64,000 nt of DNA. Source: Nonomuraea cypriaca (lineage in GTDB: Bacteria; Actinomycetota; Actinomycetes; Streptosporangiales; Streptosporangiaceae). The stretch spans positions 1 through 64,000 of the forward strand of contig NZ_JADOGI010000004.1 in NCBI RefSeq assembly GCF_015645445.1, given 5' to 3'. A program made the position numbers and the translations under genes. Under the pieces are notes generated by a model. That model searched no databases. It was not told where the DNA came from and was given only the letters and a program-made list of their open reading frames with translations. Shown here one piece after another: positions 1-64,000 of this stretch; the stretch's first letter is position 1, and each line of letters opens with the position of its first letter.

Positions 1-837
1 CTGCAGGGTGGGCGGGGCGACGTTGAGCCGGTCGGCGCCGCCGATGGACCTGGCGTAGCGGGCCATCCAGTCGACGGCGGCGACCACGTGCTCGTCGTCG
101 GGCGTCACCTGGCCGGTCGCCGCGTCCACGAACGTGCCGCCGAAGGCGAAACCCCAGGTGAAGGCGGCGTTGGCGAAGCCGGCCACCTGCCAGGGCACGG
201 TGCCGACCCGGGAGGCGCCCGAGCCGCCGACGCGAGTGATCTCCTTGGAGAACGCGTCGACCTCGCTGATCGTGCGCGGCGGCCGCTCGGGGTCGAGGCC
301 GCACTCGGTGAACAGCCGCTTGTTCCAGTAGAAGGGGAAGTTGGGGTCGACGTCCCACTGGAGCTGCCAGATCCGGTCCTTCCACCGCATGCCCTGCCAC
401 ACGGCGGGCAGGAAGTCCCGCTCGGTCAGCCCGGCGCCGCGGGCGAAGTCCGTCAGGTCGGTCATGATGCCCAGCTCGGCCCACTGCGGCACCTGGAACG
501 GGATGACCATCGCGAGGTCGGGCGGGTCACCGGCGGCGATGGACACCAGCAGCTTCTGCTGCTCGCCCTGGCCGGTCGGGGGCGCGTAGACGACCTCGAC
601 GCCGATCTCGTCCTGCACCGCCTCGAACCGGGTCGCCAGGTCCACCCAGCCCTGCCCGTCCACGCCGCCGAAGAGGCTGTAGAACGTGATGGTCGTACGC
701 CGTCCAGGGGCGGCCTTCTTGCTGAGCCCCTGCGTGTTCTCCGGCGGCTCGCCGGCCACGACGGTGCACCCGGACAGCGCGGCCAGCCCCGCGGCCCCGC
801 CGATGGCTCTTAGCGCCTGTCGCCTGCTGATCCTCAT
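1..837 (-). CDS. Lipoprotein extracellular sugar-binding protein of an ABC importer (3' end outside window)
   Basis: The first 279 codons of a family-1 extracellular solute-binding protein; the gene runs off the left edge. The N-terminus has a twin-arginine stretch (ISRRQAL) and a lipobox LSGC near residue 24, so the product should be an exported, lipid-anchored receptor. The mature part has the family pattern of an ITFYSLFGG strand and a GDPPDLAMV segment. ATG at 837 is only 10 bp downstream of the stop of the propeller glycosidase, so it is the last visible gene of the GH42-GH29-GH78 operon. It probably captures galactose-, fucose- or rhamnose-containing oligosaccharides; its permeases would lie beyond the edge. 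The ligand is an inference. Confidence 0.85.
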   Translation of the reverse strand, partial: MRISRRQALRAIGGAAGLAALSGCTVVAGEPPENTQGLSKKAAPGRRTTITFYSLFGGVDGQGWVDLATRFEAVQDEIGVEVVYAPPTGQGEQQKLLVSIAAGDPPDLAMVIPFQVPQWAELGIMTDLTDFARGAGLTERDFLPAVWQGMRWKDRIWQLQWDVDPNFPFYWNKRLFTECGLDPERPPRTISEVDAFSKEITRVGGSGASRVGTVPWQVAGFANAAFTWGFAFGGTFVDAATGQVTPDDEHVVAAVDWMARYARSIGGADRLNVAPPTLQ

Positions 838-847
838 CGTGTTTCCT

Positions 848-1840
848 CTAGCCGTGTGCCATGGAGATGCCGCGCCGCTCGACCATGGTGTGCGCGCCCA
901 CGTGGTACGGCTCGCAGCGCCGTACCGCCGTGTAGAAGTGGTGCAGGCGGCCGTCCAGGGAGACGATCGCCGGCTTGTGCGCGTACGTGTCGTCGGCCGA
1001 TCCCGGCGGGCCCACGTCGATGAGGATCTCGCCGCTCTTGCGCCACGTACGCAGGTCGCGGGAGACCGCGTAGCTCTCTCGCGCGTGCCCGTCGAAGGAG
1101 AGGCCGAAGTAGAACATCACCCACCAGTCGCCGTCCCGCAGCACGCACGGGTCGGAGGCGAAGCGCTCGTCGAACTCGCCGGTCCCGCCGTGCGGCACCA
1201 CGGGTCCGGGCTCGGGGCGCTCCCATCGTTCGAGGTCGGGGGAGACGGCGTAGCCGATCTGCTCGCGCCAGCCGGCGTAGGTGCGGTTCTTGGCGTTGTA
1301 GAAGCAGTAGTAGAGGCCGTCGTGGCGCATCAGCCACGACTTGTAGAGTCCGCCGCGCTCCCACGCGCCGCCGTCCCGCGGGCGCAGTGGCGAGCCGGTG
1401 TCCTTCCAGGTCCGCAGGTCGTCGCTGGCGCAGAACCCGATGATCGCCGCGCCCATCTCCATGCCCGACTCGGGGTAGGCGTGGTAGGTGGCGACCGCCC
1501 GGCCGTCCAGCCAGGTCACCTGGCCGTCGGAACGCAGCCGGTTGTCGCGGACCACCGACGTGAGCGCGGCGTTGTAGCGACGGTACGGGTGATCCGGGTC
1601 GCGCGGCAGCACCACCTCACCGGGGCTCCACTCGACCAGGTCGCGCGAGCGGCTGAGCGCGGTCTGGTAGCCGATCCCGTCGAACCCGACGTACGTCATC
1701 AGGTACTCGCCGCCGTCGGAGCACACGAACGGGCAGTCCACGAACAGGCCGTCGAACCTGCCGGGCTCGCCCGACGGCCCGACCAGCAGCCGCCCGGCCT
1801 TGTACGGCGTCCTGACGCGCGCCGGATCGTACGCGGTCAT
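848..1840 (-). CDS. Five-bladed beta-propeller glycosidase (GH43/GH117/GH130-like)
   Basis: Protein of 330 residues with no signal peptide, built of repeated propeller-blade motifs: SRSRDLVEW, ASDDLRTWKD, SPDLERWERP and SRDLRTWRKS. This is the layout of the GH43/GH32/GH117/GH130 superfamily. Candidate acidic catalytic residues lie in FVDCPF near the N-terminus and in SDPCVL, but I cannot assign a family with certainty. The start at 1840 is chosen because its ATG overlaps the TGA of the upstream rhamnosidase (ATGA). Its place between GH78 and a sugar-binding protein suggests intracellular trimming of side-chain sugars of imported pectic oligosaccharides. Substrate unknown. Confidence 0.75.
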   Translation of the reverse strand: MTAYDPARVRTPYKAGRLLVGPSGEPGRFDGLFVDCPFVCSDGGEYLMTYVGFDGIGYQTALSRSRDLVEWSPGEVVLPRDPDHPYRRYNAALTSVVRDNRLRSDGQVTWLDGRAVATYHAYPESGMEMGAAIIGFCASDDLRTWKDTGSPLRPRDGGAWERGGLYKSWLMRHDGLYYCFYNAKNRTYAGWREQIGYAVSPDLERWERPEPGPVVPHGGTGEFDERFASDPCVLRDGDWWVMFYFGLSFDGHARESYAVSRDLRTWRKSGEILIDVGPPGSADDTYAHKPAIVSLDGRLHHFYTAVRRCEPYHVGAHTMVERRGISMAHG

Positions 1841-4392
1841 CGGCTCGACCTGAACGTCCACCGCCCGGCGGGCACCTCGTGAGCGCGTTCACCGAGTGCG
1901 GCGGCTCCGGAGGGGACGGTGTGCCGATCGAGGCCCAGAGCCGGCAGCCGCACCTCGGCCGACGAGCCGGGCGGCACCTCCACCTCCAGCGTGAACTCCC
2001 CGTCCGACCGCGTCCACGACACGGTGACCTGCCCGTACGGCGTCGCGGTGCTCGCCCGCGCCGACTCCAGGTCGCCGGGCACGGCGGGTTCGATCAGCAG
2101 CCGGCGGAAACCGTTCGAGCCGGGCGCCTGGCCGATGCCGCCGAGGCCGCGGTAGAACCAGGCGTCGATCGCGCCCAGCATGAAGTGGTTCTGCGACAGC
2201 CCGCGCGTCGGCCCGTCCCACGCCTCGGTGAGCGCGGTCGCGCCGTGCCGCACCTGGTAGCCGTAGCTCGGGTGGCTCGTGGCGGTGGCGAACTCCCACA
2301 GCGCGTCGTGCCGCCCCGCCCGCCCGAGCACCCGGAAAAGCGCGGGCAACGCGATCTCGCCGACCGTGATCCCGCCGCCGCGCACGGCCTCGCACACCCG
2401 GTCGAGCACGCCGGGGACGAGGTCCGCGGGGACGACGCCCATGTCCAGCGCCAGGATGTCCGACGCCTGGGTTCCGCCCTGGGGGAACGCCGTTGCGAAG
2501 GCGGTGGTGATCTGCTCGGTCAGGGCGCGGTAGCGCTTGGCGTCGTCCTCGCGGCCGAGCACCCCGGCGACGCGGGCCATCGTGCGCGCCGCCCGCCAGT
2601 AGCCCCACGTCGACACCAGCGGTACGGGCGTCGCCGGGTCCAGCCCGATCCAGTCGCCCAGTCCATGACCGAGGATGCCGTCTTCGGCCCGGCCGGTGAG
2701 GTAGCCGACGTAGCGGCCCATCGCGTCGTAGTGGGTCTCCATCGCCGAGGTGTCGCCGTACCAGCGGTAGAGCTGCCAGGGGACGCGTACGATCGCGCCG
2801 CCCCAGTTCGGGTCGTCCCTGAAGGCGTGCTCGAACACGACGTACTCGGGCGCGATGTCGGGCACCAGGCCGTCCCCGGTCTGCGCCTCGGCCATCGTGA
2901 CCAGCAGCTCGCGGTAGTAGGCGGCGACGTCGTAGTTGTAGGCGACCACGTCGAAGAGCAGGTGGACCTGTTCCAGCCAGCCCAGCTTCTCCCGGTGCGG
3001 GCAGTCGGTCAGGACGCTGTACATGTTGCCGCGCACGGCCCTGTCGATGATCGTGTGGATGTCGTTGACCAGGGAGTTCGAGGTCTCGAACGTGCCGACG
3101 GGTGCGTTGCCGGCCCGTAGCACCAGTCCCGTCACCGCGTCGGCGCCGACGTGCTCGGGCAGGCCCTGAACCTCGACGTAGCGGAAGCCGTCGTAGCGGA
3201 AGCTCGGGTGCCAGGTCTGCGGGCCGTCCGCGGTGACGTACGTGTTGAAGATCGGGGCGCCGGTGGTCGGCTTCGACTGCACCACGCGGCCGTACGCGTC
3301 GAGCTGGTCGCCGGGCAGCAGCCGCAGGTGGTGGCCGGCCGGCAGGTCGAGCCGCAACTCGGCCCAGCCGGCGACGACCGCGCCGACGTCGAACACCGCC
3401 GTGCCGTCCTTGGCGACCAGCTTCTCGACGGCGGGCAGCCGCTCCGTGACCCTGATGGGCGGGCAGGCCCGCGATCGCAGCGCGGCCGGCACGTCGCCTG
3501 AAAGGGCCACCGGCCGCCAGCCGGAGCGGTCGGTGCCGGGGACGTCCCAGCCGGGGACGGTCAGGCGGGCGTCGTGGTCCTCGCCGCCGAACCAGTGCGA
3601 GCGCGTGGTCGGCCCGTCGGTGGCCAGCCAGTCCGCGCCGGTCCCGAACGTGCGCGCCGACCCGTCGGCGTAGGTCACTTCGAGCTGCGCGATCGCCTTC
3701 GGTGAGCTCTTGGAGCCGAAGAACTTCATGTAGCGGTCCTGGTGCGGGTACACGTGCGCGATCCCGGGCCCCAGCGCGATCCCGATCGCGTTCGCGCCGC
3801 TTCGCAGCAGGGCCGTCACGTCGTGCGCCGCGTACGCGACCCGCCGCGCGAAGTCCGTGTACGCCGGCTCCAGCACGGCGTCCGTCACCGGCCGGCCGTT
3901 CACCGACGCCACGTACACGCCCACGCCGGCGACGTACAGCCGGGCCCGGACCGGGGCGGCGACCGGCTCAGGCAGGGTGAACTCGGCGGCGAGCAGCGGT
4001 AGCGGGTGGCCCTCGCCGGCGCGTGGGTCACCCGGGTCGTGCCAGTCCGGGTGGGTGATCCAGGCGGCCGTCCAGTCGGCGGCGTCCAGCAGGCCCAGCT
4101 CGAACCGCGCGTCGCGGCTCCAGTCGGACCAGTCGCCGGCGGCGTCGCGGACGCGTACCCGCCAGTGGACGATGGCCCGGCTGGTCAGCGGCCGGCCGCC
4201 GTACGTCACGCGCTGATCGGCGGACTCGACCTCACCGGTGTCCCACAGGTCGGCCGCGCCCTCCGAGGAGCCGGCCCGCACGTGGTAGGCGGTCTGCGTG
4301 GCGGTGCCGGTGAGCCGCCAGCTCAGCGGCGGCCGGGTGATCTCGATGCCGAGGGGGTCGGTCAGGTCGCACGTTCGCGGGTTCGTCACCAT
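1837..4392 (-). CDS. Alpha-L-rhamnosidase, GH78
   Basis: Protein of 851 residues, the usual GH78 size, without signal peptide, so probably intracellular. N-terminal beta-sandwich domains (PLSWRLTG, then WRVRVRDAAGDWSDWS) precede the (alpha/alpha)6 barrel. The barrel carries the hallmark DCPHREKLGWLEQ at about residue 460, which supplies the general acid region, and TEAWDG near 720, which supplies the general base Glu. It removes terminal L-rhamnose from rhamnogalacturonan fragments. It lies 13 bp after the fucosidase gene and overlaps the propeller glycosidase gene by 4 bp. It is distinct from the second GH78 at 16658-19366, whose acid motif is of the DCPQRDERLGW type. Confidence 0.93.
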   Translation of the reverse strand: MVTNPRTCDLTDPLGIEITRPPLSWRLTGTATQTAYHVRAGSSEGAADLWDTGEVESADQRVTYGGRPLTSRAIVHWRVRVRDAAGDWSDWSRDARFELGLLDAADWTAAWITHPDWHDPGDPRAGEGHPLPLLAAEFTLPEPVAAPVRARLYVAGVGVYVASVNGRPVTDAVLEPAYTDFARRVAYAAHDVTALLRSGANAIGIALGPGIAHVYPHQDRYMKFFGSKSSPKAIAQLEVTYADGSARTFGTGADWLATDGPTTRSHWFGGEDHDARLTVPGWDVPGTDRSGWRPVALSGDVPAALRSRACPPIRVTERLPAVEKLVAKDGTAVFDVGAVVAGWAELRLDLPAGHHLRLLPGDQLDAYGRVVQSKPTTGAPIFNTYVTADGPQTWHPSFRYDGFRYVEVQGLPEHVGADAVTGLVLRAGNAPVGTFETSNSLVNDIHTIIDRAVRGNMYSVLTDCPHREKLGWLEQVHLLFDVVAYNYDVAAYYRELLVTMAEAQTGDGLVPDIAPEYVVFEHAFRDDPNWGGAIVRVPWQLYRWYGDTSAMETHYDAMGRYVGYLTGRAEDGILGHGLGDWIGLDPATPVPLVSTWGYWRAARTMARVAGVLGREDDAKRYRALTEQITTAFATAFPQGGTQASDILALDMGVVPADLVPGVLDRVCEAVRGGGITVGEIALPALFRVLGRAGRHDALWEFATATSHPSYGYQVRHGATALTEAWDGPTRGLSQNHFMLGAIDAWFYRGLGGIGQAPGSNGFRRLLIEPAVPGDLESARASTATPYGQVTVSWTRSDGEFTLEVEVPPGSSAEVRLPALGLDRHTVPSGAAALGERAHEVPAGRWTFRSSR

Positions 4393-4405
4393 GACAAGGG
4401 GCTCC

Positions 4406-5902
4406 TCAGGTGATTTTGAGCATGTACGCGGCCTCGGTGGGCGGGTCGGGCGGCAGGTCGGCGTGGAGGGCCTCGGGGGTACGCCGCCAGCCGACGGGGC
4501 CGTGGCCGAGCAGCTCGACCGCTCGCGGGGGGCGTTCCAGCAGGCCGGCGGCGGTTCCGAGGCTCGTGATCGCGGCGGTCCCGTCGGCGGGCCAGGCGAG
4601 CAGGGTGGCGTACAAGGCGTCGCCGCGCCGGGTGAAGCGGATGTCGCCCGGCCGGTAGGCGCGGTCGGCCTCGTTGTAGCCCTCGTACCCCTTGACGTCG
4701 CCCAGCCCCGTCGTGCCCTCGCCGGCGCGGAGCCAGGGTGTGGTGGCGTACACGCCCTCGCCGCAGACCCGCAGCCAGTCGCCCACGCCGCTCAGCAGGG
4801 CGCGGGCGCGCGCGTCGATCGTGCCGTCCGCGTGCTGGGGGATGTTCAGCAGCAGGCAGCCGTTCTTGCTGACCACGTCGATCAGCGTGTGGATGACCTG
4901 CTGCGGGCTCTTGCGCTGGTGGAACATCGGGTCGTCGGAGGCGCAGTCGAACCATTCGCCGTCGCTGGTGTCGAACTGCCACGGATGGCTCTCCGCGGCG
5001 TCGAGCTGGCGGCGCTCGCAGTCCAGGACGACGGCGGTGCGGTCCTCGTCTGGCACGTCTTTGACGGTGACGAGGCCGCCGCTCCCGCAGGTGTTGTAGT
5101 AGTGGGCGAGCAGCTCAAGACCGGCGTCGCTGGCCGGCTCCGACTCGACCACGCTGCCCGCGCCGAACGGCAGGCGGCCGTCGTCGAGGTAGACCAGGTC
5201 GGGGCGGTAGCGGTCCAGGGCCTCGCGGACGCGGGCGTAGAAACGCTCCGCGACGTACGGCGGCGGCTTCGCGCCCGGGGGGTGCGCGGGCGGGTAGAGG
5301 CCGGCCGGGTCGAGCCCCTCCCACCAGGTGCCGGCGCCGTCGGCCCTGGTCGACGCCCCGTCGTGGGGCGTGCCGGTCTCGGGGTCGTGCCCGTGTGCCA
5401 CGTCGAGCCAGCGCCAGGTCCAGTTGTTGTGGAAGCTGAGGCCGAACGGCAGCCCGGCCGCCCTGGCCGCCCGCTCCCACGCGCCGACGACGTCGCGCCT
5501 GGGGCCGACGCTGGCGGCGGTCCAGTCGTGCTGCCTGGAGTCCCACAGGTCGAAGTTGTCGCAGTGGGTGGCCAGGGCGACGAAGTAGCGGGCGCCGCTG
5601 GAGACGTACAGGTCGATCAGCTCGTCCGGGTCGAAGCGCTCGGCGCGCCAGCGCGGGAACAGGTCCTTCGCGCCGCCCCGGCCGAAGTGGGCGCGGTGGT
5701 GTGCCTGCTGGCGGGCGGCGCGGCGTTGTTCCCATGGCTCGGACCAGGGTTGCGTGCCATAGAGGTGGCGGGCGTACCAGTCGCCGGAGCGGGCCACGGA
5801 CTGCGGCCCCCAGTGCGACCAGACGCCGAACTTCGCCCCCCCGAACCAGGCGGGGACGCGGTGCCGCCGCAACGACTCCCAGCTCGGCATGAATCCGCTC
5901 AT
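4406..5902 (-). CDS. Alpha-L-fucosidase, GH29
   Basis: Protein of 498 residues with the GH29 (beta/alpha)8 signature: WFGGAKFGVWSHWG close to the N-terminus, ARYFVALATHCDNFDLWDS, and VYLDDGRLPFG near residue 237, where the Asp after YL is the expected nucleophile. There is no signal peptide, so the enzyme should act inside the cell on imported oligosaccharides. ATG at 5902 overlaps the GH42 stop (ATGA); an internal ATG at 5890 is the alternative. Fucose occurs in rhamnogalacturonan II side chains and in xyloglucan, so the context agrees with pectin side-chain removal. Confidence 0.9.
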   Translation of the reverse strand: MSGFMPSWESLRRHRVPAWFGGAKFGVWSHWGPQSVARSGDWYARHLYGTQPWSEPWEQRRAARQQAHHRAHFGRGGAKDLFPRWRAERFDPDELIDLYVSSGARYFVALATHCDNFDLWDSRQHDWTAASVGPRRDVVGAWERAARAAGLPFGLSFHNNWTWRWLDVAHGHDPETGTPHDGASTRADGAGTWWEGLDPAGLYPPAHPPGAKPPPYVAERFYARVREALDRYRPDLVYLDDGRLPFGAGSVVESEPASDAGLELLAHYYNTCGSGGLVTVKDVPDEDRTAVVLDCERRQLDAAESHPWQFDTSDGEWFDCASDDPMFHQRKSPQQVIHTLIDVVSKNGCLLLNIPQHADGTIDARARALLSGVGDWLRVCGEGVYATTPWLRAGEGTTGLGDVKGYEGYNEADRAYRPGDIRFTRRGDALYATLLAWPADGTAAITSLGTAAGLLERPPRAVELLGHGPVGWRRTPEALHADLPPDPPTEAAYMLKIT

Positions 5903-7956
5903 TTGACCACCCGTACGTCGAAGGGGCCCAGCGCCAGCGGGCCCGGCGCCAGCGGCTCCCGGCGAGCGGTGACCTCGACGGCCGGGCGGGAGAGCGTCAC
6001 CGCGTGCGCGCGGTCCGACCAGTTGTGCGCGAACCACAGCCGCTCACCGCGCGCGTTGACCGCCGAGTGGACGGTGACCTGCGGCGCGCCGGCGGTCACG
6101 AGGGCGCGGGAGTCAGGCGCGATGCGCCGGAACAGGGCCGCCGCCAGCGCGCGGCCCGGCAGCGTGCCGACGTACGTCACCGTGCCCGTCCCGACGCGGT
6201 GCTCGGTGACGGCGGGCCAGCGGCCGAAGTGGTGGTGGTCGTAGTGGGCCAGCGGCTCAGCCCCTTCCAGTTCCAGCGCGTCCGCCCAGTGGCGGGCCAC
6301 CCCGTCCGGCACGAGCCCGTGCACGGCGACCGGTTCGAGCAGCGTCGAGTACTCCAGGTAACGCACCCCGGCCAGGTCGCGCAGCGGCCCGGGAGCCACC
6401 TCGGCCCGCGCCCTGGCCTCCTCGTCCGCGTAACCGGTTCGGAAGGTCAGCACCAGGTGCCCGCCGCCGCGCACGTAGCCGGTCAGCGCCCCGGCCGTCT
6501 CCGGGGACAGGCAGTAGAGCGCGGGCGCCACCATGATGGGGAAGCGCCGCTCGCCGAACCGGCCCGGCGTCACGAATCCCGCCTGCAGCCCCGCGTCGAC
6601 CGCCCCCCGGTAGAACGTCGCCACGATCCGCTCGTACGAGTCGCGGTCGGGGTCGCGCCCGTCGAGGGTGAGCGGCGGCTGGAAGGTGAGCGCCCACTTG
6701 CTCTCATGCGAGTGGACGAACCCCACGTCGGCGTCCGGCGTCAGCCCCTCGACGTCCTCGCGGGCCCGGTCGAGCTCCTCGCCCAGCGCGGCGATCTCGC
6801 CGTACACGCGGCCCGGCGTCAGGCCGTGGCCGAGGATGCCGCCCCAGTACGTCTCCGCCCCGTCGTGCAACGTGTTCCAGTGCCAGTACGAGATCAGCTC
6901 CGCCCCCCGCGCGACCATCGCCCACGCCGCCTGGCGGAGCTGGCCGTCGTAGGGCGTGACATTGAGCTGGGAGCCGGCGATCGAGGTGGCGTTCGTCTCG
7001 GTCACCCAGTAACGCCGCTGCTTGGAGGCGTACATGCGGTCGGCCGCCTGGAACAGCCCGGCGGGAGTCGTGCTGAACCAGCCGATCTCGGGCGGCTCGT
7101 CCCCGGTGCTGAGCACCAGGCCGTCCTGGGGCAGGTAGTACGCGTTCCCGCTGGTGACGGTCAGGTGCTCGGACAGCCGTACGTCGTCGAGGGCCGGCCG
7201 CTGGTAGGCCAGGCACGTGGTGAGCACGCGGTCCGCCGGCACCAGCTCGCGCACGAGGTCCGCCTGCCAGGCGATGAACTCCGTGGTCAGGTCCGCCTGG
7301 AAGCGCCGCCACGCCAGGTCGTACGACGGGGTGGTGTTGCCGTCGGGCCGCCACAGCTCGGCCCAGTCGCCGAGGCGGTGCGACCAGTATGTCAGCCCCC
7401 ACTCCTCGTTCAGCCGCCCGACGTCGCCATACCGTTCGGCGAGCCAGGCCACGAAGCGCTCGAACACCGGCTCGTTGTGGATGAGGTGCAGGCCAGGCTC
7501 GTTGTCGAGCTGGATCCCGAGCACGGCGGGGTGGCCGCCGTGATGGCCGACGACCGCCCGGATGACGCGTTCGGCGTACCGCAGGAAGACCGGGGAGGTG
7601 AAGTCGGCCTCCTGGCGCGCGCCCCACTGCACCCGGCCGCCGCCGGCCCGCACGATCGCCAGCTCGGGATGCTTGCGTTGCAGCCACGGCGGGACGGCGT
7701 ACGTCGGGGTGCCCAGCAGCACGCCGATGCCGCGCTCGTGGGCCGCGTCCAGGACCGGGGTCAGCCAGTCTAGGGCGAACTCGCCGTCGCGCGGCTCCCA
7801 GGTGGACCACACGGATTCGCCGACGCGAATGGTGTCGATCTTCGCCGCGGCCATCAGGTCGAGGTCGCGGAGCAGGTCGGGGGCGCGGAGGTATTCCCAG
7901 TAGTAGGCCGTGCCGAAGCGGATGCCGGGTCTGGTCGTGGGGGGTGGTGGCGTCAT
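5899..7956 (-). CDS. Beta-galactosidase, GH42
   Basis: Protein of 685 residues with the GH42 layout: TIM barrel, trimerisation domain and small C-terminal beta domain. The acid/base Glu is in QLDNEPGLH (about residue 152) and the nucleophile Glu in YWVTETNAT (about residue 318). FGTAYYWEYL and TPTYAVPPWL are also typical. No signal peptide. It is the first gene of the leftward operon; its ATG at 7956 faces the GH2 gene across a 174-bp divergent promoter region with two LacI-type operators. It removes beta-galactose from galactan or arabinogalactan side-chain oligomers. Confidence 0.93.
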   Translation of the reverse strand: MTPPPPTTRPGIRFGTAYYWEYLRAPDLLRDLDLMAAAKIDTIRVGESVWSTWEPRDGEFALDWLTPVLDAAHERGIGVLLGTPTYAVPPWLQRKHPELAIVRAGGGRVQWGARQEADFTSPVFLRYAERVIRAVVGHHGGHPAVLGIQLDNEPGLHLIHNEPVFERFVAWLAERYGDVGRLNEEWGLTYWSHRLGDWAELWRPDGNTTPSYDLAWRRFQADLTTEFIAWQADLVRELVPADRVLTTCLAYQRPALDDVRLSEHLTVTSGNAYYLPQDGLVLSTGDEPPEIGWFSTTPAGLFQAADRMYASKQRRYWVTETNATSIAGSQLNVTPYDGQLRQAAWAMVARGAELISYWHWNTLHDGAETYWGGILGHGLTPGRVYGEIAALGEELDRAREDVEGLTPDADVGFVHSHESKWALTFQPPLTLDGRDPDRDSYERIVATFYRGAVDAGLQAGFVTPGRFGERRFPIMVAPALYCLSPETAGALTGYVRGGGHLVLTFRTGYADEEARARAEVAPGPLRDLAGVRYLEYSTLLEPVAVHGLVPDGVARHWADALELEGAEPLAHYDHHHFGRWPAVTEHRVGTGTVTYVGTLPGRALAAALFRRIAPDSRALVTAGAPQVTVHSAVNARGERLWFAHNWSDRAHAVTLSRPAVEVTARREPLAPGPLALGPFDVRVVK

Positions 7957-7980
7957 GGGGGATGCACGTTCTCCCAGCGC

Positions 7981-7994
7981 ATTAAATCGTTTTA
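7981..7994. promoter_or_regulatory. LacI-type operator candidate
   Basis: ATTAAATCGTTTTA has dyad symmetry about the central CG with one mismatch, the usual form of LacI-family operators. It lies 25 bp upstream of the GH42 start codon, where a repressor would block transcription. Confidence 0.5.
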
Positions 7995-8000
7995 CCGGAT

Positions 8001-8014
8001 AATATATTTATTCA
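8001..8014. promoter_or_regulatory. TATTCA-type element, copy 1
   Basis: AATATATTTATTCA matches the locus element TGAATA-N2-TATTCA at 9 of 12 positions, with a complete right half-site. It is inside the GH42/GH2 divergent promoter. Confidence 0.35.
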
Positions 8015-8101
8015 TGCCGACATGTCAATGCCTTGTTGCCGTTCTGTTTCCTGGGCTTGTCCGAGTGGGTGTCTGGTGTGCGTGGAACTCCCCATGTACT
8101 G

Positions 8102-8113
8102 TTAAAACGTTTG
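8102..8113. promoter_or_regulatory. LacI-type operator candidate
   Basis: TTAAAACGTTTG is near-palindromic around CG and resembles the site at 7981-7994. It ends 17 bp before the proposed TTG start of the GH2 gene. Confidence 0.5.
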
Positions 8114-8130
8114 TCGTCATTGGAGGGACA

Positions 8131-11100
8131 TTGGACTTCCACGAGGACCCATGCCCCGGCTCAGGGCGGCGGGAGCCGCGCGCCGACTTCCTCTCCGACG
8201 CGCCGCGGTTGCCGCTCAACGGCCGGTGGCGCTTCCTGCTCTCCGGCACGGCCGCGGGCTCCGGCCGCGCGTTGCCCGACCCCGATCTCGACGACACCGG
8301 CTGGGACACGATCAGGGTGCCGGCGCACTGGGTGCTGGAGGGGCACGACCGCCCGCTCTACACCAACACCGCCTACCCGTTCCCCATCGACCCGCCCCAC
8401 CTGCCCGACGACAACCCCACCGGCGACTACCGGCTCCGCTTCGACCTGCCCGCCGACTGGCCGGACGGCCGGAGCGTGCTGCGCTTCCAGGGGGTCGACT
8501 CCTGCGCCACCGTGTGGCTGAACGGCACGCTGCTCGGCCATTCCAAGGGGAGCAGGCTGCCGTTCGAGTTCGACGTCACGGGACTGGCCAGGCCGCGCGG
8601 CAACCTGCTCGCCGTACGCGTGCAGCGCTGGTCGTCCGGCAGCTACCTGGAGGACCAGGACATGTGGTGGCTGCCGGGCATCTTCCGCGACGTGGAGCTG
8701 CTGGCCAGGCCCGTGGGCGGCGTCGACGACCTCACCGTCCACGCCTCCTACCGTGACGGCGCGGGCGTCCTCCGCGTCACCGCGGACGCCCCCGGCCTGG
8801 TCGAGATCCCCGAGCTCGGGCTCGCCGTACCCACCGGTGAGCAGGTCACGATCGAGGCCGTCGAGCCGTGGAGCGCAGAACGCCCCCGCCTCTACCGCGG
8901 CACCCTGTCCGCGGCCGGCGAGACGATCGAGCTCGCGATCGGCTTCAGGACCGTCGAGATCGCCGGCGGGCGGCTGCTGGTCAACGGCGTGCCGGTGCTG
9001 TTCCGCGGCGTCAACAGGCACGAGCACGACCCGGACAGGGGCCGCGCCCTCGACCGCGACACCATGATCCGCGACATCGAGCTGATGAAGCGGCACAACG
9101 TCAACGCCGTGCGCACCGCACACTACCCGCCGCACCCGGAGTTCCTGCGACTGTGCGACGAGTACGGCCTGTGGGTCGTCGACGAGTGCGACATCGAGAC
9201 GCACGGCTTCATCTACTCCGGCTGGGAGGGCAACCCGCCGGACGAGCCGATGTGGCGCGACGCCCTGCTCGACCGCGCCCGCCGGATGGTCGAGCGCGAC
9301 AAGAACCATCCCAGCGTGGTCATCTGGTCCCTCGGCAACGAGAGCGGGAGCGGGGCGGCGTTCGGCGACATCGAGGACTGGATCCGGCGCCGCGACCCCA
9401 GCCGTCCGCTGCACTACGAGCGCGACCCGAGTTACCGCCACTCCGACTTCCACAGCCTGATGTACCCGTCGCTGGACGACCTCGAGCGCATCGGACAGCG
9501 CAAGGAGGACCCGCCTTCCGGGGTGGCCCCGGACTCGGCCGACGACGTGCGCCGGCGCGGGCTGCCGTTCCTGCTGTGCGAGTACGCCCACGCCATGGGC
9601 AACGGGCCCGGCTCGCTGGCCGACTACCAGGCGATTCTGGAGTCGTACGAGCGGTTCTGCGGGGCGTTCGTGTGGGAGTGGATCGACCACGGGCTGAGCG
9701 GTCTCGACTCGCTCGGGCGGCCGTACTTCCGGCACGGCGGCGACATCGACGCCCAGCCCAACGGCGAGCGGTTCTGCCTGGACGGACTGCTGTTCCCGGA
9801 CCGCACGCCGTCACCGGGCCTGGCCGAGCTGGCCGCCGCCATCCAGCCGGTCGGGATCTCCGTGGACGGCGGCTCGGTCGTCATCACCAACAAGCACGAC
9901 CTGATCGACCTCGCCCACCTGGACTTCCGCTGGTTCGCCGAGGTGGACGGAACGCCGGTGAGCGGGGGGTCGCTGACCGTGCCGCCCTGCGCGGCCCGGC
10001 AGACGGTGCAGGTCCCACTGCCCGAGGTGACCCCCGGTCCGGACGGCGAGACCTGGATCACCGTGGAAGCGGTACTCGCCACCCCCACCCGGTGGGCACC
10101 CTCCGGCCACGTGATCGCCGTCGGCCAGGCCGAACTCGGCCCAGGCACCCACCGCCGCCGCCCTCCCCTCAGCCACCCTGAAGACACCTGGCCTCCGCCC
10201 GGCTCTGCGGTCGGCGTCCCCGAAGGTGCGTCGCCTTCGCCCGGCCACCCCCAAGGCGCTCCGCCCGGCTGGCCTGAAGGTGGGTCGTCTTCGCCCGGCC
10301 ACCCCCAAGGCGCTCCGCCCGGCTCTGTGGCTGGTCGGCCGGAGGGTGCTCTGCCCGGAGGGGGTGGATCGCGGACCGAGGCGACCCCCTTGGACGCGGT
10401 GCGGGTGGGTGGGGCGGTGTTTCATGCCGGGACCGGACGGCTGATCAGCCTGGGGGACGCCGAGCTGGCCGGGCCGGTGCTGGACGTGTGGCGGGCGCCG
10501 ACCGAGAACGACCGCGGCCAGGGCCCGAGGAACACGCTGGCCGCCGACTGGGAGGCCGTCGGGCTCGACCGGTTCCTGCACCGTACCGGCGCCGTCGAAC
10601 GACCGGACGACCACACCCTGGTCGTACGCGGCCGCAGCGGCCCGGCCACCCGTACGCTCGGCTTCCGCACCACCTACACCTGGCACTGGCACGACGGCGC
10701 GCTGCACCTGACCATCGAGGCCGAGCCCGTCGGCGACTGGCACGACACCGCCTACGGACACCTCAGCATCACCCCGCCCCGGATGGGCACGAGGTTCGCC
10801 CTGCCCGGCGGCTACACCGACGTCACGTGGTTCGGTCGCGGCCCAGGCGAGTCCTACACCGACAGCAGGTCAGGCACCCGCGTCGGCCGCTTCGCCCGCC
10901 CGATCGACGACCTCCAGACCCCGTACGTGGTGCCCCAGGAGAACGGCAACCACGTCGGGACCCGCTGGCTCGAACTGTCGGGCACCGGGCTGGCGACCCT
11001 GCGCGTGGACGGCGAGCCGCTCGTCGACTTCACCGCCCGCAGATGGACGAGCGAGGCGCTGGCCGCCGCCCGCCGCCCGCACGACCTGACCGACTCGGGA

Positions 11101-11232
11101 CGGGTCTGGCTGAACCTGGACCACGGCCAGCAGGGCATCGGCAGCGCCTCCTGCGGTCCCGCGCTGCCCGCACGGTACCGGCTGCCGATCCGGCGCTACT
11201 CCTGGTCGATGACGCTGAGCGTGGTGGACTGA
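8131..11232 (+). CDS. Beta-galactosidase, GH2 (LacZ type)
   Basis: Protein of about 1033 residues with the full LacZ five-domain order: jelly-roll sugar-binding domain, two immunoglobulin-like domains around a TIM barrel, and a C-terminal Bgal-small-N domain ([11 protein letters not shown]). The acid/base Glu lies in SLGNESGSG (near residue 404) and the nucleophile Glu in [14 protein letters not shown] (near 483). I prefer TTG at 8131, which follows GGAGGG at 8122 and gives the normal N-terminus; a longer frame begins at 8014 but would cover the operator. A Pro/Gly-rich insertion of about 70 residues with an exact 36-bp DNA repeat sits before the last domain. No signal peptide. Confidence 0.92.
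10235..10324 (+). repeat. Exact 36-bp direct repeat, 54-bp period, inside the GH2 gene
   Basis: Positions 10235-10270 and 10289-10324 are identical. They encode part of a Pro/Gly/Ser-rich linker ([11 protein letters not shown] twice) between the fourth and fifth LacZ domains. The unit is in frame (18 codons), so it expands the linker without breaking the gene. Confidence 0.9.
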
Positions 11233-11252
11233 GCCGAGAGGATATCGATCAC

Positions 11253-12926
11253 ATGTCCAAGTTCGACTTCTGCCCGTGGCTGTTCTGGGACCACGCGACC
11301 GAGGAGGACCGCCGCGCCCAGACCGGGCACGTGGCCGGGTTGCGTGACCGGATGGATCTTCAGGTGGCGGAGAAGGTGTTCGTCTCGCCGCTGGCCGCGG
11401 TCCACGCCGACAGCCTGCGCATGGGCGACTACAGCTACATCGCGGCCCACGCCTACGTCACCGATGACCTGGTCATGGGGGAGGACTGCACGCTGAACCC
11501 GTACGCCGTGGCGCGGGGACGGGTGGTGCTCGGCTCGGCCGTGCGGGTGGGCGCGCACACCTCGCTGCTGGGCTTCAACCACGGCTCCGCGCCCGACCGC
11601 CCGGTCTTCCGCCAGCCGATCACGTCGAAGGGCATCCGCGTCGGCGACGACGTGTGGATCGGTTCCCACGTGGTCGTGCTCGACGGCGTGACGATCGGCG
11701 ACCACGCCATCATCGGCGCGGGCGCGGTCGTCACGAAGGACGTGCCCGCCTGGGCCATGGTGGCCGGCAACCCGGCCCGCCCCATCCGCGACCGCCGCTC
11801 CACCACCCCATCCACCACCGCGACCGCCGCTACCGCGTCTGGTGTCGCCGTTACCGGTGCCGGCGGGAGGGATCTGGCGGGGCTGGTGTCGGATTTCGCC
11901 GACAGGGCCAGGGAGCAGGCCGAGGCGGTGCTGCGCCGCTGCTGGACCGGTGAGCGGTACGTCGACCGCCCCGGCGCCGCGCCCACCGTACGCGCGTGGT
12001 GCGACGCGGTGGAGATCGCCGACCTGCTGCTCGCCGGCCCGCCCCCGATCCCGGCGAAGGAGGGGATCGTCGCGTTCCTGCGCGACCGCCAGGACCCCGT
12101 GACCGGCCTCGTCCCAGAGATCGGCGCCCCTGGATCGCCGGAGCGTCCGGGCGGGACGCCGGAGTTCGAGGGCGTCACGGCCTACCACGTGCTCTGTGTC
12201 GGCTACGCCCTGGACCTGCTCGGCACCCGGTTCCGCCACCCGGTCCACGCCGTGGCCGGCCTCGACTCGGGAAGGCTGGTCGCCGCCCTCGACGCCCTCG
12301 ACTGGGACCGGCAGGCGTGGACGGCCGGCTCGTGGGTGGACGCCGTCGGCACCGGCCTCTACCGCAACCTCGCCGACTTCGGCCTGCGCGGCGAGATCGA
12401 GACCCTGTACGGCTGGCTCCTCACGCGTTGCCGCCAGACCCACGGCATGTGGGGCGACCCGGACTCCGACGCCGGTTGGCTGATGGTGGTCAACGGCTTC
12501 TACCGGCTGACGAGAGGCACGTACGCGCAGTTCGGGCTGCCGCTGCCGTACCCCGAGCAGGCCGTCGACACGGTGCTCGTCCAGGCCCGCGACCCCCGCT
12601 ACTTCGGCCCGGACACCGGCAACGCCTGCAACGTGCTGGACGTCATCCACCCGCTGTGGCTGACGGGCCGGCAGACGCGCCACCGCCGGGAGGAGGGCGA
12701 GGCGTGGGCCCGGCAGCACCTCGTCCGCGCGCTGGGCGGCTGGCAGAACGGCGCGGGCCTCAGCTTCGCCCTCACCACCGGCGCCGGCGCGACCCGCACC
12801 CCCGGCCTGCAGGGCACCGAGATGTGGCTGGCCATCATCTGGCTGCTCGCCGACTACCTGGGGATCTCCGACGCCCTCGGCTACCGGCCCCGCGGCATCC
12901 ACCGCCCGGAACCGGCGGCACGCTGA
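11253..12926 (+). CDS. Left-handed beta-helix acyltransferase fused to an alpha-helical toroid domain
   Basis: Protein of 557 residues. Residues 1 to about 185 form a hexapeptide-repeat (LbH) O-acetyltransferase of the maltose acetyltransferase type: LLGFNHGS with the likely catalytic His, [26 protein letters not shown] and a VAGNPARPI ending. A Thr/Ala linker follows. Residues about 200 to 557 are rich in helices and aromatic residues ([38 protein letters not shown]), suggesting an alpha/alpha-toroid like those of prenyltransferases or GH/PL enzymes. ATG at 11253 follows GAGAGGAT, 20 bp after the GH2 stop, so it is co-transcribed with GH2. It may acetylate a sugar; the function of the second half is unknown. 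Confidence 0.8.
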
Positions 12927-12937
12927 CGTCCGCGTTC

Positions 12938-12979
12938 GTTTCAGAGGGACTCGGGACGGCGTTTCAGAGGGTCTCGGGA
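12938..12979. repeat. 23-bp-period tandem duplication at a gene end
   Basis: A 19-bp sequence at 12938-12956 recurs at 12961-12979 with one mismatch. The second copy contains the stop codon of the truncated NmrA-type gene, so the 3' end of that gene is duplicated. It fills the gap between the two converging genes. Confidence 0.75.
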
Positions 12980-13386
12980 TGGGCCGCGAAGTAGTCGGCG
13001 ATCGACGTGGGTTCGCGGCCGGTGAGGCGTTCGACCGCGTGCGTGGTCACGTCGAACCACCCGGCGCGCTTGTACGTCCCCAGCCCAGTCCAGCCACGGA
13101 CGTACATCTCGGGGAGCCCTCTTCCGGACAGCGCCGCGGCCAGGTCGGCGTCGGAGACCTGTTCGCAGCGGATCGGGCGGCCGGTGACCTGGGCGAGGGC
13201 GTCGGCGACGTCCGCGTCCGACACCGCCTCCGGACCCGTGACCTCGAGGAGTTCGCCCTCGCAGCCGCCCTCGGCCAGCACGGCCGCGACGACGGCGGCG
13301 CTGTCGTCGCGGGTGATGTGCCCCACGCGGCCATCACCCGCGTTGCTCGGCAGCACCCCGGTGGCGACGGCTCCGCCGGTCGACAC
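12964..13386 (-). pseudogene. C-terminal remnant of an NmrA/QorB-type NAD(P)-binding oxidoreductase
   Basis: Open frame of 140 codons matching only the distal half of an atypical short-chain dehydrogenase of the NmrA/QorB group (about 280-290 residues normally). The GDGRVGHITRDDSAAVVAAVL segment and the conserved ELLEVTGPEAVSDADVADAL helix region are present, while the Rossmann nucleotide-binding half with its GxxGxxG loop is absent. The frame starts with GTG only 17 bp beyond the TetR stop, so the 5' half has been deleted. It could be translated, coupled to the TetR gene, but could not bind cofactor normally. Confidence 0.7.
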
Positions 13387-13403
13387 GGCACACCTGAGGC
13401 CGC

Positions 13404-13991
13404 TCAGCCCGTCATCACGGCACGCCTGACGCTCTCGCGGAGCAGGGTGCGACGCCGTTCGTGCAGCTCGGCGGGCTCATCAGCCGTCGCGGCGTAGACG
13501 TTGCTGACCGGTGACCATGCCATGGACATCGCGATGACCAGGGCCATCACGTCGAACGGGTCACCCGGTCGCACGATGCCCGCGGCCTGCGCCTCGGCGA
13601 TGGCGCGCAACTTGTGGTCGTCGAGACGGCCGGCCTCATCGACGAGGTGGCCGGCGGGGCGTCGCTCGAGGCGCGCCCAGGTGGCCAGCCGGATGAGGTC
13701 GGGGCGGCGGAGGTATTCGTCGTAGAGACGCACGGCCCAGTCCGCGAGGTCGGTGGCGTCGATCGGGACGACGTTCATGATCCGCTCCATCGAAGCGAGG
13801 AAGATGGCGTCGAACAGCCCTTCCTTGCTGCCGAAGTAGGCGTAGAGCTGCGCCTTGTTGGTGCGTGCCGCGGCCACGATGCGCTCGATGCGCGCCCCGG
13901 CGATCCCGTGCTCGGCGAACTCCCTGGTCGCCACGTCGACGATGCGACCGCGGGTCGCGGCGCCACGGGCGGTCAGGGACTGATCGGTCAT
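13404..13991 (-). CDS. TetR-family transcriptional regulator
   Basis: Protein of 195 residues from ATG 13991 (in-frame ATGs at 14003 and a longer start at 14042 are possible). The N-terminal helix-turn-helix reads ARTNKAQLYAYFGSKEGLFD, the typical TetR recognition helix. The C-terminal ligand domain has a DLIRLATWARLERRP segment common in actinomycete TetR proteins. It diverges from an alcohol dehydrogenase gene; two similar 18-bp palindromes in the shared intergenic DNA are good operator candidates, so it probably represses itself and the dehydrogenase. Confidence 0.92.
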   Translation of the reverse strand: MTDQSLTARGAATRGRIVDVATREFAEHGIAGARIERIVAAARTNKAQLYAYFGSKEGLFDAIFLASMERIMNVVPIDATDLADWAVRLYDEYLRRPDLIRLATWARLERRPAGHLVDEAGRLDDHKLRAIAEAQAAGIVRPGDPFDVMALVIAMSMAWSPVSNVYAATADEPAELHERRRTLLRESVRRAVMTG

Positions 13992-14006
13992 GTCGGCCAG
14001 CATATC

Positions 14007-14024
14007 AAACAGAACGGTCGGTTT
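14007..14024. promoter_or_regulatory. TetR operator candidate 1
   Basis: AAACAGA-ACGG-TCGGTTT is an inverted repeat with 7-bp arms and one mismatch. It lies just upstream of the TetR start and shares its consensus (AAACMGA-N4-TCKGTTT) with the site at 14057-14074. Confidence 0.7.
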
Positions 14025-14056
14025 GCTTATTGGTCGGCGCATGGCTAGCCTGCAAT

Positions 14057-14074
14057 AGACCGAACAGTCTGTTT
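14057..14074. promoter_or_regulatory. TetR operator candidate 2
   Basis: AGACCGA-ACAG-TCTGTTT, the second copy of the 18-bp palindrome, with centre 50 bp from the first. It touches the AAAGGAG ribosome-binding site (14075-14081) of the dehydrogenase gene, so binding would block its expression. Confidence 0.7.
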
Positions 14075-14086
14075 AAAGGAGTCGGC

Positions 14087-15130
14087 ATGAGGACAGCGAT
14101 GGGATGGCAGGCGGACGGCCCCGCGGCCCCGTTGCGGCGGGTTTCCCTCGAACGGCGCGACCTGCGTCCTGACGACATAGCGGTACGCGTGGACTACTGC
14201 GGCGTCTGCCACACCGATCTGCGCTCCGTCCGAGCCCATCCCGGTGAGGGAAACGCACCCATCGTGCCGGGCCATGAGTTCACCGGGGTGGTGACCGAGG
14301 TCGGGCCCGAGGTCACCCGATTCACCGTCGGCGACCAGGTCGCGGTCGGCAACATCGTCGACTCATGTGGCGTGTGCGCCATGTGCTGGGCCGGCCAGGA
14401 GAACTTCTGCCACGAGTTCCCGACCCTGACCTACGGCGGCACCGACCGCCGCGACGGATCGACCACCTTGGGTGGCTACTCCCGCGAGTACGTCGTCCGC
14501 GACCAGTTCGCCTACCTTCTCCCCGCCGGCCTCGACCCCGCCGCCACGGCCCCTCTGCTCTGTGCCGGGATCACTGTCTGGGAGCCGCTGCACGCGCTCG
14601 GCGTCGGGCCGGGCACCCGCGTCGCGGTGGCGGGACTGGGCGGCCTGGGCCATCTCGCGGTCAAGCTCGCCGTTGCGCTCGGCGCCGACGTCACGGTCAT
14701 CAGCCGCTCGGCGGACAAATCGGACGACGCCCGCCGCCTCGGCGCCCACGACCTCATCGTCTCCACGGATCCGGGACAGATGGCCGCGGCCCGGGACCGG
14801 TTCGACGTCGTCATCGACACCATCTCCGCTCCTCACGACCTCGGCCCGTACCTGGGCCTCGTCGCCATGGACGGGACACTCAGCCTGGTCGGGCACATCG
14901 GATCGGTCACCGTGGAGTCGATGGACTTGCTCATAGGCCGGAAGAAACTCAGCTCCGCGGGCAGCGGCGGCCGGCCGGCGACCGCCGCCATGCTGGACTT
15001 CTGCGCCAAGCACGGCGTCACCGCCGACATCGAGCTGCTCCCCTCGGCGCGCGTGAACGAAGCCCTCGACCGTCTCCACCGCAACGACGTCCGCTACCGC
15101 TTCGTCCTCGACCTGTCCGACCTCTCGTGA
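14087..15130 (+). CDS. Zinc-dependent NAD(P) alcohol dehydrogenase
   Basis: Protein of 347 residues of the medium-chain, zinc-type family (cinnamyl/YahK-like). Catalytic zinc ligands are in YCGVCHTD (Cys38) and GHE (His63, Glu64); the structural zinc cluster is CGVCAMCWAGQENFC starting at residue 94. The nucleotide-binding loop GLGGLGH lies near residue 180. ATG at 14087 follows AAAGGAG at the right distance. It reduces aldehydes or oxidises alcohols; the substrate cannot be read from the sequence. The neighbouring TetR gene and the two palindromes indicate substrate-induced derepression. Confidence 0.93.
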   Translation: MRTAMGWQADGPAAPLRRVSLERRDLRPDDIAVRVDYCGVCHTDLRSVRAHPGEGNAPIVPGHEFTGVVTEVGPEVTRFTVGDQVAVGNIVDSCGVCAMCWAGQENFCHEFPTLTYGGTDRRDGSTTLGGYSREYVVRDQFAYLLPAGLDPAATAPLLCAGITVWEPLHALGVGPGTRVAVAGLGGLGHLAVKLAVALGADVTVISRSADKSDDARRLGAHDLIVSTDPGQMAAARDRFDVVIDTISAPHDLGPYLGLVAMDGTLSLVGHIGSVTVESMDLLIGRKKLSSAGSGGRPATAAMLDFCAKHGVTADIELLPSARVNEALDRLHRNDVRYRFVLDLSDLS

Positions 15131-15174
15131 CCGACCAGGACCCGGACCTCGGAAACCAGTAGATTTACCCATGG

Positions 15175-15194
15175 TACTAATAGCCGCACTAGTA
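15175..15194. promoter_or_regulatory. Small inverted repeat upstream of the toxin-antitoxin-like pair
   Basis: TACTA (15175-15179) and TAGTA (15190-15194) are inverted, 10 bp apart, and end 11 bp before the first ATG. TACTAAT and TAGTAAT also resemble -10 boxes. This fits an autoregulated antitoxin promoter, but the signal is short. Confidence 0.35.
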
Positions 15195-15205
15195 ATGTCA
15201 CAACC

Positions 15206-15466
15206 ATGACAGTTACCATCACCAGTATGGGCGCGACAAAGAACGGTTCCTACAGCCTGAGCGAGACCGCACACGGCTTCATCGAGGCCGGCCACGAGCG
15301 CGAACGGCTGAGCAAGTCGGCTTTCGTCGAGAAGGCCGTCATCTACTACGCGATCGCCACCGGAGCGCCGACGGCCGACGTCAACGAGGCGTTCGCCGAG
15401 GCACTCGCCGACGAGCGGGAAGCCGCCGCGGCTGACGACGAGTTCCGGGGGCGGGGCGCCGCGTGA
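15206..15466 (+). CDS. Small ribbon-helix-helix-like protein, probable antitoxin
   Basis: Protein of 86 residues. The centre (RERLSKSAFVEKAVIYYAIATG) looks like a ribbon-helix-helix DNA-binding segment, and the C-terminus is acidic and Ala-rich (ADEREAAAADDEF), as in disordered antitoxin tails. The stop overlaps the GTG of the next gene (GTGA), typical of coupled toxin-antitoxin pairs. There is no strong Shine-Dalgarno sequence before ATG 15206; ATG 15227 is an alternative. The assignment rests on size, order and overlap, not on a recognised family motif. Confidence 0.55.
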   Translation: MTVTITSMGATKNGSYSLSETAHGFIEAGHERERLSKSAFVEKAVIYYAIATGAPTADVNEAFAEALADEREAAAADDEFRGRGAA

Positions 15467-15777
15467 TCCCACTCACATCAGGTGGGATCTACCTCTACAG
15501 TCCGAAGGGCATCGACCGTGAGCGACTGATGCTCATCACCTCCGCCGCCGCCGTGCTCGAGTCACGGCGCCGGTTCATCGTTGGCCTGACCGTCCTTTCC
15601 TCTCACGACGGTGACACGCTTACGGTGCCGATCACCGTGAACGGCGCCCGTCGCTACGTCAACTGCACCCAGCCCATGCGGCTGATCCGCGACTGGTTCT
15701 TGGAGCACCACGACACCATCTCCCCTCAGGAACTGGAGGCCGTGCGGGCATACCGCCGTCTTTCCGAAGACCTGTGA
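15463..15777 (+). CDS. Small MazF/PemK-like protein, probable toxin
   Basis: Protein of 104 residues from GTG 15463, overlapping the upstream stop by 4 bp. It is strand-rich at first (RFIVGLTVLSS, DTLTVPITVNGARRYVNCTQ), then helical and ends SPQELEAVRAYRRLSEDL, reminiscent of the last helix of MazF/PemK endoribonucleases, where sxeElxaVdxaLrxlL is common. The usual N-terminal WxVxLxP region is not clear, so another small-barrel toxin is possible. The 3' end is antisense to the run-out of the decayed esterase gene. Confidence 0.5.
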   Translation: MIPLTSGGIYLYSPKGIDRERLMLITSAAAVLESRRRFIVGLTVLSSHDGDTLTVPITVNGARRYVNCTQPMRLIRDWFLEHHDTISPQELEAVRAYRRLSEDL

Positions 15778-15779
15778 CC

Positions 15780-16555
15780 CGCGGGGGTGTCCGGCTCGTA
15801 GCAGGGGTAACTCGACCGCGGCGGCCATCGCCTGGTGGCCCGCCGTGCTCGGGTGCAGGTGGTCGCCGCAGTCGTAGCGGGGGAGCAGGCGATCGGGCGC
15901 GGCGGGGTCGCGGAGGGCGGCGTCGAAGTCGACCACCCCATCGAACCCACATCCGTCGCGCTCGGACGTGTCACCGCCCCATGCGGACCCGGCGCCCCGG
16001 ATGAATGCGTTGACCGTCTGGCGAGTGCGTTCGCCCGTCTCGGTGTGGTACTCGGCGCCCGCGAACGGCAGGAGTGTGCCGCCGATCACGCGTACGCCGG
16101 CGGCGTGCGCCTTTTCGACGATGCGGCGGTAGGCGGCGATGAGGTCGTCCGGTCGCGCGCCCGCGCCGATGTCGTTGATGCCGGCCGGCAGGATCACCGC
16201 GTCGACGCCCGGTTTGGTCAGGACCTCGGCGGTCAGGCGGGCCTCGGCGTGGCGTCCGGTGCCCGAGGCCAGTACGCGCCCGCCGGAGACGCCCTCGTTG
16301 ACGACGGCGAGCGCGGGTGACCGCCGCACCGTGCGGTCGGCGAGGAGGTCCGGCCATCCGTGTCCGGTTTCTGAGCCCACACCGGTGGCGATCGAGTCCC
16401 CGAGCACCGCGACGGCCGACGCGGGAGCGGGTGCGACGAACGGTTCCGCCCACGGTGGTACGCAGGATGTTGCGCACGGTCAGGTCGCGCAGCCCGCCGC
16501 TGAGGCGCTCGGCGGCGGCCGCCCAGGTGGTCACCAGACGCCCGCCCCTCACCAT
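15780..16555 (-). pseudogene. SGNH/GDSL esterase gene with internal deletion and frameshift
   Basis: The 5' part (from ATG 16555) reads GRLVTTWAAAAERL then TVRNILRTTVGG, the start of two-domain SGNH hydrolases, where about 120 residues of beta-sandwich normally follow. Instead the frame shifts at about 16470 and the sequence resumes directly at the catalytic domain: AVAVLGDSIATG (block I nucleophile Ser), ILPAGINDIGAG, and CGDHLHPSTAGHQAM with the catalytic Asp-His. The catalytic frame also lacks its expected stop near 15790 and runs on antisense to the toxin-like gene. The gene once encoded an esterase that may have deacetylated pectin; it is now probably non-functional. Confidence 0.75.
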
Positions 16556-16657
16556 GCGCCCGCCCGTCGCCCGGGCCGCCGTGCGTAGCAAGGCCGCAGC
16601 CGGTCGCCGGGCCGCCGTCCGTGGCCGGGTCCACGCCGGTCGGCTGAGGGGTATTGG

Positions 16658-19366
16658 TCAGTGGTTCCACGTTGAGGTGAACTCGTAGAAGCCTGATTCC
16701 ACCCGGCACACCAGCGCACTCCCGGTCACGGCGACGGGTGCCACAGCCCCCGGGGAAACCGGAGCCCCCGGTGGGGGCAGGGGTGTGCCGGACTCGTGGA
16801 CCGAGGAGGGGTCGGTGGCGGGGACGTGGATGGTGGCCTGGGCGCCGGGTGGGATGCGTACCGAGAGGGTGAGCGTGCCGTCGTTCAGCTCCCAGCGGCT
16901 GCTGAGCCGTCCGAGCGGTGTGTCGTACGCCGCCTCCGCCCAGGTCAGCGCCCCGCCGGGCAGCGGGCGGACGAGCGGGCGGCGGAAGCCGGCCGAGTCG
17001 TCCTCCTGGCCGAGGCCGGCGACGCCGCTGTAGAGCCACGCCCCGACGGAGCCCAGGGCGTAGTGGTTGAAGGAGTTCATCGCGACGGGGCCGAAGCCGG
17101 ACTCCTCCGTCCAGCCGTCCCAGCGCTCCCAGATGGTGGTCGCCCCTCGCTTGATCGAGTATCCCCAGGAGGGGTAGCGGTCGTCGTGCAGCAGCGAGTA
17201 CGCCAGCTCCTCATGCCCGTACGCCGACAGCACCGGCCCGAGCAGCCCCACCCCGGCGAAGCCGGTGGTCAGGCGGCGGCCCCGGCGTTCCAGGTCGGAC
17301 ACCAGGTGACCGACAGCGGCAGGGACGAGTTCGGTGGGCACCAGGCCGTGCGCGAGGGCCAGCAGGTATCCCGTCTGCGTGTCGCCGCTGACCCGGCCGT
17401 CCGGGGCCACGAACGCGACGGCGAACGCCTCGCCGATCCGCTCCCGCAGTGCCGCGTACCGTGCGTGGGTCTCGAGGTCGCCCAGCACGGCCGCGGACCT
17501 GGCGGTCAGCTCGGCGCTCAGGGCGAAGAAGGCGGTGGCGAGCACGTCGCGGGAGGTACGCACGCCCGCCTGCAGCCAGTCGCCGTAGTGGCTGCCGACC
17601 CGGTCGCGCCAGATGAGGGAGGGGTTGTGGCGTTCGACGTGGTCCACCCAGCGGCGCATGCTGGGCAGGCTGTCGCGCAGCACCCGCTCGTCGCCGTACA
17701 CGCGGTAGAGGTGCCACGGCACGATCGTGCAGGCGTCGCCCCAGCCGGGCGTGCCGTGCCGCTCGGTCATGACGTGCGGCACCACGTCCGGCACCGCGCC
17801 CTCGGCGGTCTGCGCGCAGCGCAGGTCGGCCAGCCAGCCGGTGAAGAACGCCGCCACATCCGCGTTGTAGCAGGCCGTGGGCAGGAACACCTGCGCGTCA
17901 GCCGTCCACCCGAGCCGCTCGTCACGCTGCGGGCAGTCGGTGGGCACGGAGACGAAGTTGCCGCGCTGGCTCCAGCGGACGTTGCTCACCAGCCGCCGCA
18001 CCATGTCGTCGGAGCAGGAGAACTCGCCCGCCACCGGCGTGTCGGAGTGCAGCACCCGCCCGGTCACCTCGATGTCCGCGTGCCCGGTGATCTCGGCGTA
18101 GCGGAAGCCGTGGACGGTGAAGCGCGGCTCGAACGTCTCCACCGCGCGCCCGGCGGCGACGTAGTGGTCGGTGGCCTCGGCGGAGCGGAGGTTGGCGGTG
18201 TAGAGGCCGCCGTCCTCGTCGAGCGCCTCGCCGTGCCGGATCGTGACGCGGGCGCCCGCGGGGGCGCCGCGGACGGTCAACCGGACCCGGCCGGCGAAGT
18301 TCTGGCCCAGGTCGACGATGGTACGCCCGTGATCAGCCCGTACGTCCACCGGCACCAGATCCTGCGTCACCCGTACGGGCTCGGCGGCGGACGGGACGAG
18401 CACGCCGTGATCGGTGTCCACGACGCGCGCGGCCGCCCAGGACGTGTCGTCGAAGCCGGGCAGGTCCCAGCCGGGCTGTTCGAGGCGGGCGTCGTACCAT
18501 TCGCCCATCAGCAGGTCGGCGTAGCGCAGCGGGCCCGTGCTCTCCCGCCACCGCTCGTCGGTGCCGATCACCGTGCGCGAGCCGTCCTCGTGCTCGGCCA
18601 CGATCTGGACCAGCAGCTGGGGGTGGCGCCCGTATCGCTGGGCCTGCTGCCGGCCGTCCCAGCCCAGGCTGCCGGACCACCAGCCGTCGGCCAGCACCGC
18701 CCCGACGCAGACCGGGCCGTCACCGATCAGCCCGGTGACGTCGTACACCTGGTAAGGGACGCGCCGCCGGTAGTCGGTCCACCCCGGGGTCAGCTCGCCG
18801 TCGCCGGCGCGGTGGCCGTTAACGCGCAGCTCGTACAGGCCGCGCGCGGTGCAGGCGACGCGCACGGCCGTCACCGGGCGGGACAGGTCGAGGACGCGTC
18901 GGAAGTACCGGGGCGCGGGCAGATACTTGGTACGGTCGCCGCGCGGCTCGCGGTCGTCGGTGGGCGGCTCGAACGGCGGCTCGGTCTCGGGGTCGTGGCC
19001 GATCCACGCCGCCCGCCACTCGTCCGGGTGCATCACTCCGGTGTCGAACCACGACTCCGCCGCTTCACCTGGCCGTACCTGCACCTGCCAGGTGTAGCGG
19101 GTGAACGAGGTCAGCGGCGCGCCCCCGTAGTCCGCGCTGGTGTCCTGACCGTCGACCCAGCCGCTGTCCCAGGCCAGGGCATCGCCCGAGCGCACCAGGA
19201 TCCGGTACGCGGCCTGCGCGTCGCCGCGCGTGTCCGAGGCCAGCCGCCAGCTCAGCCTGGGCATGCGTGTCGCGATCCCGAGCGGGGTGCCGCGGTGCTC
19301 GCAGCGCAGGTCGTACGGGCGCAGCGTGGTCGAGGCGGGCGCCGCCGCCAGGGTCCAGCCGGTCAT
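16658..19366 (-). CDS. Alpha-L-rhamnosidase, GH78 (second copy)
   Basis: Protein of 902 residues with N-terminal Fn3-like and rhamnosidase-N domains (LSWRLASDTRGDAQAAYRI; RRVPYQVYDVTGLI) followed by the (alpha/alpha)6 barrel. TDCPQRDERLGWTAD (near residue 475) contains the catalytic acid region, and TIWERWDGWTEESG (near 745) the general base Glu. A C-terminal Greek-key domain ends the protein. No signal peptide. ATG at 19366 overlaps the GH127-like stop (ATGA), so the two genes form an operon. It belongs to a different GH78 branch from the copy at 1837-4392, suggesting a different rhamnosyl linkage. Confidence 0.93.
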   Translation of the reverse strand: MTGWTLAAAPASTTLRPYDLRCEHRGTPLGIATRMPRLSWRLASDTRGDAQAAYRILVRSGDALAWDSGWVDGQDTSADYGGAPLTSFTRYTWQVQVRPGEAAESWFDTGVMHPDEWRAAWIGHDPETEPPFEPPTDDREPRGDRTKYLPAPRYFRRVLDLSRPVTAVRVACTARGLYELRVNGHRAGDGELTPGWTDYRRRVPYQVYDVTGLIGDGPVCVGAVLADGWWSGSLGWDGRQQAQRYGRHPQLLVQIVAEHEDGSRTVIGTDERWRESTGPLRYADLLMGEWYDARLEQPGWDLPGFDDTSWAAARVVDTDHGVLVPSAAEPVRVTQDLVPVDVRADHGRTIVDLGQNFAGRVRLTVRGAPAGARVTIRHGEALDEDGGLYTANLRSAEATDHYVAAGRAVETFEPRFTVHGFRYAEITGHADIEVTGRVLHSDTPVAGEFSCSDDMVRRLVSNVRWSQRGNFVSVPTDCPQRDERLGWTADAQVFLPTACYNADVAAFFTGWLADLRCAQTAEGAVPDVVPHVMTERHGTPGWGDACTIVPWHLYRVYGDERVLRDSLPSMRRWVDHVERHNPSLIWRDRVGSHYGDWLQAGVRTSRDVLATAFFALSAELTARSAAVLGDLETHARYAALRERIGEAFAVAFVAPDGRVSGDTQTGYLLALAHGLVPTELVPAAVGHLVSDLERRGRRLTTGFAGVGLLGPVLSAYGHEELAYSLLHDDRYPSWGYSIKRGATTIWERWDGWTEESGFGPVAMNSFNHYALGSVGAWLYSGVAGLGQEDDSAGFRRPLVRPLPGGALTWAEAAYDTPLGRLSSRWELNDGTLTLSVRIPPGAQATIHVPATDPSSVHESGTPLPPPGAPVSPGAVAPVAVTGSALVCRVESGFYEFTSTWNH

Positions 19367-21072
19367 GACCAGGTCCATTCCGTCGCGGGCCGCGTGAGTG
19401 CGTAGTCGCGCGTGGGCGCGCTCGGATGGACCTTGCGGCCGCTGTACATCGGCCGGGCGGTTCCCTCCGGGCTGATGCCGATGACGTCGTCGCCGCGCCA
19501 CCGCACGCGGTACTCCCGGCCGGCCGCGACCTCGGTGCTCGCCGTCTCCGGCACGGGGAACGTGACCGTGACCCGCTCGCCGCGTCGCGGCGCGGGGATG
19601 GCCAGGTAGCCGTCCGGCGCCCACGCCCCCGTCTGGGTCCCGTCGAATCCGCCTTCTTCGCGATGTACGCGGACCTTGGCGTACCCGGCCCAGCTCGGCA
19701 CGCGTACGCGCAGTTCGCGCAGGTCCTCGTGGACGTCCAGGTCGACGCGGCCCTCGTGGGGCAGGTGGCTGAGCACGGTCACCCGGCGGGTGGCGCGGGT
19801 GAGGAGCAGGTTGACGCGGGCGGTGTCCCGGTCGGCGGTGACGATCGAGTTCCAGCCCCAGAACAGGCCGCGTACGCCCGAGCCGACGCAGCACGCCTGC
19901 ACGTCTGCGGTGTGCCCGCGGCCCAGCTCCACGTCGCAGACGAAGTCGTTGGGCGCGCCGTAGCCGGCGAAGGCACCGCGTACCCGCTCGCCGACCCCTA
20001 CGTGGGTGACCCAGCCGGGCTCGTCGCCCGAGGTGTCGGGCGCGGACTCGACCCAGCTCAGGTCGAGTAGTTGCGACTCGACGAGGTGGTTGCGCAGGAA
20101 CCGCTCGACCACCTCCCAGTAGCCGGTGTGCCCGGAGCGGGCCAGCGTGGTGCCGGTGCCGATCAGGTCGACGAGGGAGCAGCACTCGTGCTCGTACCGC
20201 TGGTCGGCCAGGTCGCCGGGGGTCCAGCCGAACGCGGTGGCCTGGGTGAGCGCCCAGTCGTAGCAGCGGCGGACGTACGCGGTCAGCTCGTGGTCGCCGG
20301 TGTGACGGGCGTACCTGGCGAGCCCTTCCAGGGTGCCGAGACGGGTGTGGAAGTGGCCGCTGCGGTACGCGCGCGCCGGGTTGAAGCTGCCGTCCTCGTT
20401 GAACACCCCGCTCTTGTGCCTGATCAGCCGGGCGAACCAGCCGCACAGCTCCAGCGCGTCCTCGTTCCCCGTGGCCTGGTGGTAGCGCAGCAGCGGCATG
20501 ATCAACCGGCCGCTGAACGAGGCCGGGTCGGGTGCCAGGCGCAGCGCGATGGCGTTCGGTGACGGCCAGCCGCCGGGGGTGTGCTCGGAGGCGGGGTAGA
20601 ACCAGACGTCCCGCTCCTTGATCGCGATCCGCTTGAGCGCCGCGACGTGCCGGTCGGCCAGGCGCTTGGCCTCGGGGTCGCCGTCCGACAGGTACGAGGT
20701 GGTGAGCGACAGGATGACGGCGCGCTGGTCGATGAGGTTCGCGTTGGGGGCCCAGCCGGCCTCCGGGCGTGCCCGCCGGTAGCTCAGCCCGTCCGGCCCG
20801 AAGAAGCCGGCCAGCCGTCGCCTGAACCCCTCCTCGACCTCCCGCCAGGTATCGTTGCCGGTCATATGCCTGGCGAGCAGGCAGGCGTCGAGCAGGCGGC
20901 CGTGACTGGAGCCGTAGTCCCAGTCGCCGTGCCGCAGCGCCGCCGGGCGGGCCAGAAGGTCGGCGCTGAAGTACGGAATGCCGTCCATGTCGTGGTCAGG
21001 CAGTCCGGCCACCGCGTTCATCGCCAGCTCGGCCCGTTCTTCGAGCAACACCGTGTCGGGGATCTCGGGCAT
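19363..21072 (-). CDS. Divergent GH127-like (DUF1680-type) protein
   Basis: Protein of 569 residues with an (alpha/alpha)6-barrel pattern and a C-terminal beta-domain (VRVPSWAGYAKVRV; YLAIPAPRRGERVTVTFPV). HECC near residue 296 and ACCVGSG near 392 reproduce the Glu-x-Cys ... Cys-Cys zinc-thiolate arrangement of GH127/GH146 beta-L-arabinofuranosidases, although the rest is divergent. ATG at 21072 follows GAAGGG at 6 bp spacing. No signal peptide. It faces a canonical GH127 gene across a short divergent promoter. Known GH127-related activities include beta-L-arabinofuranosidase and aceric-acid hydrolase; which applies here is unknown. Confidence 0.8.
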   Translation of the reverse strand: MPEIPDTVLLEERAELAMNAVAGLPDHDMDGIPYFSADLLARPAALRHGDWDYGSSHGRLLDACLLARHMTGNDTWREVEEGFRRRLAGFFGPDGLSYRRARPEAGWAPNANLIDQRAVILSLTTSYLSDGDPEAKRLADRHVAALKRIAIKERDVWFYPASEHTPGGWPSPNAIALRLAPDPASFSGRLIMPLLRYHQATGNEDALELCGWFARLIRHKSGVFNEDGSFNPARAYRSGHFHTRLGTLEGLARYARHTGDHELTAYVRRCYDWALTQATAFGWTPGDLADQRYEHECCSLVDLIGTGTTLARSGHTGYWEVVERFLRNHLVESQLLDLSWVESAPDTSGDEPGWVTHVGVGERVRGAFAGYGAPNDFVCDVELGRGHTADVQACCVGSGVRGLFWGWNSIVTADRDTARVNLLLTRATRRVTVLSHLPHEGRVDLDVHEDLRELRVRVPSWAGYAKVRVHREEGGFDGTQTGAWAPDGYLAIPAPRRGERVTVTFPVPETASTEVAAGREYRVRWRGDDVIGISPEGTARPMYSGRKVHPSAPTRDYALTRPATEWTWS

Positions 21073-21089
21073 GGGCATCCCTTCGGGAG

Positions 21090-21103
21090 AACATAAATAT
21101 TCA
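21090..21103. promoter_or_regulatory. TATTCA-type element, copy 2
   Basis: AACATAAATATTCA has a full right half-site of the locus element TGAATA-N2-TATTCA (9 of 12 positions). It lies 17 bp upstream of the GH127-like gene. Confidence 0.35.
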
Positions 21104-21153
21104 GGTGCGCATAGATCACCATCTGTCGCGATTGCCCGTTCCGTCAAGACGTA

Positions 21154-21167
21154 GACATATATATTCG
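21154..21167. promoter_or_regulatory. TATTCA-type element, copy 3 (weak)
   Basis: GACATATATATTCG matches 8 of 12 positions of the locus element and lies within a partial palindrome with AGAC/GTCT arms (153-156 and 167-170 of this kilobase). It is about 40 bp upstream of the plus-strand GH127 start. Confidence 0.3.
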
Positions 21168-21207
21168 TCTCTTGTTGGATATGTGAGCGTGAGGGAGGAT
21201 GGCAGCC

Positions 21208-23169
21208 ATGAGTGACGAGCGGTACTTCTCGGTGGTGGAGCCGCGCCCGGACGCCGCGGTGGCCCTGCGCCCCGTGACTCAGGGGCGCGTGCGGGGCGGC
21301 TTCTGGGGCGCGCGGCAGCGCGTCAACCGCGAGGTCACGATCCCGCTGGGCGGTGAGCGCGTGGGCGGCTCCGGCGCGTTCGACAACCTCCGGCTGGCCG
21401 GCCGCGGCGCCGGCGGGGGGCATGAGCACAGGGGCAAGGTCTTCGCCGACTCCGACGTCTACAAGTGGCTGGAGGCGCTGGCCTGGGAGCGTGGCCGGGC
21501 CGGCGGGGACGACCTCGCCAGGTCGTACGAGGAGGCGTCGGAGCTGGTCGCGGCCGCGCAGTGCGACGACGGCTACCTGCACACGCACACGCAGCTCACC
21601 GGCCGGGCGCGCTACTCCGACCTGGCCTCCAGCCACGAGCTCTACTGCGCGGGCCATCTCATGCAGGCCGCCGTCGCCGGCCGCCGCGCCACCGGGGACG
21701 ACACGCTGCTGCGGGTCGCGGCCCGGTTCGCCGACCACCTGGTCAAGGATCTGCCGCCGGACGCGCTCGACGGGCACCCCGAGGTCGAGCTGGGCCTGGC
21801 GGAGCTGTACCGGGAGACCGGCGTCCGCTCCTACCTGGACCTGGCCGCCCGCATGGTCGCCACCCGCGGCCGGTCGCTCATCCAGCTCAAGGGCCACCAC
21901 GGGCCCGGCTACCGCCAGGACGCGGTGCCGGTGCGCGAGGCCACCACGGTGGAGGGGCACGCGGTGCGCGCCATGTACCTGGCCGCGGGCGCGACCGACG
22001 TCGCGGCCGAGACGCCGGACCCGGAGCTGCTGGCCGCCCTTGAACGGCAGTGGCGCGACATGGTTGCCACCAAGACGTACCTCACCGGCGGTCTCGGCTC
22101 GAACTGGTACGGCGAGGCGTTCGGCGGCCACCTCGAACTGGCCCCCGACACCGCGTACTGCGAGACGTGCGCGGCCATCGGCAGCGTCCAGTGGTCCTGG
22201 CGGATGCTCCTGGCCACCGGCGCCGCAGAATACGCGGACCTCATGGAACGCACCCTCCACAACGCCGTCCTGCCCGGCGTCTCCCTCGGCGGCGACCGCT
22301 TCTTCTACGTCAACGCGCTGCGCGTACGCGCCGGCGCCGACCCCGACGACCTGCGCTCACCCGCCCGAGGCCGCCAGGACTGGTACGGCACCGCCTGCTG
22401 CCCGCCCAACGTGATGCGCCTGCTCTCCTCCCTCGACCACTACCTCGCCACCCAGGACACCGACGGCGTCCAACTCCACCTGTACGCGCCCGGCACGATC
22501 AGGGCGGGCTCCGTGCTGCTTGAGGTGGAGACCGACTACCCGTGGAGCGGCCGCATCGAGATCGTGGTGCGGGAGACCCCCGACCGCGCGTGGACCCTCT
22601 CGGCCCGCATTCCCGCCTGGGCGGACACCGCCGAAGTGTCCTTGGCCGGCGCGGCGCTGTCGTCCGGGGTAGGCGCGGCGGGGTCGTCCGGGGCGGGCGC
22701 CGCGGGGGTGGGCGACCGGCCCGTGGAGCCGGGCTATCACCGCATCCGGCGGACGTGGCGGCCCGGGGACCGGGTGGTCCTGGACCTCGGGATCCGCCCC
22801 CGCCTGACCGCCGCCGTACCCCGGCTGGACGTCGCCCGCGGTCAGGTGGCGGTCGAGCGCGGCCCGCTGGTCTACTGCCTGGAGCAGGCCGACCACCCCG
22901 GGGCCGTGATCGACGACCTGTGCGTCGCGGGCGCGGACCTCCGCGACGGGGCACCTATCACCGGCCTGCCCGCCGAGGTGGTGCCGGTCCTCGCGCGCGG
23001 CCGGGTCCACGTGCACGGAGAGGACGACGGCGGCTTCCCCTACCGCTCCGCCGCCCCCAGGGAACCCGAGCACGCGGGCCCGGCCGACCTCACCTTCGTC
23101 CCGTACTACGCCTGGGCCAACCGCGGCCCCGGCGCGATGACCGTCTGGGCGCCGATGCACGAGGAATGA
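21208..23169 (+). CDS. Beta-L-arabinofuranosidase, GH127
   Basis: Protein of 653 residues, a canonical DUF1680/GH127 enzyme. YLTGGLGSNWYGEAFG, AYCETCA (about residue 317) and ACCPPNVMRLL (about 396) carry the Glu and three Cys that hold the catalytic zinc-thiolate centre, one Cys being the nucleophile. A C-terminal double beta-domain follows. The start is ATG 21208, 9 bp after GAGGGAGG; the upstream ATG at 21199 has no spacing to that site. A Gly/Ala/Ser insertion with a short repeat (about residues 487-503) sits in a loop of the beta-domain. No signal peptide. It releases L-arabinose from beta-linked arabinofuranosyl units. Confidence 0.92.
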   Translation: MSDERYFSVVEPRPDAAVALRPVTQGRVRGGFWGARQRVNREVTIPLGGERVGGSGAFDNLRLAGRGAGGGHEHRGKVFADSDVYKWLEALAWERGRAGGDDLARSYEEASELVAAAQCDDGYLHTHTQLTGRARYSDLASSHELYCAGHLMQAAVAGRRATGDDTLLRVAARFADHLVKDLPPDALDGHPEVELGLAELYRETGVRSYLDLAARMVATRGRSLIQLKGHHGPGYRQDAVPVREATTVEGHAVRAMYLAAGATDVAAETPDPELLAALERQWRDMVATKTYLTGGLGSNWYGEAFGGHLELAPDTAYCETCAAIGSVQWSWRMLLATGAAEYADLMERTLHNAVLPGVSLGGDRFFYVNALRVRAGADPDDLRSPARGRQDWYGTACCPPNVMRLLSSLDHYLATQDTDGVQLHLYAPGTIRAGSVLLEVETDYPWSGRIEIVVRETPDRAWTLSARIPAWADTAEVSLAGAALSSGVGAAGSSGAGAAGVGDRPVEPGYHRIRRTWRPGDRVVLDLGIRPRLTAAVPRLDVARGQVAVERGPLVYCLEQADHPGAVIDDLCVAGADLRDGAPITGLPAEVVPVLARGRVHVHGEDDGGFPYRSAAPREPEHAGPADLTFVPYYAWANRGPGAMTVWAPMHEE

Positions 23170-23206
23170 TCCCCCGGGGGCCGCGGGGGCAGGCGACGTC
23201 AGGGGC

Positions 23207-23638
23207 CTATGACGCTGGAAGTTCTCGCACGAGCCTGGAAGTCCAGGGGCACCAGACGTAGCCGGGCAGGAACGCCCCGTCGGCCTCGTCCAGGTGATCC
23301 TCGACGTAGGGGATGGTCGCGTCGCAGACCTCGATCGCCATGTCGAAGAAGTCGATCGTCTCAGATCGCAGGTGGTAGCTCCAGGTGACGTTGTAGGGAG
23401 CGGGGCGCGGGGTGATGCGTCCGACGACGTGTGGCCTGTCCGTGGTGGCGCCGCTGAGCAGGTCGCGGGCATGCTGGATCTTGGCGGGGTCGGTGAGTTG
23501 GACGACGAACCGTGACCTGGTGATGTCGGTGACCTCGAAGTAGGCCGGGGCTGCCGCCTGGGCGGGCGCAGGGGCGGCGGAGCCGAGCGTCGCGATGGCG
23601 GCGAGAGCCGTGACGATCTTAGTCAGGATGCCGTGCAT
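23207..23638 (-). CDS. Small secreted BP74-domain protein
   Basis: Protein of 143 residues with an N-terminal signal peptide ([25 protein letters not shown]). The mature part ([65 protein letters not shown]) matches small actinomycete proteins related to the N-terminal domain of Dictyostelium calmodulin-binding protein BP74. Two Cys residues could form a disulphide. Molecular role unknown. It converges with the GH127 gene and has its own promoter region with a perfect 12-bp inverted repeat. It is probably unrelated to pectin use. Confidence 0.8.
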
Positions 23639-23653
23639 GGAGACCTTTCACTA

Positions 23654-23700
23654 CGTGTGATTACTGTGAGTTACTTCTGCATGCGTTAAGTAATCACACG
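23654..23700. promoter_or_regulatory. Perfect 12-bp inverted repeat upstream of the BP74-domain gene
   Basis: CGTGTGATTACT (23654-23665) and AGTAATCACACG (23689-23700) are exact inverted copies separated by 23 bp. The spacer holds a further related half-site (GTGAGTTACTT). The region is AT-rich and just upstream of the ATG at 23638, so it is likely a regulator-binding site. I see no known family consensus. Confidence 0.65.
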
Positions 23701-23765
23701 AAGGTTAGAGCGGCCCCTGACGTCACGGTGATAACACTGTCACCGCATGCACAGGGTGCCGGCCG

Positions 23766-25103
23766 TCACACGTCGCCGGTGAGCTCGACCGGCCTCCCGG
23801 CGACCGCGACGCCGGTGACCGAGAGGCCGACGACGTCGCTCGCTACGTTCGCGCGCTCGACGTGCGCGAACGTGCTGTCCCTGACCGTGATCGCCCGTAG
23901 GGGCTGCTCGGGATAGCCCCGCAGCAGGTACGCGCTGCGCGTCCGGTCACTGCGTACCCCCGCCACGTTGACGTTGCTGATGACCGGCGGGTCGTCGCCG
24001 TTGTGGCCGTCGCCGTGGTAGAGGTCGATCGAGACGGCCTCCTTGGTCAGCTCGCTGATCTCCACGTCCCGGACGAAGACGTTCTCCACGAAGCCGCCGC
24101 GTACCGAGTTCGTCTTGATGTAGAGCCCGAAGTACAGGCCGGGGCCGCCCCAGCGGCAGCGGCGGACGAAGATGTTGCGGATCCCGCCGGTCGTGTCCGT
24201 GCCGATGGCGACCGAGCCGTACCGGTAGCGCATGTCGCAGTCCTCGATCAGCACGTCCTCGCACGGCACCCCCACCCGCCGCCCGTCCGGCCCGCGACCG
24301 GCTTTGATGGCGATGCAGTCGTCGCCGACGTCGAACACGCAGCCCGAGATCACCACCGAGCGGCACGACTCCGGGTCGCAGCCGTCGTTGTTGGGCCCGC
24401 GCGAGTGGATGGACACGTTCCTGACCAGGACGTTCTCGCAACGCACCGGGTGGATCTCCCACATGGGGGAGCGGACGATCCGGACACCCTCGATGAGCAC
24501 GTCGCGGCACAGGTACGGCTGGATCATGTTCGGCCGCAGGTGGTGACCGGCGCCGAACACCCGCTGCTCGACCGGCACGTCCGCCGCGGCCATCCGCTGC
24601 AACGAGGCCCAGTCCTCCGCCTCGTGCGGCATGCCCGGCTCCCAGCCGAACGCCGGCGTGCCCACCCACCACCACCAGTGCTCGGGACCCGCGCCGCCGT
24701 CCAGCGTCCCCGCGCCGGTGATCGCGATGTTCCGCTGGCCGTGGGCGTAGATGAAGGGGGAGTAGTTGTAGCACTCGATGGCGGAGAAGCGGGTGAAGAC
24801 GGCGGGGAGGTAGTCGGCGGGGTCGGTGCTGAACAGGATCGTCGCGCCGGCCTCCACGTGCAGGTCGACGTTGCTGAGCAGGTGGACGGCCCCGGTGAGG
24901 TACGTGCCCGGCGGCACCCGTACGTGGCCGCCGCCCGCCTCGTGGCACGCCTCGATCGCCGCCCGGAACGCCTCCGTCCACTTCTCCGTCGTGCTCTCAG
25001 GCGGCCCGAAGCCGGTGACGTCGAACCACCGGTCGGGGAACTTCGGCGGACGCACCCGATCCCGGATCTCGTCCGCGTACCGCCAGGCCGCTGCCTCGTT
25101 CAT
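23766..25103 (-). CDS. Polygalacturonase-type glycoside hydrolase, GH28
   Basis: Protein of 445 residues with no signal peptide, a right-handed beta-helix with GH28 motifs. HSRGPNNDGCDPES (about residue 238) and VGDDCIAIKAGR (about 258) supply the catalytic Asp cluster, and YGSVAIGT and YIKTNSVRGG the later active-site segments. The NND variant and PESC context resemble bacterial exo-acting or rhamnogalacturonan-specific GH28. ATG at 25103 overlaps the previous stop (ATGA); it is the last gene of the 13-gene operon. Being cytoplasmic, it probably digests imported oligogalacturonides or rhamnogalacturonan oligomers. Confidence 0.9.
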   Translation of the reverse strand: MNEAAAWRYADEIRDRVRPPKFPDRWFDVTGFGPPESTTEKWTEAFRAAIEACHEAGGGHVRVPPGTYLTGAVHLLSNVDLHVEAGATILFSTDPADYLPAVFTRFSAIECYNYSPFIYAHGQRNIAITGAGTLDGGAGPEHWWWWVGTPAFGWEPGMPHEAEDWASLQRMAAADVPVEQRVFGAGHHLRPNMIQPYLCRDVLIEGVRIVRSPMWEIHPVRCENVLVRNVSIHSRGPNNDGCDPESCRSVVISGCVFDVGDDCIAIKAGRGPDGRRVGVPCEDVLIEDCDMRYRYGSVAIGTDTTGGIRNIFVRRCRWGGPGLYFGLYIKTNSVRGGFVENVFVRDVEISELTKEAVSIDLYHGDGHNGDDPPVISNVNVAGVRSDRTRSAYLLRGYPEQPLRAITVRDSTFAHVERANVASDVVGLSVTGVAVAGRPVELTGDV

Positions 25104-27286
25104 GAAACCTTCCTCATGCGCAGTGCGTGGTGGAGGGGCAGGGCGATCACCCAGGAGGGGTTCCACGTGTTCGCCTCGCCCGTGCGCTGCCAGTTGGTCT
25201 GGAAGAACCCCTCGCCCTGCTCCCCGGGCACGTCGAACCCCCAGTCGCCGGGCTCACGGCAGATCCCCTGGCCCATGGCGAGCAGGATCCGGCCGGCCCG
25301 CTCCGCGTAGTGCGGCCGGCCGGTCGCCAGGCCGAACTCCATCAGCTCGGAGGTCGGGAAGAACACGTCGAGGTGGTGGTTCTGCACGCTCACGGCGGGC
25401 CAGCCGCACGCGGCGAACCCGCGCCGCGCGAACGTGCTCCCCTGGTCGTACTCCGGCGACCACACATAGACGAACGTCAGGAGCCAGTCCGCCGCCACCT
25501 CCGCCCACCGCGCGTACTGCTCCCGCCCGGTGAGCCGGTACAACTCCCAGACCGCCATGAAGTAGTACATCCCCGCCTCTTTGTCCTCCCCGGAGGCGTC
25601 CAGCGTGGCGTGCGCGAACGGCCGCTCGAACGTCGCCGCGTGCAGCCGGTGGTAGTGGCCCATCACCTCCTCGGCCCGTCGCAGCCACACCCGTTCCCCA
25701 CCCAGCCGGTACGCCCCCAGCATCGCCAGGACGCAGGCGATCCCCGCCGCGCTCACCATCGGCGAGAACGGAGCCCCCTCCGGCGTCCAGCCCAGCGGGA
25801 CGATGCCCTCAGGCAGCCTCGTTCGCCAGAAGAACGCGGCGGCGTCCTCCACCGCCTCCTCCCACGCCGGCGGCACCTCCAGGCCCGCGTCCCCGAACCG
25901 GAGCGCGAGCTCGGCCAGGTCGGCGACCGTCTCGCCGTGGGCCCGGCTGGAGACGAAGCAGGCGTCGTCCTTCCTGAACATCTCCCACCTGTCGTCGTCG
26001 AGCAGGTACCGGCCGCGCCGCAGGCCCCTCGTCGCGGTCCGGCTGCCCTCGACGTAGAAGTCCGCGGCGCGGCGCGCGCGCTCGACCCGCTCGGGTTCGC
26101 CGCCCGTCAGGCCCAGCTCGGCGTCGCAGCGGGCGAGCTTGAGGCACTGCCCGGTCCAGCCGTAGAGGTACGTACGGGGGCGGCCGTGGCGGTTGCCCGC
26201 GTAGGCGAGGTGGCCGTCGCCGGCCCATCGCGCGTCCATCGCGTTCGTCTTGAGCCGCACGATGTCCTCGCGGGCCAGCGGGCGGGCGCCAGGCTCGTGG
26301 TAGAGCCGCCCGGCCGCGCGGACCAGCGTCCTGAAGCCGAAGCCGCGCGGCTCGACGTGGCCCCAGTCCAGCGTGTGGTGCGCGGTGATCGTCTCTCCCG
26401 GGGCCAGGTCCACGTAGCCCACCGGTCGGTCCGCGACCTCGGCCTTGCTGACGTAGCAGACGTCCGGTTCGCCGTCGAACATGATGACGCCGGTCATGGC
26501 CGCGATCGTGAGTCCTCCTGACGGCGGTGCGGCGTCACCGCTTCGAGGCCCTCCGCGCAGGACGCCCGGGGAGCCGTACGCGACCGTGCCGTCCGGTGCG
26601 CGTACGACGCCGAGGGAGCCGTACGCGACCGAGCCGTCCGGTGCGCGACGGGGCGTGGGGTGGGCCAGCAGGCTGACGTACCTGTCGTCCCAGGCGATGT
26701 TCACGGCGGGGATGGGCAGGCGGTGCTCCTCGCACACGAAACCGTCGCCAGGTTCGGGGCCGATGCGGGGGACCCGGCGGCGCGGGTCGGACGACGGGTT
26801 GCCGTTGTAGAGGACGCCGGGCATGGTGACGTGGGCGTCCGCGGTGGGCAGGTTGAGCAGGAGCCCGGCGGCCACGTCGGTGATCGTCCGGCTGGTCTCG
26901 TTGTGCCAGACGGTGGTGACGGTGAGCAGGCCGTCGGGGGAGAAGGCCAGCTCCAGCGTGGCGCTCAGCGGGCCGGTCCTGGCCGTCACCTCCACGGCCC
27001 CGCCCATCTGCCGCACCCGGACCGAGCCGGCGACGGCCCGCTCGATCCGCCACGGCCTGCCCGCGGCGGCGGTCAGCAAGTCGCGCAGCGGCGCCCGCAG
27101 GTACGGCCCGTCCGCGTCGCGGCGGCGCAGCCACACCTCCGGCCCGTCCGCGCCGCCCACGACCTCGACCAGCTTCCCCCGCGCCTCCGCGATGACCGCC
27201 ACGATCCCGGCCCCCGCCCCGCCAGGCCGCGGATCGGGTGCGACGTCCCCGGCCCCGGCCGGGTCCGGTGGGTTGCCACCCGTCAT
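25100..27286 (-). CDS. Unrecognised 728-residue protein with beta N-terminal and helical-toroid C-terminal halves
   Basis: I do not recognise the family. The first half (to about residue 330) is rich in strands and resembles a beta-sandwich (ATLELAFSPDGLLTVTTVWHN, VGYVDLAPGETITAHHTLDW). The second half has regular helix pairs with aromatic residues (YYFMAVWELYRLTGREQYARW, WLRRAEEVMGHYHRLH), as in six-hairpin glycosidases or polysaccharide lyases. A 45-bp tandem repeat encodes RAPDGSVAYGS twice. No signal peptide. It overlaps the genes on both sides by 4 bp, between the GH140-like pair and GH28, so a carbohydrate-active role on pectic oligomers is likely but unproven. Confidence 0.75.
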   Translation of the reverse strand: MTGGNPPDPAGAGDVAPDPRPGGAGAGIVAVIAEARGKLVEVVGGADGPEVWLRRRDADGPYLRAPLRDLLTAAAGRPWRIERAVAGSVRVRQMGGAVEVTARTGPLSATLELAFSPDGLLTVTTVWHNETSRTITDVAAGLLLNLPTADAHVTMPGVLYNGNPSSDPRRRVPRIGPEPGDGFVCEEHRLPIPAVNIAWDDRYVSLLAHPTPRRAPDGSVAYGSLGVVRAPDGTVAYGSPGVLRGGPRSGDAAPPSGGLTIAAMTGVIMFDGEPDVCYVSKAEVADRPVGYVDLAPGETITAHHTLDWGHVEPRGFGFRTLVRAAGRLYHEPGARPLAREDIVRLKTNAMDARWAGDGHLAYAGNRHGRPRTYLYGWTGQCLKLARCDAELGLTGGEPERVERARRAADFYVEGSRTATRGLRRGRYLLDDDRWEMFRKDDACFVSSRAHGETVADLAELALRFGDAGLEVPPAWEEAVEDAAAFFWRTRLPEGIVPLGWTPEGAPFSPMVSAAGIACVLAMLGAYRLGGERVWLRRAEEVMGHYHRLHAATFERPFAHATLDASGEDKEAGMYYFMAVWELYRLTGREQYARWAEVAADWLLTFVYVWSPEYDQGSTFARRGFAACGWPAVSVQNHHLDVFFPTSELMEFGLATGRPHYAERAGRILLAMGQGICREPGDWGFDVPGEQGEGFFQTNWQRTGEANTWNPSWVIALPLHHALRMRKVS
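26571..26647 (-). repeat. 45-bp-period in-frame tandem repeat in the 728-residue protein
   Basis: Positions 26571-26602 and 26616-26647 match at 31 of 32 bases. They encode two copies of a 15-residue loop (RAPDGxVAYGSxGVx). The repeat preserves the frame. Confidence 0.85.
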
Positions 27287-28311
27287 GGGCGGCGCCGGAG
27301 TCGGATGGCCTGGCCGCACGTTCCCGGCAGCGGCACCGTCAGCGTCCCTCCCTCCGGCCGGTCCGCCCGCGGCACGCCGATCTCGCGCACGCCGAGCGCG
27401 GTGACCGTCATCTCCCACGTGTCGATCACCTCGACCTCGTACCGGCCGCCGGGCACGTCGTACGAGCGCTCAGGGAACCGGTGGTCACCGCAGAACTCCA
27501 GGTAGAACTCGCCGGGCACCTCCAGCATCGGCGCGTCCCTGTCGCGGTGGCGCGCCTCCTGCGGGGTCTCGGCGAGGACCTCGCGGAGCAGGCCGAGCCT
27601 GGGCACGGCGGCGCCGGTCAGCGTGCCGCCGTCCGTGGACCAGGTCAGCCCGGCCTCGTCCACGTACGACTCCCCGTGCGTCACGTACCGGCGGCGTACC
27701 GCACCATCCCATGCCTGGGTGACGACCTCCTCGGCGGTCAGGCTCCGCCACGGGTCGTCCGCGTCGCCCTCGTGGCCGCACATGTCCATGAGGACCGGCC
27801 GGTGATGGTCCCGGGTCCGGACCCACGCGTCCCTGGGGCTGCGCGCGGTCACGCTCCCGTGCGTGAACCCGGCCCGCCACAGCAGCGGCGAGTCCGCGTC
27901 CACGGAGATCGACAGCGGGTGGTGACCTGGGTCCTCCTCGGCCACGAGCGCGGCCAGACATACCCAGTCGTGTTCGGAAATCTCGGGAAAGCGGGTGGGG
28001 TCGGCGGCCAGCGACCACCACACGCTCTGGTGCGCCGCCAGCCGCGGCACCACCTCGCGCAGGTAGCGGACCGCGGCCTCCACGTCGGAGACGCCGTCGC
28101 CGGGATGGAGCAGGACCAGCTCCGCGTCCACCCCGATCGCGGCCAGCTCCGCGACCCGCTCCTCCAGCGCGTCGAGTGAGCACCGGGTGGCGAACGCCGC
28201 CATCCTGACCCGGTCGAACGGCGAAGACTCCAGCGTGGCGAGCGTCTGCGCGCGCCGCTTCTCGCCGTGCAGGTGCCAGCCGAGCGCCGTGGTGCCCATC
28301 GGCCCGATCAT
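27283..28311 (-). CDS. DUF4038/DUF5605-type protein lacking catalytic residues (paralogue of next gene)
   Basis: Protein of 342 residues, homologous to the adjacent 464-residue protein but without its N-terminal DUF5060 sandwich. TIM-barrel segments align well (LATLESSPFDRVRM; GVDAELVLLHPGDG; YEVEVIDTWEMTVTAL at the C-terminus). Where the partner has WWSAANEYDF and VVIDEISYEG, this protein has WWSLAADPTRF and VLMDMCGHEG, so both expected catalytic Glu residues are missing. ATG at 28311 is chosen because AGGAG lies 5 bp upstream; an ATG at 28356 overlapping the previous stop is the alternative. It may be a binding or structural partner rather than an enzyme. Confidence 0.8.
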   Translation of the reverse strand: MIGPMGTTALGWHLHGEKRRAQTLATLESSPFDRVRMAAFATRCSLDALEERVAELAAIGVDAELVLLHPGDGVSDVEAAVRYLREVVPRLAAHQSVWWSLAADPTRFPEISEHDWVCLAALVAEEDPGHHPLSISVDADSPLLWRAGFTHGSVTARSPRDAWVRTRDHHRPVLMDMCGHEGDADDPWRSLTAEEVVTQAWDGAVRRRYVTHGESYVDEAGLTWSTDGGTLTGAAVPRLGLLREVLAETPQEARHRDRDAPMLEVPGEFYLEFCGDHRFPERSYDVPGGRYEVEVIDTWEMTVTALGVREIGVPRADRPEGGTLTVPLPGTCGQAIRLRRRP

Positions 28312-28355
28312 CGAAGCTCCTTGAGCGTTCAGGCGTGGGGAGGAAGTCAACCGCA

Positions 28356-29750
28356 TCACACTCTCGTCATCCGCAGCGCCAGGTACGGCCGCCGCGGCAG
28401 CTCCACCCGCACCCGGTCCCTGTGCACCCCGTCCACCGGGGTGATCGTCATGTTCCAGGTGTCGATCAGCTCGACCTCGTACGCGTCGCCGGGCGGCAGG
28501 TCGACCGTGACCCGGGCCGGTTGGCGCCGCCCCAGGTAACGCAGGATCGTGCCGTCGCGGCGCTGTTCCATGATCGTGCGTAGGAAGCCGATCCTGGCCG
28601 GGCTCTCCCCGTACAGGCCGCCGCCGTTGCCGATCCACGCCCGTTCCTGGTGGCCGGTCAGGGATTCGCCGTGGCCCACGTACCCGCCGCGGGTCATGCC
28701 CTCCCAGAACCGGTCGACCAGTTCGGCGCCGGTGATGTTGCCCCAGCGTTTGCCGACGTTCCCCTCGTAGCTGATCTCGTCGATCACCACCGGCTTGGGG
28801 CAGGCCGCGAGCCAGGTGCCGGTCAGGGTGGCGTCCCAGTGCTGGACGCTGTGGTGCGTCACCCACGGCTTGGTGTTGTCGTAGAGGGTCGCGACCTCGT
28901 ACATGCGCGTCCCGTTGTGGATGGACCTCAGATGCTCGTACGGGTCCAGCCGCTGGATGGTCCGCAGGATGTCGTCCCAGTCGGCCACGGTCTTGGCCCG
29001 GTTGAAGTCGTACTCGTTGGCGGCCGACCACCACACGTTCGAGAAGGCAGCCAGGCGGGCGATGACGTACCTGAGGTAGGCGTGGTCGGTCTCGCGGCCC
29101 ATGTCCTCGACGCCGCGCAGGCCGCCGTCGTACGGGTGGAAGAGGATCACGTCGGCCTCGACTCCGAGGTCGCGCAGGTCGCGGACCCGGCCCTCCAGGT
29201 GGCGGAAGAACACCGGGTTGAACCGGGTCCTGTCCAGACCGTCCGGATCCTCGCCGGCGAACGGCACCTCCGGCGGCCTCATCTGCCCGGTCGGCAGCAC
29301 GCACATGCGTAGCTTGTTGAACGGCGAGGCCGCCAGCGTCCGCAGCGTCGAGCGCTCGCGGTCCTCGTCCATGTCGTGCGTCCAGTGGTAACAGGTCGTG
29401 CCGAACGGCAGGTACGGCGTGCCGTCCGCGTACGCGAAGTCGATGCCCACGGCCCGCACGGGCCCGTGGTTGCCGTCGGAGGCAGGCGACACCTCGAAGG
29501 TGCCCGCGTGCCCGTCCAGCTCGGTCACATTGCTTATGGTCGTGTAGCTCCACGGACCCACCGCGTCCGGCATGAACCGGACGCGGTAGACGCCGTCGCC
29601 GTCGTAGAAGCCCTCGGCCTCGACGATGCGATCGCGGAACTGGAACCGGGCCGACAGGTGAACCTCAGCGAAGGGGTTCCCGCCGGACGGCCCGGCCAGT
29701 TCGATCTCATGGACGCCCCAGCGTTCCACGATGGGGGACAGTGTTACCAA
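28356..29750 (-). CDS. DUF5060/DUF4038/DUF5605 glycoside hydrolase (GH140 apiosidase-related)
   Basis: Protein of 464 residues. An N-terminal DUF5060 sandwich (GFYDGDGVYRVRFMPDAVGP) precedes a TIM barrel of the DUF4038 type (YADGTPYLPFGTTCYHW; SPFNKLRM; VILFHPYDGG) and a C-terminal DUF5605 domain (YEVELIDTWNMTITPV). Candidate catalytic residues are Glu in WWSAANEYDF (acid/base) and Glu in PVVIDEISYEG (nucleophile). GH140, the family of the rhamnogalacturonan II apiosidase, also has a DUF4038 barrel, so release of D-apiose is a reasonable hypothesis but membership in GH140 itself is unproven. TTG at 29750, 6 bp after AGGA, overlaps the upstream TAA. Confidence 0.8.
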   Translation of the reverse strand: MVTLSPIVERWGVHEIELAGPSGGNPFAEVHLSARFQFRDRIVEAEGFYDGDGVYRVRFMPDAVGPWSYTTISNVTELDGHAGTFEVSPASDGNHGPVRAVGIDFAYADGTPYLPFGTTCYHWTHDMDEDRERSTLRTLAASPFNKLRMCVLPTGQMRPPEVPFAGEDPDGLDRTRFNPVFFRHLEGRVRDLRDLGVEADVILFHPYDGGLRGVEDMGRETDHAYLRYVIARLAAFSNVWWSAANEYDFNRAKTVADWDDILRTIQRLDPYEHLRSIHNGTRMYEVATLYDNTKPWVTHHSVQHWDATLTGTWLAACPKPVVIDEISYEGNVGKRWGNITGAELVDRFWEGMTRGGYVGHGESLTGHQERAWIGNGGGLYGESPARIGFLRTIMEQRRDGTILRYLGRRQPARVTVDLPPGDAYEVELIDTWNMTITPVDGVHRDRVRVELPRRPYLALRMTRV

Positions 29751-31207
29751 TCCTTTCCTGCTGCGGCCTGGTTCTTGATGTAGTTGGGGATGTCCTGCTG
29801 CTGGGAGACGGTCAGCGCCTGCGCGGGCGTCCCGCCGTCACGCAGGATGTGCTGGCGGTAGACCGACCACAGCGGCAGGTCCCAGTACTCGGTGTTCTGG
29901 TAGTTCGAGATCGTGGCGTTCTCGCCCCAGTACACGGCCGAGGTGTCGATGTCGGCCAACTCGGGGATGGCCTTGCCGAAGTTCTGCACGACCTGGTCGG
30001 TCTGCAGGACGGCCTTGACACCGTGCCTGGAGAGTTCGGTCTGGCCCTCCTCGGAGACCATCCACTTCACGATCTGCAGTGCCTGCTCCTTCTCGGGAGA
30101 GGACGGCGGGATGAACGCGGCCCGTGTGTTCGGCTGGTAGACCGTCTTGGAGCCCGTCTTGAGCACCGGGATCGCGCTGACGCCGATGTCGACGCTCTTG
30201 GCCTGCTCGGCGAACGACTCCTCGTCGCCGTCCTCGATGAACAGCTCGCTGCCCGCGTACATGTTCAGCCGCGACAGCGTGTCGACCGCCATGGCCAGGT
30301 GACCCGGCTGGCTCATGTCGCCCTTGAAGAAGTCGGTGACGGTGGTGAACTCGTTGCGCGGGATCGTCAGGAAGCGGTACAGGTTGTCCACGTGCTTCTT
30401 CCAGGCGTCACCGCTGATGTCGACCTTGACGTCTTCGGGCGCGGGCTCCTCGCTCGTCGTCGGCTGGAACGCGTAGAGACCGGCCTGGTTGAAGTCCAGG
30501 TACTGGTCAGGGTGCTGCATGTAGCCCTTGTAGTGATCCAGGCCGTCGTCCTTGGTCAGCTGCTTGGCCTTCTTGTACGCCTCGTCGTACGTCATGCCGG
30601 GCTTGGGGTACTTGACCTTGAACTTGTCGAAGATCTTCTTGTTGTAGAGCAGCACGTGCTCATCGATGAACAGCGGCACGCCGTAGATGCCGCCGTCGGA
30701 GCGGGACTTGACCAGCTCGACCGTGGCCGGGTTCAGCTTGCTCAGGTCGATGCCGGCCTTCTGCAGGTCCGGGGTGAGGTCGCCGACCCAGCCCATCGGC
30801 TCGAGGTCACGGTCGATGCGGTTCTTCGGGTCCTCGATGATGACGTCCGGAGTGACCCCGGCGGCCTTGAGCTCCTCGTAGCGCACGGGGTAGTCCCACG
30901 TCGCGTACTTGATCTTGACGTCGGGGAACGCCGCGCGCAGCTTGTTGCCGATGATCTCGTCGAAGACCCTGGTCGCAGGCCCCTGATTGTTATCCGCCTC
31001 ACCCTCGATGGTCGACTCGAACGGCTTGTAGTTGACAGCGAAGATGAACACTTCGTCGTCGCAGACGCTGAACGGCACGTCGTACTGGTTCGGCACGTCC
31101 TTGCAGGCCGCCGACGGCTGGGGGGAGGCGTTGGCGGCGGCGGGGACGCCGGTGGTGACGGTCAGAGCGAGCGCGAGCAGCGCGAACCCACGGGCCTTCT
31201 GCATCAT
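29744..31207 (-). CDS. Secreted extracellular sugar-binding protein
   Basis: Protein of 487 residues. It has a Sec signal peptide (FALLALALTVTTGVPAAANA) but no lipobox Cys at the cleavage site, unlike the other binding proteins here. The mature chain has family-1 binding-protein features: TPDVIIEDP, GGIYGVPLFIDEHVLLYNKKIFDKF and a C-terminal EKEQALQIVKWMVSEEGQ. ATG at 31207 follows GGGAG. It lies in the pectin operon without sugar-type permeases beside it; the only permeases nearby are of the Dpp/Opp type. It may use those, use permeases elsewhere, or be a free oligosaccharide-binding protein. Confidence 0.85.
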   Translation of the reverse strand: MMQKARGFALLALALTVTTGVPAAANASPQPSAACKDVPNQYDVPFSVCDDEVFIFAVNYKPFESTIEGEADNNQGPATRVFDEIIGNKLRAAFPDVKIKYATWDYPVRYEELKAAGVTPDVIIEDPKNRIDRDLEPMGWVGDLTPDLQKAGIDLSKLNPATVELVKSRSDGGIYGVPLFIDEHVLLYNKKIFDKFKVKYPKPGMTYDEAYKKAKQLTKDDGLDHYKGYMQHPDQYLDFNQAGLYAFQPTTSEEPAPEDVKVDISGDAWKKHVDNLYRFLTIPRNEFTTVTDFFKGDMSQPGHLAMAVDTLSRLNMYAGSELFIEDGDEESFAEQAKSVDIGVSAIPVLKTGSKTVYQPNTRAAFIPPSSPEKEQALQIVKWMVSEEGQTELSRHGVKAVLQTDQVVQNFGKAIPELADIDTSAVYWGENATISNYQNTEYWDLPLWSVYRQHILRDGGTPAQALTVSQQQDIPNYIKNQAAAGKDW

Positions 31208-31216
31208 CTGGTCTCC

Positions 31217-32419
31217 CTATTTCCCGGGCGTGTAGCCGCACTGGCGGACGACGTTTCGCCGCACGCCGTTCCTGAACTCGGTGATCGTGTGCTGGGGCCA
31301 GTTCGACAGCAGGCCCACGGCGTCGCGGAGATAGTCCTCGTTGAACACGACATGCCGGATGTTGTTGCGGTTGTACGAATAGACCATGTGGATGAAGCCG
31401 TCGCCGCTCTGCGTCAGCACCGGGTAGGTGAACTGCGGCCCCGACTGGGCCTCGACGTCGACGCTGTTCTCCCAGGTGCGGCCCTTGTCGGGGGACAGCG
31501 ACAGCCGCATGGGGGAGCGGTGCTCGACCCACGGGTTGTAGGCCAGCACGAGCTTGTCGTCGGCCAGCTTGAGCGCCGCGACCCGCGAGTTCGGGTTGCC
31601 GATGGGCTCGGCCACCGGGGTGCTCCAGGTGCGCGCGAAGTCGGTGGAGTCGCTCGTGTAGATCGCGCCGTCCCCGGTGCGCAGGTACGCGCGCAGCCGC
31701 CCGGGCTCCACCTCCACCACGGTCGGCTGGATCGAGCCCTCCGGCGTCCTGATCCAGCTCCCGTGCTCCTCCGGGTACGCCTTCCACGACGACATGTCCT
31801 GGCTGAAGACGTAGAAGCCGGAGCTGGAGCCGCCCTCGTCGTAGATGGGCAGCAGCACCTCGCCGTTGGACATCCGGATCGGGTTGGTGCCCACCATCCA
31901 GCCCCACTCCTCGCGGATGTACGCGGGGTCGCTCCAGGTGTGGCCGCCGTCGTCCGAGATGATCAGGCGGATCGGGGCCTGCTCCCAGCCGTGCCCCTCG
32001 ATCGTCACGAAGAACAGGTAGAGGCGCCTGCCGTCCGACCACAGGACCGGGTTGCCGTCGGCCTTGCCCGGCTCGTCGAACACCACCTCGGGTGTGGACC
32101 AGGTCCGCTTGCCCGCGGCCAGGCGAGACAGGTAGAGCGCCTGGTCCGCCGACCCCTCCGAGGTCCCGCCGTAGTACACGGTCAGCATGTCGCCCTGCGG
32201 CGCCTGGGCCAGCGCGGCCGCGTGCACCTTGGGGACGTCCGGGTTCGGGGCGGCGACGTCCTGGCGGCAGGCGTACGAGCCGGTCGGCTCGACCGTCACC
32301 TCGCCCTTGCTGACAGAGGGGCCTTTGTCAACGGAAAGGTCTTGGTCCACGGAAAGGTAGGACGGGACGCCCACCGCCACTGCCAGGGCGCCGTATAAAA
32401 GGCTCTGCCGGAATCTCAT
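31217..32419 (-). CDS. Sialidase-like six-bladed propeller protein, exported
   Basis: Protein of 400 residues with an N-terminal hydrophobic signal (SLLYGALAVAVGVPSYL) and Asp-box motifs SDDGGHTWSDP and SPDKGRTWENS, the marks of BNR/sialidase propellers. The FRIP motif and Arg triad of true sialidases are not evident. A short repeat (SVDQDLSVDKGPSVSKG) follows the signal. Its ATG overlaps the upstream stop by 4 bp. In a pectin operon, plausible activities are those of GH93 exo-arabinanases or hydrolases of keto-sugars such as Kdo in rhamnogalacturonan II; sialic acid is unlikely. Confidence 0.75.
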   Translation of the reverse strand: MRFRQSLLYGALAVAVGVPSYLSVDQDLSVDKGPSVSKGEVTVEPTGSYACRQDVAAPNPDVPKVHAAALAQAPQGDMLTVYYGGTSEGSADQALYLSRLAAGKRTWSTPEVVFDEPGKADGNPVLWSDGRRLYLFFVTIEGHGWEQAPIRLIISDDGGHTWSDPAYIREEWGWMVGTNPIRMSNGEVLLPIYDEGGSSSGFYVFSQDMSSWKAYPEEHGSWIRTPEGSIQPTVVEVEPGRLRAYLRTGDGAIYTSDSTDFARTWSTPVAEPIGNPNSRVAALKLADDKLVLAYNPWVEHRSPMRLSLSPDKGRTWENSVDVEAQSGPQFTYPVLTQSGDGFIHMVYSYNRNNIRHVVFNEDYLRDAVGLLSNWPQHTITEFRNGVRRNVVRQCGYTPGK

Positions 32420-33465
32420 CGCGTGCTGATCTCCAGATATTTGATGGTTTTTCGCAGGTAGGAGAAGGCGATGCGCAACCGCCCATCGCCGCCGTCGATG
32501 ACGCACGGATACGAGTAGCCGATCTCGTTCTGCCAGTACTCGGAGTCGGCCTCCTGGAGCACCCGCCGATGCGGCCAGCTCAGGCCGCCGTCCTCCGACT
32601 CCGCGAGGACGAGCGGGGTGCGCAGCGCCTTCCTGCGCCGTTGCCCCTTCTTGGTCACCCACCTGAACTGGTCGCGCTCCAGGCTCGCGTCGTTGTAGAC
32701 GAGCGCGAGCCGGCCGTCGCCGAGCCTCGTGAGCTGGACGGAGGAGTCGTTGTTCGGCAGGTCGGTCCGCTCGGGCGCGGACCAGGTACGGCCGTCGGCC
32801 GAGACGGAGGTGTGGATCCGGCCCGCCCGGCGGTCACGGAACATCGCCAGCAGCTTCCCGTCCGGCCGTCCGGCGACGGTCATCTGCACCAGGTCACCGC
32901 TGCCGGGAACCTGGTGCTCGTCCCACGTGCGCCCGCCGTCGGTGGTGACCTCGACGACGCTCCGGTCGCCGGCGGCGCCGCAGTGGTAGGCGGGCAGCAG
33001 CCAGGTTCCGTCGCCGAGGATGAGCGGCGGGTGCCTGACGAAGATCCCGGGCTCGCCGAAGAGCACGTACGGTTCGCTCCACGTACGGCCCTGGTCGCCG
33101 GAGGTGCGGGCCACGACGTGCGCGGTCGTCTGGTCGTACGGCTCGCTGGAGGTGTGCAGCAACCAGATGCGTGTGCCGTCGTCGAACAGCACCGGGTTCT
33201 GCTCGCTGCGCTCGGGGTCGGTCGCGATGAGCTGGGACGGCGCCCACCGATCCGCGCCCGCCGCCAGCCGGGCCAGCGCCACGTTCGTGCCCGGATGCCC
33301 TTCCCGCGGGCCGGTGAACCACGTGCACAGCAGGTCGCCGTCGCGCGTGCGCAGCAGGTTGGCCGCGTGGCTGTCCGGGCCGTGCGGCGCGGGCAGCCAC
33401 GCCTCCCGCGCACCCTCCACCACCTCGGACCGCCGTACGACGCCGTCGAATCGCGGGTCGGTCAT
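32416..33465 (-). CDS. Sialidase-like (BNR) propeller protein, cytoplasmic
   Basis: Protein of 349 residues with four Asp-box-like motifs: TSGDQGRTWSEP, TTDGGRTWDEH, SADGRTWSAP and SEDGGLSWPH. The opening EAWLPAPHGPDSHAANLL and FTGPREGHPGTNVALARL match BNR-type proteins often annotated as exo-sialidases or GH93-like. No signal peptide is visible, in contrast to its partner at 31217. Start and stop both overlap the neighbours in ATGA junctions, directly after the transporter ATPase gene. It may act on imported oligosaccharides after the exported copy has acted outside. Substrate unknown. Confidence 0.75.
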   Translation of the reverse strand: MTDPRFDGVVRRSEVVEGAREAWLPAPHGPDSHAANLLRTRDGDLLCTWFTGPREGHPGTNVALARLAAGADRWAPSQLIATDPERSEQNPVLFDDGTRIWLLHTSSEPYDQTTAHVVARTSGDQGRTWSEPYVLFGEPGIFVRHPPLILGDGTWLLPAYHCGAAGDRSVVEVTTDGGRTWDEHQVPGSGDLVQMTVAGRPDGKLLAMFRDRRAGRIHTSVSADGRTWSAPERTDLPNNDSSVQLTRLGDGRLALVYNDASLERDQFRWVTKKGQRRRKALRTPLVLAESEDGGLSWPHRRVLQEADSEYWQNEIGYSYPCVIDGGDGRLRIAFSYLRKTIKYLEISTR

Positions 33466-34511
33466 GCCGTGTTCCCTCCTACGGGGTCGAGGTCCTGGTC
33501 GGGCACGCCGCGCAGCTCGAGCTCCGGCGCGAAGTGGCAGGCCACGCTCCTGCCCCCCACCTCGCGCAGCGGTGGCGGCTCCGTCCTGCAGACGTCCTCG
33601 GCGTACACGCAGCGGGGATGGAACGGGCACCCGGGCGGCGGATGCGCCGGGTCCGCGATGTCGCCGAGCAGCTTGATCCGCTCCCGGTGCCGCCTGGCCG
33701 CCGGGTCCGGGTCGGGCACAGCAGACAGCAGCGCCTCGGTGTAGGGGTGCAGGGGACGGCCGTAGAGCCGCTCGGTCGGTCCCTGCTCGACGACCCGGCC
33801 GAGATACATGACCGCCACCACGTCGGCGACGTGCTCGACGATGCTCAGGTCGTGGCTGACGAACAGGTAGCCGAGGCCGGACTCCTCGCGCAGGTCCATC
33901 AGCAGGTTGAGGATCTGGGCGCGGACCGAGACGTCAAGAGCGCTCACCGCCTCGTCCGCCACGACCAGCCGGGGCGACAGGGCCAGCGCCCGTGCGATGC
34001 CGACCCGCTGCCGCTCGCCGCCGCTGAAGGCGTGGGGGTAGCGGTCGGCGTACTCGGGGCGCAGGCCCACGCGGTCGAGCAGCTCCCCCACGCGGTCGGC
34101 GATCTCGTCCTTGGTGCCGTACCCGTGCGCCCGCATCGGCTCCCCGATGATCTCGCGCAGCGTCTTGCGCGGGTTGAGCGACGAGTGAGGGTCCTGGAAG
34201 ATCATCCGGACCTGCGCCCGGTACGGCTTGAGCTCCTTCTCCTTCAGCGTCGCCACGTCGACCACCGAGCCGTCCGGCTGCCGGTAGAGCATCCGGCCGC
34301 CGGTCGGGTCGTGCGCCCGCACGATGCACCGCCCGAGCGTGGTCTTGCCGCAGCCGGACTCGCCGACCAGGCCCAGCGTGGTGCCCGCCTCGATGGTCAG
34401 GTCGACGTCGTCCACGGCCTTCACCGCGCCCACCTGTCGGCCCAGCAGGCCGCTGCGCACCGCGAAGTGCTTCGTCAACCCCTCGATCTTGAGCAGTGGG
34501 TCCGTGCTCAT
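33462..34511 (-). CDS. Oligopeptide/oligosaccharide ABC transporter ATPase, DppF/OppF type
   Basis: Protein of 349 residues. Walker A is GESGCGKTT, the Q-loop is in [12 protein letters not shown], the signature is SGGERQRV, Walker B is [12 protein letters not shown] and the switch is [12 protein letters not shown]. The C-terminal oligo-HPY domain with its Cys pair region ([15 protein letters not shown]) marks the Opp/Dpp subfamily. It pairs with the ATPase encoded just upstream (ATGA overlap) to power the DppBC-like permeases. The family is named for peptides, but related systems import oligosaccharides, and all neighbours here are pectin enzymes. Confidence 0.93.
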
Positions 34512-35506
34512 GAGTTCTCTTCCTGCTCGTAGAGGAGGCAGGCGACCTCGCGATCGCCCAGGGGGAGCCGGTGCGGCGTCACCGTCTCGCACCTGCCGGC
34601 CAGCACGCTGTCGCAGCGCGGATGGAACGTGCACCCGTCCGGCCGCGCGTACGGCGGCGGCACCATGCCGCTGATCGCCGTCAGCCGGGTCCGCGAGGCC
34701 CGCCCCAGCCGGGGCATCGAGCGCAGCAGAGCCCGCGTGTACGGATGCCGGGGGGCGCCGAGCACCTGCTCGGCCGGCCCGTACTCGACCACCCGGCCCA
34801 GGTACATGACCGCCATGCGGTCGGCCACCTGCGCGGCCACCCCGAGGTCGTGCGTGATCATCATGATCGCCATGCCGAACTCGTCCTGCAGGTCGGCCAG
34901 CAGTTCGAGGATCTGCGCCTGGGTGGTCACGTCGAGCGCGGTCGTCGGCTCGTCGGCGATCAGCAGCGCGGGCCGGCACGACAGGGCCATCGCGATCATC
35001 GCCCGCTGCCGCATCCCGCCGCTCAGTTCGAACGGGTAGGAGTCCACCCGACGCTGCGGCATGGGGATGCCGACCCGGTCCAGCATGTCTATGGCGCGCC
35101 GGCGGGCGACGGCCTTGCCGACGTTCTCGTGCAGCCGGACCGCTTCGACGATCTGGCTGCCGATGGTGTGCACGAGGCTCAGCGAGGCCATCGGCTCCTG
35201 GAACACCATCGCGATGTCCTGCCACCTGATCCGGCGCAGCAGCCTGGGATCGGCGCCGACCAGCTCGACCGGGCCGTCGTCGCGGTGCAGCGTGATCCGC
35301 CCGCCCATGATCTGGCCGGGCGGGTCGACCAGGCGCAGGATCGAGCGGGCCATGACGCTCTTGCCGCAGCCGGACTCGCCGACGATGGCGAGCGTCTCGC
35401 CCCGGTGCACCCGCAGGTCCACGCCGTCGACCGCGGGCACCACGCCGTCGTCGAGCAGGAAGTGGGTACGCAGGTCCTCGATCTCAAGCAGCACGTCCGC
35501 GGCCAC
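34508..35506 (-). CDS. Oligopeptide/oligosaccharide ABC transporter ATPase, DppD/OppD type
   Basis: Protein of 332 residues from GTG 35506, which follows GAAGGTGAG. Walker [11 protein letters not shown]-loop [16 protein letters not shown], signature SGGMRQRA, Walker [13 protein letters not shown], switch [12 protein letters not shown], and the C-terminal oligo-HPY segment [15 protein letters not shown]. The [14 protein letters not shown] helix is the usual D-loop region of OppD/DppD. It forms the heterodimeric motor with the following gene product. Confidence 0.93.
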
Positions 35507-35512
35507 GGCGGC

Positions 35513-36667
35513 TCACCTTCCCACCTGTGTCTGATGACGTCTGAACAGCCGCTTGCGCCGGGCCCGGCTCCCTGTCCGGTACGGATCCGCCGCGTCGCGC
35601 AGCCCGTCACCGAAGAAGTTCATGGCGACCACGACGATGACCACGGCGACGCCGGGCGCGAGCATCCACGGCGCGTTCGCGATCACGCGGACGTTCTGGG
35701 CGCCCTCCAGCAGCACGCCCCAGCTCACGGCGGGCGCCTGCAGCCCCAGGCCGAGGAAGCTCAGGCTGGTCTCGCCGAGGATCATGCCCGGGATGGCCAG
35801 CGAGAGCGAGGCGATGATGTGGCTGGCGAAGGACGGGATCATGTGCCGGAAGATGATCGACAGCCGGCCCACGCCGTCCAGCCGCGCGGCCGTGACGAAG
35901 TCCTCCTCGCGCAGCGACAGGAACCGCCCGCGCACGTCTCTCGCGAGCCCGGTCCACCCGATCAGGGAAAGGAGCACGGTGATGGCGAAGTACCGGGTCA
36001 GCGGCCCCCAGTCGGTCGGGAGCGTGGCCGAGAGCGCCATCCACAGCGGCAGCGTCGGTATCGCCATGAGGAACTCGATGACCCGCTGGACGACGTTGTC
36101 GACGCCACCCGCGAAATATCCGGATATGCCGCCTATAAGCATGCCGAGTAAGAAGCTGGCCGCGACGCCGATCAGCCCGATCGACAACGACACCCGTGCC
36201 CCGTGGATGAGCCTGGACAGCAGGTCCCGCCCGTTCTGGTCGGAACCGAGCAGGAAGAACGGCTCACCCTTGGTCACCGGGCCGATCAGGTGGAGGTCCG
36301 ACGGGATCACGCCCAGCACCTTGTGCTCGTCGCCGTGCGTGAACAGGCCGACGTCGATCCGCGTGCTCGTGTCCACGGTGTAGCGCTGCTCGTACGTCTC
36401 GGGGTCCCGCTCGGTGGTGTAGCCGTACACGTACAGGCCGAGGTCGGTGGAGTAGCGCGGCACCTGGGGCGGCGCGTACGTGAGCGACGTGTTCGCGGTC
36501 GTGCTCGACATCGGCGCGAAGAACTCGGCGAAGATCGCCACCAGGTACACCGGCACCAGGATGGCCGCGCCGGCCAGCGCGAGCCGGTGCCGGCGGAACT
36601 GCCGCCACATGAGCCGCCACTGCGGCAGCGTCCCCACTTCGTGGGTGGTCGTACGCCTGAGGAACAT
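35513..36667 (-). CDS. ABC transporter permease, DppC/OppC type
   Basis: Protein of 384 residues. An N-terminal OppC-N helix (RLALAGAAILVPVYLVAIFAE) is followed by a periplasm-facing insert of about 100 residues, longer than in typical peptide permeases, containing LGSDQNGRDLLSRLIHGAR. Then come five hydrophobic helices with the EAA-type loop around EEDFVTAARLDGVGRLSIIF that contacts the ATPases. The C-terminus is Arg/Lys-rich. It lies 6 bp from the DppB-like gene and 6 bp from the ATPase gene. Confidence 0.92.
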   Translation of the reverse strand: MFLRRTTTHEVGTLPQWRLMWRQFRRHRLALAGAAILVPVYLVAIFAEFFAPMSSTTANTSLTYAPPQVPRYSTDLGLYVYGYTTERDPETYEQRYTVDTSTRIDVGLFTHGDEHKVLGVIPSDLHLIGPVTKGEPFFLLGSDQNGRDLLSRLIHGARVSLSIGLIGVAASFLLGMLIGGISGYFAGGVDNVVQRVIEFLMAIPTLPLWMALSATLPTDWGPLTRYFAITVLLSLIGWTGLARDVRGRFLSLREEDFVTAARLDGVGRLSIIFRHMIPSFASHIIASLSLAIPGMILGETSLSFLGLGLQAPAVSWGVLLEGAQNVRVIANAPWMLAPGVAVVIVVVAMNFFGDGLRDAADPYRTGSRARRKRLFRRHQTQVGR

Positions 36668-36673
36668 GCGGCG

Positions 36674-37672
36674 CTACTCCCTCTTGTACTGTTTGCGAAT
36701 TCGCGGGTCCCACCACGCCAGCGCCAGATCGCTCAGCACGGTCCCGATCACGGTCAGCGTGCTGAGGATCATGACGAAGCTGCCCACCAGGTACATGTCC
36801 TGGTTCATGACCCCGCTCAGCAGCAGCGGGCCGCCGGTCGGCAGGCTCATGACGACCGACACGATGGTCTCCCCGCCGATCAGCCCAGGCAGCAGCCATC
36901 CGATGGTGCTGAAGAAGGGGCTCAGCGACATCCGCACGGGATACTTCAGCAGCAGCTTCCACTCCGGCAGGCCTTTGGCCCTGGCCGTGTGCACGTACGG
37001 CCGGTAGAGCTCGTCGAGCAGGTTGGCCCGGGTGATCCGGATCATGCCCGCCGTGCCGGCGACCCCGATCACCACGATCGGCACCCACAGGTGGCCGAGC
37101 AGGTCCAGGACCTTGCCGAGGTTCCAGGCGGCGTCCTGGAACTCCGGGGAGAACAGGCCGCCCACGCTCGCGCCGAAGTAGCGGAAGCCGACGTACATGA
37201 GGACCAGCGCCAGCATGAACTCCGGGACCGCCATGCCGATGAACCCGAAGAACGAGGCCGTGTAGTCGCCCCACGAGTACTGCTTGACCGCGCTGTAGAT
37301 GCCGATCGGGAAGGCGATCGCCCAGACCATGAGCAGCGAGCTGATCGACAGCACCGCGGACAGCGCGACCCGCTCGCCGATGAGCGTGGAGACCGCCTGG
37401 TTCCAGGCGAACGACTGCCCGAAGTCGCCGTGCAGGAGGATCGCCGAGATCCACCGCCAGTACTGGACGAGGACCGGGTCGTCGAGGCCGTACCGCTGCC
37501 TGAGGTTGGCGATCTCCGCCGGAGTGATGCCCTCGCCGCCTGACTGCGCGTTCGCCACCAGCGTCGAGACGTAGTCGCCCGGCGGCAGGTTGATGATGAC
37601 GAACGTGACGATCGAGATCGCCCAGAGCGTCACCACCACGTAGAGGAGGCGGCGGCCGAAGTAACCCAGCAC
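36674..37672 (-). CDS. ABC transporter permease, DppB/OppB type
   Basis: Protein of 332 residues from GTG 37672 (GAGGG 6 bp upstream). It has the N-terminal helix FGRRLLYVVVTLWAISIVTFVIINL, the conserved LRQRYGLDDPVLVQYWRWI segment and six membrane helices, with the ATPase-contact loop YVHTARAKGLPEWKLLLKY. Together with the DppC-like protein it forms the channel of the importer, fed by the lipoprotein receptor encoded immediately upstream. Confidence 0.92.
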   Translation of the reverse strand: MLGYFGRRLLYVVVTLWAISIVTFVIINLPPGDYVSTLVANAQSGGEGITPAEIANLRQRYGLDDPVLVQYWRWISAILLHGDFGQSFAWNQAVSTLIGERVALSAVLSISSLLMVWAIAFPIGIYSAVKQYSWGDYTASFFGFIGMAVPEFMLALVLMYVGFRYFGASVGGLFSPEFQDAAWNLGKVLDLLGHLWVPIVVIGVAGTAGMIRITRANLLDELYRPYVHTARAKGLPEWKLLLKYPVRMSLSPFFSTIGWLLPGLIGGETIVSVVMSLPTGGPLLLSGVMNQDMYLVGSFVMILSTLTVIGTVLSDLALAWWDPRIRKQYKRE

Positions 37673-37681
37673 GTCAGGCCC

Positions 37682-39667
37682 TCAGAGGGAGTACTGCTCG
37701 GGCATGGTCGGCCCGGGGTTCACTATGGCGGCGGCCATGGAGTCCGGCACGTTCTTGAAACTGTTGGAGACGATGCCGTACTCGTTCGGGAACGAGCTGA
37801 TCCCGATCGCGTAGAACTGCTCCTTGGCGATGCGCACGACCTCCTCGGCGTGCTCCAGTGCCTTGGCGAAGTCGGGCTCGTTGCGCATCCTGGTGAACGC
37901 CTCCAACTGCTCGCGCACCTGCTCCGGCGGCTCGTCGCCGCTCTTGCCCTTGCTGCCGTACCACTGGGCCCAGCGGATGGCGTAGCGGGCGCTGCCGGAG
38001 TTGCTCGGCACGTAGTAGTGGGAGCCGCCGGTGCCGGTGATCACGTCGAAGTCGCTGCACGTGAACGTGGACGCCTGCGGGTTGTTGCCCATCGAGCGCT
38101 CGGTGAACAGCGTGGGTGCGATCGGATCGACCCGCAGCCCGACCCCGACCGCCTCCCAGCCCTTCTTGACGAACTCCAGCGCCTCGACGTGGTGCGGGAA
38201 TTCCGTGCTGGCCATGATCGTGATGCTCAGCGGCTTGCCGTCGGGGCCCAGGCGCTGGCCGTCGCCGTCCTTCTCGGTGAGCCCGGCCTTGTCCAGGTGC
38301 TCATTGGCCTTGGCGACGTCGTACTCGGCGTACTGCTTGGCGAACTCCGCGTCATAGAGGGCGTTGGCCTTGGAGGGCGCGGCCTGCCAGGGCTCGCCCT
38401 GGCCCGCGTACACGCCGTCGATGATCTCCTTGCGGTTGATCGCGTACGACAGCCCGATCCGGAGGTCCTTGTTCCTGAACAGCTCGCGCAGCCCGTCGTC
38501 GGCGATCGTCTGGTTGAACTGGATGATCATCGTGTTGCTCAGCCGGCTCGGCACGTCGTACAGCCGGTACTTGCCCTTGGCGGCGTTCTGCGCGACCAGC
38601 GGCTTGTTCTCCGGCGAGTTGAATTTGCGGAGCTGCATGTCGATCTCGCCGTTCATGATCTTCAGCAGCTCCACCTCGACGTCGCTGACGAGCTCCGACC
38701 TGAACCGGTCGATGTAGGGAAGCTGGCGCCCCTGCTGGTCGACCTTCCAGTAGTACGGGTTCCGCTCGGCCACCACCGCCGTGCCGCTGCCGATCGCGGT
38801 GGTGATCTTCCACGGGTGCAGCGTGGGCATGTCGGCGTTGTGCGGGACGTCGTTCTTGAGCATGAACAGCTGGGTCCAGTCCTCGAGCTGCTGGTCCTTG
38901 GCGAGCTTGTCGACGTCCGGGTTGTACTTCTTGTGGAACTGCTTGAGGTAGTGCTTGGGCAGCAGCAACCCGCTCGCCCCCGGACGCTCGAACGTGGCGG
39001 TCGCGATCTGGAACAGCAGGCCCGCCTTCGGCTCCTTGTAGACGTAGCGCACGGTCCGCTCGTCCACCTTCTCCACCTTGACCAGCTCCGTGGTGCCGTT
39101 CTCCAGGAAGAGGTCGTAGATGCCGGTGGAGTGCAGGTCGCGGTAGGTGGTCACGTCCTCGAAGGCGAACATCAGGTCGTCGGCCGTGCAGGGCTGCCCG
39201 TCGGACCACTTCAGGCCCTCGCGCAGCCGGAAGACATATTCCCGGCCGTCGTCCTTGACCTCGAACTCGGCCACGTTGGGAGTGATGTCGTCGGGGCCTT
39301 TCTGCCCGTTGGTGCCGGGCTTGAGGCGGACGAGGGGCTCGTACCCGAGCGTGTAGATCAGCCAGTCGATGTCGTCCTCGCCCACCATGGCCGAGTTCCA
39401 CGTGCCGCCGTACCTGCCCGGCTCCCGCAGCGGGGTGACGACGAGGGGGTTCTTCGGCAGGCGCTGCTCCAGCGGCGGCAGCTTGCCGGCCTTGACCAGC
39501 TCGGCCAGCGCCGGCGCTTCCTTGGCCGACGAGCCGGCGGCCTGCGCGGCGCCGGCGCCCGTGTCGGGGCTGGTGTCGAAGAAGCTGCAGCCGCCGGCCG
39601 TGGCCAGCAGGAGCAGTCCCCCGCCGCCGCGGAGCAGGTTCCTCCTCGTCAGGGGGTGCTGTGTCAT
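37682..39667 (-). CDS. Lipoprotein binding component of Dpp/Opp-type importer (family 5)
   Basis: Protein of 661 residues with a twin-arginine start (LTRRNLLRGGGG) and lipobox TAGGC at about residue 27. The mature chain shows the family-5 peptide-binding fold: NVAEFEVKDDGREYVFRLREGLKWSDG, LRIGLSYAINRKEII and a C-terminal region ending PGPTMPEQYSL. It is longer than the roughly 550-600 residues usual for peptide receptors, as seen in oligosaccharide-specific members. It lies between the pectate lyase and permease genes (17 and 9 bp gaps), so pectic oligosaccharides are the likely ligand. Confidence 0.9.
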   Translation of the reverse strand: MTQHPLTRRNLLRGGGGLLLLATAGGCSFFDTSPDTGAGAAQAAGSSAKEAPALAELVKAGKLPPLEQRLPKNPLVVTPLREPGRYGGTWNSAMVGEDDIDWLIYTLGYEPLVRLKPGTNGQKGPDDITPNVAEFEVKDDGREYVFRLREGLKWSDGQPCTADDLMFAFEDVTTYRDLHSTGIYDLFLENGTTELVKVEKVDERTVRYVYKEPKAGLLFQIATATFERPGASGLLLPKHYLKQFHKKYNPDVDKLAKDQQLEDWTQLFMLKNDVPHNADMPTLHPWKITTAIGSGTAVVAERNPYYWKVDQQGRQLPYIDRFRSELVSDVEVELLKIMNGEIDMQLRKFNSPENKPLVAQNAAKGKYRLYDVPSRLSNTMIIQFNQTIADDGLRELFRNKDLRIGLSYAINRKEIIDGVYAGQGEPWQAAPSKANALYDAEFAKQYAEYDVAKANEHLDKAGLTEKDGDGQRLGPDGKPLSITIMASTEFPHHVEALEFVKKGWEAVGVGLRVDPIAPTLFTERSMGNNPQASTFTCSDFDVITGTGGSHYYVPSNSGSARYAIRWAQWYGSKGKSGDEPPEQVREQLEAFTRMRNEPDFAKALEHAEEVVRIAKEQFYAIGISSFPNEYGIVSNSFKNVPDSMAAAIVNPGPTMPEQYSL

Positions 39668-39684
39668 GGGGACTCCGTTCGGGT

Positions 39685-42003
39685 CTAACGATTGACCTTG
39701 ACCAGGCTGAAGGTCGCCGTGGTGTAGATGTGCACGCCGGTCTGCTCCTGGTTGCCGTCGACGGCCAGGCCGACGTAGAACCGGCTGTTCCGCATGACGA
39801 TGCGCTCGTAGCCGATGCGGTCCCAGTTAAGGGAGTTGCTGGAGAGGAACGCCTCGAACTCGGTGTCCCCGCCGGCCAGGCTCCTGACGACCAGGCGCAG
39901 CCAGTACGGCTTCTCCGGGTCCAGCGGATCGTCACCGGCGGCCGGCCAGATGCCGACGCTGGGCTGCTTGCCGTTCGAGGCGACCCGGACGGCCTTGGCC
40001 CGCATGCCGGCGCCGTCGTCACCGCTGGCGGAGTAACCGATGCCGGCCAGCATGAACGGCGAGTTCGGCGTGAGGTCCTGGCGCACCATGAGGCCGGCCA
40101 CGGCTTCGACGTGCGCCTTGCTGATGCTGTCCAGCCGGCCGGTGATCTCCAGGACCTCGCCCTTCTTGCTGAACCCGACGGCCTGGTAGGCGAAGTGGAA
40201 GGAGTCCTTCCAGCCGGCGATCTTGCCCGACCCCTTCAGCGTGAGCACGCCGTCCTTCAGCCCCGTGCTGCCCGGGATGGGCACCTCGCCGATGTCCGCG
40301 GCCGTCCACGGCTTGTGGGTTCTGGTGCGGGTGACGTGGATCGGCACCAGCGACGAGGTGGTCGCCGACCCCGTGCTGTCGGTCGCGCGGACCGTCAGGT
40401 AGTAGGTGCCGTCGGTCGCGTCCGCCCAGGTCGCCTGGTACGGCGCCGCGGTGGCCTCCCCGATCTTCTCGTCACCGTGGAAGAACTCGACCTTGGCGAT
40501 GGACGCGCCGTCGAGGGGCTTGGCGTCGGCCTGGATGGTGATGGACTGCTTGTCCTTGTTCGCCGCGAAGAGCTGGTCGATCGTGGGGGAGAGGATCGCC
40601 ACCTGGGGGTTGCGGGCCCCGGCCCGCTGGATGCCGTTCAGGTAGCGCTCCAGGTTGGTGTACCCGTCGGTGCCGACCGTCTTGGCGTCGTCGGCGCTCT
40701 CAGGGTTCAGCCCCTGCGCGGTCTCCCACTCGTCGGGCATGCCGTCGTGGTCGCTGTCGGCGGGCGCGGGCACCTCGGTCGGCACGGGCAGCCAGCCGCC
40801 CACGTCCTTCTGCGAGTTGATGTGCCGCCCGGTGCCGTTGCGGGCCTCGGTGACCAGCCGGGCGTCGATGGCGTCCCGCCGCGGCAGGATGGCTCCGGCC
40901 TGTTCGAGGACCGACGTGAACGCCTCGGCCGCGGTCTGCTCGGTGATGCCGTTCTCGAACTCCGTCGGCTTGGCCATCAGCGTGATGCCACCGACCGGGT
41001 AGGTGATGCCGAGCGTGTTGTCGGCCGTGATGTCGTCGTGGCCCTCGATCACGTTGCCGCTGAGGTACCACTGGCCGAAGCGGCCCGGGGCCATGATCTG
41101 CCTGGCGATCTCGGGCTGCGTGTTGACGCCGGGCTTGTAGTAGTTGCCGACGATGTTGACGCCGTTGGACCACTCGCCGCCGTAGCAGGACGTGATCCCG
41201 GGGTTGTAGATCACGTTGTTGCGGTGGTCGACCAGCATGTCCATGCCCTCGGTGAAGCTGAAGCGAGGGTTGCGGCCGTTCTCGTGGATGAGCAGGTTGT
41301 GGTGGTAGGTGATGGTGTCACCGCCCCACAGGCCGCCCATGCCGTGCCGGCCCTTGGGGTGCACCGAGTTCACCAGGCCCTCGGAGATGATGCACCACTG
41401 GACGGTCACGTTGGTGTTGCCGTAGACGGAGAAGCACTCGTCCACGCCCCAGCTGAACGAGCAGTGGTCGATGACGAGGTCGCGCACGTCCCTGGCGCCG
41501 AACGTGTCGATCGCGGTGCCGAGCTCGTCGCCGCCGCGGAAGCGCAGGTGACGAAGGATGATGTTGTCGCCCTTGATCTGCGTCTCGTTGCCGGTGACGG
41601 TGATGCCGTGCCCAGGTGCGGTCTGGCCGGCGATCGTGAGGTTGGACCCGGTGATGTCGAGCCCGCCCTTGATCTTGATGTTGCCGGAGACCCTGAAGAC
41701 GATCGTGCCGTCCGACTTGGCGACGGCCTCGCGCAGCGAGCCGGGTCCGGAGTCGTCGAGGGTCGTGACCTCGTACACCTCGCCGCCCCGGCCGCCGGTG
41801 GTGTACATACCCGCGCCCTCGGCACCGGGGAAGGCGGGGACGAGCTTGTCCAGGCCGGCGGCCTGCCGCCGCTGCGCCGCGTGCGCCGAATCGACGGAGA
41901 TCCCGCCCCATGCCACGGCGGGAGTGGCTAATGCCGCGGAACGCACGAAAGTGCGGCGGCTGAATTCTGATTGGTGGCGATCGAAGCCCGGGGCCTCGGT
42001 CAT
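39685..42003 (-). CDS. Secreted multidomain pectate lyase, PL1-like
   Basis: Protein of 772 residues with a twin-arginine signal (SRRTFVRSAALATPAVAWGG, cleaved after AHA). Residues about 50-400 form a parallel beta-helix typical of pectate lyases: FPGAEGAGMYTTGGRGGEVYEVT, IAGQTAPGHGI, VIDHCSFSWGVDECFSVY, and WCIISEGLVNSVHPKGRHGMG. A calcium-binding DSDHDGMPDEWE motif near 418, an Ig-like Big-9 domain (about 467-565) and a concanavalin-like C-terminal domain (about 575-772) follow. ATG 42003 lies 6 bp after AAAGAGAG. It cleaves polygalacturonan outside the cell by beta-elimination. It is the first gene of the 13-gene operon. Confidence 0.9.
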   Translation of the reverse strand: MTEAPGFDRHQSEFSRRTFVRSAALATPAVAWGGISVDSAHAAQRRQAAGLDKLVPAFPGAEGAGMYTTGGRGGEVYEVTTLDDSGPGSLREAVAKSDGTIVFRVSGNIKIKGGLDITGSNLTIAGQTAPGHGITVTGNETQIKGDNIILRHLRFRGGDELGTAIDTFGARDVRDLVIDHCSFSWGVDECFSVYGNTNVTVQWCIISEGLVNSVHPKGRHGMGGLWGGDTITYHHNLLIHENGRNPRFSFTEGMDMLVDHRNNVIYNPGITSCYGGEWSNGVNIVGNYYKPGVNTQPEIARQIMAPGRFGQWYLSGNVIEGHDDITADNTLGITYPVGGITLMAKPTEFENGITEQTAAEAFTSVLEQAGAILPRRDAIDARLVTEARNGTGRHINSQKDVGGWLPVPTEVPAPADSDHDGMPDEWETAQGLNPESADDAKTVGTDGYTNLERYLNGIQRAGARNPQVAILSPTIDQLFAANKDKQSITIQADAKPLDGASIAKVEFFHGDEKIGEATAAPYQATWADATDGTYYLTVRATDSTGSATTSSLVPIHVTRTRTHKPWTAADIGEVPIPGSTGLKDGVLTLKGSGKIAGWKDSFHFAYQAVGFSKKGEVLEITGRLDSISKAHVEAVAGLMVRQDLTPNSPFMLAGIGYSASGDDGAGMRAKAVRVASNGKQPSVGIWPAAGDDPLDPEKPYWLRLVVRSLAGGDTEFEAFLSSNSLNWDRIGYERIVMRNSRFYVGLAVDGNQEQTGVHIYTTATFSLVKVNR

Positions 42004-42083
42004 GAAACGCTCTCTTTCCGCCCTGAATAGACAGGGCTGTGCCATAGCTCGGCACGACTCCGGACCACGCTGGGGGGTGGTTG

Positions 42084-42119
42084 AGAATTTTTATTCACGC
42101 ATGAATGGAGCGGATTCAT
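42084..42119. promoter_or_regulatory. TATTCA-type element, copy 4, with extra half-sites
   Basis: AGAATTTTTATTCA (42084-42097) matches the locus element at all but two positions. Right next to it ATGAAT (42101-42106) and ATTCAT (42114-42119) form a further inverted repeat, so four GAAT/ATTC half-sites alternate. They lie about 80-115 bp upstream of the pectate lyase operon. Confidence 0.45.
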
Positions 42120-42149
42120 CACATCGTGAACGACACGCTTGTGACTGTC

Positions 42150-42161
42150 AAGAGCGCTTTC
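42150..42161. promoter_or_regulatory. Possible LacI-type operator
   Basis: AAGAGCGCTTTC matches the LacI-family pattern GAAAGCGCTTTC at 10 of 12 positions. It lies about 150 bp upstream of the pectate lyase gene. The identical 12-mer occurs at 57857-57868. Confidence 0.3.
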
Positions 42162-42200
42162 TCACGGGGATGGACACACCCGTCAATGCGCGCAGCACAA

Positions 42201-42259
42201 AGGGGCACGCCGCCCGGCCCGCTCGCCGATCACCGTGAGCAGGCCGGGGACGTGCCCCT
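42201..42259 (-). terminator. Nested hairpin after the SorC regulator gene
   Basis: AGGGGCACG (42201-42209) and CGTGCCCCT (42251-42259) are exact inverted copies, with inner CCCGGCC/GGCCGGG and GCTCGC/GTGAGC pairs. The structure lies 21 bp beyond the stop at 42280 and is followed on the minus strand by a short TTTGTG, so it may end the SorC-side transcript before the pectate lyase promoter. Confidence 0.5.
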
Positions 42260-42279
42260 GTCGTCCGAGGTCGCGGACG

Positions 42280-43302
42280 TCAGTCGCGCAGGAGTTGCTC
42301 CGCCACGCCGACGTCCGTGATGAGGGTGTTGACCCAGCCGCCGCGCAGGGCGGCGCGGATGGCGGCGGTCTTGCGGCGGCCGCCGGCGATGGCGATGCGG
42401 CGGGGGACTCGTAGCAGGTCGGCGGCGGGGATGCCGAGGATGCGCTCCTCCAGCGGCGAGTCCACGAGGCGGCCCTCGGCGTCGAAGAAGCGCAGGCACA
42501 CGTCGCCCACCGCGCCCAGCCCGCGCAGGGTCTCCAGGTCCTCCTCCGAGATCGCGTTGCCGCTGTCACGCAGCAGCGGGGACGGGTCGAGGCTGCCGAT
42601 CCCCACCAGCACGGTCGTCAGCCGGGACCACGCGTCCACGACCTGGCGTACCACGTGATCGTCCGACAGCGCCTGGCGCGCCTGGAGCGTGCCGACGAGA
42701 CCGGGCGCGGGCAGGAAGACGGGCTCGGCGCCGGTGAGGTCGGCCAGGTGGGCGGCCAACCGGGTGGCCTGCACCTGCGCGGACCCCTTGCCCACGCCGC
42801 CGATGAGCTGCACCACCTCGTCAGCCACCCGCACAGGACGGCGCTGCATGGCCTCGACGGTCGCCAGCAGGCTGGCGCTCCACGACGAGATGCCGAGGTG
42901 CTCGCCGCCGATCAGCGTCGCGTCGAGGTACGTCGCCCCCGCCGACCCAAGCGCGGCCACGACGTCGTGGTTGTCGCCGGCGGCGTCGACCACGATGATC
43001 TGCTCCACGCCGTATTTGCGCTCCAGGTCCTCCTCCAGCAACGCGTGCACGCCGCTGGGCACCACGACCACGGTGCGCACGATGCCGATCTCCGCCGCCT
43101 CCTTGAGCAGCCGCGACACCCGGGGCTGCGAGATGCGCAACTGGGCGGCGATCTGCGGCTGGCGTACGCCGTGCTCGTGGTAGAGGCGGGCGACCCGCAC
43201 CAGGAGGCGCATGCGCTCGGACTCCTGGCTGAGCCGGCGACCGCTGAACCGCACGGCCTCGCCGCCAGAACGGCCCTTCTCGAACTGACTGTCAGCTCCC
43301 AC
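42280..43302 (-). CDS. SorC-family sugar-responsive transcriptional regulator
   Basis: Protein of 340 residues if GTG 43302 is used; ATG 43212 after AGGAG would give 310. The N-terminal helix-turn-helix reads RQPQIAAQLRISQPRVSRLLKEA, the signature of SorC/DeoR-like regulators. The C-terminal sugar-phosphate-binding domain follows (GVGKGSAQVQATRLAAHLADLTGA; VGIGSLDPSPLLRD; IAIAGGRRKTAAIRAALRGGWVNTLITD). Such proteins sense phosphorylated sugars. Here it is the last gene of the kinase-transketolase-isomerase operon, so it likely senses an intermediate of that pathway. Confidence 0.92.
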   Translation of the reverse strand: MGADSQFEKGRSGGEAVRFSGRRLSQESERMRLLVRVARLYHEHGVRQPQIAAQLRISQPRVSRLLKEAAEIGIVRTVVVVPSGVHALLEEDLERKYGVEQIIVVDAAGDNHDVVAALGSAGATYLDATLIGGEHLGISSWSASLLATVEAMQRRPVRVADEVVQLIGGVGKGSAQVQATRLAAHLADLTGAEPVFLPAPGLVGTLQARQALSDDHVVRQVVDAWSRLTTVLVGIGSLDPSPLLRDSGNAISEEDLETLRGLGAVGDVCLRFFDAEGRLVDSPLEERILGIPAADLLRVPRRIAIAGGRRKTAAIRAALRGGWVNTLITDVGVAEQLLRD

Positions 43303-44788
43303 GATCGCTGGCCTCCGCTTCGGCTCCGCCGCTCCTGCTGGTCCGGTGGCGAGCCCGGGCCACTGCCGAGTGCCATTCTGCTAGCGCACGGCGACGCTCG
43401 CACGACGATAGGCCGGGTGTGTAGCGCCGGCCGTGGCGTGGCAGCCCGGACAGCTCCCGGCGGGACCATACACCGGATGCCGTGCCCGCGAGATGAGCGG
43501 CCCCCAGCGCGGACAGCTCCGGCCGCCGCGCCACCCGCACCGCCCGGCCGGTCACGTCGGCCTGCCACTGCATGAGGTCGGTGTTGCCGGTGGGCCCGCC
43601 GTCGGCGAGCAACTCCCCGACGGGGCCCGACGCCCGCTCCATGGCCGACACGACGTCGCCGACCTGCAGCCCGATGGAGTCCACCGCCGCACGGGCGAGG
43701 TCCTCCCTGCTGCTGTCGAGGCCGAAGCCCGTCATGATCGCTGCTGCCCGGTCGTCCCACCACGGCGCGCCGAGGCCACCGAACGCTGGCACGATGTGCA
43801 GCCTACCCCGGCGGCCACCGGCCGCGAGCCTGGCCACTTCCTCCGGGTTCGTCCCGAGCACCCGGGCCAGCCAGGTGATCGTCGCGCCAGTGGACAGGAT
43901 GTTGCCCTCCAGCGCGTACGCGGGCGCGTCGTCGTGCCAGGCGATGGTCAGGCACAGGCCCTCGTCGAGCGGCACCTCCGGATCGGCCAGGCCCATGACC
44001 GACGAGCCTGTGCCGTACGTGACCTTGACCCGGCCCGGCTGCCAGGCGGCGTGTGCGAACAGCGCGGCGTGGGAGTCGCCGAGCACCGCACCCACCGGGA
44101 CCCCGGCCAGGGACGGGTGCAGGGCGGCGGCGTCGGCGTGCGCGCCGCTGGAGCGCACCACCTCGGGCAGCGTCTCCGCCGGTATCCCGAACAGCTCGAG
44201 CAGCTCGGGACTCCAGCGGCGGCGCCGCACGTCGAGCAGTTGCGTACGGGACGCGCTCCCGACCTCGATGACGTGGCCCGCGCCCAGCCGGTGGAGCAGC
44301 CACGAGTCCACCGTGCCCAGACACAACCGCGAGCCGCGGGTCCCGTGCTCCCGGAGCAGCAGGGCAGCCTTCGAGGCCGAGAACATCGGGTCCAGGGGCA
44401 GCCCGCTGATCCGGCGTACCAGGGGACCGGCGCCGTCGGCGGCCAGCCGCGCGCACACGTCCGCGCCCCGCCGGTCCTGCCAGCTCACCAGCGGCCCCAG
44501 CGGCTCGCCCGTCGAGCGCTCCCACAGCAGCACGGACTCGCGCTGCACGCTCAGCCCCACGGCGGCCACCCGTCCGCCTGGCACCCCGGCCAGGCACTCG
44601 GCGACCGCCTGGCGCACGCCGCGCCACAGCTCCTCGCCGTCCTGCTCCACCAGGCCGGGCCCGGGATGGCGCTGGGAGAGCGGCGCGGAGGCGCGCGCCA
44701 CCAGCTCGCCCGCGGCGTTCACGACGACGGCCTTGGTCGCGCTGGTGCCCTGGTCGACGCCGAGCACCAGCGGCTCAGTTGTGGTCAA
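43292..44788 (-). CDS. FGGY-family carbohydrate kinase, candidate D-apulose kinase
   Basis: Protein of 498 residues of the xylulokinase-like FGGY family. The ATP/sugar core starts with LVLGVDQGTSATKAVVV; GTVDSWLLHRL and VTYGTGSSVMGL follow, with ADGGPTGNTDLMQWQADVTG in the C-terminal domain. TTG 44788 is the likely start, 9 bp after GGAGG, overlapping the transketolase stop. Usual annotation would be xylulokinase, but the partners (split transketolase, TIM-barrel isomerase, SorC regulator) match the D-apiose pathway, where the kinase makes apulose 4-phosphate. The substrate is inferred from context. Confidence 0.88.
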   Translation of the reverse strand: MTTTEPLVLGVDQGTSATKAVVVNAAGELVARASAPLSQRHPGPGLVEQDGEELWRGVRQAVAECLAGVPGGRVAAVGLSVQRESVLLWERSTGEPLGPLVSWQDRRGADVCARLAADGAGPLVRRISGLPLDPMFSASKAALLLREHGTRGSRLCLGTVDSWLLHRLGAGHVIEVGSASRTQLLDVRRRRWSPELLELFGIPAETLPEVVRSSGAHADAAALHPSLAGVPVGAVLGDSHAALFAHAAWQPGRVKVTYGTGSSVMGLADPEVPLDEGLCLTIAWHDDAPAYALEGNILSTGATITWLARVLGTNPEEVARLAAGGRRGRLHIVPAFGGLGAPWWDDRAAAIMTGFGLDSSREDLARAAVDSIGLQVGDVVSAMERASGPVGELLADGGPTGNTDLMQWQADVTGRAVRVARRPELSALGAAHLAGTASGVWSRRELSGLPRHGRRYTPGLSSCERRRALAEWHSAVARARHRTSRSGGAEAEASDRGS

Positions 44789-45731
44789 GGCCCAGCACCT
44801 CCAAGGTCGCCCTGACGATCCCCTCGGCCGTGAGGCCGAAGTGCTCCAGCAGGAACTCCGTCCCCCCGGTCGGCGCGAACGAGCGCGGCCCGAGCAGCCG
44901 CATCGGCACCGGCCTGGTCTCCAGCACGACCTCGGCCACCGCCGCCCCCAGCCCGCCGGTGGGCACCGCCTCCTCGGCCGTGACGACCGCCCTGGTCTGC
45001 CGGGCCGCCGCCATGATCTCCTCACGGTCCAGGGGGGCGATGGTGGAGACGTTCAGCACGCGTACGTCCACGCCGCGCTCCGCCAGCAGCTCGGCCGCCC
45101 GCAGCGCGCGGCTGACCAGCGTTCCCGTCGCCACGACCGTGGCGTCCTTGCCCTCGCGCAGCCGGGTCGCGCGCCCGTAGACGAAGGCGGGGCCGCCGGG
45201 CGGCGACACGTCGGGCACGGGGAAGCGCCCGATCCGCAGGAACACCGGTCCGGTCGTCCCGGCCGCCCACCGGATGGCCGCGCGCGTCTGCGCGGGGTCG
45301 GCGGGCACGACGACGGGCAGGTCCGCGATGGCCCGCAGCCACGACAGGTCCTCGGTCGAGTGGTGGGTGGGCCCGAGCGCGCCGTACGACAGGCCGGGGC
45401 TCATCCCGCACAGCTTGACGTTCGCCAGACTGTACGCCACGTCGGCCTTGATCTGCTCCAGCGCCCGCGCGGTCAGGAACGTCGCCGCCCCGCACACGAA
45501 CGGCACCAGCCCCGCGTTCGCCAGCCCCGCGCCGATCCCGACCATGTCCTGCTCGGCGATCCCCACGTTGACCAGCCGTTCGGGGAACTCCCTGGCGAAG
45601 GCGACCAGCTTGCTCGACCCCACCGAGTCGTTGCACACGGCCACGATCCTGCTGTCGGCGCGGGCCAGGGCGACCAGCTCCGCGGCGAAGGCGTCCCGGC
45701 AGTCGTGCGTCTGCGTCTCGTCGAGGATCAA
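44775..45731 (-). CDS. Split transketolase, C-terminal subunit (candidate apulose-4-phosphate transketolase B)
   Basis: Protein of 318 residues containing the pyrimidine-binding and C-terminal domains of a transketolase. RLVNVGIAEQDMVGIGAGLA carries the conserved Glu that activates thiamine diphosphate; GPTHHSTEDLSWLRAI and VVTAEEAVPTGGLGAAVAEV are typical. TTG 45731 overlaps the N-terminal subunit stop (TTGA), so the two halves are translationally coupled. A separate two-gene transketolase beside an isomerase and kinase is the arrangement of the apiose route, giving xylulose 5-phosphate and dihydroxyacetone phosphate. That role is inferred. Confidence 0.9.
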   Translation of the reverse strand: MILDETQTHDCRDAFAAELVALARADSRIVAVCNDSVGSSKLVAFAREFPERLVNVGIAEQDMVGIGAGLANAGLVPFVCGAATFLTARALEQIKADVAYSLANVKLCGMSPGLSYGALGPTHHSTEDLSWLRAIADLPVVVPADPAQTRAAIRWAAGTTGPVFLRIGRFPVPDVSPPGGPAFVYGRATRLREGKDATVVATGTLVSRALRAAELLAERGVDVRVLNVSTIAPLDREEIMAAARQTRAVVTAEEAVPTGGLGAAVAEVVLETRPVPMRLLGPRSFAPTGGTEFLLEHFGLTAEGIVRATLEVLGLDHN

Positions 45732-46642
45732 CGCAGTTCCTCGAGCGCCGTACGGGCCTGCTCGGCGTCGGGCACCTTGTGATGCCATTCCACCCGATCC
45801 TCCATGAACGACACCCCTCGCCCCTTCACGGTCCTGGCGATCACGCACCGCGGCCGGAGCGCGCCGCGCGGCGCGGTGACCGCGTCCAGCAGCGCCAGGT
45901 GGTCGTGCCCGTCGACCTCGACGGCCTCCCACCCGAACGCCCGCCACTTGTCGGCCAGCGGCTCCAGGTTGGCGGTCTCGCAGGTCCGCGCCCCCTGCTG
46001 CAGCCCGTTGCAGTCGACGATCGCCGTCAGCGACGTGAGCCGGCGGTGCGCGGCCGTCATCGCCGCCTCCCAGTTGCTGCCCTCCTGGAGTTCGCCGTCG
46101 CCGAGCACCACCACCGTCTTGGCCGGCGAGCCCCGCAGGAGCAGGCCGACCGCGACGCCCACGCCGACCGGCAGCCCGTGGCCGAGCGGCCCCGTGCTGG
46201 TCTCGACGCCGGGCACCGCCCTGCGGCTCGGATGGCCGTTGAGCGGCGACATCGGGGCCGCGAACGTGCGGAGCGCCTCCGCGGGGAAGAAGCCGCAGGT
46301 GGTGAGCGCGGTGTAGAGGGCGACCGAGCAGTGGCCCTTGCTCAGGATGAACCGGTCGCGGTCGGGCCAGTCCGGCTGGGCCGGGTCGATGCGGAGCACG
46401 GCGCCGTACAGGGTGCTGAGGATGTCGGTGACCGACAGGTCGCCGCCGGTGTGGCCGAGGCCCGCCCCGCTGATCGTGCTGATCACGGTGCGCCTGATCG
46501 TGCGGGCGAGGGTCGCGAGCGCGGCGGCGGACGCGGGCCGGTCGGCGTAGGCCAGCCGGGCCCGCAGCCGGCGCCATTCCCCGATGGCGTCGTGGTCGGG
46601 CAGGAGGAGGTCTCGCGTGACCGTCCCATTGCTACGTCGCAC
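45728..46642 (-). CDS. Split transketolase, N-terminal subunit (candidate apulose-4-phosphate transketolase A)
   Basis: Protein of about 304 residues, the thiamine-diphosphate-binding half. SGAGLGHTGGDLSVTDILSTLYG, DRFILSKGHCSVALYTAL, GPLGHGLPVGVGVAVGLLL and the ThDP motif GDGELQEGSNWEAAMTAA ... DCNGLQQ are all present. The start is uncertain: GTG 46642 overlaps the isomerase stop by 11 bp and has only a weak GGGACGG site; TTG 46684 is a longer option. It works as a heterodimer with the following subunit. Confidence 0.88.
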   Translation of the reverse strand: MRRSNGTVTRDLLLPDHDAIGEWRRLRARLAYADRPASAAALATLARTIRRTVISTISGAGLGHTGGDLSVTDILSTLYGAVLRIDPAQPDWPDRDRFILSKGHCSVALYTALTTCGFFPAEALRTFAAPMSPLNGHPSRRAVPGVETSTGPLGHGLPVGVGVAVGLLLRGSPAKTVVVLGDGELQEGSNWEAAMTAAHRRLTSLTAIVDCNGLQQGARTCETANLEPLADKWRAFGWEAVEVDGHDHLALLDAVTAPRGALRPRCVIARTVKGRGVSFMEDRVEWHHKVPDAEQARTALEELR

Positions 46643-47618
46643 GTGCCGTCCCGATCGCCGACCACAGCAGCCGCTGTGCACCAAGGGCGTCCTGCCGCTC
46701 CTGTACGGCCCGCAGCTCGCCCAGGTCGATCCGGTCGCACACCTCCTCCAGCATCCGGATGGTCGCGATGCTCTGGGACAGCGCGCGCACCGGGTCCTCC
46801 CTGAACGGGAACTGGTCGAGCAGGATCGGGGCGTTCCAGCCGATCCGCCGTACGGCCAGCAGGTACTCGATCGTCTCGAACAGGTGCACCGACGCCACCG
46901 GCAGGTCGTCGTCCCAGCCGCGCCAGTTGTCGTTCAGCTCGACCGACACCAGCCGCCCGCGCCGGTGCACGAGCTGCACCGCCTCGGCGGGCGTCTCCCC
47001 GGCGAGCAGGGAGTGACCGAAGTCCATGACGATGCCGACGTTCGGCCGCCCGGCCTCCTCGATGGCCAGCAGCGTGCGGGCCGCGTCGGAGAGCGTGATG
47101 CGGACGCGCGGCTCCTTGGCCTTGTACTCGATCGCGAACCGCACGTCGGGATGCGCCCCGGCCAGGTCGCGGATCGCGGTCACGGTCAGGTCCCACAGCT
47201 GCGCGTAGTCGGCCTGGCCCGGCATGTCGAAGCCGTCCTGGCCGGGCCAGAACTTCACGTATCCGGCCCCGAGCTCCCGCGCGACCGCGACCGCCTCGTG
47301 CACCCGCTCCGCCGCGCGCTCGCGCACGGCCGGGTCGGGGTTGGTGAACGCCCCCTTGCCGAACTCCCGCGTGTACAGGTGCGGCGTGATCGCCCTGGCC
47401 CGCAGGCCGCGCCCGGCCAGCTCGTCGGCCAGCTCGGACGCCTTGGAGACGCCCTCGGCGAACGGCACGTTGATGTCGAGGCACTCCAGCCCGTCCACGG
47501 CCGCGGCCAGGTCGAGCATCTCCCGCATCGTGCGCGCCGGGCCGTAGCCGTCGCTCGCGTACCTGTCGACGATCTGCCCGAACGCCCAGATCCCGGCGCC
47601 GAACGTGAGTGCGCTCAT
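46632..47618 (-). CDS. TIM-barrel sugar isomerase/epimerase, candidate D-apiose isomerase
   Basis: Protein of 328 residues of the xylose-isomerase-like TIM-barrel superfamily. Metal-site segments are visible: VRFAIEYKAKEPR (Glu), VGIVMDFGHSLL (Asp and His), VSVELNDNWRGWDDD and PILLDQFPFREDP. ATG 47618 follows GGGAAGGGA. It is the first gene of the block isomerase - transketolase halves - kinase - SorC regulator. In the known non-oxidative apiose pathway this fold converts D-apiose to D-apulose. Other sugars, such as L-rhamnose or pentoses, remain possible. Confidence 0.87.
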   Translation of the reverse strand: MSALTFGAGIWAFGQIVDRYASDGYGPARTMREMLDLAAAVDGLECLDINVPFAEGVSKASELADELAGRGLRARAITPHLYTREFGKGAFTNPDPAVRERAAERVHEAVAVARELGAGYVKFWPGQDGFDMPGQADYAQLWDLTVTAIRDLAGAHPDVRFAIEYKAKEPRVRITLSDAARTLLAIEEAGRPNVGIVMDFGHSLLAGETPAEAVQLVHRRGRLVSVELNDNWRGWDDDLPVASVHLFETIEYLLAVRRIGWNAPILLDQFPFREDPVRALSQSIATIRMLEEVCDRIDLGELRAVQERQDALGAQRLLWSAIGTARAT

Positions 47619-47667
47619 GTCGCGTCGTCCCTTCCCGCCATTGAAGGCTCTCGTTCCGTGGCCTCGC

Positions 47668-48564
47668 CTAACGTCCGGCGAAGGCCCGCAGTTTCGCGAA
47701 AAAGTCCTCGTGGATGAACCGGGCATCGATCGAGTCGTACGTGCGGATCGGCCGGTTCTGGGTGGAGAAGTCGTAGGAGCCGTCGTAGCGGAAGTTCGGC
47801 GCCGGCCGCTCCACCCACGTCCCGCAGGCCGAGTGCAGCAGCAGCCCGATCGCGGGGGAGTCGCCCAGCACGCGGAACTCGATCGAGGCGCCGTGCTGAC
47901 GCTCGTTCCACTCGACGAGCTGGCGCACGAGGTAGTCGCCGATCTCGCCGCACGGCGCGACCTTCTCGTCCAGCTCGGCGTAACCGACGGCCGTCATCCG
48001 GTACGTCGGCGCCGGGATCTGCCAGACCGGCAGCGCCGAGGAGAACACGATGTTGGCCGCCACGATGTCGTTGGACAGGTTGAACTCCGGCCGCCCGGCA
48101 GGCCCGCCGCGGCCGTCGTACCCGCCGCCGCCGATCCAGACGACGGTCACGTCACGCTCGGCGATGCGGGGTTCGATGAGCAGCGCCGAGGCCATGTCGG
48201 TCAGCGGGCCGAGGAAGGCCACGTAGAGCGGCTCGGGCACGTCGCGCATCGCCTCGGAGACGATCAGCTCCACGCCGGGGGCCGCGACGGGCGTGGCCAC
48301 GTCGGGCAGCGCGTACGGCGCCCCGTCCTCGACCCGGACCTCGCCCTCCAGTTTCATCAGCCGCAGCAGCAGGTCGATTTCCGCCCGGCTCTCCTCCATG
48401 CTCGTACGGGTGCGCCGGTCGCCGAAATGCGCGGCGACCAGACCCCGAATGTCGAGACTGGGGGAGAGCAACGCGTGCACGATGGCGAATTGGTCGTCGG
48501 CCTCGTTTTTGGCGTCGGTGTCGACGATCACCCTGCGCCGGTTGGAAAACGTTCTGCTCGCCAT
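47668..48564 (-). CDS. Nucleoside-hydrolase-fold protein
   Basis: Protein of 298 residues. VIVDTDAKNEADDQFAIVHAL is the calcium-binding Asp cluster of inosine-uridine nucleoside hydrolases, with the spacing altered by KNE as in a subgroup often found near polysaccharide genes. VTVVWIGGGG and the FNLSNDIVAANIVF segment support the fold. ATG 48564 lies 6 bp after GGAG. Its stop is 49 bp upstream of the isomerase start, so it probably heads that operon, with the clearest TGAATA-N2-TATTCA palindrome in front. It may cleave a furanosyl glycoside other than a nucleoside; that is an inference. Confidence 0.83.
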   Translation of the reverse strand: MASRTFSNRRRVIVDTDAKNEADDQFAIVHALLSPSLDIRGLVAAHFGDRRTRTSMEESRAEIDLLLRLMKLEGEVRVEDGAPYALPDVATPVAAPGVELIVSEAMRDVPEPLYVAFLGPLTDMASALLIEPRIAERDVTVVWIGGGGYDGRGGPAGRPEFNLSNDIVAANIVFSSALPVWQIPAPTYRMTAVGYAELDEKVAPCGEIGDYLVRQLVEWNERQHGASIEFRVLGDSPAIGLLLHSACGTWVERPAPNFRYDGSYDFSTQNRPIRTYDSIDARFIHEDFFAKLRAFAGR

Positions 48565-48576
48565 GCGCCACTCCGG

Positions 48577-48590
48577 TGAATATTTATTCA
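48577..48590. promoter_or_regulatory. TGAATA-N2-TATTCA palindrome, best copy
   Basis: TGAATATTTATTCA has perfect 6-bp inverted arms around TT. It lies 12 bp upstream of the nucleoside-hydrolase-like start codon, at the head of the proposed apiose operon. Weaker copies precede the other pectin transcription units. Confidence 0.6.
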
Positions 48591-48612
48591 AAGAGGCATC
48601 TATATTCCGATA

Positions 48613-49866
48613 TTATGTTGTGACATTTGTCGTGTCAAGATCCCAGAGGATCACGGTCAGCGCGTGCGGCGAGATGGTGTGGTCGTCGTGCGTGGCGTCC
48701 TCCAGGAGGTCCCACCGGCCCCGCTCGGGCCGCCCGCCGGCCAGCAGCATGACGCGGTCGCGCACCGGGGCCTGGTACACGCGGTGCCCGACCCCGTTGA
48801 AGCAGCAGTCGTCGAACCGGTTGAGTATCTGCAGCTGCCCGCGCCCCCGGCCGATGGAGGCCAGCACGTACATGTCGAGGAAGTCGTCCGACTCCGCCGC
48901 GTAGAAGCCGGGGAACGACGCCTTCGTCTGCTCGAAGTCGCCGATCGTCGGGCTCGGCTTCGGCGAGGCCGGGCGCAGGAAGAACGGCAGCGACCCGGCC
49001 ACCGGATAGCTGCGGGTGACGCGCGGATCGAGCGCCGCGTACACGGTGGTCGTCCAGCCGCCGCCCGACAGCCCGATCATCTCCACCGAGATCGGCCGGT
49101 ACGTCGCCTGCGCGTAGTTCAGGGTGACCGTGAGAGGTTCGAGGAAGAACGTCAGCGTCGAGAACTCCGCGCTCTCCCACGGCGGCAGCTCCCGGTGCGA
49201 GGGACCGGGCAGCATCGTCCCCGGGTTCGCCGGGTCCTCAATGCCCTGTCCGTTCCAGTGGTGGAACGGCATCGCGTACGCCATCACCCGGTACCCCTGG
49301 TCGAGCAGGGCCTGGACGGTGCGGAGCATGGTGTCGAACGGCTCGCCGTGGCCGTTGTGGTAGAGCGCCAGCCGCCGGTTCCAGCGTTTGGCGGGCTGGA
49401 GGTCGTACACCTTGGCCGTGACCCGGTAGCGCAGCGGGACCGTCAGCAGGTCGACCCTGCGCACGCCGGTCAGCGAGGCGAAGTCGGGCGCGGTGACGCC
49501 CGTTTCCACCGTGGGCAGCGACTTCGGCGGGCCCGCGCCCTTCCAGATGTAGTCCGCCATGGCCGTGCGCCTGGCCGCGATGTCCGCTTCCGAGGCGATG
49601 CCGATCAGCGGTTCGATGTCGACACCCGCCACGGCGGCGGGCAACGTCTTGTACTCGGGACCGAACCTGGCGGCGGCCTCCTGATTCACCGGCGCCACCG
49701 GCCGCGCCGCCCCCTTGCCCGAAGCCGCCCCGGTCGCGGCCCAAGCCGCCGAACCTCCACCGACTCCGGCGACGGTCACGCCGAGCCCGGCCAGGACGCC
49801 GCCCAGAACCCGGCGCCTGCCCATTCCGCCGCCCACGCCATCGTTCCTGCCGTCCGTCTCGTTCAT
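48613..49866 (-). CDS. Exported alpha/beta hydrolase, putative esterase
   Basis: Protein of 417 residues with a twin-arginine-like signal (GRRRVLGGVLAGLGVTVAGVGGG, cleaved near AWA). The fold shows RLALYHNGHGEPFDTML, a strand-turn EMIGLSGGGWTTTVYAAL with nucleophile Ser in GLSGGG, and a C-terminal ATHDDHTISPHAL with a likely catalytic His. The family is not one I can name; an acetyl- or feruloyl-esterase acting on pectin is plausible. It lies 19 bp after the pectin methylesterase gene, in the same operon. Confidence 0.75.
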   Translation of the reverse strand: MNETDGRNDGVGGGMGRRRVLGGVLAGLGVTVAGVGGGSAAWAATGAASGKGAARPVAPVNQEAAARFGPEYKTLPAAVAGVDIEPLIGIASEADIAARRTAMADYIWKGAGPPKSLPTVETGVTAPDFASLTGVRRVDLLTVPLRYRVTAKVYDLQPAKRWNRRLALYHNGHGEPFDTMLRTVQALLDQGYRVMAYAMPFHHWNGQGIEDPANPGTMLPGPSHRELPPWESAEFSTLTFFLEPLTVTLNYAQATYRPISVEMIGLSGGGWTTTVYAALDPRVTRSYPVAGSLPFFLRPASPKPSPTIGDFEQTKASFPGFYAAESDDFLDMYVLASIGRGRGQLQILNRFDDCCFNGVGHRVYQAPVRDRVMLLAGGRPERGRWDLLEDATHDDHTISPHALTVILWDLDTTNVTT

Positions 49867-49885
49867 GCCTTCGACCTCCGTGATC

Positions 49886-51331
49886 TCAGTCGCGACCGGG
49901 TTCGGGATCCCAGCCGCCCAGGACGAACGAGGGTTCGCTCCACTGCGCCGCCTCGGCGGCGGTGAGCCGGCGCGAGCAGGCCAGCCGCTGCGAGACGTCG
50001 ATCGGCTCGCCGGTCAGGTCGGTGCTGCGGTACTCCCAGAAGGACGTCGACTGGGCCTGCGCGCAGTCGTCCGGGTCGATCTGGAAGCCGGCCGGATCGA
50101 TGTGGGAGTCCATCGCCGTGTCGATGAACACCGCCTGACTGTGCGTGAACCGCCACACCGCGCTCCTGCTCAGCGCGACCGAGCCGTCGGGCACCCCGGG
50201 CGCCCGCGTCAGCTTCGTCCGCACGAACACCGTCCCGGGCCGGGTCGCGTCGTTGCGGCTCTGCGCGATGTAGCCGGCGTCCGTGGACTCCAGCACCGAG
50301 TCCTGGATGAACACCGTGCCCGTGCCCCAGACGAAGTCGGTGTCGCCGCTGATGTGGCTGTCGGTCACGAATCCCTTGCCCTGCAGACGCAGGGTGTCCT
50401 GGAAGCTGCGCAGGCGCACCCGCTCCAGCGCGATGCGCTCGTTGTTGCCCCGGAACGCCTCGGCCTGCGAGCCGCCGTCCGCCGTCGTGTTGTGCAGCGT
50501 GATGTCGCTCATCCGGAAGTCGGCCGCGTCGACGCCGAACATCGCCCGCCAGCAGTTGTGCAGGTCGGATTCCGCCAGCACGCGTCGCGGGCACACGTCC
50601 GCCGGGCCGCCGTCGCTCAGCGCCTTGTCGCCGTTGCGCAGGTCGTTGTTGGGGTACTGGATCACGGTCCGCCGCGCGCCGGCGCCTCGGACGGTGATGT
50701 GCGGGCGGTCCTCGCGTACGTACACCATCTCGGTGTAGACGCCGGGCCGCACGTCGATCGTCACCGGCGTCTCGTTGCCGGTCGGGACGGCGTCGACGGC
50801 ACCCTGCACGGTGCAGAAGTCGCCGGTGCCCGCGGCGGACACCGTCAGGTGGCGCGGCTGTCTCTTGGCGGCCTTCTTCGTCGTGAACCGCCAGGTCTTC
50901 GGGTCCTGGACGCCGTCGAACCCGGTGAAGACGCCGGGGTCGACGGTGACGTAGTAGTCCTGGCCGTACTCGAGCCGGTGATGCGGGTAGACGGTGGCGG
51001 TGTCGCCGTCGATCATGATCGATTCGTACGAGAAGTCGTGCGGCAGTCCCGTGTCGGAGACGGCCGCGCCGATGTTCTTCCTGTCGGTCCTGGCGGTGGC
51101 GGCCTCGACGCGGTCGGCGAGGCCGCCGTCCGCGCGGCGCACCTCGATCGCGCCGGTCTCGCCCAGGGTCGGCGGGTCAGGGAAAGTGATCGTCAGGGGC
51201 GCGTCGACGCAGGTCCCGCTACCGGTCCCGGGCACCGCGAACCGCGCTCCCGCACCTGCCGTCGCGTGGGCCGTCGCCGGGCATAAGGCGAGCGCAGCCG
51301 CCGCGACGAGCACCGTGATGGTTGCCTTCAC
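49886..51331 (-). CDS. Secreted pectin methylesterase, CE8
   Basis: Protein of 481 residues with a Sec signal (TITVLVAAAALALCPATAHA). An Ig-like N-terminal domain (to about residue 135) is followed by the CE8 beta-helix: VQGAVDAVPTGNETPVTI, SFQDTLRLQGKGF (about 308; Gln and Asp) and GDTDFVWGTGTVFI (about 329; Asp), with an Arg-containing C-terminal active-site region. Start GTG 51331 lies 5 bp after AGAGG; GTG 51337 is an alternative. It removes methyl groups from homogalacturonan so that the pectate lyase can cut. First gene of a two-gene operon with a TATTCA-type element upstream. Confidence 0.92.
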   Translation of the reverse strand: MKATITVLVAAAALALCPATAHATAGAGARFAVPGTGSGTCVDAPLTITFPDPPTLGETGAIEVRRADGGLADRVEAATARTDRKNIGAAVSDTGLPHDFSYESIMIDGDTATVYPHHRLEYGQDYYVTVDPGVFTGFDGVQDPKTWRFTTKKAAKRQPRHLTVSAAGTGDFCTVQGAVDAVPTGNETPVTIDVRPGVYTEMVYVREDRPHITVRGAGARRTVIQYPNNDLRNGDKALSDGGPADVCPRRVLAESDLHNCWRAMFGVDAADFRMSDITLHNTTADGGSQAEAFRGNNERIALERVRLRSFQDTLRLQGKGFVTDSHISGDTDFVWGTGTVFIQDSVLESTDAGYIAQSRNDATRPGTVFVRTKLTRAPGVPDGSVALSRSAVWRFTHSQAVFIDTAMDSHIDPAGFQIDPDDCAQAQSTSFWEYRSTDLTGEPIDVSQRLACSRRLTAAEAAQWSEPSFVLGGWDPEPGRD

Positions 51332-51365
51332 ATCCACCTCTCAGCAGCGAATGGATAGTTGGCTT

Positions 51366-51379
51366 TGAATAAATATGTA
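51366..51379. promoter_or_regulatory. TATTCA-type element, copy 5
   Basis: TGAATAAATATGTA has a perfect left half-site and matches the locus element at 10 of 12 positions. It lies 34 bp upstream of the pectin methylesterase start. Confidence 0.45.
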
Positions 51380-51489
51380 CGCCACAACAAGGTCGGTCAA
51401 GACCGGCGTTCGCCGCCATGGGTGTGAAAGGCGCGATGACACGGCAGCGCCTCCCGGCCAGGGGGAAGCGTCTCTCGAACGCCTCCCGG

Positions 51490-51730
51490 CCCGCGCGATG
51501 GCCCGGGCCTTGCCGGGATCGGACTCGAACAGCACCGGATGTTCGACGGCCAGGAACGCGTCGAGACCGAGGATGTCCCGCGCCTGCGCGGTGTGCGCCA
51601 CGTTGACGTGGTAGGTCTGCGCGCCGGCGGCCCGGTCGCGAGCCAGTTCGAGCATCTTGGGCCCGTACGCGGCCGGGATGCGGCGCAACGCGCCCTTCGG
51701 CGCGGGATTGACCGTCTCCACCGCGTCCAT
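51490..51730 (-). pseudogene. Remnant of an F420/flavin-dependent LLM-class oxidoreductase
   Basis: About 80 codons read AAYGPKMLELARDRAAGAQTY, HTAQARDILGLDAFLAVEHP and VLFESDPGKARAIARA, matching a central part of luciferase-like F420-dependent oxidoreductases (normally about 280-300 residues). Neither the N-terminal barrel nor the C-terminus is present, and the frame continues into unrelated DNA towards 51341. A decayed fragment. Confidence 0.7.
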
Positions 51731-51796
51731 CTCGCAGATTTACGATATGGCACGCACATCGGCCATCTCGCGCAGGGAGGACATCGCCTCGGCGCT

Positions 51797-52141
51797 CTAC
51801 AACGTCTGCCCGAGCGTGGCGACGAGCTGGGCGATGCGCTGCTCATCGCGTCTGTAGTGGGTCCACTTGCCCACACGTGTGGCGCGTACCAAACCCGCCC
51901 GCTGCAGCTCGGCCATGTACGCCGACACCGTCGACTGCGCGAGCCCCACCTTGGCCTGGATGTGGCTCACGCACACCCCGACCTCCACCGGGTCGGCCAT
52001 CGCCCCCTCCAGCGAGAAGTGGCGCTCGGGCTCGCGTAACCACGACAGCAGCCGCAACCGCGTCGGGTTCGCCAGCGCACGCAACGCCTCAGTGAGGTCG
52101 GAATCGGTCATGCGTGCAGGTTCCGCCATGGACCAGAGCAT
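51797..52141 (-). CDS. ArsR-family transcriptional regulator
   Basis: Protein of 114 residues with a winged helix: ALRALANPTRLRLLSWL at the start, and VGLAQSTVSAYMAELQRAGLVRATRVGKWTHYRR as recognition helix and wing. ATG 52141 or the internal ATG 52109 may be used. No metal-binding Cys pair typical of ArsR/SmtB is present apart from a single Cys in VCVSHI. A perfect palindrome (52159-52172) just upstream suggests autorepression. Its partner gene is not evident. Confidence 0.9.
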   Translation of the reverse strand: MLWSMAEPARMTDSDLTEALRALANPTRLRLLSWLREPERHFSLEGAMADPVEVGVCVSHIQAKVGLAQSTVSAYMAELQRAGLVRATRVGKWTHYRRDEQRIAQLVATLGQTL

Positions 52142-52158
52142 AGGTCGTCATCGAAGAT

Positions 52159-52172
52159 TCGAAGTACTTCGA
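52159..52172. promoter_or_regulatory. ArsR operator candidate
   Basis: TCGAAGTACTTCGA is a perfect 14-bp palindrome 17 bp upstream of the ArsR start, with a further TCGAAGA half-site at 52151. It probably is the binding site of that regulator. Confidence 0.65.
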
Positions 52173-52233
52173 TATCAGTCAGTCGTACCTGAGAAGGACC
52201 GAACCATGATCGATCGGGGCGTCAGGACGCGCT

Positions 52234-52263
52234 GGGGCCGCCACCCGATGCGGTGGCGGCCCC
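52234..52263. terminator. Strong hairpin after the phosphoesterase gene
   Basis: GGGGCCGCCACC (52234-52245) and GGTGGCGGCCCC (52252-52263) form a perfect 12-bp stem with a 6-base loop, 34 bp beyond the stop at 52298 on the minus strand. No U tract follows, as is common in GC-rich actinomycetes. Confidence 0.7.
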
Positions 52264-52297
52264 AAAGGCCTCAACGGCCAAAACGGTGGGAAATTCG

Positions 52298-54178
52298 TTA
52301 CCGCTGTTCGACGACCTGGAAGCGCAGCTCGTCGGTGAACCTGCGGCCGTAGGAGTCGGTCGCGGTGACCTCGGCGCTGTGCTCGCCCGCGGCGAGGTCG
52401 GCGGGCAGCTCGAACCGCCAGAGGTGCATCGACCGGTCCGCGAGGCTGGCGTCGCTGAGCAACTGCTGTGCGGCGGCGTGCGGGTCGGACCACTCGGGCC
52501 CGACCAGCTGGTCCTCACCCCGGAGCTCCTGGGTGCGGGTGGCCTCGCGCTCCGGGTCGCCGTCGATCTTGACCTTGACCGTGGAGCCGGTGGAGCCCAT
52601 CCAGAAGTTGGTGGTGAGCCAGGTGCGCCCGGTCAGATCTTCGCGGTCCACGACGTTCGGGTCGCCCGGTTCCGGCGCCTCGCCCTGCTGGTCCTCGTTC
52701 CAGGCCTGCCGAGCGGCGTACCACTCGCGGTAGGCCGGGCTGTTGATGCCGAGCTGCGTCTGCACCTCGTCATCCTTGCCGGTCACCGTGTACCGCTCTT
52801 TGAACGAGTTGCCCTTGACGTCGAGGGTGAGCAGGCCGGGCATGCCGCCGTCGCGTCCGACCGCGACGGGGTAGCCGTCCTCGGTCAGCTCGCCCGAGTA
52901 CCAGTCGCCGGAGATCGCGCCCGCCGTGATGTGCGGGAACGGCAGCCCTTCGACGCCGAAGAGGTCGCGCCAGCCCTGGGCGAGGTCGCCGGTCTTCATG
53001 TTCTCGATCGAGTGGCTGTGCCCGGAGACGGCGACGGCCTTGCGGCCGTTCAGCAGGTCGTGCACCTCGCGGACCTGGTCGACGTTGTGGATCGGGCTGC
53101 CCTCGTCGGCCCAGTTCAGCAGGGAGATGTGGCTGGCGACCACGATGAGCTTGTCGCGGCCGACCTTGGCCAGGTCCCGCTCCAGCCACGCGAGCTGGTC
53201 GTCGCCGAGCCTGCCGTTGTACGCCGGCTTCTCCGCCGGGTCGTCGCACTGCGGCCGGCGGCCGTCCGCGTTGTCGACGTCGGGGGTGCACGGGTAGCGC
53301 ACCGTGTTCAGCGCCAGGACGTGCACGTCGCCGACGTCGTAGGAGTAGTACGCGGGTGCGAGCTGGGCGCGGAAGGTGTCGAACGAGTGCTCGGCGGTCT
53401 CGGCGTCGTAGTCGAGATCGTGGTTGCCGGGCAGGAACCGGGCCGGCCCGTTGGTCAGGCCCGTGAGCTCCTTCACGTCGGGGTAGAGCGACAGGTCGTC
53501 ACCGACGACGTCACCGATGAAGAGGGTGCCGCAGCCCTGGTAGTCGTGGCGTTGCGCGAGGTCGTTGATCGCGCCTTCGCGGGCGTACCCGACCTCCGTC
53601 TTGTTGTAGGGCTGCAGGTCGCCCGCGATCACGCAGTGCTGCTCCTGAGACTTGGCGGGGTTGCTCTGCACCAGGGGGAAGTTCACCGCGTCCGGGAGGG
53701 GCCCGGTGGGCTCGATGCCGCCGTAGCGCAGCTCGGGTGAGCCCTCGGGGAGGTGGTTGTAGTGGAACTGCGCGATGTTGGACGCGTCCACCGGCACCTG
53801 GTAGCCGGACGGCTGGGTGATGAACACCGTCATGTTGTCGTAGACGGGAAGCCGGTAGCGCCCGCGGGAGTCGGTGGTCACCACGTCACGCCCGTTGGAC
53901 ACGACGACGCCGCGCAGGCCGCGCTCGTTCCTGTCGTTGACGCTGTCACGGTCGCGGTCGACGAAGACGGTACCGGTCAGGACTGAGGGGTCGGCCGGGC
54001 CGTCCGTGGTGCGGACGACCTCGACCTGGCCGCGGTAGGCGGTCTCGTTCCAGGCGTCCGACGAGGGGCTCGCCACGGCGGCGGTGGCGGGGACGATCGC
54101 CGCGGCGGAGCCGGCGGCCAGGGCGGTCAAGGCGAGGGCGAGGCGGACTTTTGCGCGTGCTCGGGGGGAACTCAACAT
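52298..54178 (-). CDS. Secreted calcineurin-like phosphoesterase
   Basis: Protein of 626 residues with a signal peptide (VRLALALTALAAGSAAAIVPATAAVA). An N-terminal Cna-B/SdrD-like domain (FVDRDRDSVNDRNERGLRG; DSRGRYRLPVYD) precedes the metallophosphatase core: IAGDLQPY, LFIGDVVGDD, FLPGNHDLDYD, VVASHISLLN and VSGHSHS give all the metal ligands. A C-terminal MetallophosC beta domain ends the chain. It probably hydrolyses a phosphoester outside the cell, perhaps under phosphate limitation. Monocistronic. The Shine-Dalgarno signal (GGAGA) is about 11 bp from ATG 54178, rather far. Confidence 0.92.
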   Translation of the reverse strand: MLSSPRARAKVRLALALTALAAGSAAAIVPATAAVASPSSDAWNETAYRGQVEVVRTTDGPADPSVLTGTVFVDRDRDSVNDRNERGLRGVVVSNGRDVVTTDSRGRYRLPVYDNMTVFITQPSGYQVPVDASNIAQFHYNHLPEGSPELRYGGIEPTGPLPDAVNFPLVQSNPAKSQEQHCVIAGDLQPYNKTEVGYAREGAINDLAQRHDYQGCGTLFIGDVVGDDLSLYPDVKELTGLTNGPARFLPGNHDLDYDAETAEHSFDTFRAQLAPAYYSYDVGDVHVLALNTVRYPCTPDVDNADGRRPQCDDPAEKPAYNGRLGDDQLAWLERDLAKVGRDKLIVVASHISLLNWADEGSPIHNVDQVREVHDLLNGRKAVAVSGHSHSIENMKTGDLAQGWRDLFGVEGLPFPHITAGAISGDWYSGELTEDGYPVAVGRDGGMPGLLTLDVKGNSFKERYTVTGKDDEVQTQLGINSPAYREWYAARQAWNEDQQGEAPEPGDPNVVDREDLTGRTWLTTNFWMGSTGSTVKVKIDGDPEREATRTQELRGEDQLVGPEWSDPHAAAQQLLSDASLADRSMHLWRFELPADLAAGEHSAEVTATDSYGRRFTDELRFQVVEQR

Positions 54179-54500
54179 CAAGTATGTTCTCCATGAGTCG
54201 TTCGGCGCGGCCGTCGTGGCCAGCGGAACGATCTTTTCCGAGAGAGCTGAACGGCGGCCCCTGCGCGGGAGAACGTCAGCCGTATGGGGATCGGCCCGCC
54301 GGTGACCTGGCGCTCCGGATTCCGCGCGGCGCGCAGCGCCGGGCCAAGGCCGCTCTCGCAGTCGGTGGCGACAGCCGGGGCTCCGAGGCCGCCTCGCCTT
54401 CGCGGTCGGGAGGCTCTGATGCCGCCCTGCTTTCGCGGCAGGGGGCGCGTGTCCGCACCCCCCATAGACGACGTCGGGCGGTCGGCCTAGTGTACGGATC
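54179..54500. other. Intergenic stretch without recognisable gene
   Basis: Between the divergent phosphoesterase and GNAT genes. It has several open frames, but none has a ribosome-binding site with a protein-like composition; the middle is rich in CGGCC/GGCCG words. It presumably holds both promoters, which I cannot define. Confidence 0.5.
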
Positions 54501-54974
54501 ATGCCCGCCATCCGGGCCGCCTCGTCCGGGGACGTGGCGGCGATAGCCGCGCTGATGTCCCGGCGCCGTGAAAGGTACGAAGTTCACCAGCCGGTCTTCT
54601 GGCGCCGGACGGCCGACGCCGAGGCCCGCCACGCCGCCTTCCTCGCCACACTGGTGAGCGAGCCGAGCGCCATCTGCCGGGTGGCCGAACGAGAAGACCG
54701 TTTCGCCGGGTTCGCGATCGGTTCCCTCGTGCCCTCGCCCCCGGTGTACGACCCCGGCGGGCCGACGTGCACACTCGACGACTACGCGGTCGTGGACGAC
54801 CGTGACTGGACCACGATCGGCGTCGATCTGCTACGCGCCGTCACGGAGGAGGCCCGCCGGCAAGGCGCGGCCCAGGTCGTGGTGGTGTGCGGCCACGCGG
54901 ACGAGGCGAAACGCGACGCGCTTCGCCTGGCCGGCCTCTCGATCGCGTCCGAGTGGTGGACCACCCCGCTATGA
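54501..54974 (+). CDS. GNAT-family N-acetyltransferase
   Basis: Protein of 157 residues. IRAASSGDVAAIAALMSRRRERYE is the usual start of a GNAT fold, followed by FAGFAIGSLV, the core strand TLDDYAVVDDRDWTTIGVDLLRAVTEEARRQGAAQVVVVCG, which replaces the canonical RxxGxG/A acetyl-CoA loop by a looser version, and EWWTTPL at the end. Substrate unknown. Divergent from the phosphoesterase gene. Confidence 0.82.
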   Translation: MPAIRAASSGDVAAIAALMSRRRERYEVHQPVFWRRTADAEARHAAFLATLVSEPSAICRVAEREDRFAGFAIGSLVPSPPVYDPGGPTCTLDDYAVVDDRDWTTIGVDLLRAVTEEARRQGAAQVVVVCGHADEAKRDALRLAGLSIASEWWTTPL

Positions 54975-55029
54975 CGCGCTCTGGCTCCCGTCATTGACCT
55001 GCCGCGGGTCCGGCCATGCCGCTCTGCCC

Positions 55030-55269
55030 TTACCGCTCGCTTCGTGCCTGGCGTACGAACTCCGCGGTCTGCCCCGCATCGCTGCGCATGCCGTCGTCAC
55101 GCCCCTCGAACTGCGCGATGAGGTCGACGTTGCGGGAACGGCGCGCGTTCGCCACCAGCAGGCCCAGCACGTAGGCCTGTGCGGACCGCCCCTTGGCACG
55201 AGCCCGCGCCACATCTGCGAGTGCGTACCAACGGTGTACGAACTGTGCGCGGCGGGCGGCCTGGCTCAC
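55030..55269 (-). CDS. Small hypothetical protein
   Basis: A 79-residue reading frame from GTG 55269 with strong G/C third positions. The sequence (QFVHRWYALADVARARAKG, QAYVLGLLVANARRSRNVDL) is basic and helical and looks protein-like, but I do not recognise it. It has only a weak ribosome-binding site. It lies between the GNAT and S41 genes on the opposite strand. Confidence 0.4.
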   Translation of the reverse strand: MSQAARRAQFVHRWYALADVARARAKGRSAQAYVLGLLVANARRSRNVDLIAQFEGRDDGMRSDAGQTAEFVRQARSER

Positions 55270-55454
55270 ATTCGCCGGACGGTGAAGTCGGCGATGGGCG
55301 ATCGCGTCACCGAAAGCCCGTGGGTCCGGGTCGCCGAAGCCAAACGACCATGGGAGAGCCTCCTTGCGGGGCGCGCACGATAGCGGTGCCCCAGTCAGGT
55401 GTGCGCCAGAAACGGAAACGTCCCGGAAACACGCCTGCCGTGATGATACCGGCC

Positions 55455-56884
55455 ATGAAGATCACACAACGCATCCGGGGGATATCCGGGACGCGGCGCG
55501 GCGCCGTGGCGTCGGCCGGGGTGGCGAGCGCTCTGCTGCTCTCGGGCTGGGCCGTGCCGGCGTCGGGCCTCCCGCGAGCCAACCGGCCCAGGCAGCCGCC
55601 GTCCGGGCGGAGGCCTGTACCCCCGGGCGCCCGTCGCAGGAGCTCAAGCCCACTACGCCTGAGACGCTGAAGCAGGCCTACGACTGCATCCTCACCCGCT
55701 TCTACGCGGGCCCGGCAATGGACCACCGGGACCTGGTGGCCGCCGCCTTCGCCGCTTTCACCCAGGAGCTCCACCGGCGCGGCATGGACCAATCGGACGC
55801 CACCACGCCACCCATGAGCGGCGACCGCGACCGCGACTGGCAGGCGTTCATCGACGTCTACGAGCAGATAGAGGCGGACGCTGACACACAGCAGGGGCTC
55901 GCCGCGGCGGTGATGAACGGCATGGTCACGAGCCTCGACAGCAACCACACGAAGTGGGTGCGCCCTGAGCCGGGCGAGAAGGCAGGCGGACTCGGCATCA
56001 CGGTGTCGGGAGCGCGCAGGGAGAACCTCGACCCGGCCGCCACCGAGCCGCTGTTCGTGACCGACGTGGTCGAGAACAGCCCGGCTGCCAAGGAGGGCGT
56101 GCGTCCCGGCGACGTGATCGTCTCTGTCGACGGCGCGCCGCCCTTCCTCGGCGGGCTGCTTTCCACGGGCGTCATCAACCGGCTGAACGCTACCGACGGC
56201 GAGCCGGTACGGCTCAAGCTGAAGGAGCCGACGAGCGGACGCGAGCGTACGGTGTCGATCGAGCCTGGGCCTTTCGATCCGCCTTCGCTGGAGGCGTCGG
56301 CCAAGCGGTTGGACGGCGACATCGGCTACGTCGAACTCCCCGGGTTCTACCAGGGCTCGGCCGACGACACGCTGGCGGCGGTGCAACAGCTGCGTGAGGA
56401 CGAAGAACTCCGCGGACTGGTCCTGGACCTGCGAGGGAACACCGGCGGATCGCCCGAGGAGGTCGCCCGGCTGCTCGGCGCATTCGCCCACGACAGGATC
56501 ATCAACTACCACTGCGACGTCCACGACGAGTGCGTCCCCACGCGCACCGACGACAGCGTTCCCCTGCTCGGTCTCCCCCTCGTCGTGCTGGTCGACCGCG
56601 CCTGTGTCTCTGCCTGCGACGACTTCAGCGCCGCCGCCAAGTGGCATGACATCGCCCCGCTGGTTGGCACCCGGACTGCGGGCTGGGTGGCCGGCGCGGG
56701 AATCATGTACCCGCTGAACGACGGCAGCGCGCTGCAGCTGCCGTCACTCCACCACTTCGGCCCCAATCGGGAATTGATCAACACCATCGGCGTCCCCGCC
56801 GGCCACCAGGCCCCGATGACCCCCGCCGATCTGGCCGCAGGCCGTGATCCCGCCCTGGCCAAGGCGCTCACTCTGCTGAAATGA
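55455..56884 (+). pseudogene. S41-family protease with frameshifted signal peptide
   Basis: A signal peptide (MKITQRIRG ... ALLLSGWAVPASG) starts at ATG 55455, but the mature protein continues in another frame from about 55565 (PPASQPAQAAAVRAEACTPG). One base appears to be missing between 55555 and 55580. The remainder is intact: a PDZ domain (GGLGITVSG; SPAAKEGVRPGDVIVSVDG) and an S41 domain (GYVELPGFYQG; LRGLVLDLRGNTGG; VDRACVSACDDFSAAAK with the likely nucleophile Ser). At the position of the CtpA-type catalytic Lys there is Trp in TRTAGWVAG, as in the S41 subgroup common in actinomycetes. If the frameshift is a sequence error, this is a normal secreted protease. Confidence 0.75.
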
Positions 56885-56915
56885 GGGCCAGCGCCGCTTG
56901 CGTCGTGCTCCCGTG

Positions 56916-57839
56916 TCACGCGCCTGGCAGGTAGCCGATCAGCGGCGCATGGTCGGAGTACCCGTTCGGCGGGCCGCTGTCCGGCTCGTTCGCGGTGCGG
57001 TCCATGAGCGACTGGTCGGCGTCACAGGCGGTGAAACGCCTGCCCGTGCCGGCCTTGGTGGCGAAGATGTGGTCGCGCTTGCGGTAGACGTGCTTCCCGT
57101 TGCTCCAGGCGTGGTGGGTGGCCTCGTTGGGCTTCGCGCCGCTGGAGTCGCACTCCTCGTACGCGCCGGACAGCGGCCGCAGGTCCGTCGAGCCGGGGAA
57201 CAGGTTGAAGTCGCCGCCGAGCACCACGTCGAGGCCGCCTGCGGACACCGCGGTCTTGATGTTCCTGATCTGCTGAGGGCGGCGTGGGTCCGCGGGGTCG
57301 GCGAGCACGTGGGTGGTGCAGATGCGGGTGCCGGCCCAGTTCGCCGTGCGTACGCACAGCGTCGGCAGGGTCTGCTTGCTCTTTCCCGTGGTGTCGGAAG
57401 GCAGCGTCTGCGTGACCGTGGTCCCGGTGATCCGCGACTTGACCGCGATGCCGAGGCCGAGGTTGCCCGACAGCGAGCCACGGCAGTCGACGCGGCCGTC
57501 GGGGCGTGCGCCGTCGGCTCGGGCGAAGGACCAGTCGGGGCCGAGGGCCGCCTTCAACAGCTCCAGGTGGCTGTCGGAGGCAATGCCGCAAACCTCTTGG
57601 AGCAGCACCACGTTGGCCTGGTGCCGGGACACGAGGCCGGCGATCTGCTCCACCTTCTTGTCCGGTTCATTGCGGTACGGGCAGTAGCCGGCGTCGCCAC
57701 GTTGCCCGCCCGCCTCGCCGCAGATGTTCCATGAGATGACGCGGAGCTCCGACGCCGCAGCGGCGGCGGGCAGGGACAGAAGCGGCATGGCCAGCACCAC
57801 GGCCGCTGCCGCCCAAAGGGGTTTGGCTCGTTCGAACAT
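56916..57839 (-). CDS. Secreted endonuclease/exonuclease/phosphatase-family protein
   Basis: Protein of 307 residues with a signal peptide (WAAAAVVLAMPLLSLPAAAAA). EEP-fold motifs are in order: VISWNICGEAG, NVVLLQEVCG, GLGIAVKSRITG, VLGGDFNLFPGS, KRDHIFATKAG and GYSDHAPLIGYL, giving the metal-binding Asn/Glu, Asp-Phe-Asn and Ser-Asp-His catalytic set. It may be a secreted nuclease or a sphingomyelinase-like phosphodiesterase. ATG 57839 is chosen because it directly precedes the signal peptide. The stop faces the protease gene 31 bp away. Confidence 0.87.
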   Translation of the reverse strand: MFERAKPLWAAAAVVLAMPLLSLPAAAAASELRVISWNICGEAGGQRGDAGYCPYRNEPDKKVEQIAGLVSRHQANVVLLQEVCGIASDSHLELLKAALGPDWSFARADGARPDGRVDCRGSLSGNLGLGIAVKSRITGTTVTQTLPSDTTGKSKQTLPTLCVRTANWAGTRICTTHVLADPADPRRPQQIRNIKTAVSAGGLDVVLGGDFNLFPGSTDLRPLSGAYEECDSSGAKPNEATHHAWSNGKHVYRKRDHIFATKAGTGRRFTACDADQSLMDRTANEPDSGPPNGYSDHAPLIGYLPGA

Positions 57840-58262
57840 GGGGCCGCAGCGTAGAGAAGAGCGCTTTCGATTCGCTTTAGGCAGCAGGTCGGCGACGACG
57901 AAGTTGCCCATGGCCCGCTTGAGCCGGACCCATCACTTGGCTCAGGAAGCGGTCACGGCTGCGCTTCCTGAGCCGGTAGAGGGGGCGGGCGGCGCGCAAC
58001 ATGTCGGGAGACTTGGCCGGCAGCGCCGCTGGGGTGCCGCCCACCACGGCGTGCGTCAGCAGGGCGGCACGATAGAGAAGTACGGTTGCTATAAGTCCGC
58101 TTCAACATTCCCTCCTTGAGTGCCGCCACGGACAGGGCGGTAACGCTGAGGAAACACGATGTTCTGTTGTATCTCCTCCGAACGGCCAGAGCCGCTGCAC
58201 TCCAACGAGTCGCGCCGTCGGCGCTGGGGGACATCGCTCGGTTGCGTAAGAGGAGGCAGGTC
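57840..58262. other. Intergenic region between divergent EEP and serine-hydrolase genes
   Basis: No convincing gene. It contains a LacI-like 12-mer (57857-57868) close to the EEP start and an AGAGGAGG ribosome-binding site (58249-58256) for the downstream gene. Short open frames on both strands lack coding character. Confidence 0.5.
57857..57868. promoter_or_regulatory. Possible LacI-type operator
   Basis: AAGAGCGCTTTC, identical to the site at 42150-42161, 17 bp upstream of the EEP-family start codon. Position suits repression; the repressor is unknown. Confidence 0.3.
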
Positions 58263-59480
58263 ATGGAGTGGCAACGATCAGGGGCGTCCCGGCGGTCCGT
58301 GCTGGGCTTGATGGGAGCTGTGCCGGTCGCGGCGGCCGGTGCCGTCGTGGCGGGTTCCGGTCTCGCGTCGGCTGAGTCGTCCCGGCACGGCAGGGTTCCG
58401 AAGGCCATGCGGCCCGGTGGGGAGTATGACCGGTACGTCGCCGAGCGAGCCAGAGCTGATGAGTTCTCCGGCACCATTCTGGTGGCGTACGGCGGCAAGC
58501 CCGTGCTGGAACGGGCCTATGGCATGGCCGACAAGGAAAAGTCCCTTCGCAATCGGACGGACACACTCTTCATCCTCGGGTCCATCAACAAGTCCTTCAC
58601 CGCCACGGCGCTGTTGCAGCTGGTTCAGCAGGGCAAGGTGGACTTGAGGGCGAAGCTGGGCACCTACCTGGACGGGTTCCCGGCTGAGATCGCCGATACG
58701 GTGACCGTCCATCAGTTGCTGACCCACACGTCGGGCGTGGGCCGGTCACCGATCCAGATCGGGCCGCCTGATCCGGAGGAGCTGGCGTGGGACACGGTCG
58801 AGGAGGTGTGGGAGGGCACCTTGAAGATCATCCGTGCGCGGCCGTTGCAGTTCACTCCGGGCACGAAGTGGCAGTACAGCAATGACGGGTTCACCGTGCT
58901 CGGCGCCATCGTGGCCGAGGTGTCCGGGCAGAGCTACTACGACTACGTGCGTGAGAACGTGTTCGCTCCGGCCGGCATGAAGCGTACGGACTTCTACACC
59001 AGGCCGCAGGTGCTGGCCGCGGACGACATCGCCCACAGCTACGCGACCAGGAACCAGACCGGTGAGGGCGAGCGCTACGACTTCACGACGAGCGAGAGGT
59101 TCCAGTTCGTCGGCCTGCCCGCCGGCGGCGCCTTCTCCACCGCTGGAGAGCTGCTGAAGTTCGTGATGGCGTTGCGGGAGGACGGCACGCTGCTCAAGAA
59201 GGCGTTCGCCGAGCTGGCCACCAGTGGCAAGGCACCGGACGTGCCCTCCGATGAGGAGCCGGACCCGCTGCTGCAATGCACGCACTACGGCTACGGGTTC
59301 GCGACCAGCATCTTCAACTCCCAGCGCATTTTCGGCCACACCGGTGGTGGTCCGGGCACGGGCAACAGCTACAACGTCTATCCCGATCTGGACTGCGTGT
59401 CGGTGATCCTCGGCAATTACGACAGCGCGAAGGGCTCCAAGCCCATGCTCCGGATGGAACGTCGGCTCGTCACCAACTAG
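58263..59480 (+). CDS. Exported beta-lactamase-family serine hydrolase
   Basis: Protein of 405 residues with a twin-arginine signal (ASRRSVLGLMGAVPVAAAG). Class C-like motifs: LGSINKSFT provides SxxK (Ser nucleophile and Lys), YSNDGF the YxN motif, and FGHTGGGPG the third KTG-like box. LLTHTSGVG is typical of esterases and D-aminopeptidases of this family. ATG 58263 follows AGAGGAGG. It may be an esterase or D-alanyl carboxypeptidase-like enzyme; antibiotic resistance is not implied. Confidence 0.9.
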   Translation: MEWQRSGASRRSVLGLMGAVPVAAAGAVVAGSGLASAESSRHGRVPKAMRPGGEYDRYVAERARADEFSGTILVAYGGKPVLERAYGMADKEKSLRNRTDTLFILGSINKSFTATALLQLVQQGKVDLRAKLGTYLDGFPAEIADTVTVHQLLTHTSGVGRSPIQIGPPDPEELAWDTVEEVWEGTLKIIRARPLQFTPGTKWQYSNDGFTVLGAIVAEVSGQSYYDYVRENVFAPAGMKRTDFYTRPQVLAADDIAHSYATRNQTGEGERYDFTTSERFQFVGLPAGGAFSTAGELLKFVMALREDGTLLKKAFAELATSGKAPDVPSDEEPDPLLQCTHYGYGFATSIFNSQRIFGHTGGGPGTGNSYNVYPDLDCVSVILGNYDSAKGSKPMLRMERRLVTN

Positions 59481-59597
59481 AAGTCGTCGCAGCCGTCCTG
59501 TGACTTCGTCGGCGATGTCGTCCATCACGGATCTGCATGCTCCTGTGCAGGCCTCCATTTGGCATGCGGCGCCCGGCCGTCACGAGCCGACGTGTCC

Positions 59598-59626
59598 TTG
59601 ACAATATTCCAATCCATCTATATAGA
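59598..59626 (+). promoter_or_regulatory. Sigma-70-type promoter of the SRPBCC-ArsR operon
   Basis: TTGACA (59598-59603), 17 bp, then TATAGA (59621-59626): a near-consensus housekeeping promoter, unusually good for this GC-rich window. It is 87 bp upstream of ATG 59713. Confidence 0.75.
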
Positions 59627-59638
59627 TGTGTAGGAATA
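59605..59638. promoter_or_regulatory. 34-bp dyad operator overlapping the -10 box
   Basis: ATCTATATAGAT (59616-59627) is a perfect palindrome, and TATTCC (59605-59610) and GGAATA (59633-59638) are symmetric around the same centre. It covers the -10 box, so binding by the ArsR protein encoded in the operon would block transcription. Confidence 0.7.
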
Positions 59639-59712
59639 AAGGGTTGGCCGTGCGAGTCGGATTCGCGTTGTCGGGTCTCCTCGTGCCGGCATCGCCACGC
59701 AGGAGGGTCACG

Positions 59713-60210
59713 ATGCTCGGAACGTTGCACAAGACCGAAGACGGACGCTTCGCCCTGCGGTTCGAACGCCGCCTGAGCCACCCCCAAGCCAAGGTCTGGC
59801 GCGCGATCACCGAGACCGATCAGCTGCGTGTGTGGTTCGTCCAGATTCTCGACTACGACCGGACCCAATTCGGCCTCACGCCCGGTGCCAAGCTCGTCTT
59901 CTACTCCAAGGCCGAACACGGCGGGACGCTCACCGGCCACGGCGAGATCACGCGGGTCGATCCACCGCACCTGCTGGAATACACCTGGGACTCTGAGATC
60001 CTGCGCTGGGAGCTGGAGCCCGACGGCGACGCCGCCTGCCGGCTGGTCTTCACCGACATCTTCGACGACCGCGAGGCCGCGGCCCCGCTGGGCGCCGGCT
60101 GGCACGCCGGGATGGACGCGCTGGAGGAACTGCTGAACGGCCGCCGAACCGGCCCTTCGGCGGGACAGGACCTGCAGGCCACGTACGAGCGCGCTTTCGA
60201 CGCGGCATGA
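59713..60210 (+). CDS. SRPBCC-family (AHSA1-like) protein
   Basis: Protein of 165 residues with the START/AHSA1 helix-grip pattern: LRFERRLSHPQAKVWRAITETDQLRVWF, TLTGHGEITRVDPPHLLEYTW and LEELLNGRRTG. ATG 59713 lies 6 bp after AGGAGG. It overlaps the ArsR gene by 4 bp. Pairs of AHSA1-like and ArsR genes are common in actinomycetes; the ligand bound in the hydrophobic cavity is unknown. Confidence 0.9.
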   Translation: MLGTLHKTEDGRFALRFERRLSHPQAKVWRAITETDQLRVWFVQILDYDRTQFGLTPGAKLVFYSKAEHGGTLTGHGEITRVDPPHLLEYTWDSEILRWELEPDGDAACRLVFTDIFDDREAAAPLGAGWHAGMDALEELLNGRRTGPSAGQDLQATYERAFDAA

Positions 60211-60557
60211 AGACCGCCTTCGAGGTGCTTGCCGAGCCCAGGCGACGCGACATCCTCGACCTGCTGCGCGACGGTGAACGCATGGCCGGAGACCTGGTCG
60301 ACCGGCTGGCGCTCACCCAGCCGACGGTCTCCAAGCACCTCAAGGTGCTCCGCGAGGCTGGCCTGGTCGAGGTACGCAAAGAGGCCCAACGCCGGTGGTA
60401 CCGGTTGCGGCCGGAACCGCTGCTGGACATCGACACCTGGCTCACGCCATACCGGAGACTGTGGAGTGACCGGCTTGACGCGCTTGAACGCCATCTTGAC
60501 GCGTTGCCCGACGATGAAAAGAGTCGCGGCCGTAGCCCTCGACGGGCGACCCGCTAA
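60207..60557 (+). CDS. ArsR-family transcriptional regulator
   Basis: Protein of 116 residues. FEVLAEPRRRDILDLLRDGERMAGDLVDRLALTQPTVSKHLKVLREAGLVEV is a canonical ArsR winged helix without metal-binding Cys residues. The basic tail (SRGRSPRRATR) may help DNA binding. ATG overlaps the SRPBCC stop (ATGA). It probably binds the dyad at 59605-59638. Confidence 0.93.
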   Translation: MKTAFEVLAEPRRRDILDLLRDGERMAGDLVDRLALTQPTVSKHLKVLREAGLVEVRKEAQRRWYRLRPEPLLDIDTWLTPYRRLWSDRLDALERHLDALPDDEKSRGRSPRRATR

Positions 60558-60702
60558 CCGTTCGTCAGGGTAGGAGAGGACTGCCTGTTGTTCGCTCGCA
60601 GCGCGCGTCTCGCCGTCCCTCTGATGATGCGGCGATGAGTTTTGCGGCGTCTCGCGGTCTGACCGGGTGACGATACCGGCCACCGGAGAGAGAAGACACG
60701 TC

Positions 60703-61365
60703 ATGCGACTGACCGTGACCGCTTACCTGACCCTTGACGGCGTCATGCAGGCCCCGGGGCTGCCCGACGAGGATCGGCGTGGTGGCTTCGAGCAGGGAGG
60801 CTGGCAGGCGCCGTACATCGATGAGGATCTCGGCAGGTTGGTCGGCGAGTGGTTCGGGGCGGCCGACGCCTTTCTGCTCGGGCGCCGGACGTACGAGATC
60901 TTCGCGGAGCATTGGCCGAAGGTCACCGACGAGCGTGACGTGGTCGCGGCGAGACTGAACGGCCGGCCCAAGTACGTCGTGTCCACGACCCTCGGCCACC
61001 TCGACTGGGACGGCTCCACGCTGGTCAACGGCGACGTCGCCGACGCGGTGGCGGAGCTCAAGCGTCTCCCCGGCGATGAGCTGCAGGTTCACGGCAGCGG
61101 AGAGCTCGTCCGCACGCTCATGGCCCACGCCCTGGTCGACGAGTACCGCCTGTACATCTCTCCGGTCATCCTCGGCAGCGGCCGGCGCCTGTTCCCGGAG
61201 GGCGTCATGCCGACCGCGCTCACGCTCGTCGACCGCAGGAGCACCGCGAGCGGCACCATGGTGGGCGTCTACCGGCCGGCCGGTCGCCCCCGGTACGGAG
61301 CGGCCGGGCTCGAACAGGTCGACGGCGTGGTGCGGGACACGTTCAGCCGGCGGGCCGGTCTCTAG
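60703..61365 (+). CDS. Dihydrofolate-reductase-fold (RibD C-terminal) protein
   Basis: Protein of 220 residues with [17 protein letters not shown] at the start, [16 protein letters not shown] and [35 protein letters not shown], the signature of YwjB/RibD-C-like reductases. The NADPH-binding Gly region is present, but the substrate is unknown. ATG 60703 follows GGAGAGAG. The C-terminal 30 residues extend beyond the usual end. Probably its own transcription unit, 145 bp after the ArsR stop. Confidence 0.9.
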
Positions 61366-61589
61366 GCCTCCACGGGCGCGGTCCCACCCCGTACAGGCGT
61401 GAAACTTTCATGCGGAAGGGGATCGTGTGTCAGTTCGGTTCACGGACGGCGCACGCACCTCGAAGGCTCTGCCGAGGCGCCGGCCACAACAGAGCCGCTC
61501 GGCCGGTTGTGATGGCAGGGCTGGCACCCCGCGCGGTGGTGGTCCACGATGAGGGCCGGATCCACCCTCACACACGGAAGGTCGATGCC

Positions 61590-62051
61590 ATGCGTTTACG
61601 TGCTTGGCCGGCGCTGGGCGTCGTGCTCGCCGCGGGTCTCCTGGCGGCTCAACCCGCGGTGGCGGCGGCTCAGGCGGCGGTGAAGTTCTACGCCGACTCC
61701 GGAGACCCGTGCGGCCGCGGGGTCACCGAAGGGACGCTGGACTGGAGAGAAGGACCCGTCATCAGGCCGATCGTCCAGGTCGAGGGCACGCTGGTCGACG
61801 ACGCCGGGTTCTCGCCCTGCGCCAAGGACGAACTGCACTCGCGGGCGACGTTCAGCGCGTACAAGAGCGATCTCCTCGTCGACACGGAGACCGTCAAGGC
61901 GGACAACGGCACGGTCCCGCTCTCCTTCGGACTCTCCGACGCGAACGGGGTCACCGCCATGGATCGTGTGGTCGTGCGGGTGTGCAGATTCAGCAACACG
62001 CCGATCGGGATCAGTTATTGCGGAAAGGCGGCCGAGTACAAGATGCCCTGA
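61590..62051 (+). CDS. Small secreted protein of unknown function
   Basis: Protein of 153 residues with a clear signal peptide (WPALGVVLAAGLLAAQPAVAAA). The mature part has four Cys residues (SGDPCGRG, FSPCAKDE, VVVRVCRF, ISYCGKAA), suggesting two disulphides, and an alternating beta pattern. I do not recognise the family. ATG 61590 lies about 8 bp after GGAAGG. Confidence 0.7.
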   Translation: MRLRAWPALGVVLAAGLLAAQPAVAAAQAAVKFYADSGDPCGRGVTEGTLDWREGPVIRPIVQVEGTLVDDAGFSPCAKDELHSRATFSAYKSDLLVDTETVKADNGTVPLSFGLSDANGVTAMDRVVVRVCRFSNTPIGISYCGKAAEYKMP

Positions 62052-62133
62052 GCCGCACCTCAGGTGATCGTCCGGTCCGCGAACCGTGGCATTCGGGGAG
62101 TGCCACGTCGCGGGCCGGACCACCTGGTCGGGC

Positions 62134-62238
62134 TCAGAACAGCTGGGCGAGCCTCAACAGCAGCTCGTACACGCCGTACGCGAAGGGCAATCCCACCCAG
62201 GCCCACGTCAGCACCAACAGACCGGTACGCCGGTTCAT
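62134..62238 (-). CDS. 34-residue single-helix membrane protein, MFS small partner
   Basis: A 34-residue protein whose centre (GLLVLTWAWVGLPFAYGVYELLL) is one membrane helix. Its ATG overlaps the MFS stop (ATGA) and GGAGGAGG lies 4 bp upstream, a strong signal that it is translated. Small proteins of this kind accompany OFA-type MFS transporters in actinomycetes and are thought to be small subunits. Confidence 0.75.
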   Translation of the reverse strand: MNRRTGLLVLTWAWVGLPFAYGVYELLLRLAQLF

Positions 62239-63614
62239 CGGACCTCCTCCGCCACCGGCGACGGGCGCCGTTCGTGATATCTCTCGTGCACCGGCCGGAT
62301 CAGCTCGTTGGCGAGGAAGCCCACCGCGAGCAGCCCGATCATGATGAACAGCGACGTCGTATAAAGCGCGGGCCCAGACTGGCCCGCGGCCTTCTGCGCG
62401 TCGGCGATCGCGTTGACGATCAGCGGGCCCAGCACGCCGGCGGTGGACCAGGCGGTGAGCAGGCGGCCGTGGATCGCGCCGACCTCGTACGTGCCGAACA
62501 GGTCCTTCAGGTACGCGGGCACCGTCGCGAACCCGCCGCCGTAGAAGGACAGGATGCCCAGCGCGCACAGGATGAACAGCGGCTTGGAGTTGTCGCCCAG
62601 CAGCGCGATCGCGAGGTACAGCAGCGCTCCGGCGCCCAGGTAGACGCGGTACATGTTCTTGCGACCTATCACGTCCGAGGTGGACGACCAGACGAAGCGG
62701 CCGGCCATGTTCGCCAGCGACAGCAGCGCGACGAAGCCCCCCGCCGCCCCCAGCGCGACCGGCGTCGCCGTGCCGGAGAAGAAGTCCTGGATCATCGGCG
62801 AGGCCTTCTCCAGGATGCCGATGCCGGCGGTGACGTTGCAGCACAGCACGACCCACAGGAAGTAGAACTGCGGCGTGCGGATGGCGTTGCGCGCCGAGAC
62901 GTCCGCCATGGTGATCAGTGGCCGGGCCGCCACCTCCGCCGGTTTCCAGCCGGGTGGCGTCCAGCCTTCCGGCGGCACCCGTATGAGCAGCACCCCCATG
63001 AACATGAAGACCGCGTAGACCACGCCGTGCACGAGGAAGGTCGTCGCGATGCCCGTCGTGTCCGTGCCGAAGGAGTCCAGCATCTGCGTCGACCACGGCG
63101 AGGCGATGAGCGCCCCGCCGCCGAACCCCATGATCGCGATGCCGGTGGCCATGCCCGGCCGGTCAGGGAACCACTTGATCAGCGTGGACACCGGTGAGAT
63201 GTAGCCGATGCCCAGCCCGATCCCGCCCACGAACCCGTAGCCCAGGACGACCAGCCAGTACTGTCCGGTGGCCACGCCGAGTGCGGACAGCAGGAAGCCG
63301 GAGGAGAAGCAGGTCATCGACCAGAACATCGCCCACCGAGGCCCGTTGCGCTCCACGAGGGTGCCGCCGAAGGCCGCCGACAGGCCGAGCATGACGATGC
63401 CGAGCTGGAACGGCAGGGCGCTCTGGGTGCCCGACAGATGGAGCGAGGACTCGAGTGCGGGTTTGAAGACGCTCCACGCGTACGCCTGCCCGATGGCCAG
63501 GTGCACGGACAACGCGGCCGGGGGCACCAGCCACCGGCTCCAGGTGGGCGCCGCCACGGTACGGGAGCGGCTGAGGAATCCTGCGGGACTCACGAATCTC
63601 GTACTGTCTGCCAC
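62235..63614 (-). CDS. OFA-family MFS transporter (oxalate/formate antiporter-like)
   Basis: Protein of 459 residues with about 12 membrane helices. AIGQAYAWSVFKPALE, GGIGLGIGYISPVSTLIKWFPDRPGMATGIAIMGFGGGALI and AGRFVWSSTSDVIGRKN are typical of the oxalate/formate antiporter family, with the loop 2-3 and 8-9 motifs visible. GTG 63614 is the likely start but has no clear ribosome-binding site; a leaderless message is possible. It probably exchanges small carboxylates. The 34-residue gene follows at once. Confidence 0.9.
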   Translation of the reverse strand: MADSTRFVSPAGFLSRSRTVAAPTWSRWLVPPAALSVHLAIGQAYAWSVFKPALESSLHLSGTQSALPFQLGIVMLGLSAAFGGTLVERNGPRWAMFWSMTCFSSGFLLSALGVATGQYWLVVLGYGFVGGIGLGIGYISPVSTLIKWFPDRPGMATGIAIMGFGGGALIASPWSTQMLDSFGTDTTGIATTFLVHGVVYAVFMFMGVLLIRVPPEGWTPPGWKPAEVAARPLITMADVSARNAIRTPQFYFLWVVLCCNVTAGIGILEKASPMIQDFFSGTATPVALGAAGGFVALLSLANMAGRFVWSSTSDVIGRKNMYRVYLGAGALLYLAIALLGDNSKPLFILCALGILSFYGGGFATVPAYLKDLFGTYEVGAIHGRLLTAWSTAGVLGPLIVNAIADAQKAAGQSGPALYTTSLFIMIGLLAVGFLANELIRPVHERYHERRPSPVAEEVR

Positions 63615-63629
63615 GTGTCACGGGTACCA

Positions 63630-63640
63630 CATACGGTATG
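63630..63640. promoter_or_regulatory. Palindrome upstream of the MFS gene
   Basis: CATAC-G-GTATG, a perfect 11-bp palindrome 15 bp upstream of GTG 63614, with further ATAC/GTAT half-sites beside it. A regulator-binding site of unknown family. Confidence 0.45.
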
Positions 63641-63778
63641 CAGTATCTCGGATCCATACGCCGAGCGGTCTCATCTCGTCGGCGAACGGCTCTCGCCTGA
63701 GCGACCAGGGCCGGACCATGGGCTACGGCGATCGATGAACCCGGGTTTGATCCGCTGACGGTGAGCGCCGATGAGGTG

Positions 63779-64000
63779 TCAGGCTGCGCTGTTCATCGGC
63801 CTCTCGGTGACAGGCAGTCGCAAGGTCCGGTCGCCGAAGTCGACGACCAAGTCGAGGTGTGCGCCCAGTGCCTCGACATAACGAGCGATGACCTCGATAG
63901 AGGCCACCTCGCCGTGTTCGATCTGCGAAACTCGGGCGACACTCACATCCATGATCGCCGCAATGTCTTTTTGTCCCAAGCCGCGCTCCTTTCGAGCTTC
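63779..64000 (-). CDS. XRE-family regulator, HigA-like antitoxin (5' end outside window)
   Basis: The last 73 codons of a gene entering from the right edge. EARKERGLGQKDIAAIMDVSVARVSQIEHGEV is a Cro/C1 helix-turn-helix, followed by IARYVEALGAHLDLVVDFGDRTLRL, the tail seen in XRE antitoxins paired with HigB/RelE-type toxins. The toxin would lie beyond the window. The frame stays open to base 64000. Confidence 0.85.
   Translation of the reverse strand, partial: EARKERGLGQKDIAAIMDVSVARVSQIEHGEVASIEVIARYVEALGAHLDLVVDFGDRTLRLPVTERPMNSAA

Follow-up and report, generated by a model that had tools for sequence, protein, structure and literature searches.

Does a tight sugar operon in the actinomycete Nonomuraea cypriaca serve the catabolism of D-apiose, and which enzyme might release that sugar? 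The locus lies in a 64,000-nucleotide stretch of DNA (the window), for which genes, gene order, relationships, neighbourhoods and conserved residues were established by computation. Five overlapping genes occupy the minus strand at 42280-47618: a TIM-barrel sugar isomerase (47618-46632; PF01261, 75.2 bits), the AptA-like N-terminal half of a transketolase (46642-45728; PF00456), whose GTG start overlaps the end of the isomerase gene, the AptB-like C-terminal half (45731-44775; PF02779/PF02780), whose TTG start overlaps the stop of the N half (TTGA), a glycerol-kinase-like FGGY kinase (44788-43292; PF00370/PF02782) and a SorC/DeoR-type sugar-binding regulator (43302-42280; PF04198, 201.6 bits). 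With all five genes present and successive genes overlapping by 4 to 14 bases, the tight five-gene operon described in the initial annotation was recovered. Its extent, however, had been drawn too short, as the same-strand run begins further upstream, at the start (51337) of a CE8-type pectinesterase gene.

This pectinesterase (51337-49886; PF01095, 98.9 bits) has a secreted-looking N-terminus, and is followed by genes for an alpha/beta-hydrolase-like protein (49866-48613), in which a twin-arginine-like N-terminus and a GLSGGG motif were seen by eye, and a nucleoside-hydrolase-like protein (48564-47668; PF01156), by eye without a signal peptide. All three are on the minus strand, and the gaps leading up to the isomerase gene are 19, 48 and 49 bases. 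The order of the five operon genes was matched by orthologues in four other Nonomuraea loci out of five; the remaining one, L007, is a contig of 7.6 kb where the match was to part of the kinase only, near the contig end. The alpha/beta-hydrolase-like protein had no Pfam or NCBIfam match and its model, built with six close sequences, reached a mean pLDDT of 29.9; it is conserved in five Nonomuraea loci and has a 56% counterpart in a Streptomyces plasmid cluster.

In the pathway that we infer, substrates included, the isomerase would convert D-apiose to D-apulose, the FGGY kinase would phosphorylate this to D-apulose 4-phosphate, and the split transketolase would transfer a two-carbon unit onto glyceraldehyde 3-phosphate, giving dihydroxyacetone phosphate and xylulose 5-phosphate, with the SorC protein sensing the sugar or its phosphate. 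The isomerase/kinase/transketolase scheme is said to come from Carter et al. 2018. Phylogeny against known apiose transketolases, a check that the initial annotation had called for, grouped the window transketolase with AptA/AptB and supported the apiose reading. A branch with support of 100/97 separated 29 rows from apiose-type clusters, including those of the window and of E. coli SE15, from seven other transketolases, six of them split and one a single chain, the apiose label of rows other than E. coli SE15 being assigned from gene neighbourhood. Identities to AptA and AptB of E. coli SE15 were 44.8% for the N half and 40.6% for the C half, respectively.

The isomerase matched PDB entry 3ktc, which we take to be the Pectobacterium enzyme, at 345.7 bits, against 71.9 bits for the next match. 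When the Enterobacterales isomerase was searched in 369 gammaproteobacterial genomes it was found only in the centre genome, G004, and the closest relatives of 3ktc that were found (Pantoea) had neither transketolase nor kinase genes in their listed neighbourhood. Across 68 isomerase loci from several phyla, with partner genes counted at a threshold of at least 100 bits, both transketolase halves and the kinase accompanied the isomerase in 57, and a SorC relative was present in 33. The binding protein of the E. coli apiose cluster had a relative in 17 of the 68; unlike the E. coli cluster, the window yielded none. Such a regulator, though common, does not strictly define the cluster, and nor does a ribose-type importer, which many clusters have and the window lacks. 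A link between liberation, import and catabolism had been envisaged for this DNA, and its catabolic part was upheld, while for import the E. coli-type binding protein was not to be found in the window.

The operon resembles the non-oxidative D-apiose cluster of E. coli SE15 and Pectobacterium in its split transketolase of the same clade, its FGGY kinase and its sugar-binding regulator, and differs from it in running together with the pectinesterase, alpha/beta-hydrolase-like and nucleoside-hydrolase-like genes. According to PMC13001218, the Pectobacterium version has an isomerase, as the window does, whereas E. coli SE15 carries in its place two SDR genes, which their describers thought to stand in for the isomerase; E. 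coli strains with the SE15-type cluster can use D-apiose for growth, unlike K-12. On a Deinococcus plasmid both occur in combination: its two SDR genes are 60-63% identical to those of E. coli, and its transketolase, kinase and regulator genes share 53-63% identity with the window's. A similar gene order was seen on an Agrobacterium plasmid.

The kinase was less clear-cut. Its top NCBIfam model was glycerol kinase, at 383.6 bits and under the cut-off of 590.35, and it shared 38.6% identity with its counterpart in the apiose cluster of E. coli SE15. In the kinase tree it fell outside a 100/99 branch holding GlpK and four cluster kinases, in an 84/61 group containing the Deinococcus kinase, and the kinase phylogeny that had been proposed as a check is compatible with the apiose assignment to that extent; the result is less clean in that the kinases of apiose-type clusters did not form one clade and GlpK nested among them. 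Pairwise scores failed to separate the window kinase and AptA half from paralogues, while the trees did so, the kinase tree in part: the E. coli apiose kinase scored 308 bits with the genome's own GlpK-like kinases and 303 with the window kinase, and E. coli AptA scored 225 bits with the genome's second split transketolase and 219 with the window N half. E. coli AptB, by comparison, preferred the window C half (201 against 131 bits), and the SorC regulator was 37.3% identical (207 bits) to the one in the apiose cluster of E. coli SE15. These paralogue scores, the nesting of GlpK and the neighbourhood-based labels would all suit an operon that degrades some other sugar, such as another pentose, a tetrulose or a sulfosugar, and is like the apiose cluster only at family level. 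We consider this very improbable given the 100/97 branch of the transketolase tree, the relatives of the window transketolase, kinase and regulator within the E. coli-type SDR cluster of Deinococcus, and the linked nucleoside-hydrolase-like gene, which also marks a D-apionate cluster. On these sequence comparisons, the operon is very probably a non-oxidative D-apiose catabolic operon.

The nucleoside-hydrolase-like gene, absent from the initial annotation, is a new element of the locus. Its product has both the fold and the PF01156 score of canonical nucleoside hydrolases. However, it is only 18-21% identical to RihA, RihB and RihC, and unlike these and other inosine-uridine nucleoside hydrolases (PF01156; RihA, 1mas) it does not match the canonical DxDxxxDD fingerprint. 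Its N-terminal fingerprint, DTDAKNEADD, keeps the aspartates but is stretched by two residues; Asn takes the place of the first Asp in most proteins of the window type, and the window protein itself keeps the likely metal-site aspartates (D10, D14, D15 and D242 in the numbering of the Crithidia enzyme). The leaving-group His (H241 in that numbering) that precedes the last metal Asp in group I enzymes is replaced by Gly, giving LGDSP in the window protein where RihA/B/C have HD. Compared with the Sde182 domain (PF07632; PDB 2yhg), the window protein gave a PF07632 match that covered just 54 residues (30.2 bits) and had no Sde0182_C match. In the tree of nucleoside-hydrolase-like proteins the proposed group comprised 11 rows with support of 56/90, and a row with weak apionate signs (G837) fell outside it.

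The neighbours of this gene point to apiose from two directions. In the window and in L105 it adjoins the transketolase pathway, while in Microvirga a relative stands beside genes for ApnL (899 bits, cut-off 750) and OiaX-like and OiaK-like proteins. The oxidative D-apiose/D-apionate cluster of Microvirga ossetica (ApnL, ApnO, OiaK, OiaX) shares with the window the same nucleoside-hydrolase-like type, at 53-54% identity, but differs from it in downstream chemistry; a search of the window at E 1e-5 recovered no relative of Microvirga ApnL, OiaX, OiaK or ApnO. Nucleoside-hydrolase types were present in 13 of the 68 isomerase loci, or about 12 independent ones, since L039 and L040 agree at 94% of positions. 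In Steroidobacter (L043), for instance, a PF07632 protein adjoins an isomerase. Among 150 genomes of the family (separate searches, taken as one and the same sample from agreeing genome handles; isomerase and window type at a threshold of 1e-60, PF07632 and GH28 at one of 1e-10), nine had the isomerase, yet all seven with the window type or PF07632, from four genera, did so, the window's own genome being counted in both the seven and the nine. Sampling p-values, which ignore kinship and include the own genome, were 2e-7 for 5/5, 6e-6 for 4/4 and 1e-10 for 7/7.

Could the protein instead serve nucleoside salvage or another housekeeping role, and lie in the operon by chance? Its fold and PF01156 membership would fit, as would two relatives without adjacent apiose genes, a close one from a Lachnospiraceae genome (L127) and another from a Paenarthrobacter plasmid (L140), where the gene is in two pieces. 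Nucleoside-hydrolase-like matches occurred in 18 plasmid records, and the match region was examined in five (L111, L139, L140, L141 and L142); those of L140, L141 and L142 held no relative of the query apiose genes except generic SDR matches in L141. Salvage is nevertheless improbable in view of the seven-of-seven co-occurrence, the linkage to two different apiose pathways and the loss of the leaving-group His. PMC8910321, which names this residue His241 for nucleoside hydrolase, records that some active nucleosidases lack it too, and that the related Sde_0182 domain, whose structure was solved, was inactive on nucleosides.

The same paper proposes Sde_0182 as a furanose-interacting module, and this, together with the setting of the gene in a pectin island and more distant relatives adjoining GH3-type genes in Novosphingobium and Sphingobium (in Novosphingobium GH43 too), would accord with a protein that cleaves another plant furanoside, such as arabinofuranose, or binds a sugar without cleavage, and that travels with pectin genes generally. 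With GH28 as the pectin control, five of the nine isomerase genomes had a match (chance of five or more, 0.003), so that GH28 is enriched in isomerase genomes, yet its association is much looser than that of the nucleoside-hydrolase-like genes: four of the seven positive genomes had no GH28 match at threshold, and the isomerase was absent from 16 of the 21 GH28 genomes. As the recurrent partners are moreover apiose catabolic genes of two kinds, we regard this general role as unlikely, if less so than salvage. What we tentatively favour, at somewhat under an even chance, is that the nucleoside-hydrolase-like protein is an intracellular apiofuranosidase. It would free D-apiose from imported apiofuranosides, a hydrolytic step and an import that we likewise infer, and its metal would grip apiofuranose by the cis-2,3-diol, much as ribose is gripped by nucleoside hydrolases.

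A second candidate for this step lies about 12.5 kb from the operon, in a minus-strand gene (29750-28359) for a DUF5060-PF13204-DUF5605 glycoside-hydrolase-like enzyme, directly downstream of a minus-strand gene for an extracellular solute-binding protein (SBP_bac_1; 29744..31207). It had been described as a DUF4038-type relative of the GH140 apiosidases. The PF13204 match that it shares with them is real (60.7 bits, cut-off 26.5), but the enzyme is a candidate rather than an established member of GH140: compared via its domains and PDB entries, it also has DUF5060 and DUF5605, and its sole clear PDB relative was 4n0r (322.9 bits), followed by matches at E 0.056 and 0.87. Homologues of 405-480 bits were present in 13 of the 68 isomerase loci, in ten of these no more than 120 bases from the isomerase frame, and this enzyme could accordingly be the apiosidase feeding the operon, with the nucleoside-hydrolase-like protein doing something else; we think this possible but rather doubtful. 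The two types never occurred together in the 68 loci (13 and 13; hypergeometric 0.046, kinship ignored), a pattern consistent with alternative enzymes for a single step, and the PF13204 enzyme is thus compatible with a nucleoside-hydrolase-type apiosidase; L105 and the window's genome, however, carry both.

Plant cell walls and flavonoid glycosides commonly contain apiose, but to our knowledge few apiose-releasing enzymes are known. We found no report of a nucleoside-hydrolase-type apiosidase in the mostly open-access literature searched. The gene set described here probably equips a soil-type actinomycete to use this rare plant sugar. It is also conceivable, again at a little less than evens, that the window type (TDx5DD, GDSP) together with some or all of the PF07632/Sde182 type constitutes a new metal-dependent apiofuranosidase family, which would bind D-apiofuranose through its cis-2,3-diol, cleave O-glycosides and feed both known D-apiose pathways. 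If so, plant glycan breakdown would be added to the roles of a fold known from the cleavage of N-ribosides, and the Sde_0182 domain would acquire a concrete candidate substrate.

The isomerase (46632..47618), the transketolase N half (AptA-like, 45728..46642) and C half (AptB-like, 44775..45731), the FGGY kinase (43292..44788) and the SorC-type regulator (42280..43302) were encoded on the minus strand by five successive genes that overlap. On the same strand upstream of the isomerase lay genes for a pectinesterase (49886..51337), an alpha/beta-hydrolase-like protein (48613..49866) and a nucleoside-hydrolase-like protein (47668..48564), separated by gaps of 19, 48 and 49 bases, and we infer that the eight-gene run would be a single transcript. 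The operon of this 11.5 Mb genome was surrounded by a pectin island with GH43, GH78, GH29, GH42, GH28 and GH127 domains, the pectinesterase and a protein matching the pectate lyase PelZ model at a score below its cut-off. Two adjacent BNR_2 (sialidase-like) proteins were also found in the island (31217-33630). The alpha/beta-hydrolase-like protein, which had no match in Pfam or NCBIfam, was kept in Nonomuraea, and in a cluster on a Streptomyces plasmid (L097) its gene adjoined one for a pectinesterase.

The apiose cluster of E. coli SE15 was used as the reference for comparison. Other E. coli strains with an SE15-type cluster grow on D-apiose while K-12 does not, according to PMC13001218. The kinase shared 38.6% identity with its SE15 counterpart, the regulator 37.3%, and the transketolase N and C halves 44.8% and 40.6%. 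Taken alone these values would prove little about apiose function, because by pairwise score the genome's own GlpK-like kinases matched the E. coli apiose kinase, and its second split transketolase matched AptA, about as well as the window proteins did; only AptB preferred the window gene (201 versus 131 bits). The phylogeny was more informative for the transketolase. In a tree of the joined halves, a branch with paired support of 100/97 separated the full set of 29 apiose-type cluster rows, among them the window and E. coli, from seven other transketolases (six split, one single-chain); the apiose label of every row but E. coli SE15 came from gene neighbourhood. The comparison with AptA/AptB suggested in the initial annotation thus put the window halves on the apiose side. 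The second split transketolase (contig C223, L109; 47% identical to the N half) fell outside the apiose branch. The kinase tree gave a mixed answer, as the window kinase fell outside the GlpK-containing branch but GlpK itself was nested among kinases from apiose-type clusters. A Deinococcus plasmid encoded a transketolase, kinase and regulator 53-63% identical to those of the window, with two adjoining SDR genes 60-63% identical to the SDR genes of the E. coli cluster, and it bridges the window-type and E. coli-type clusters. An Agrobacterium plasmid displayed a similar gene order.

Five Nonomuraea loci carried isomerases sharing 87-91% identity with the window isomerase. In 57 of 68 isomerase loci, the locus DNA examined also encoded the kinase and the two transketolase halves (at least 100 bits). 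The other 11 comprised five distant homologues (33-37% identity) and six further loci, all but one (L046) being short contigs or matches near a contig end. Together with the transketolase tree, this gene content supported the earlier reading, and the gene set is very probably an apiose operon, as judged by comparison. The closest solved structure to the isomerase was 3ktc (345.7 bits; next 71.9), which we take, as to organism and role, to be the Pectobacterium apiose isomerase. Its two nearest relatives found were from Pantoea plasmids (83-86%; L094, L095), where the annotated surroundings of the isomerase included neither transketolase nor kinase genes.

The PF13204 enzyme (28359..29750, minus strand) scored 60.7 bits to PF13204 (cut-off 26.5) and also carried DUF5060 and DUF5605 domains; its sole clear solved relative was 4n0r, a putative glycoside hydrolase. 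Homologues were found in 13 of the 68 isomerase loci, in 10 of them no more than 120 bases from the isomerase frame. This linkage in other genomes supports the initial idea of an apiosidase-like enzyme but does not prove GH140 membership. A second PF13204 protein of the genome, on another contig (C1; L108, 13770-15599), matched the apiosidase-like family better (188.9 bits).

The nucleoside-hydrolase-like gene was conserved in five Nonomuraea loci and adjoined or lay near the isomerase in L061 and L039/L040. L105 had a different arrangement: after the regulator, on the opposite strand, came the hydrolase, a solute-binding-protein relative and frames that look permease-like by eye, and then the isomerase, both transketolase halves and the kinase. 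In Microvirga ossetica a relative (54%) followed ABC transporter genes in a cluster encoding ApnL, which at 899 bits exceeded its curated cut-off (750), and OiaX-like and OiaK-like proteins (453 and 575, both below 700); M. lotononidis carried relatives of these cluster genes at 87-97% identity. The gene type therefore accompanies two chemically different D-apiose routes. In the hydrolase tree, the protein of L039, a transketolase-type cluster, grouped with the Microvirga proteins (95/96). More distant nucleoside-hydrolase-like proteins (34-36%) on Sphingobium and Novosphingobium plasmids (L141, L142) adjoined beta-glucosidase/GH3 genes in both and a GH43 gene in L142, and had the final Asp of the fingerprint replaced by Gly.

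With the hydrolase as query and the window's own genome left out, close relatives were found in nine genomes or records: four from the 150-genome family draw, two from a 396-genome phylum draw and three plasmid records (at least 42% identity; three of 18 with a match). Clear apiose genes adjoined the hydrolase in four (G375, G472 and both Microvirga). Two showed weaker signs, an ApnO-like protein in both G778 and G837 and, in G837, also an ApnL-like protein whose 201 bits fell below the cut-off. In G501 and G518 the isomerase lay elsewhere in the genome. No apiose genes were found for the ninth, Paenarthrobacter, whose hydrolase gene is in two pieces, nor beside a Lachnospiraceae relative in a genome picked for its isomerase homologue (46-47%).

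In the family draw, here with the window's genome included, the isomerase occurred in nine genomes, the window-type hydrolase in five and PF07632 (Sde182 type) in four; the union of the latter two, seven genomes, lay entirely inside the nine. In three of their four genomes, PF07632 genes and the isomerase were no more than about 5 kb apart. GH28, the pectin control, occurred in 21 genomes, five with the isomerase, and gave no hit in four of the seven hydrolase genomes. L046, L047 and L148 carried two or three PF07632-type genes near or adjoining the isomerase. A window-type or PF07632-type protein was present in 13 of the 68 isomerase loci, none shared with the 13 of the PF13204 enzyme (hypergeometric probability 0.046, kinship ignored). 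Zero overlap is as expected if the two fill one role, but the probability is modest, and both were present in L105 and in the window's own genome. Nine actinobacterial loci (L015-L021, L052, L072), among them Candidatus Planktophila lacus (chromosome of 1.46 Mb) and two MAGs titled Bifidobacterium breve, carried isomerase, transketolase halves and kinase, with none of the three candidate apiosidases within the locus DNA examined; in L072 the contig end truncates the isomerase.

From gene neighbourhoods, co-occurrence and residues, the nucleoside-hydrolase-fold protein may be an apiosidase, a candidacy that we put forward tentatively. No report of such an apiosidase was found in the literature searched on apiose catabolism, apiosidases and related nucleoside hydrolases, and the proposal is directly testable.
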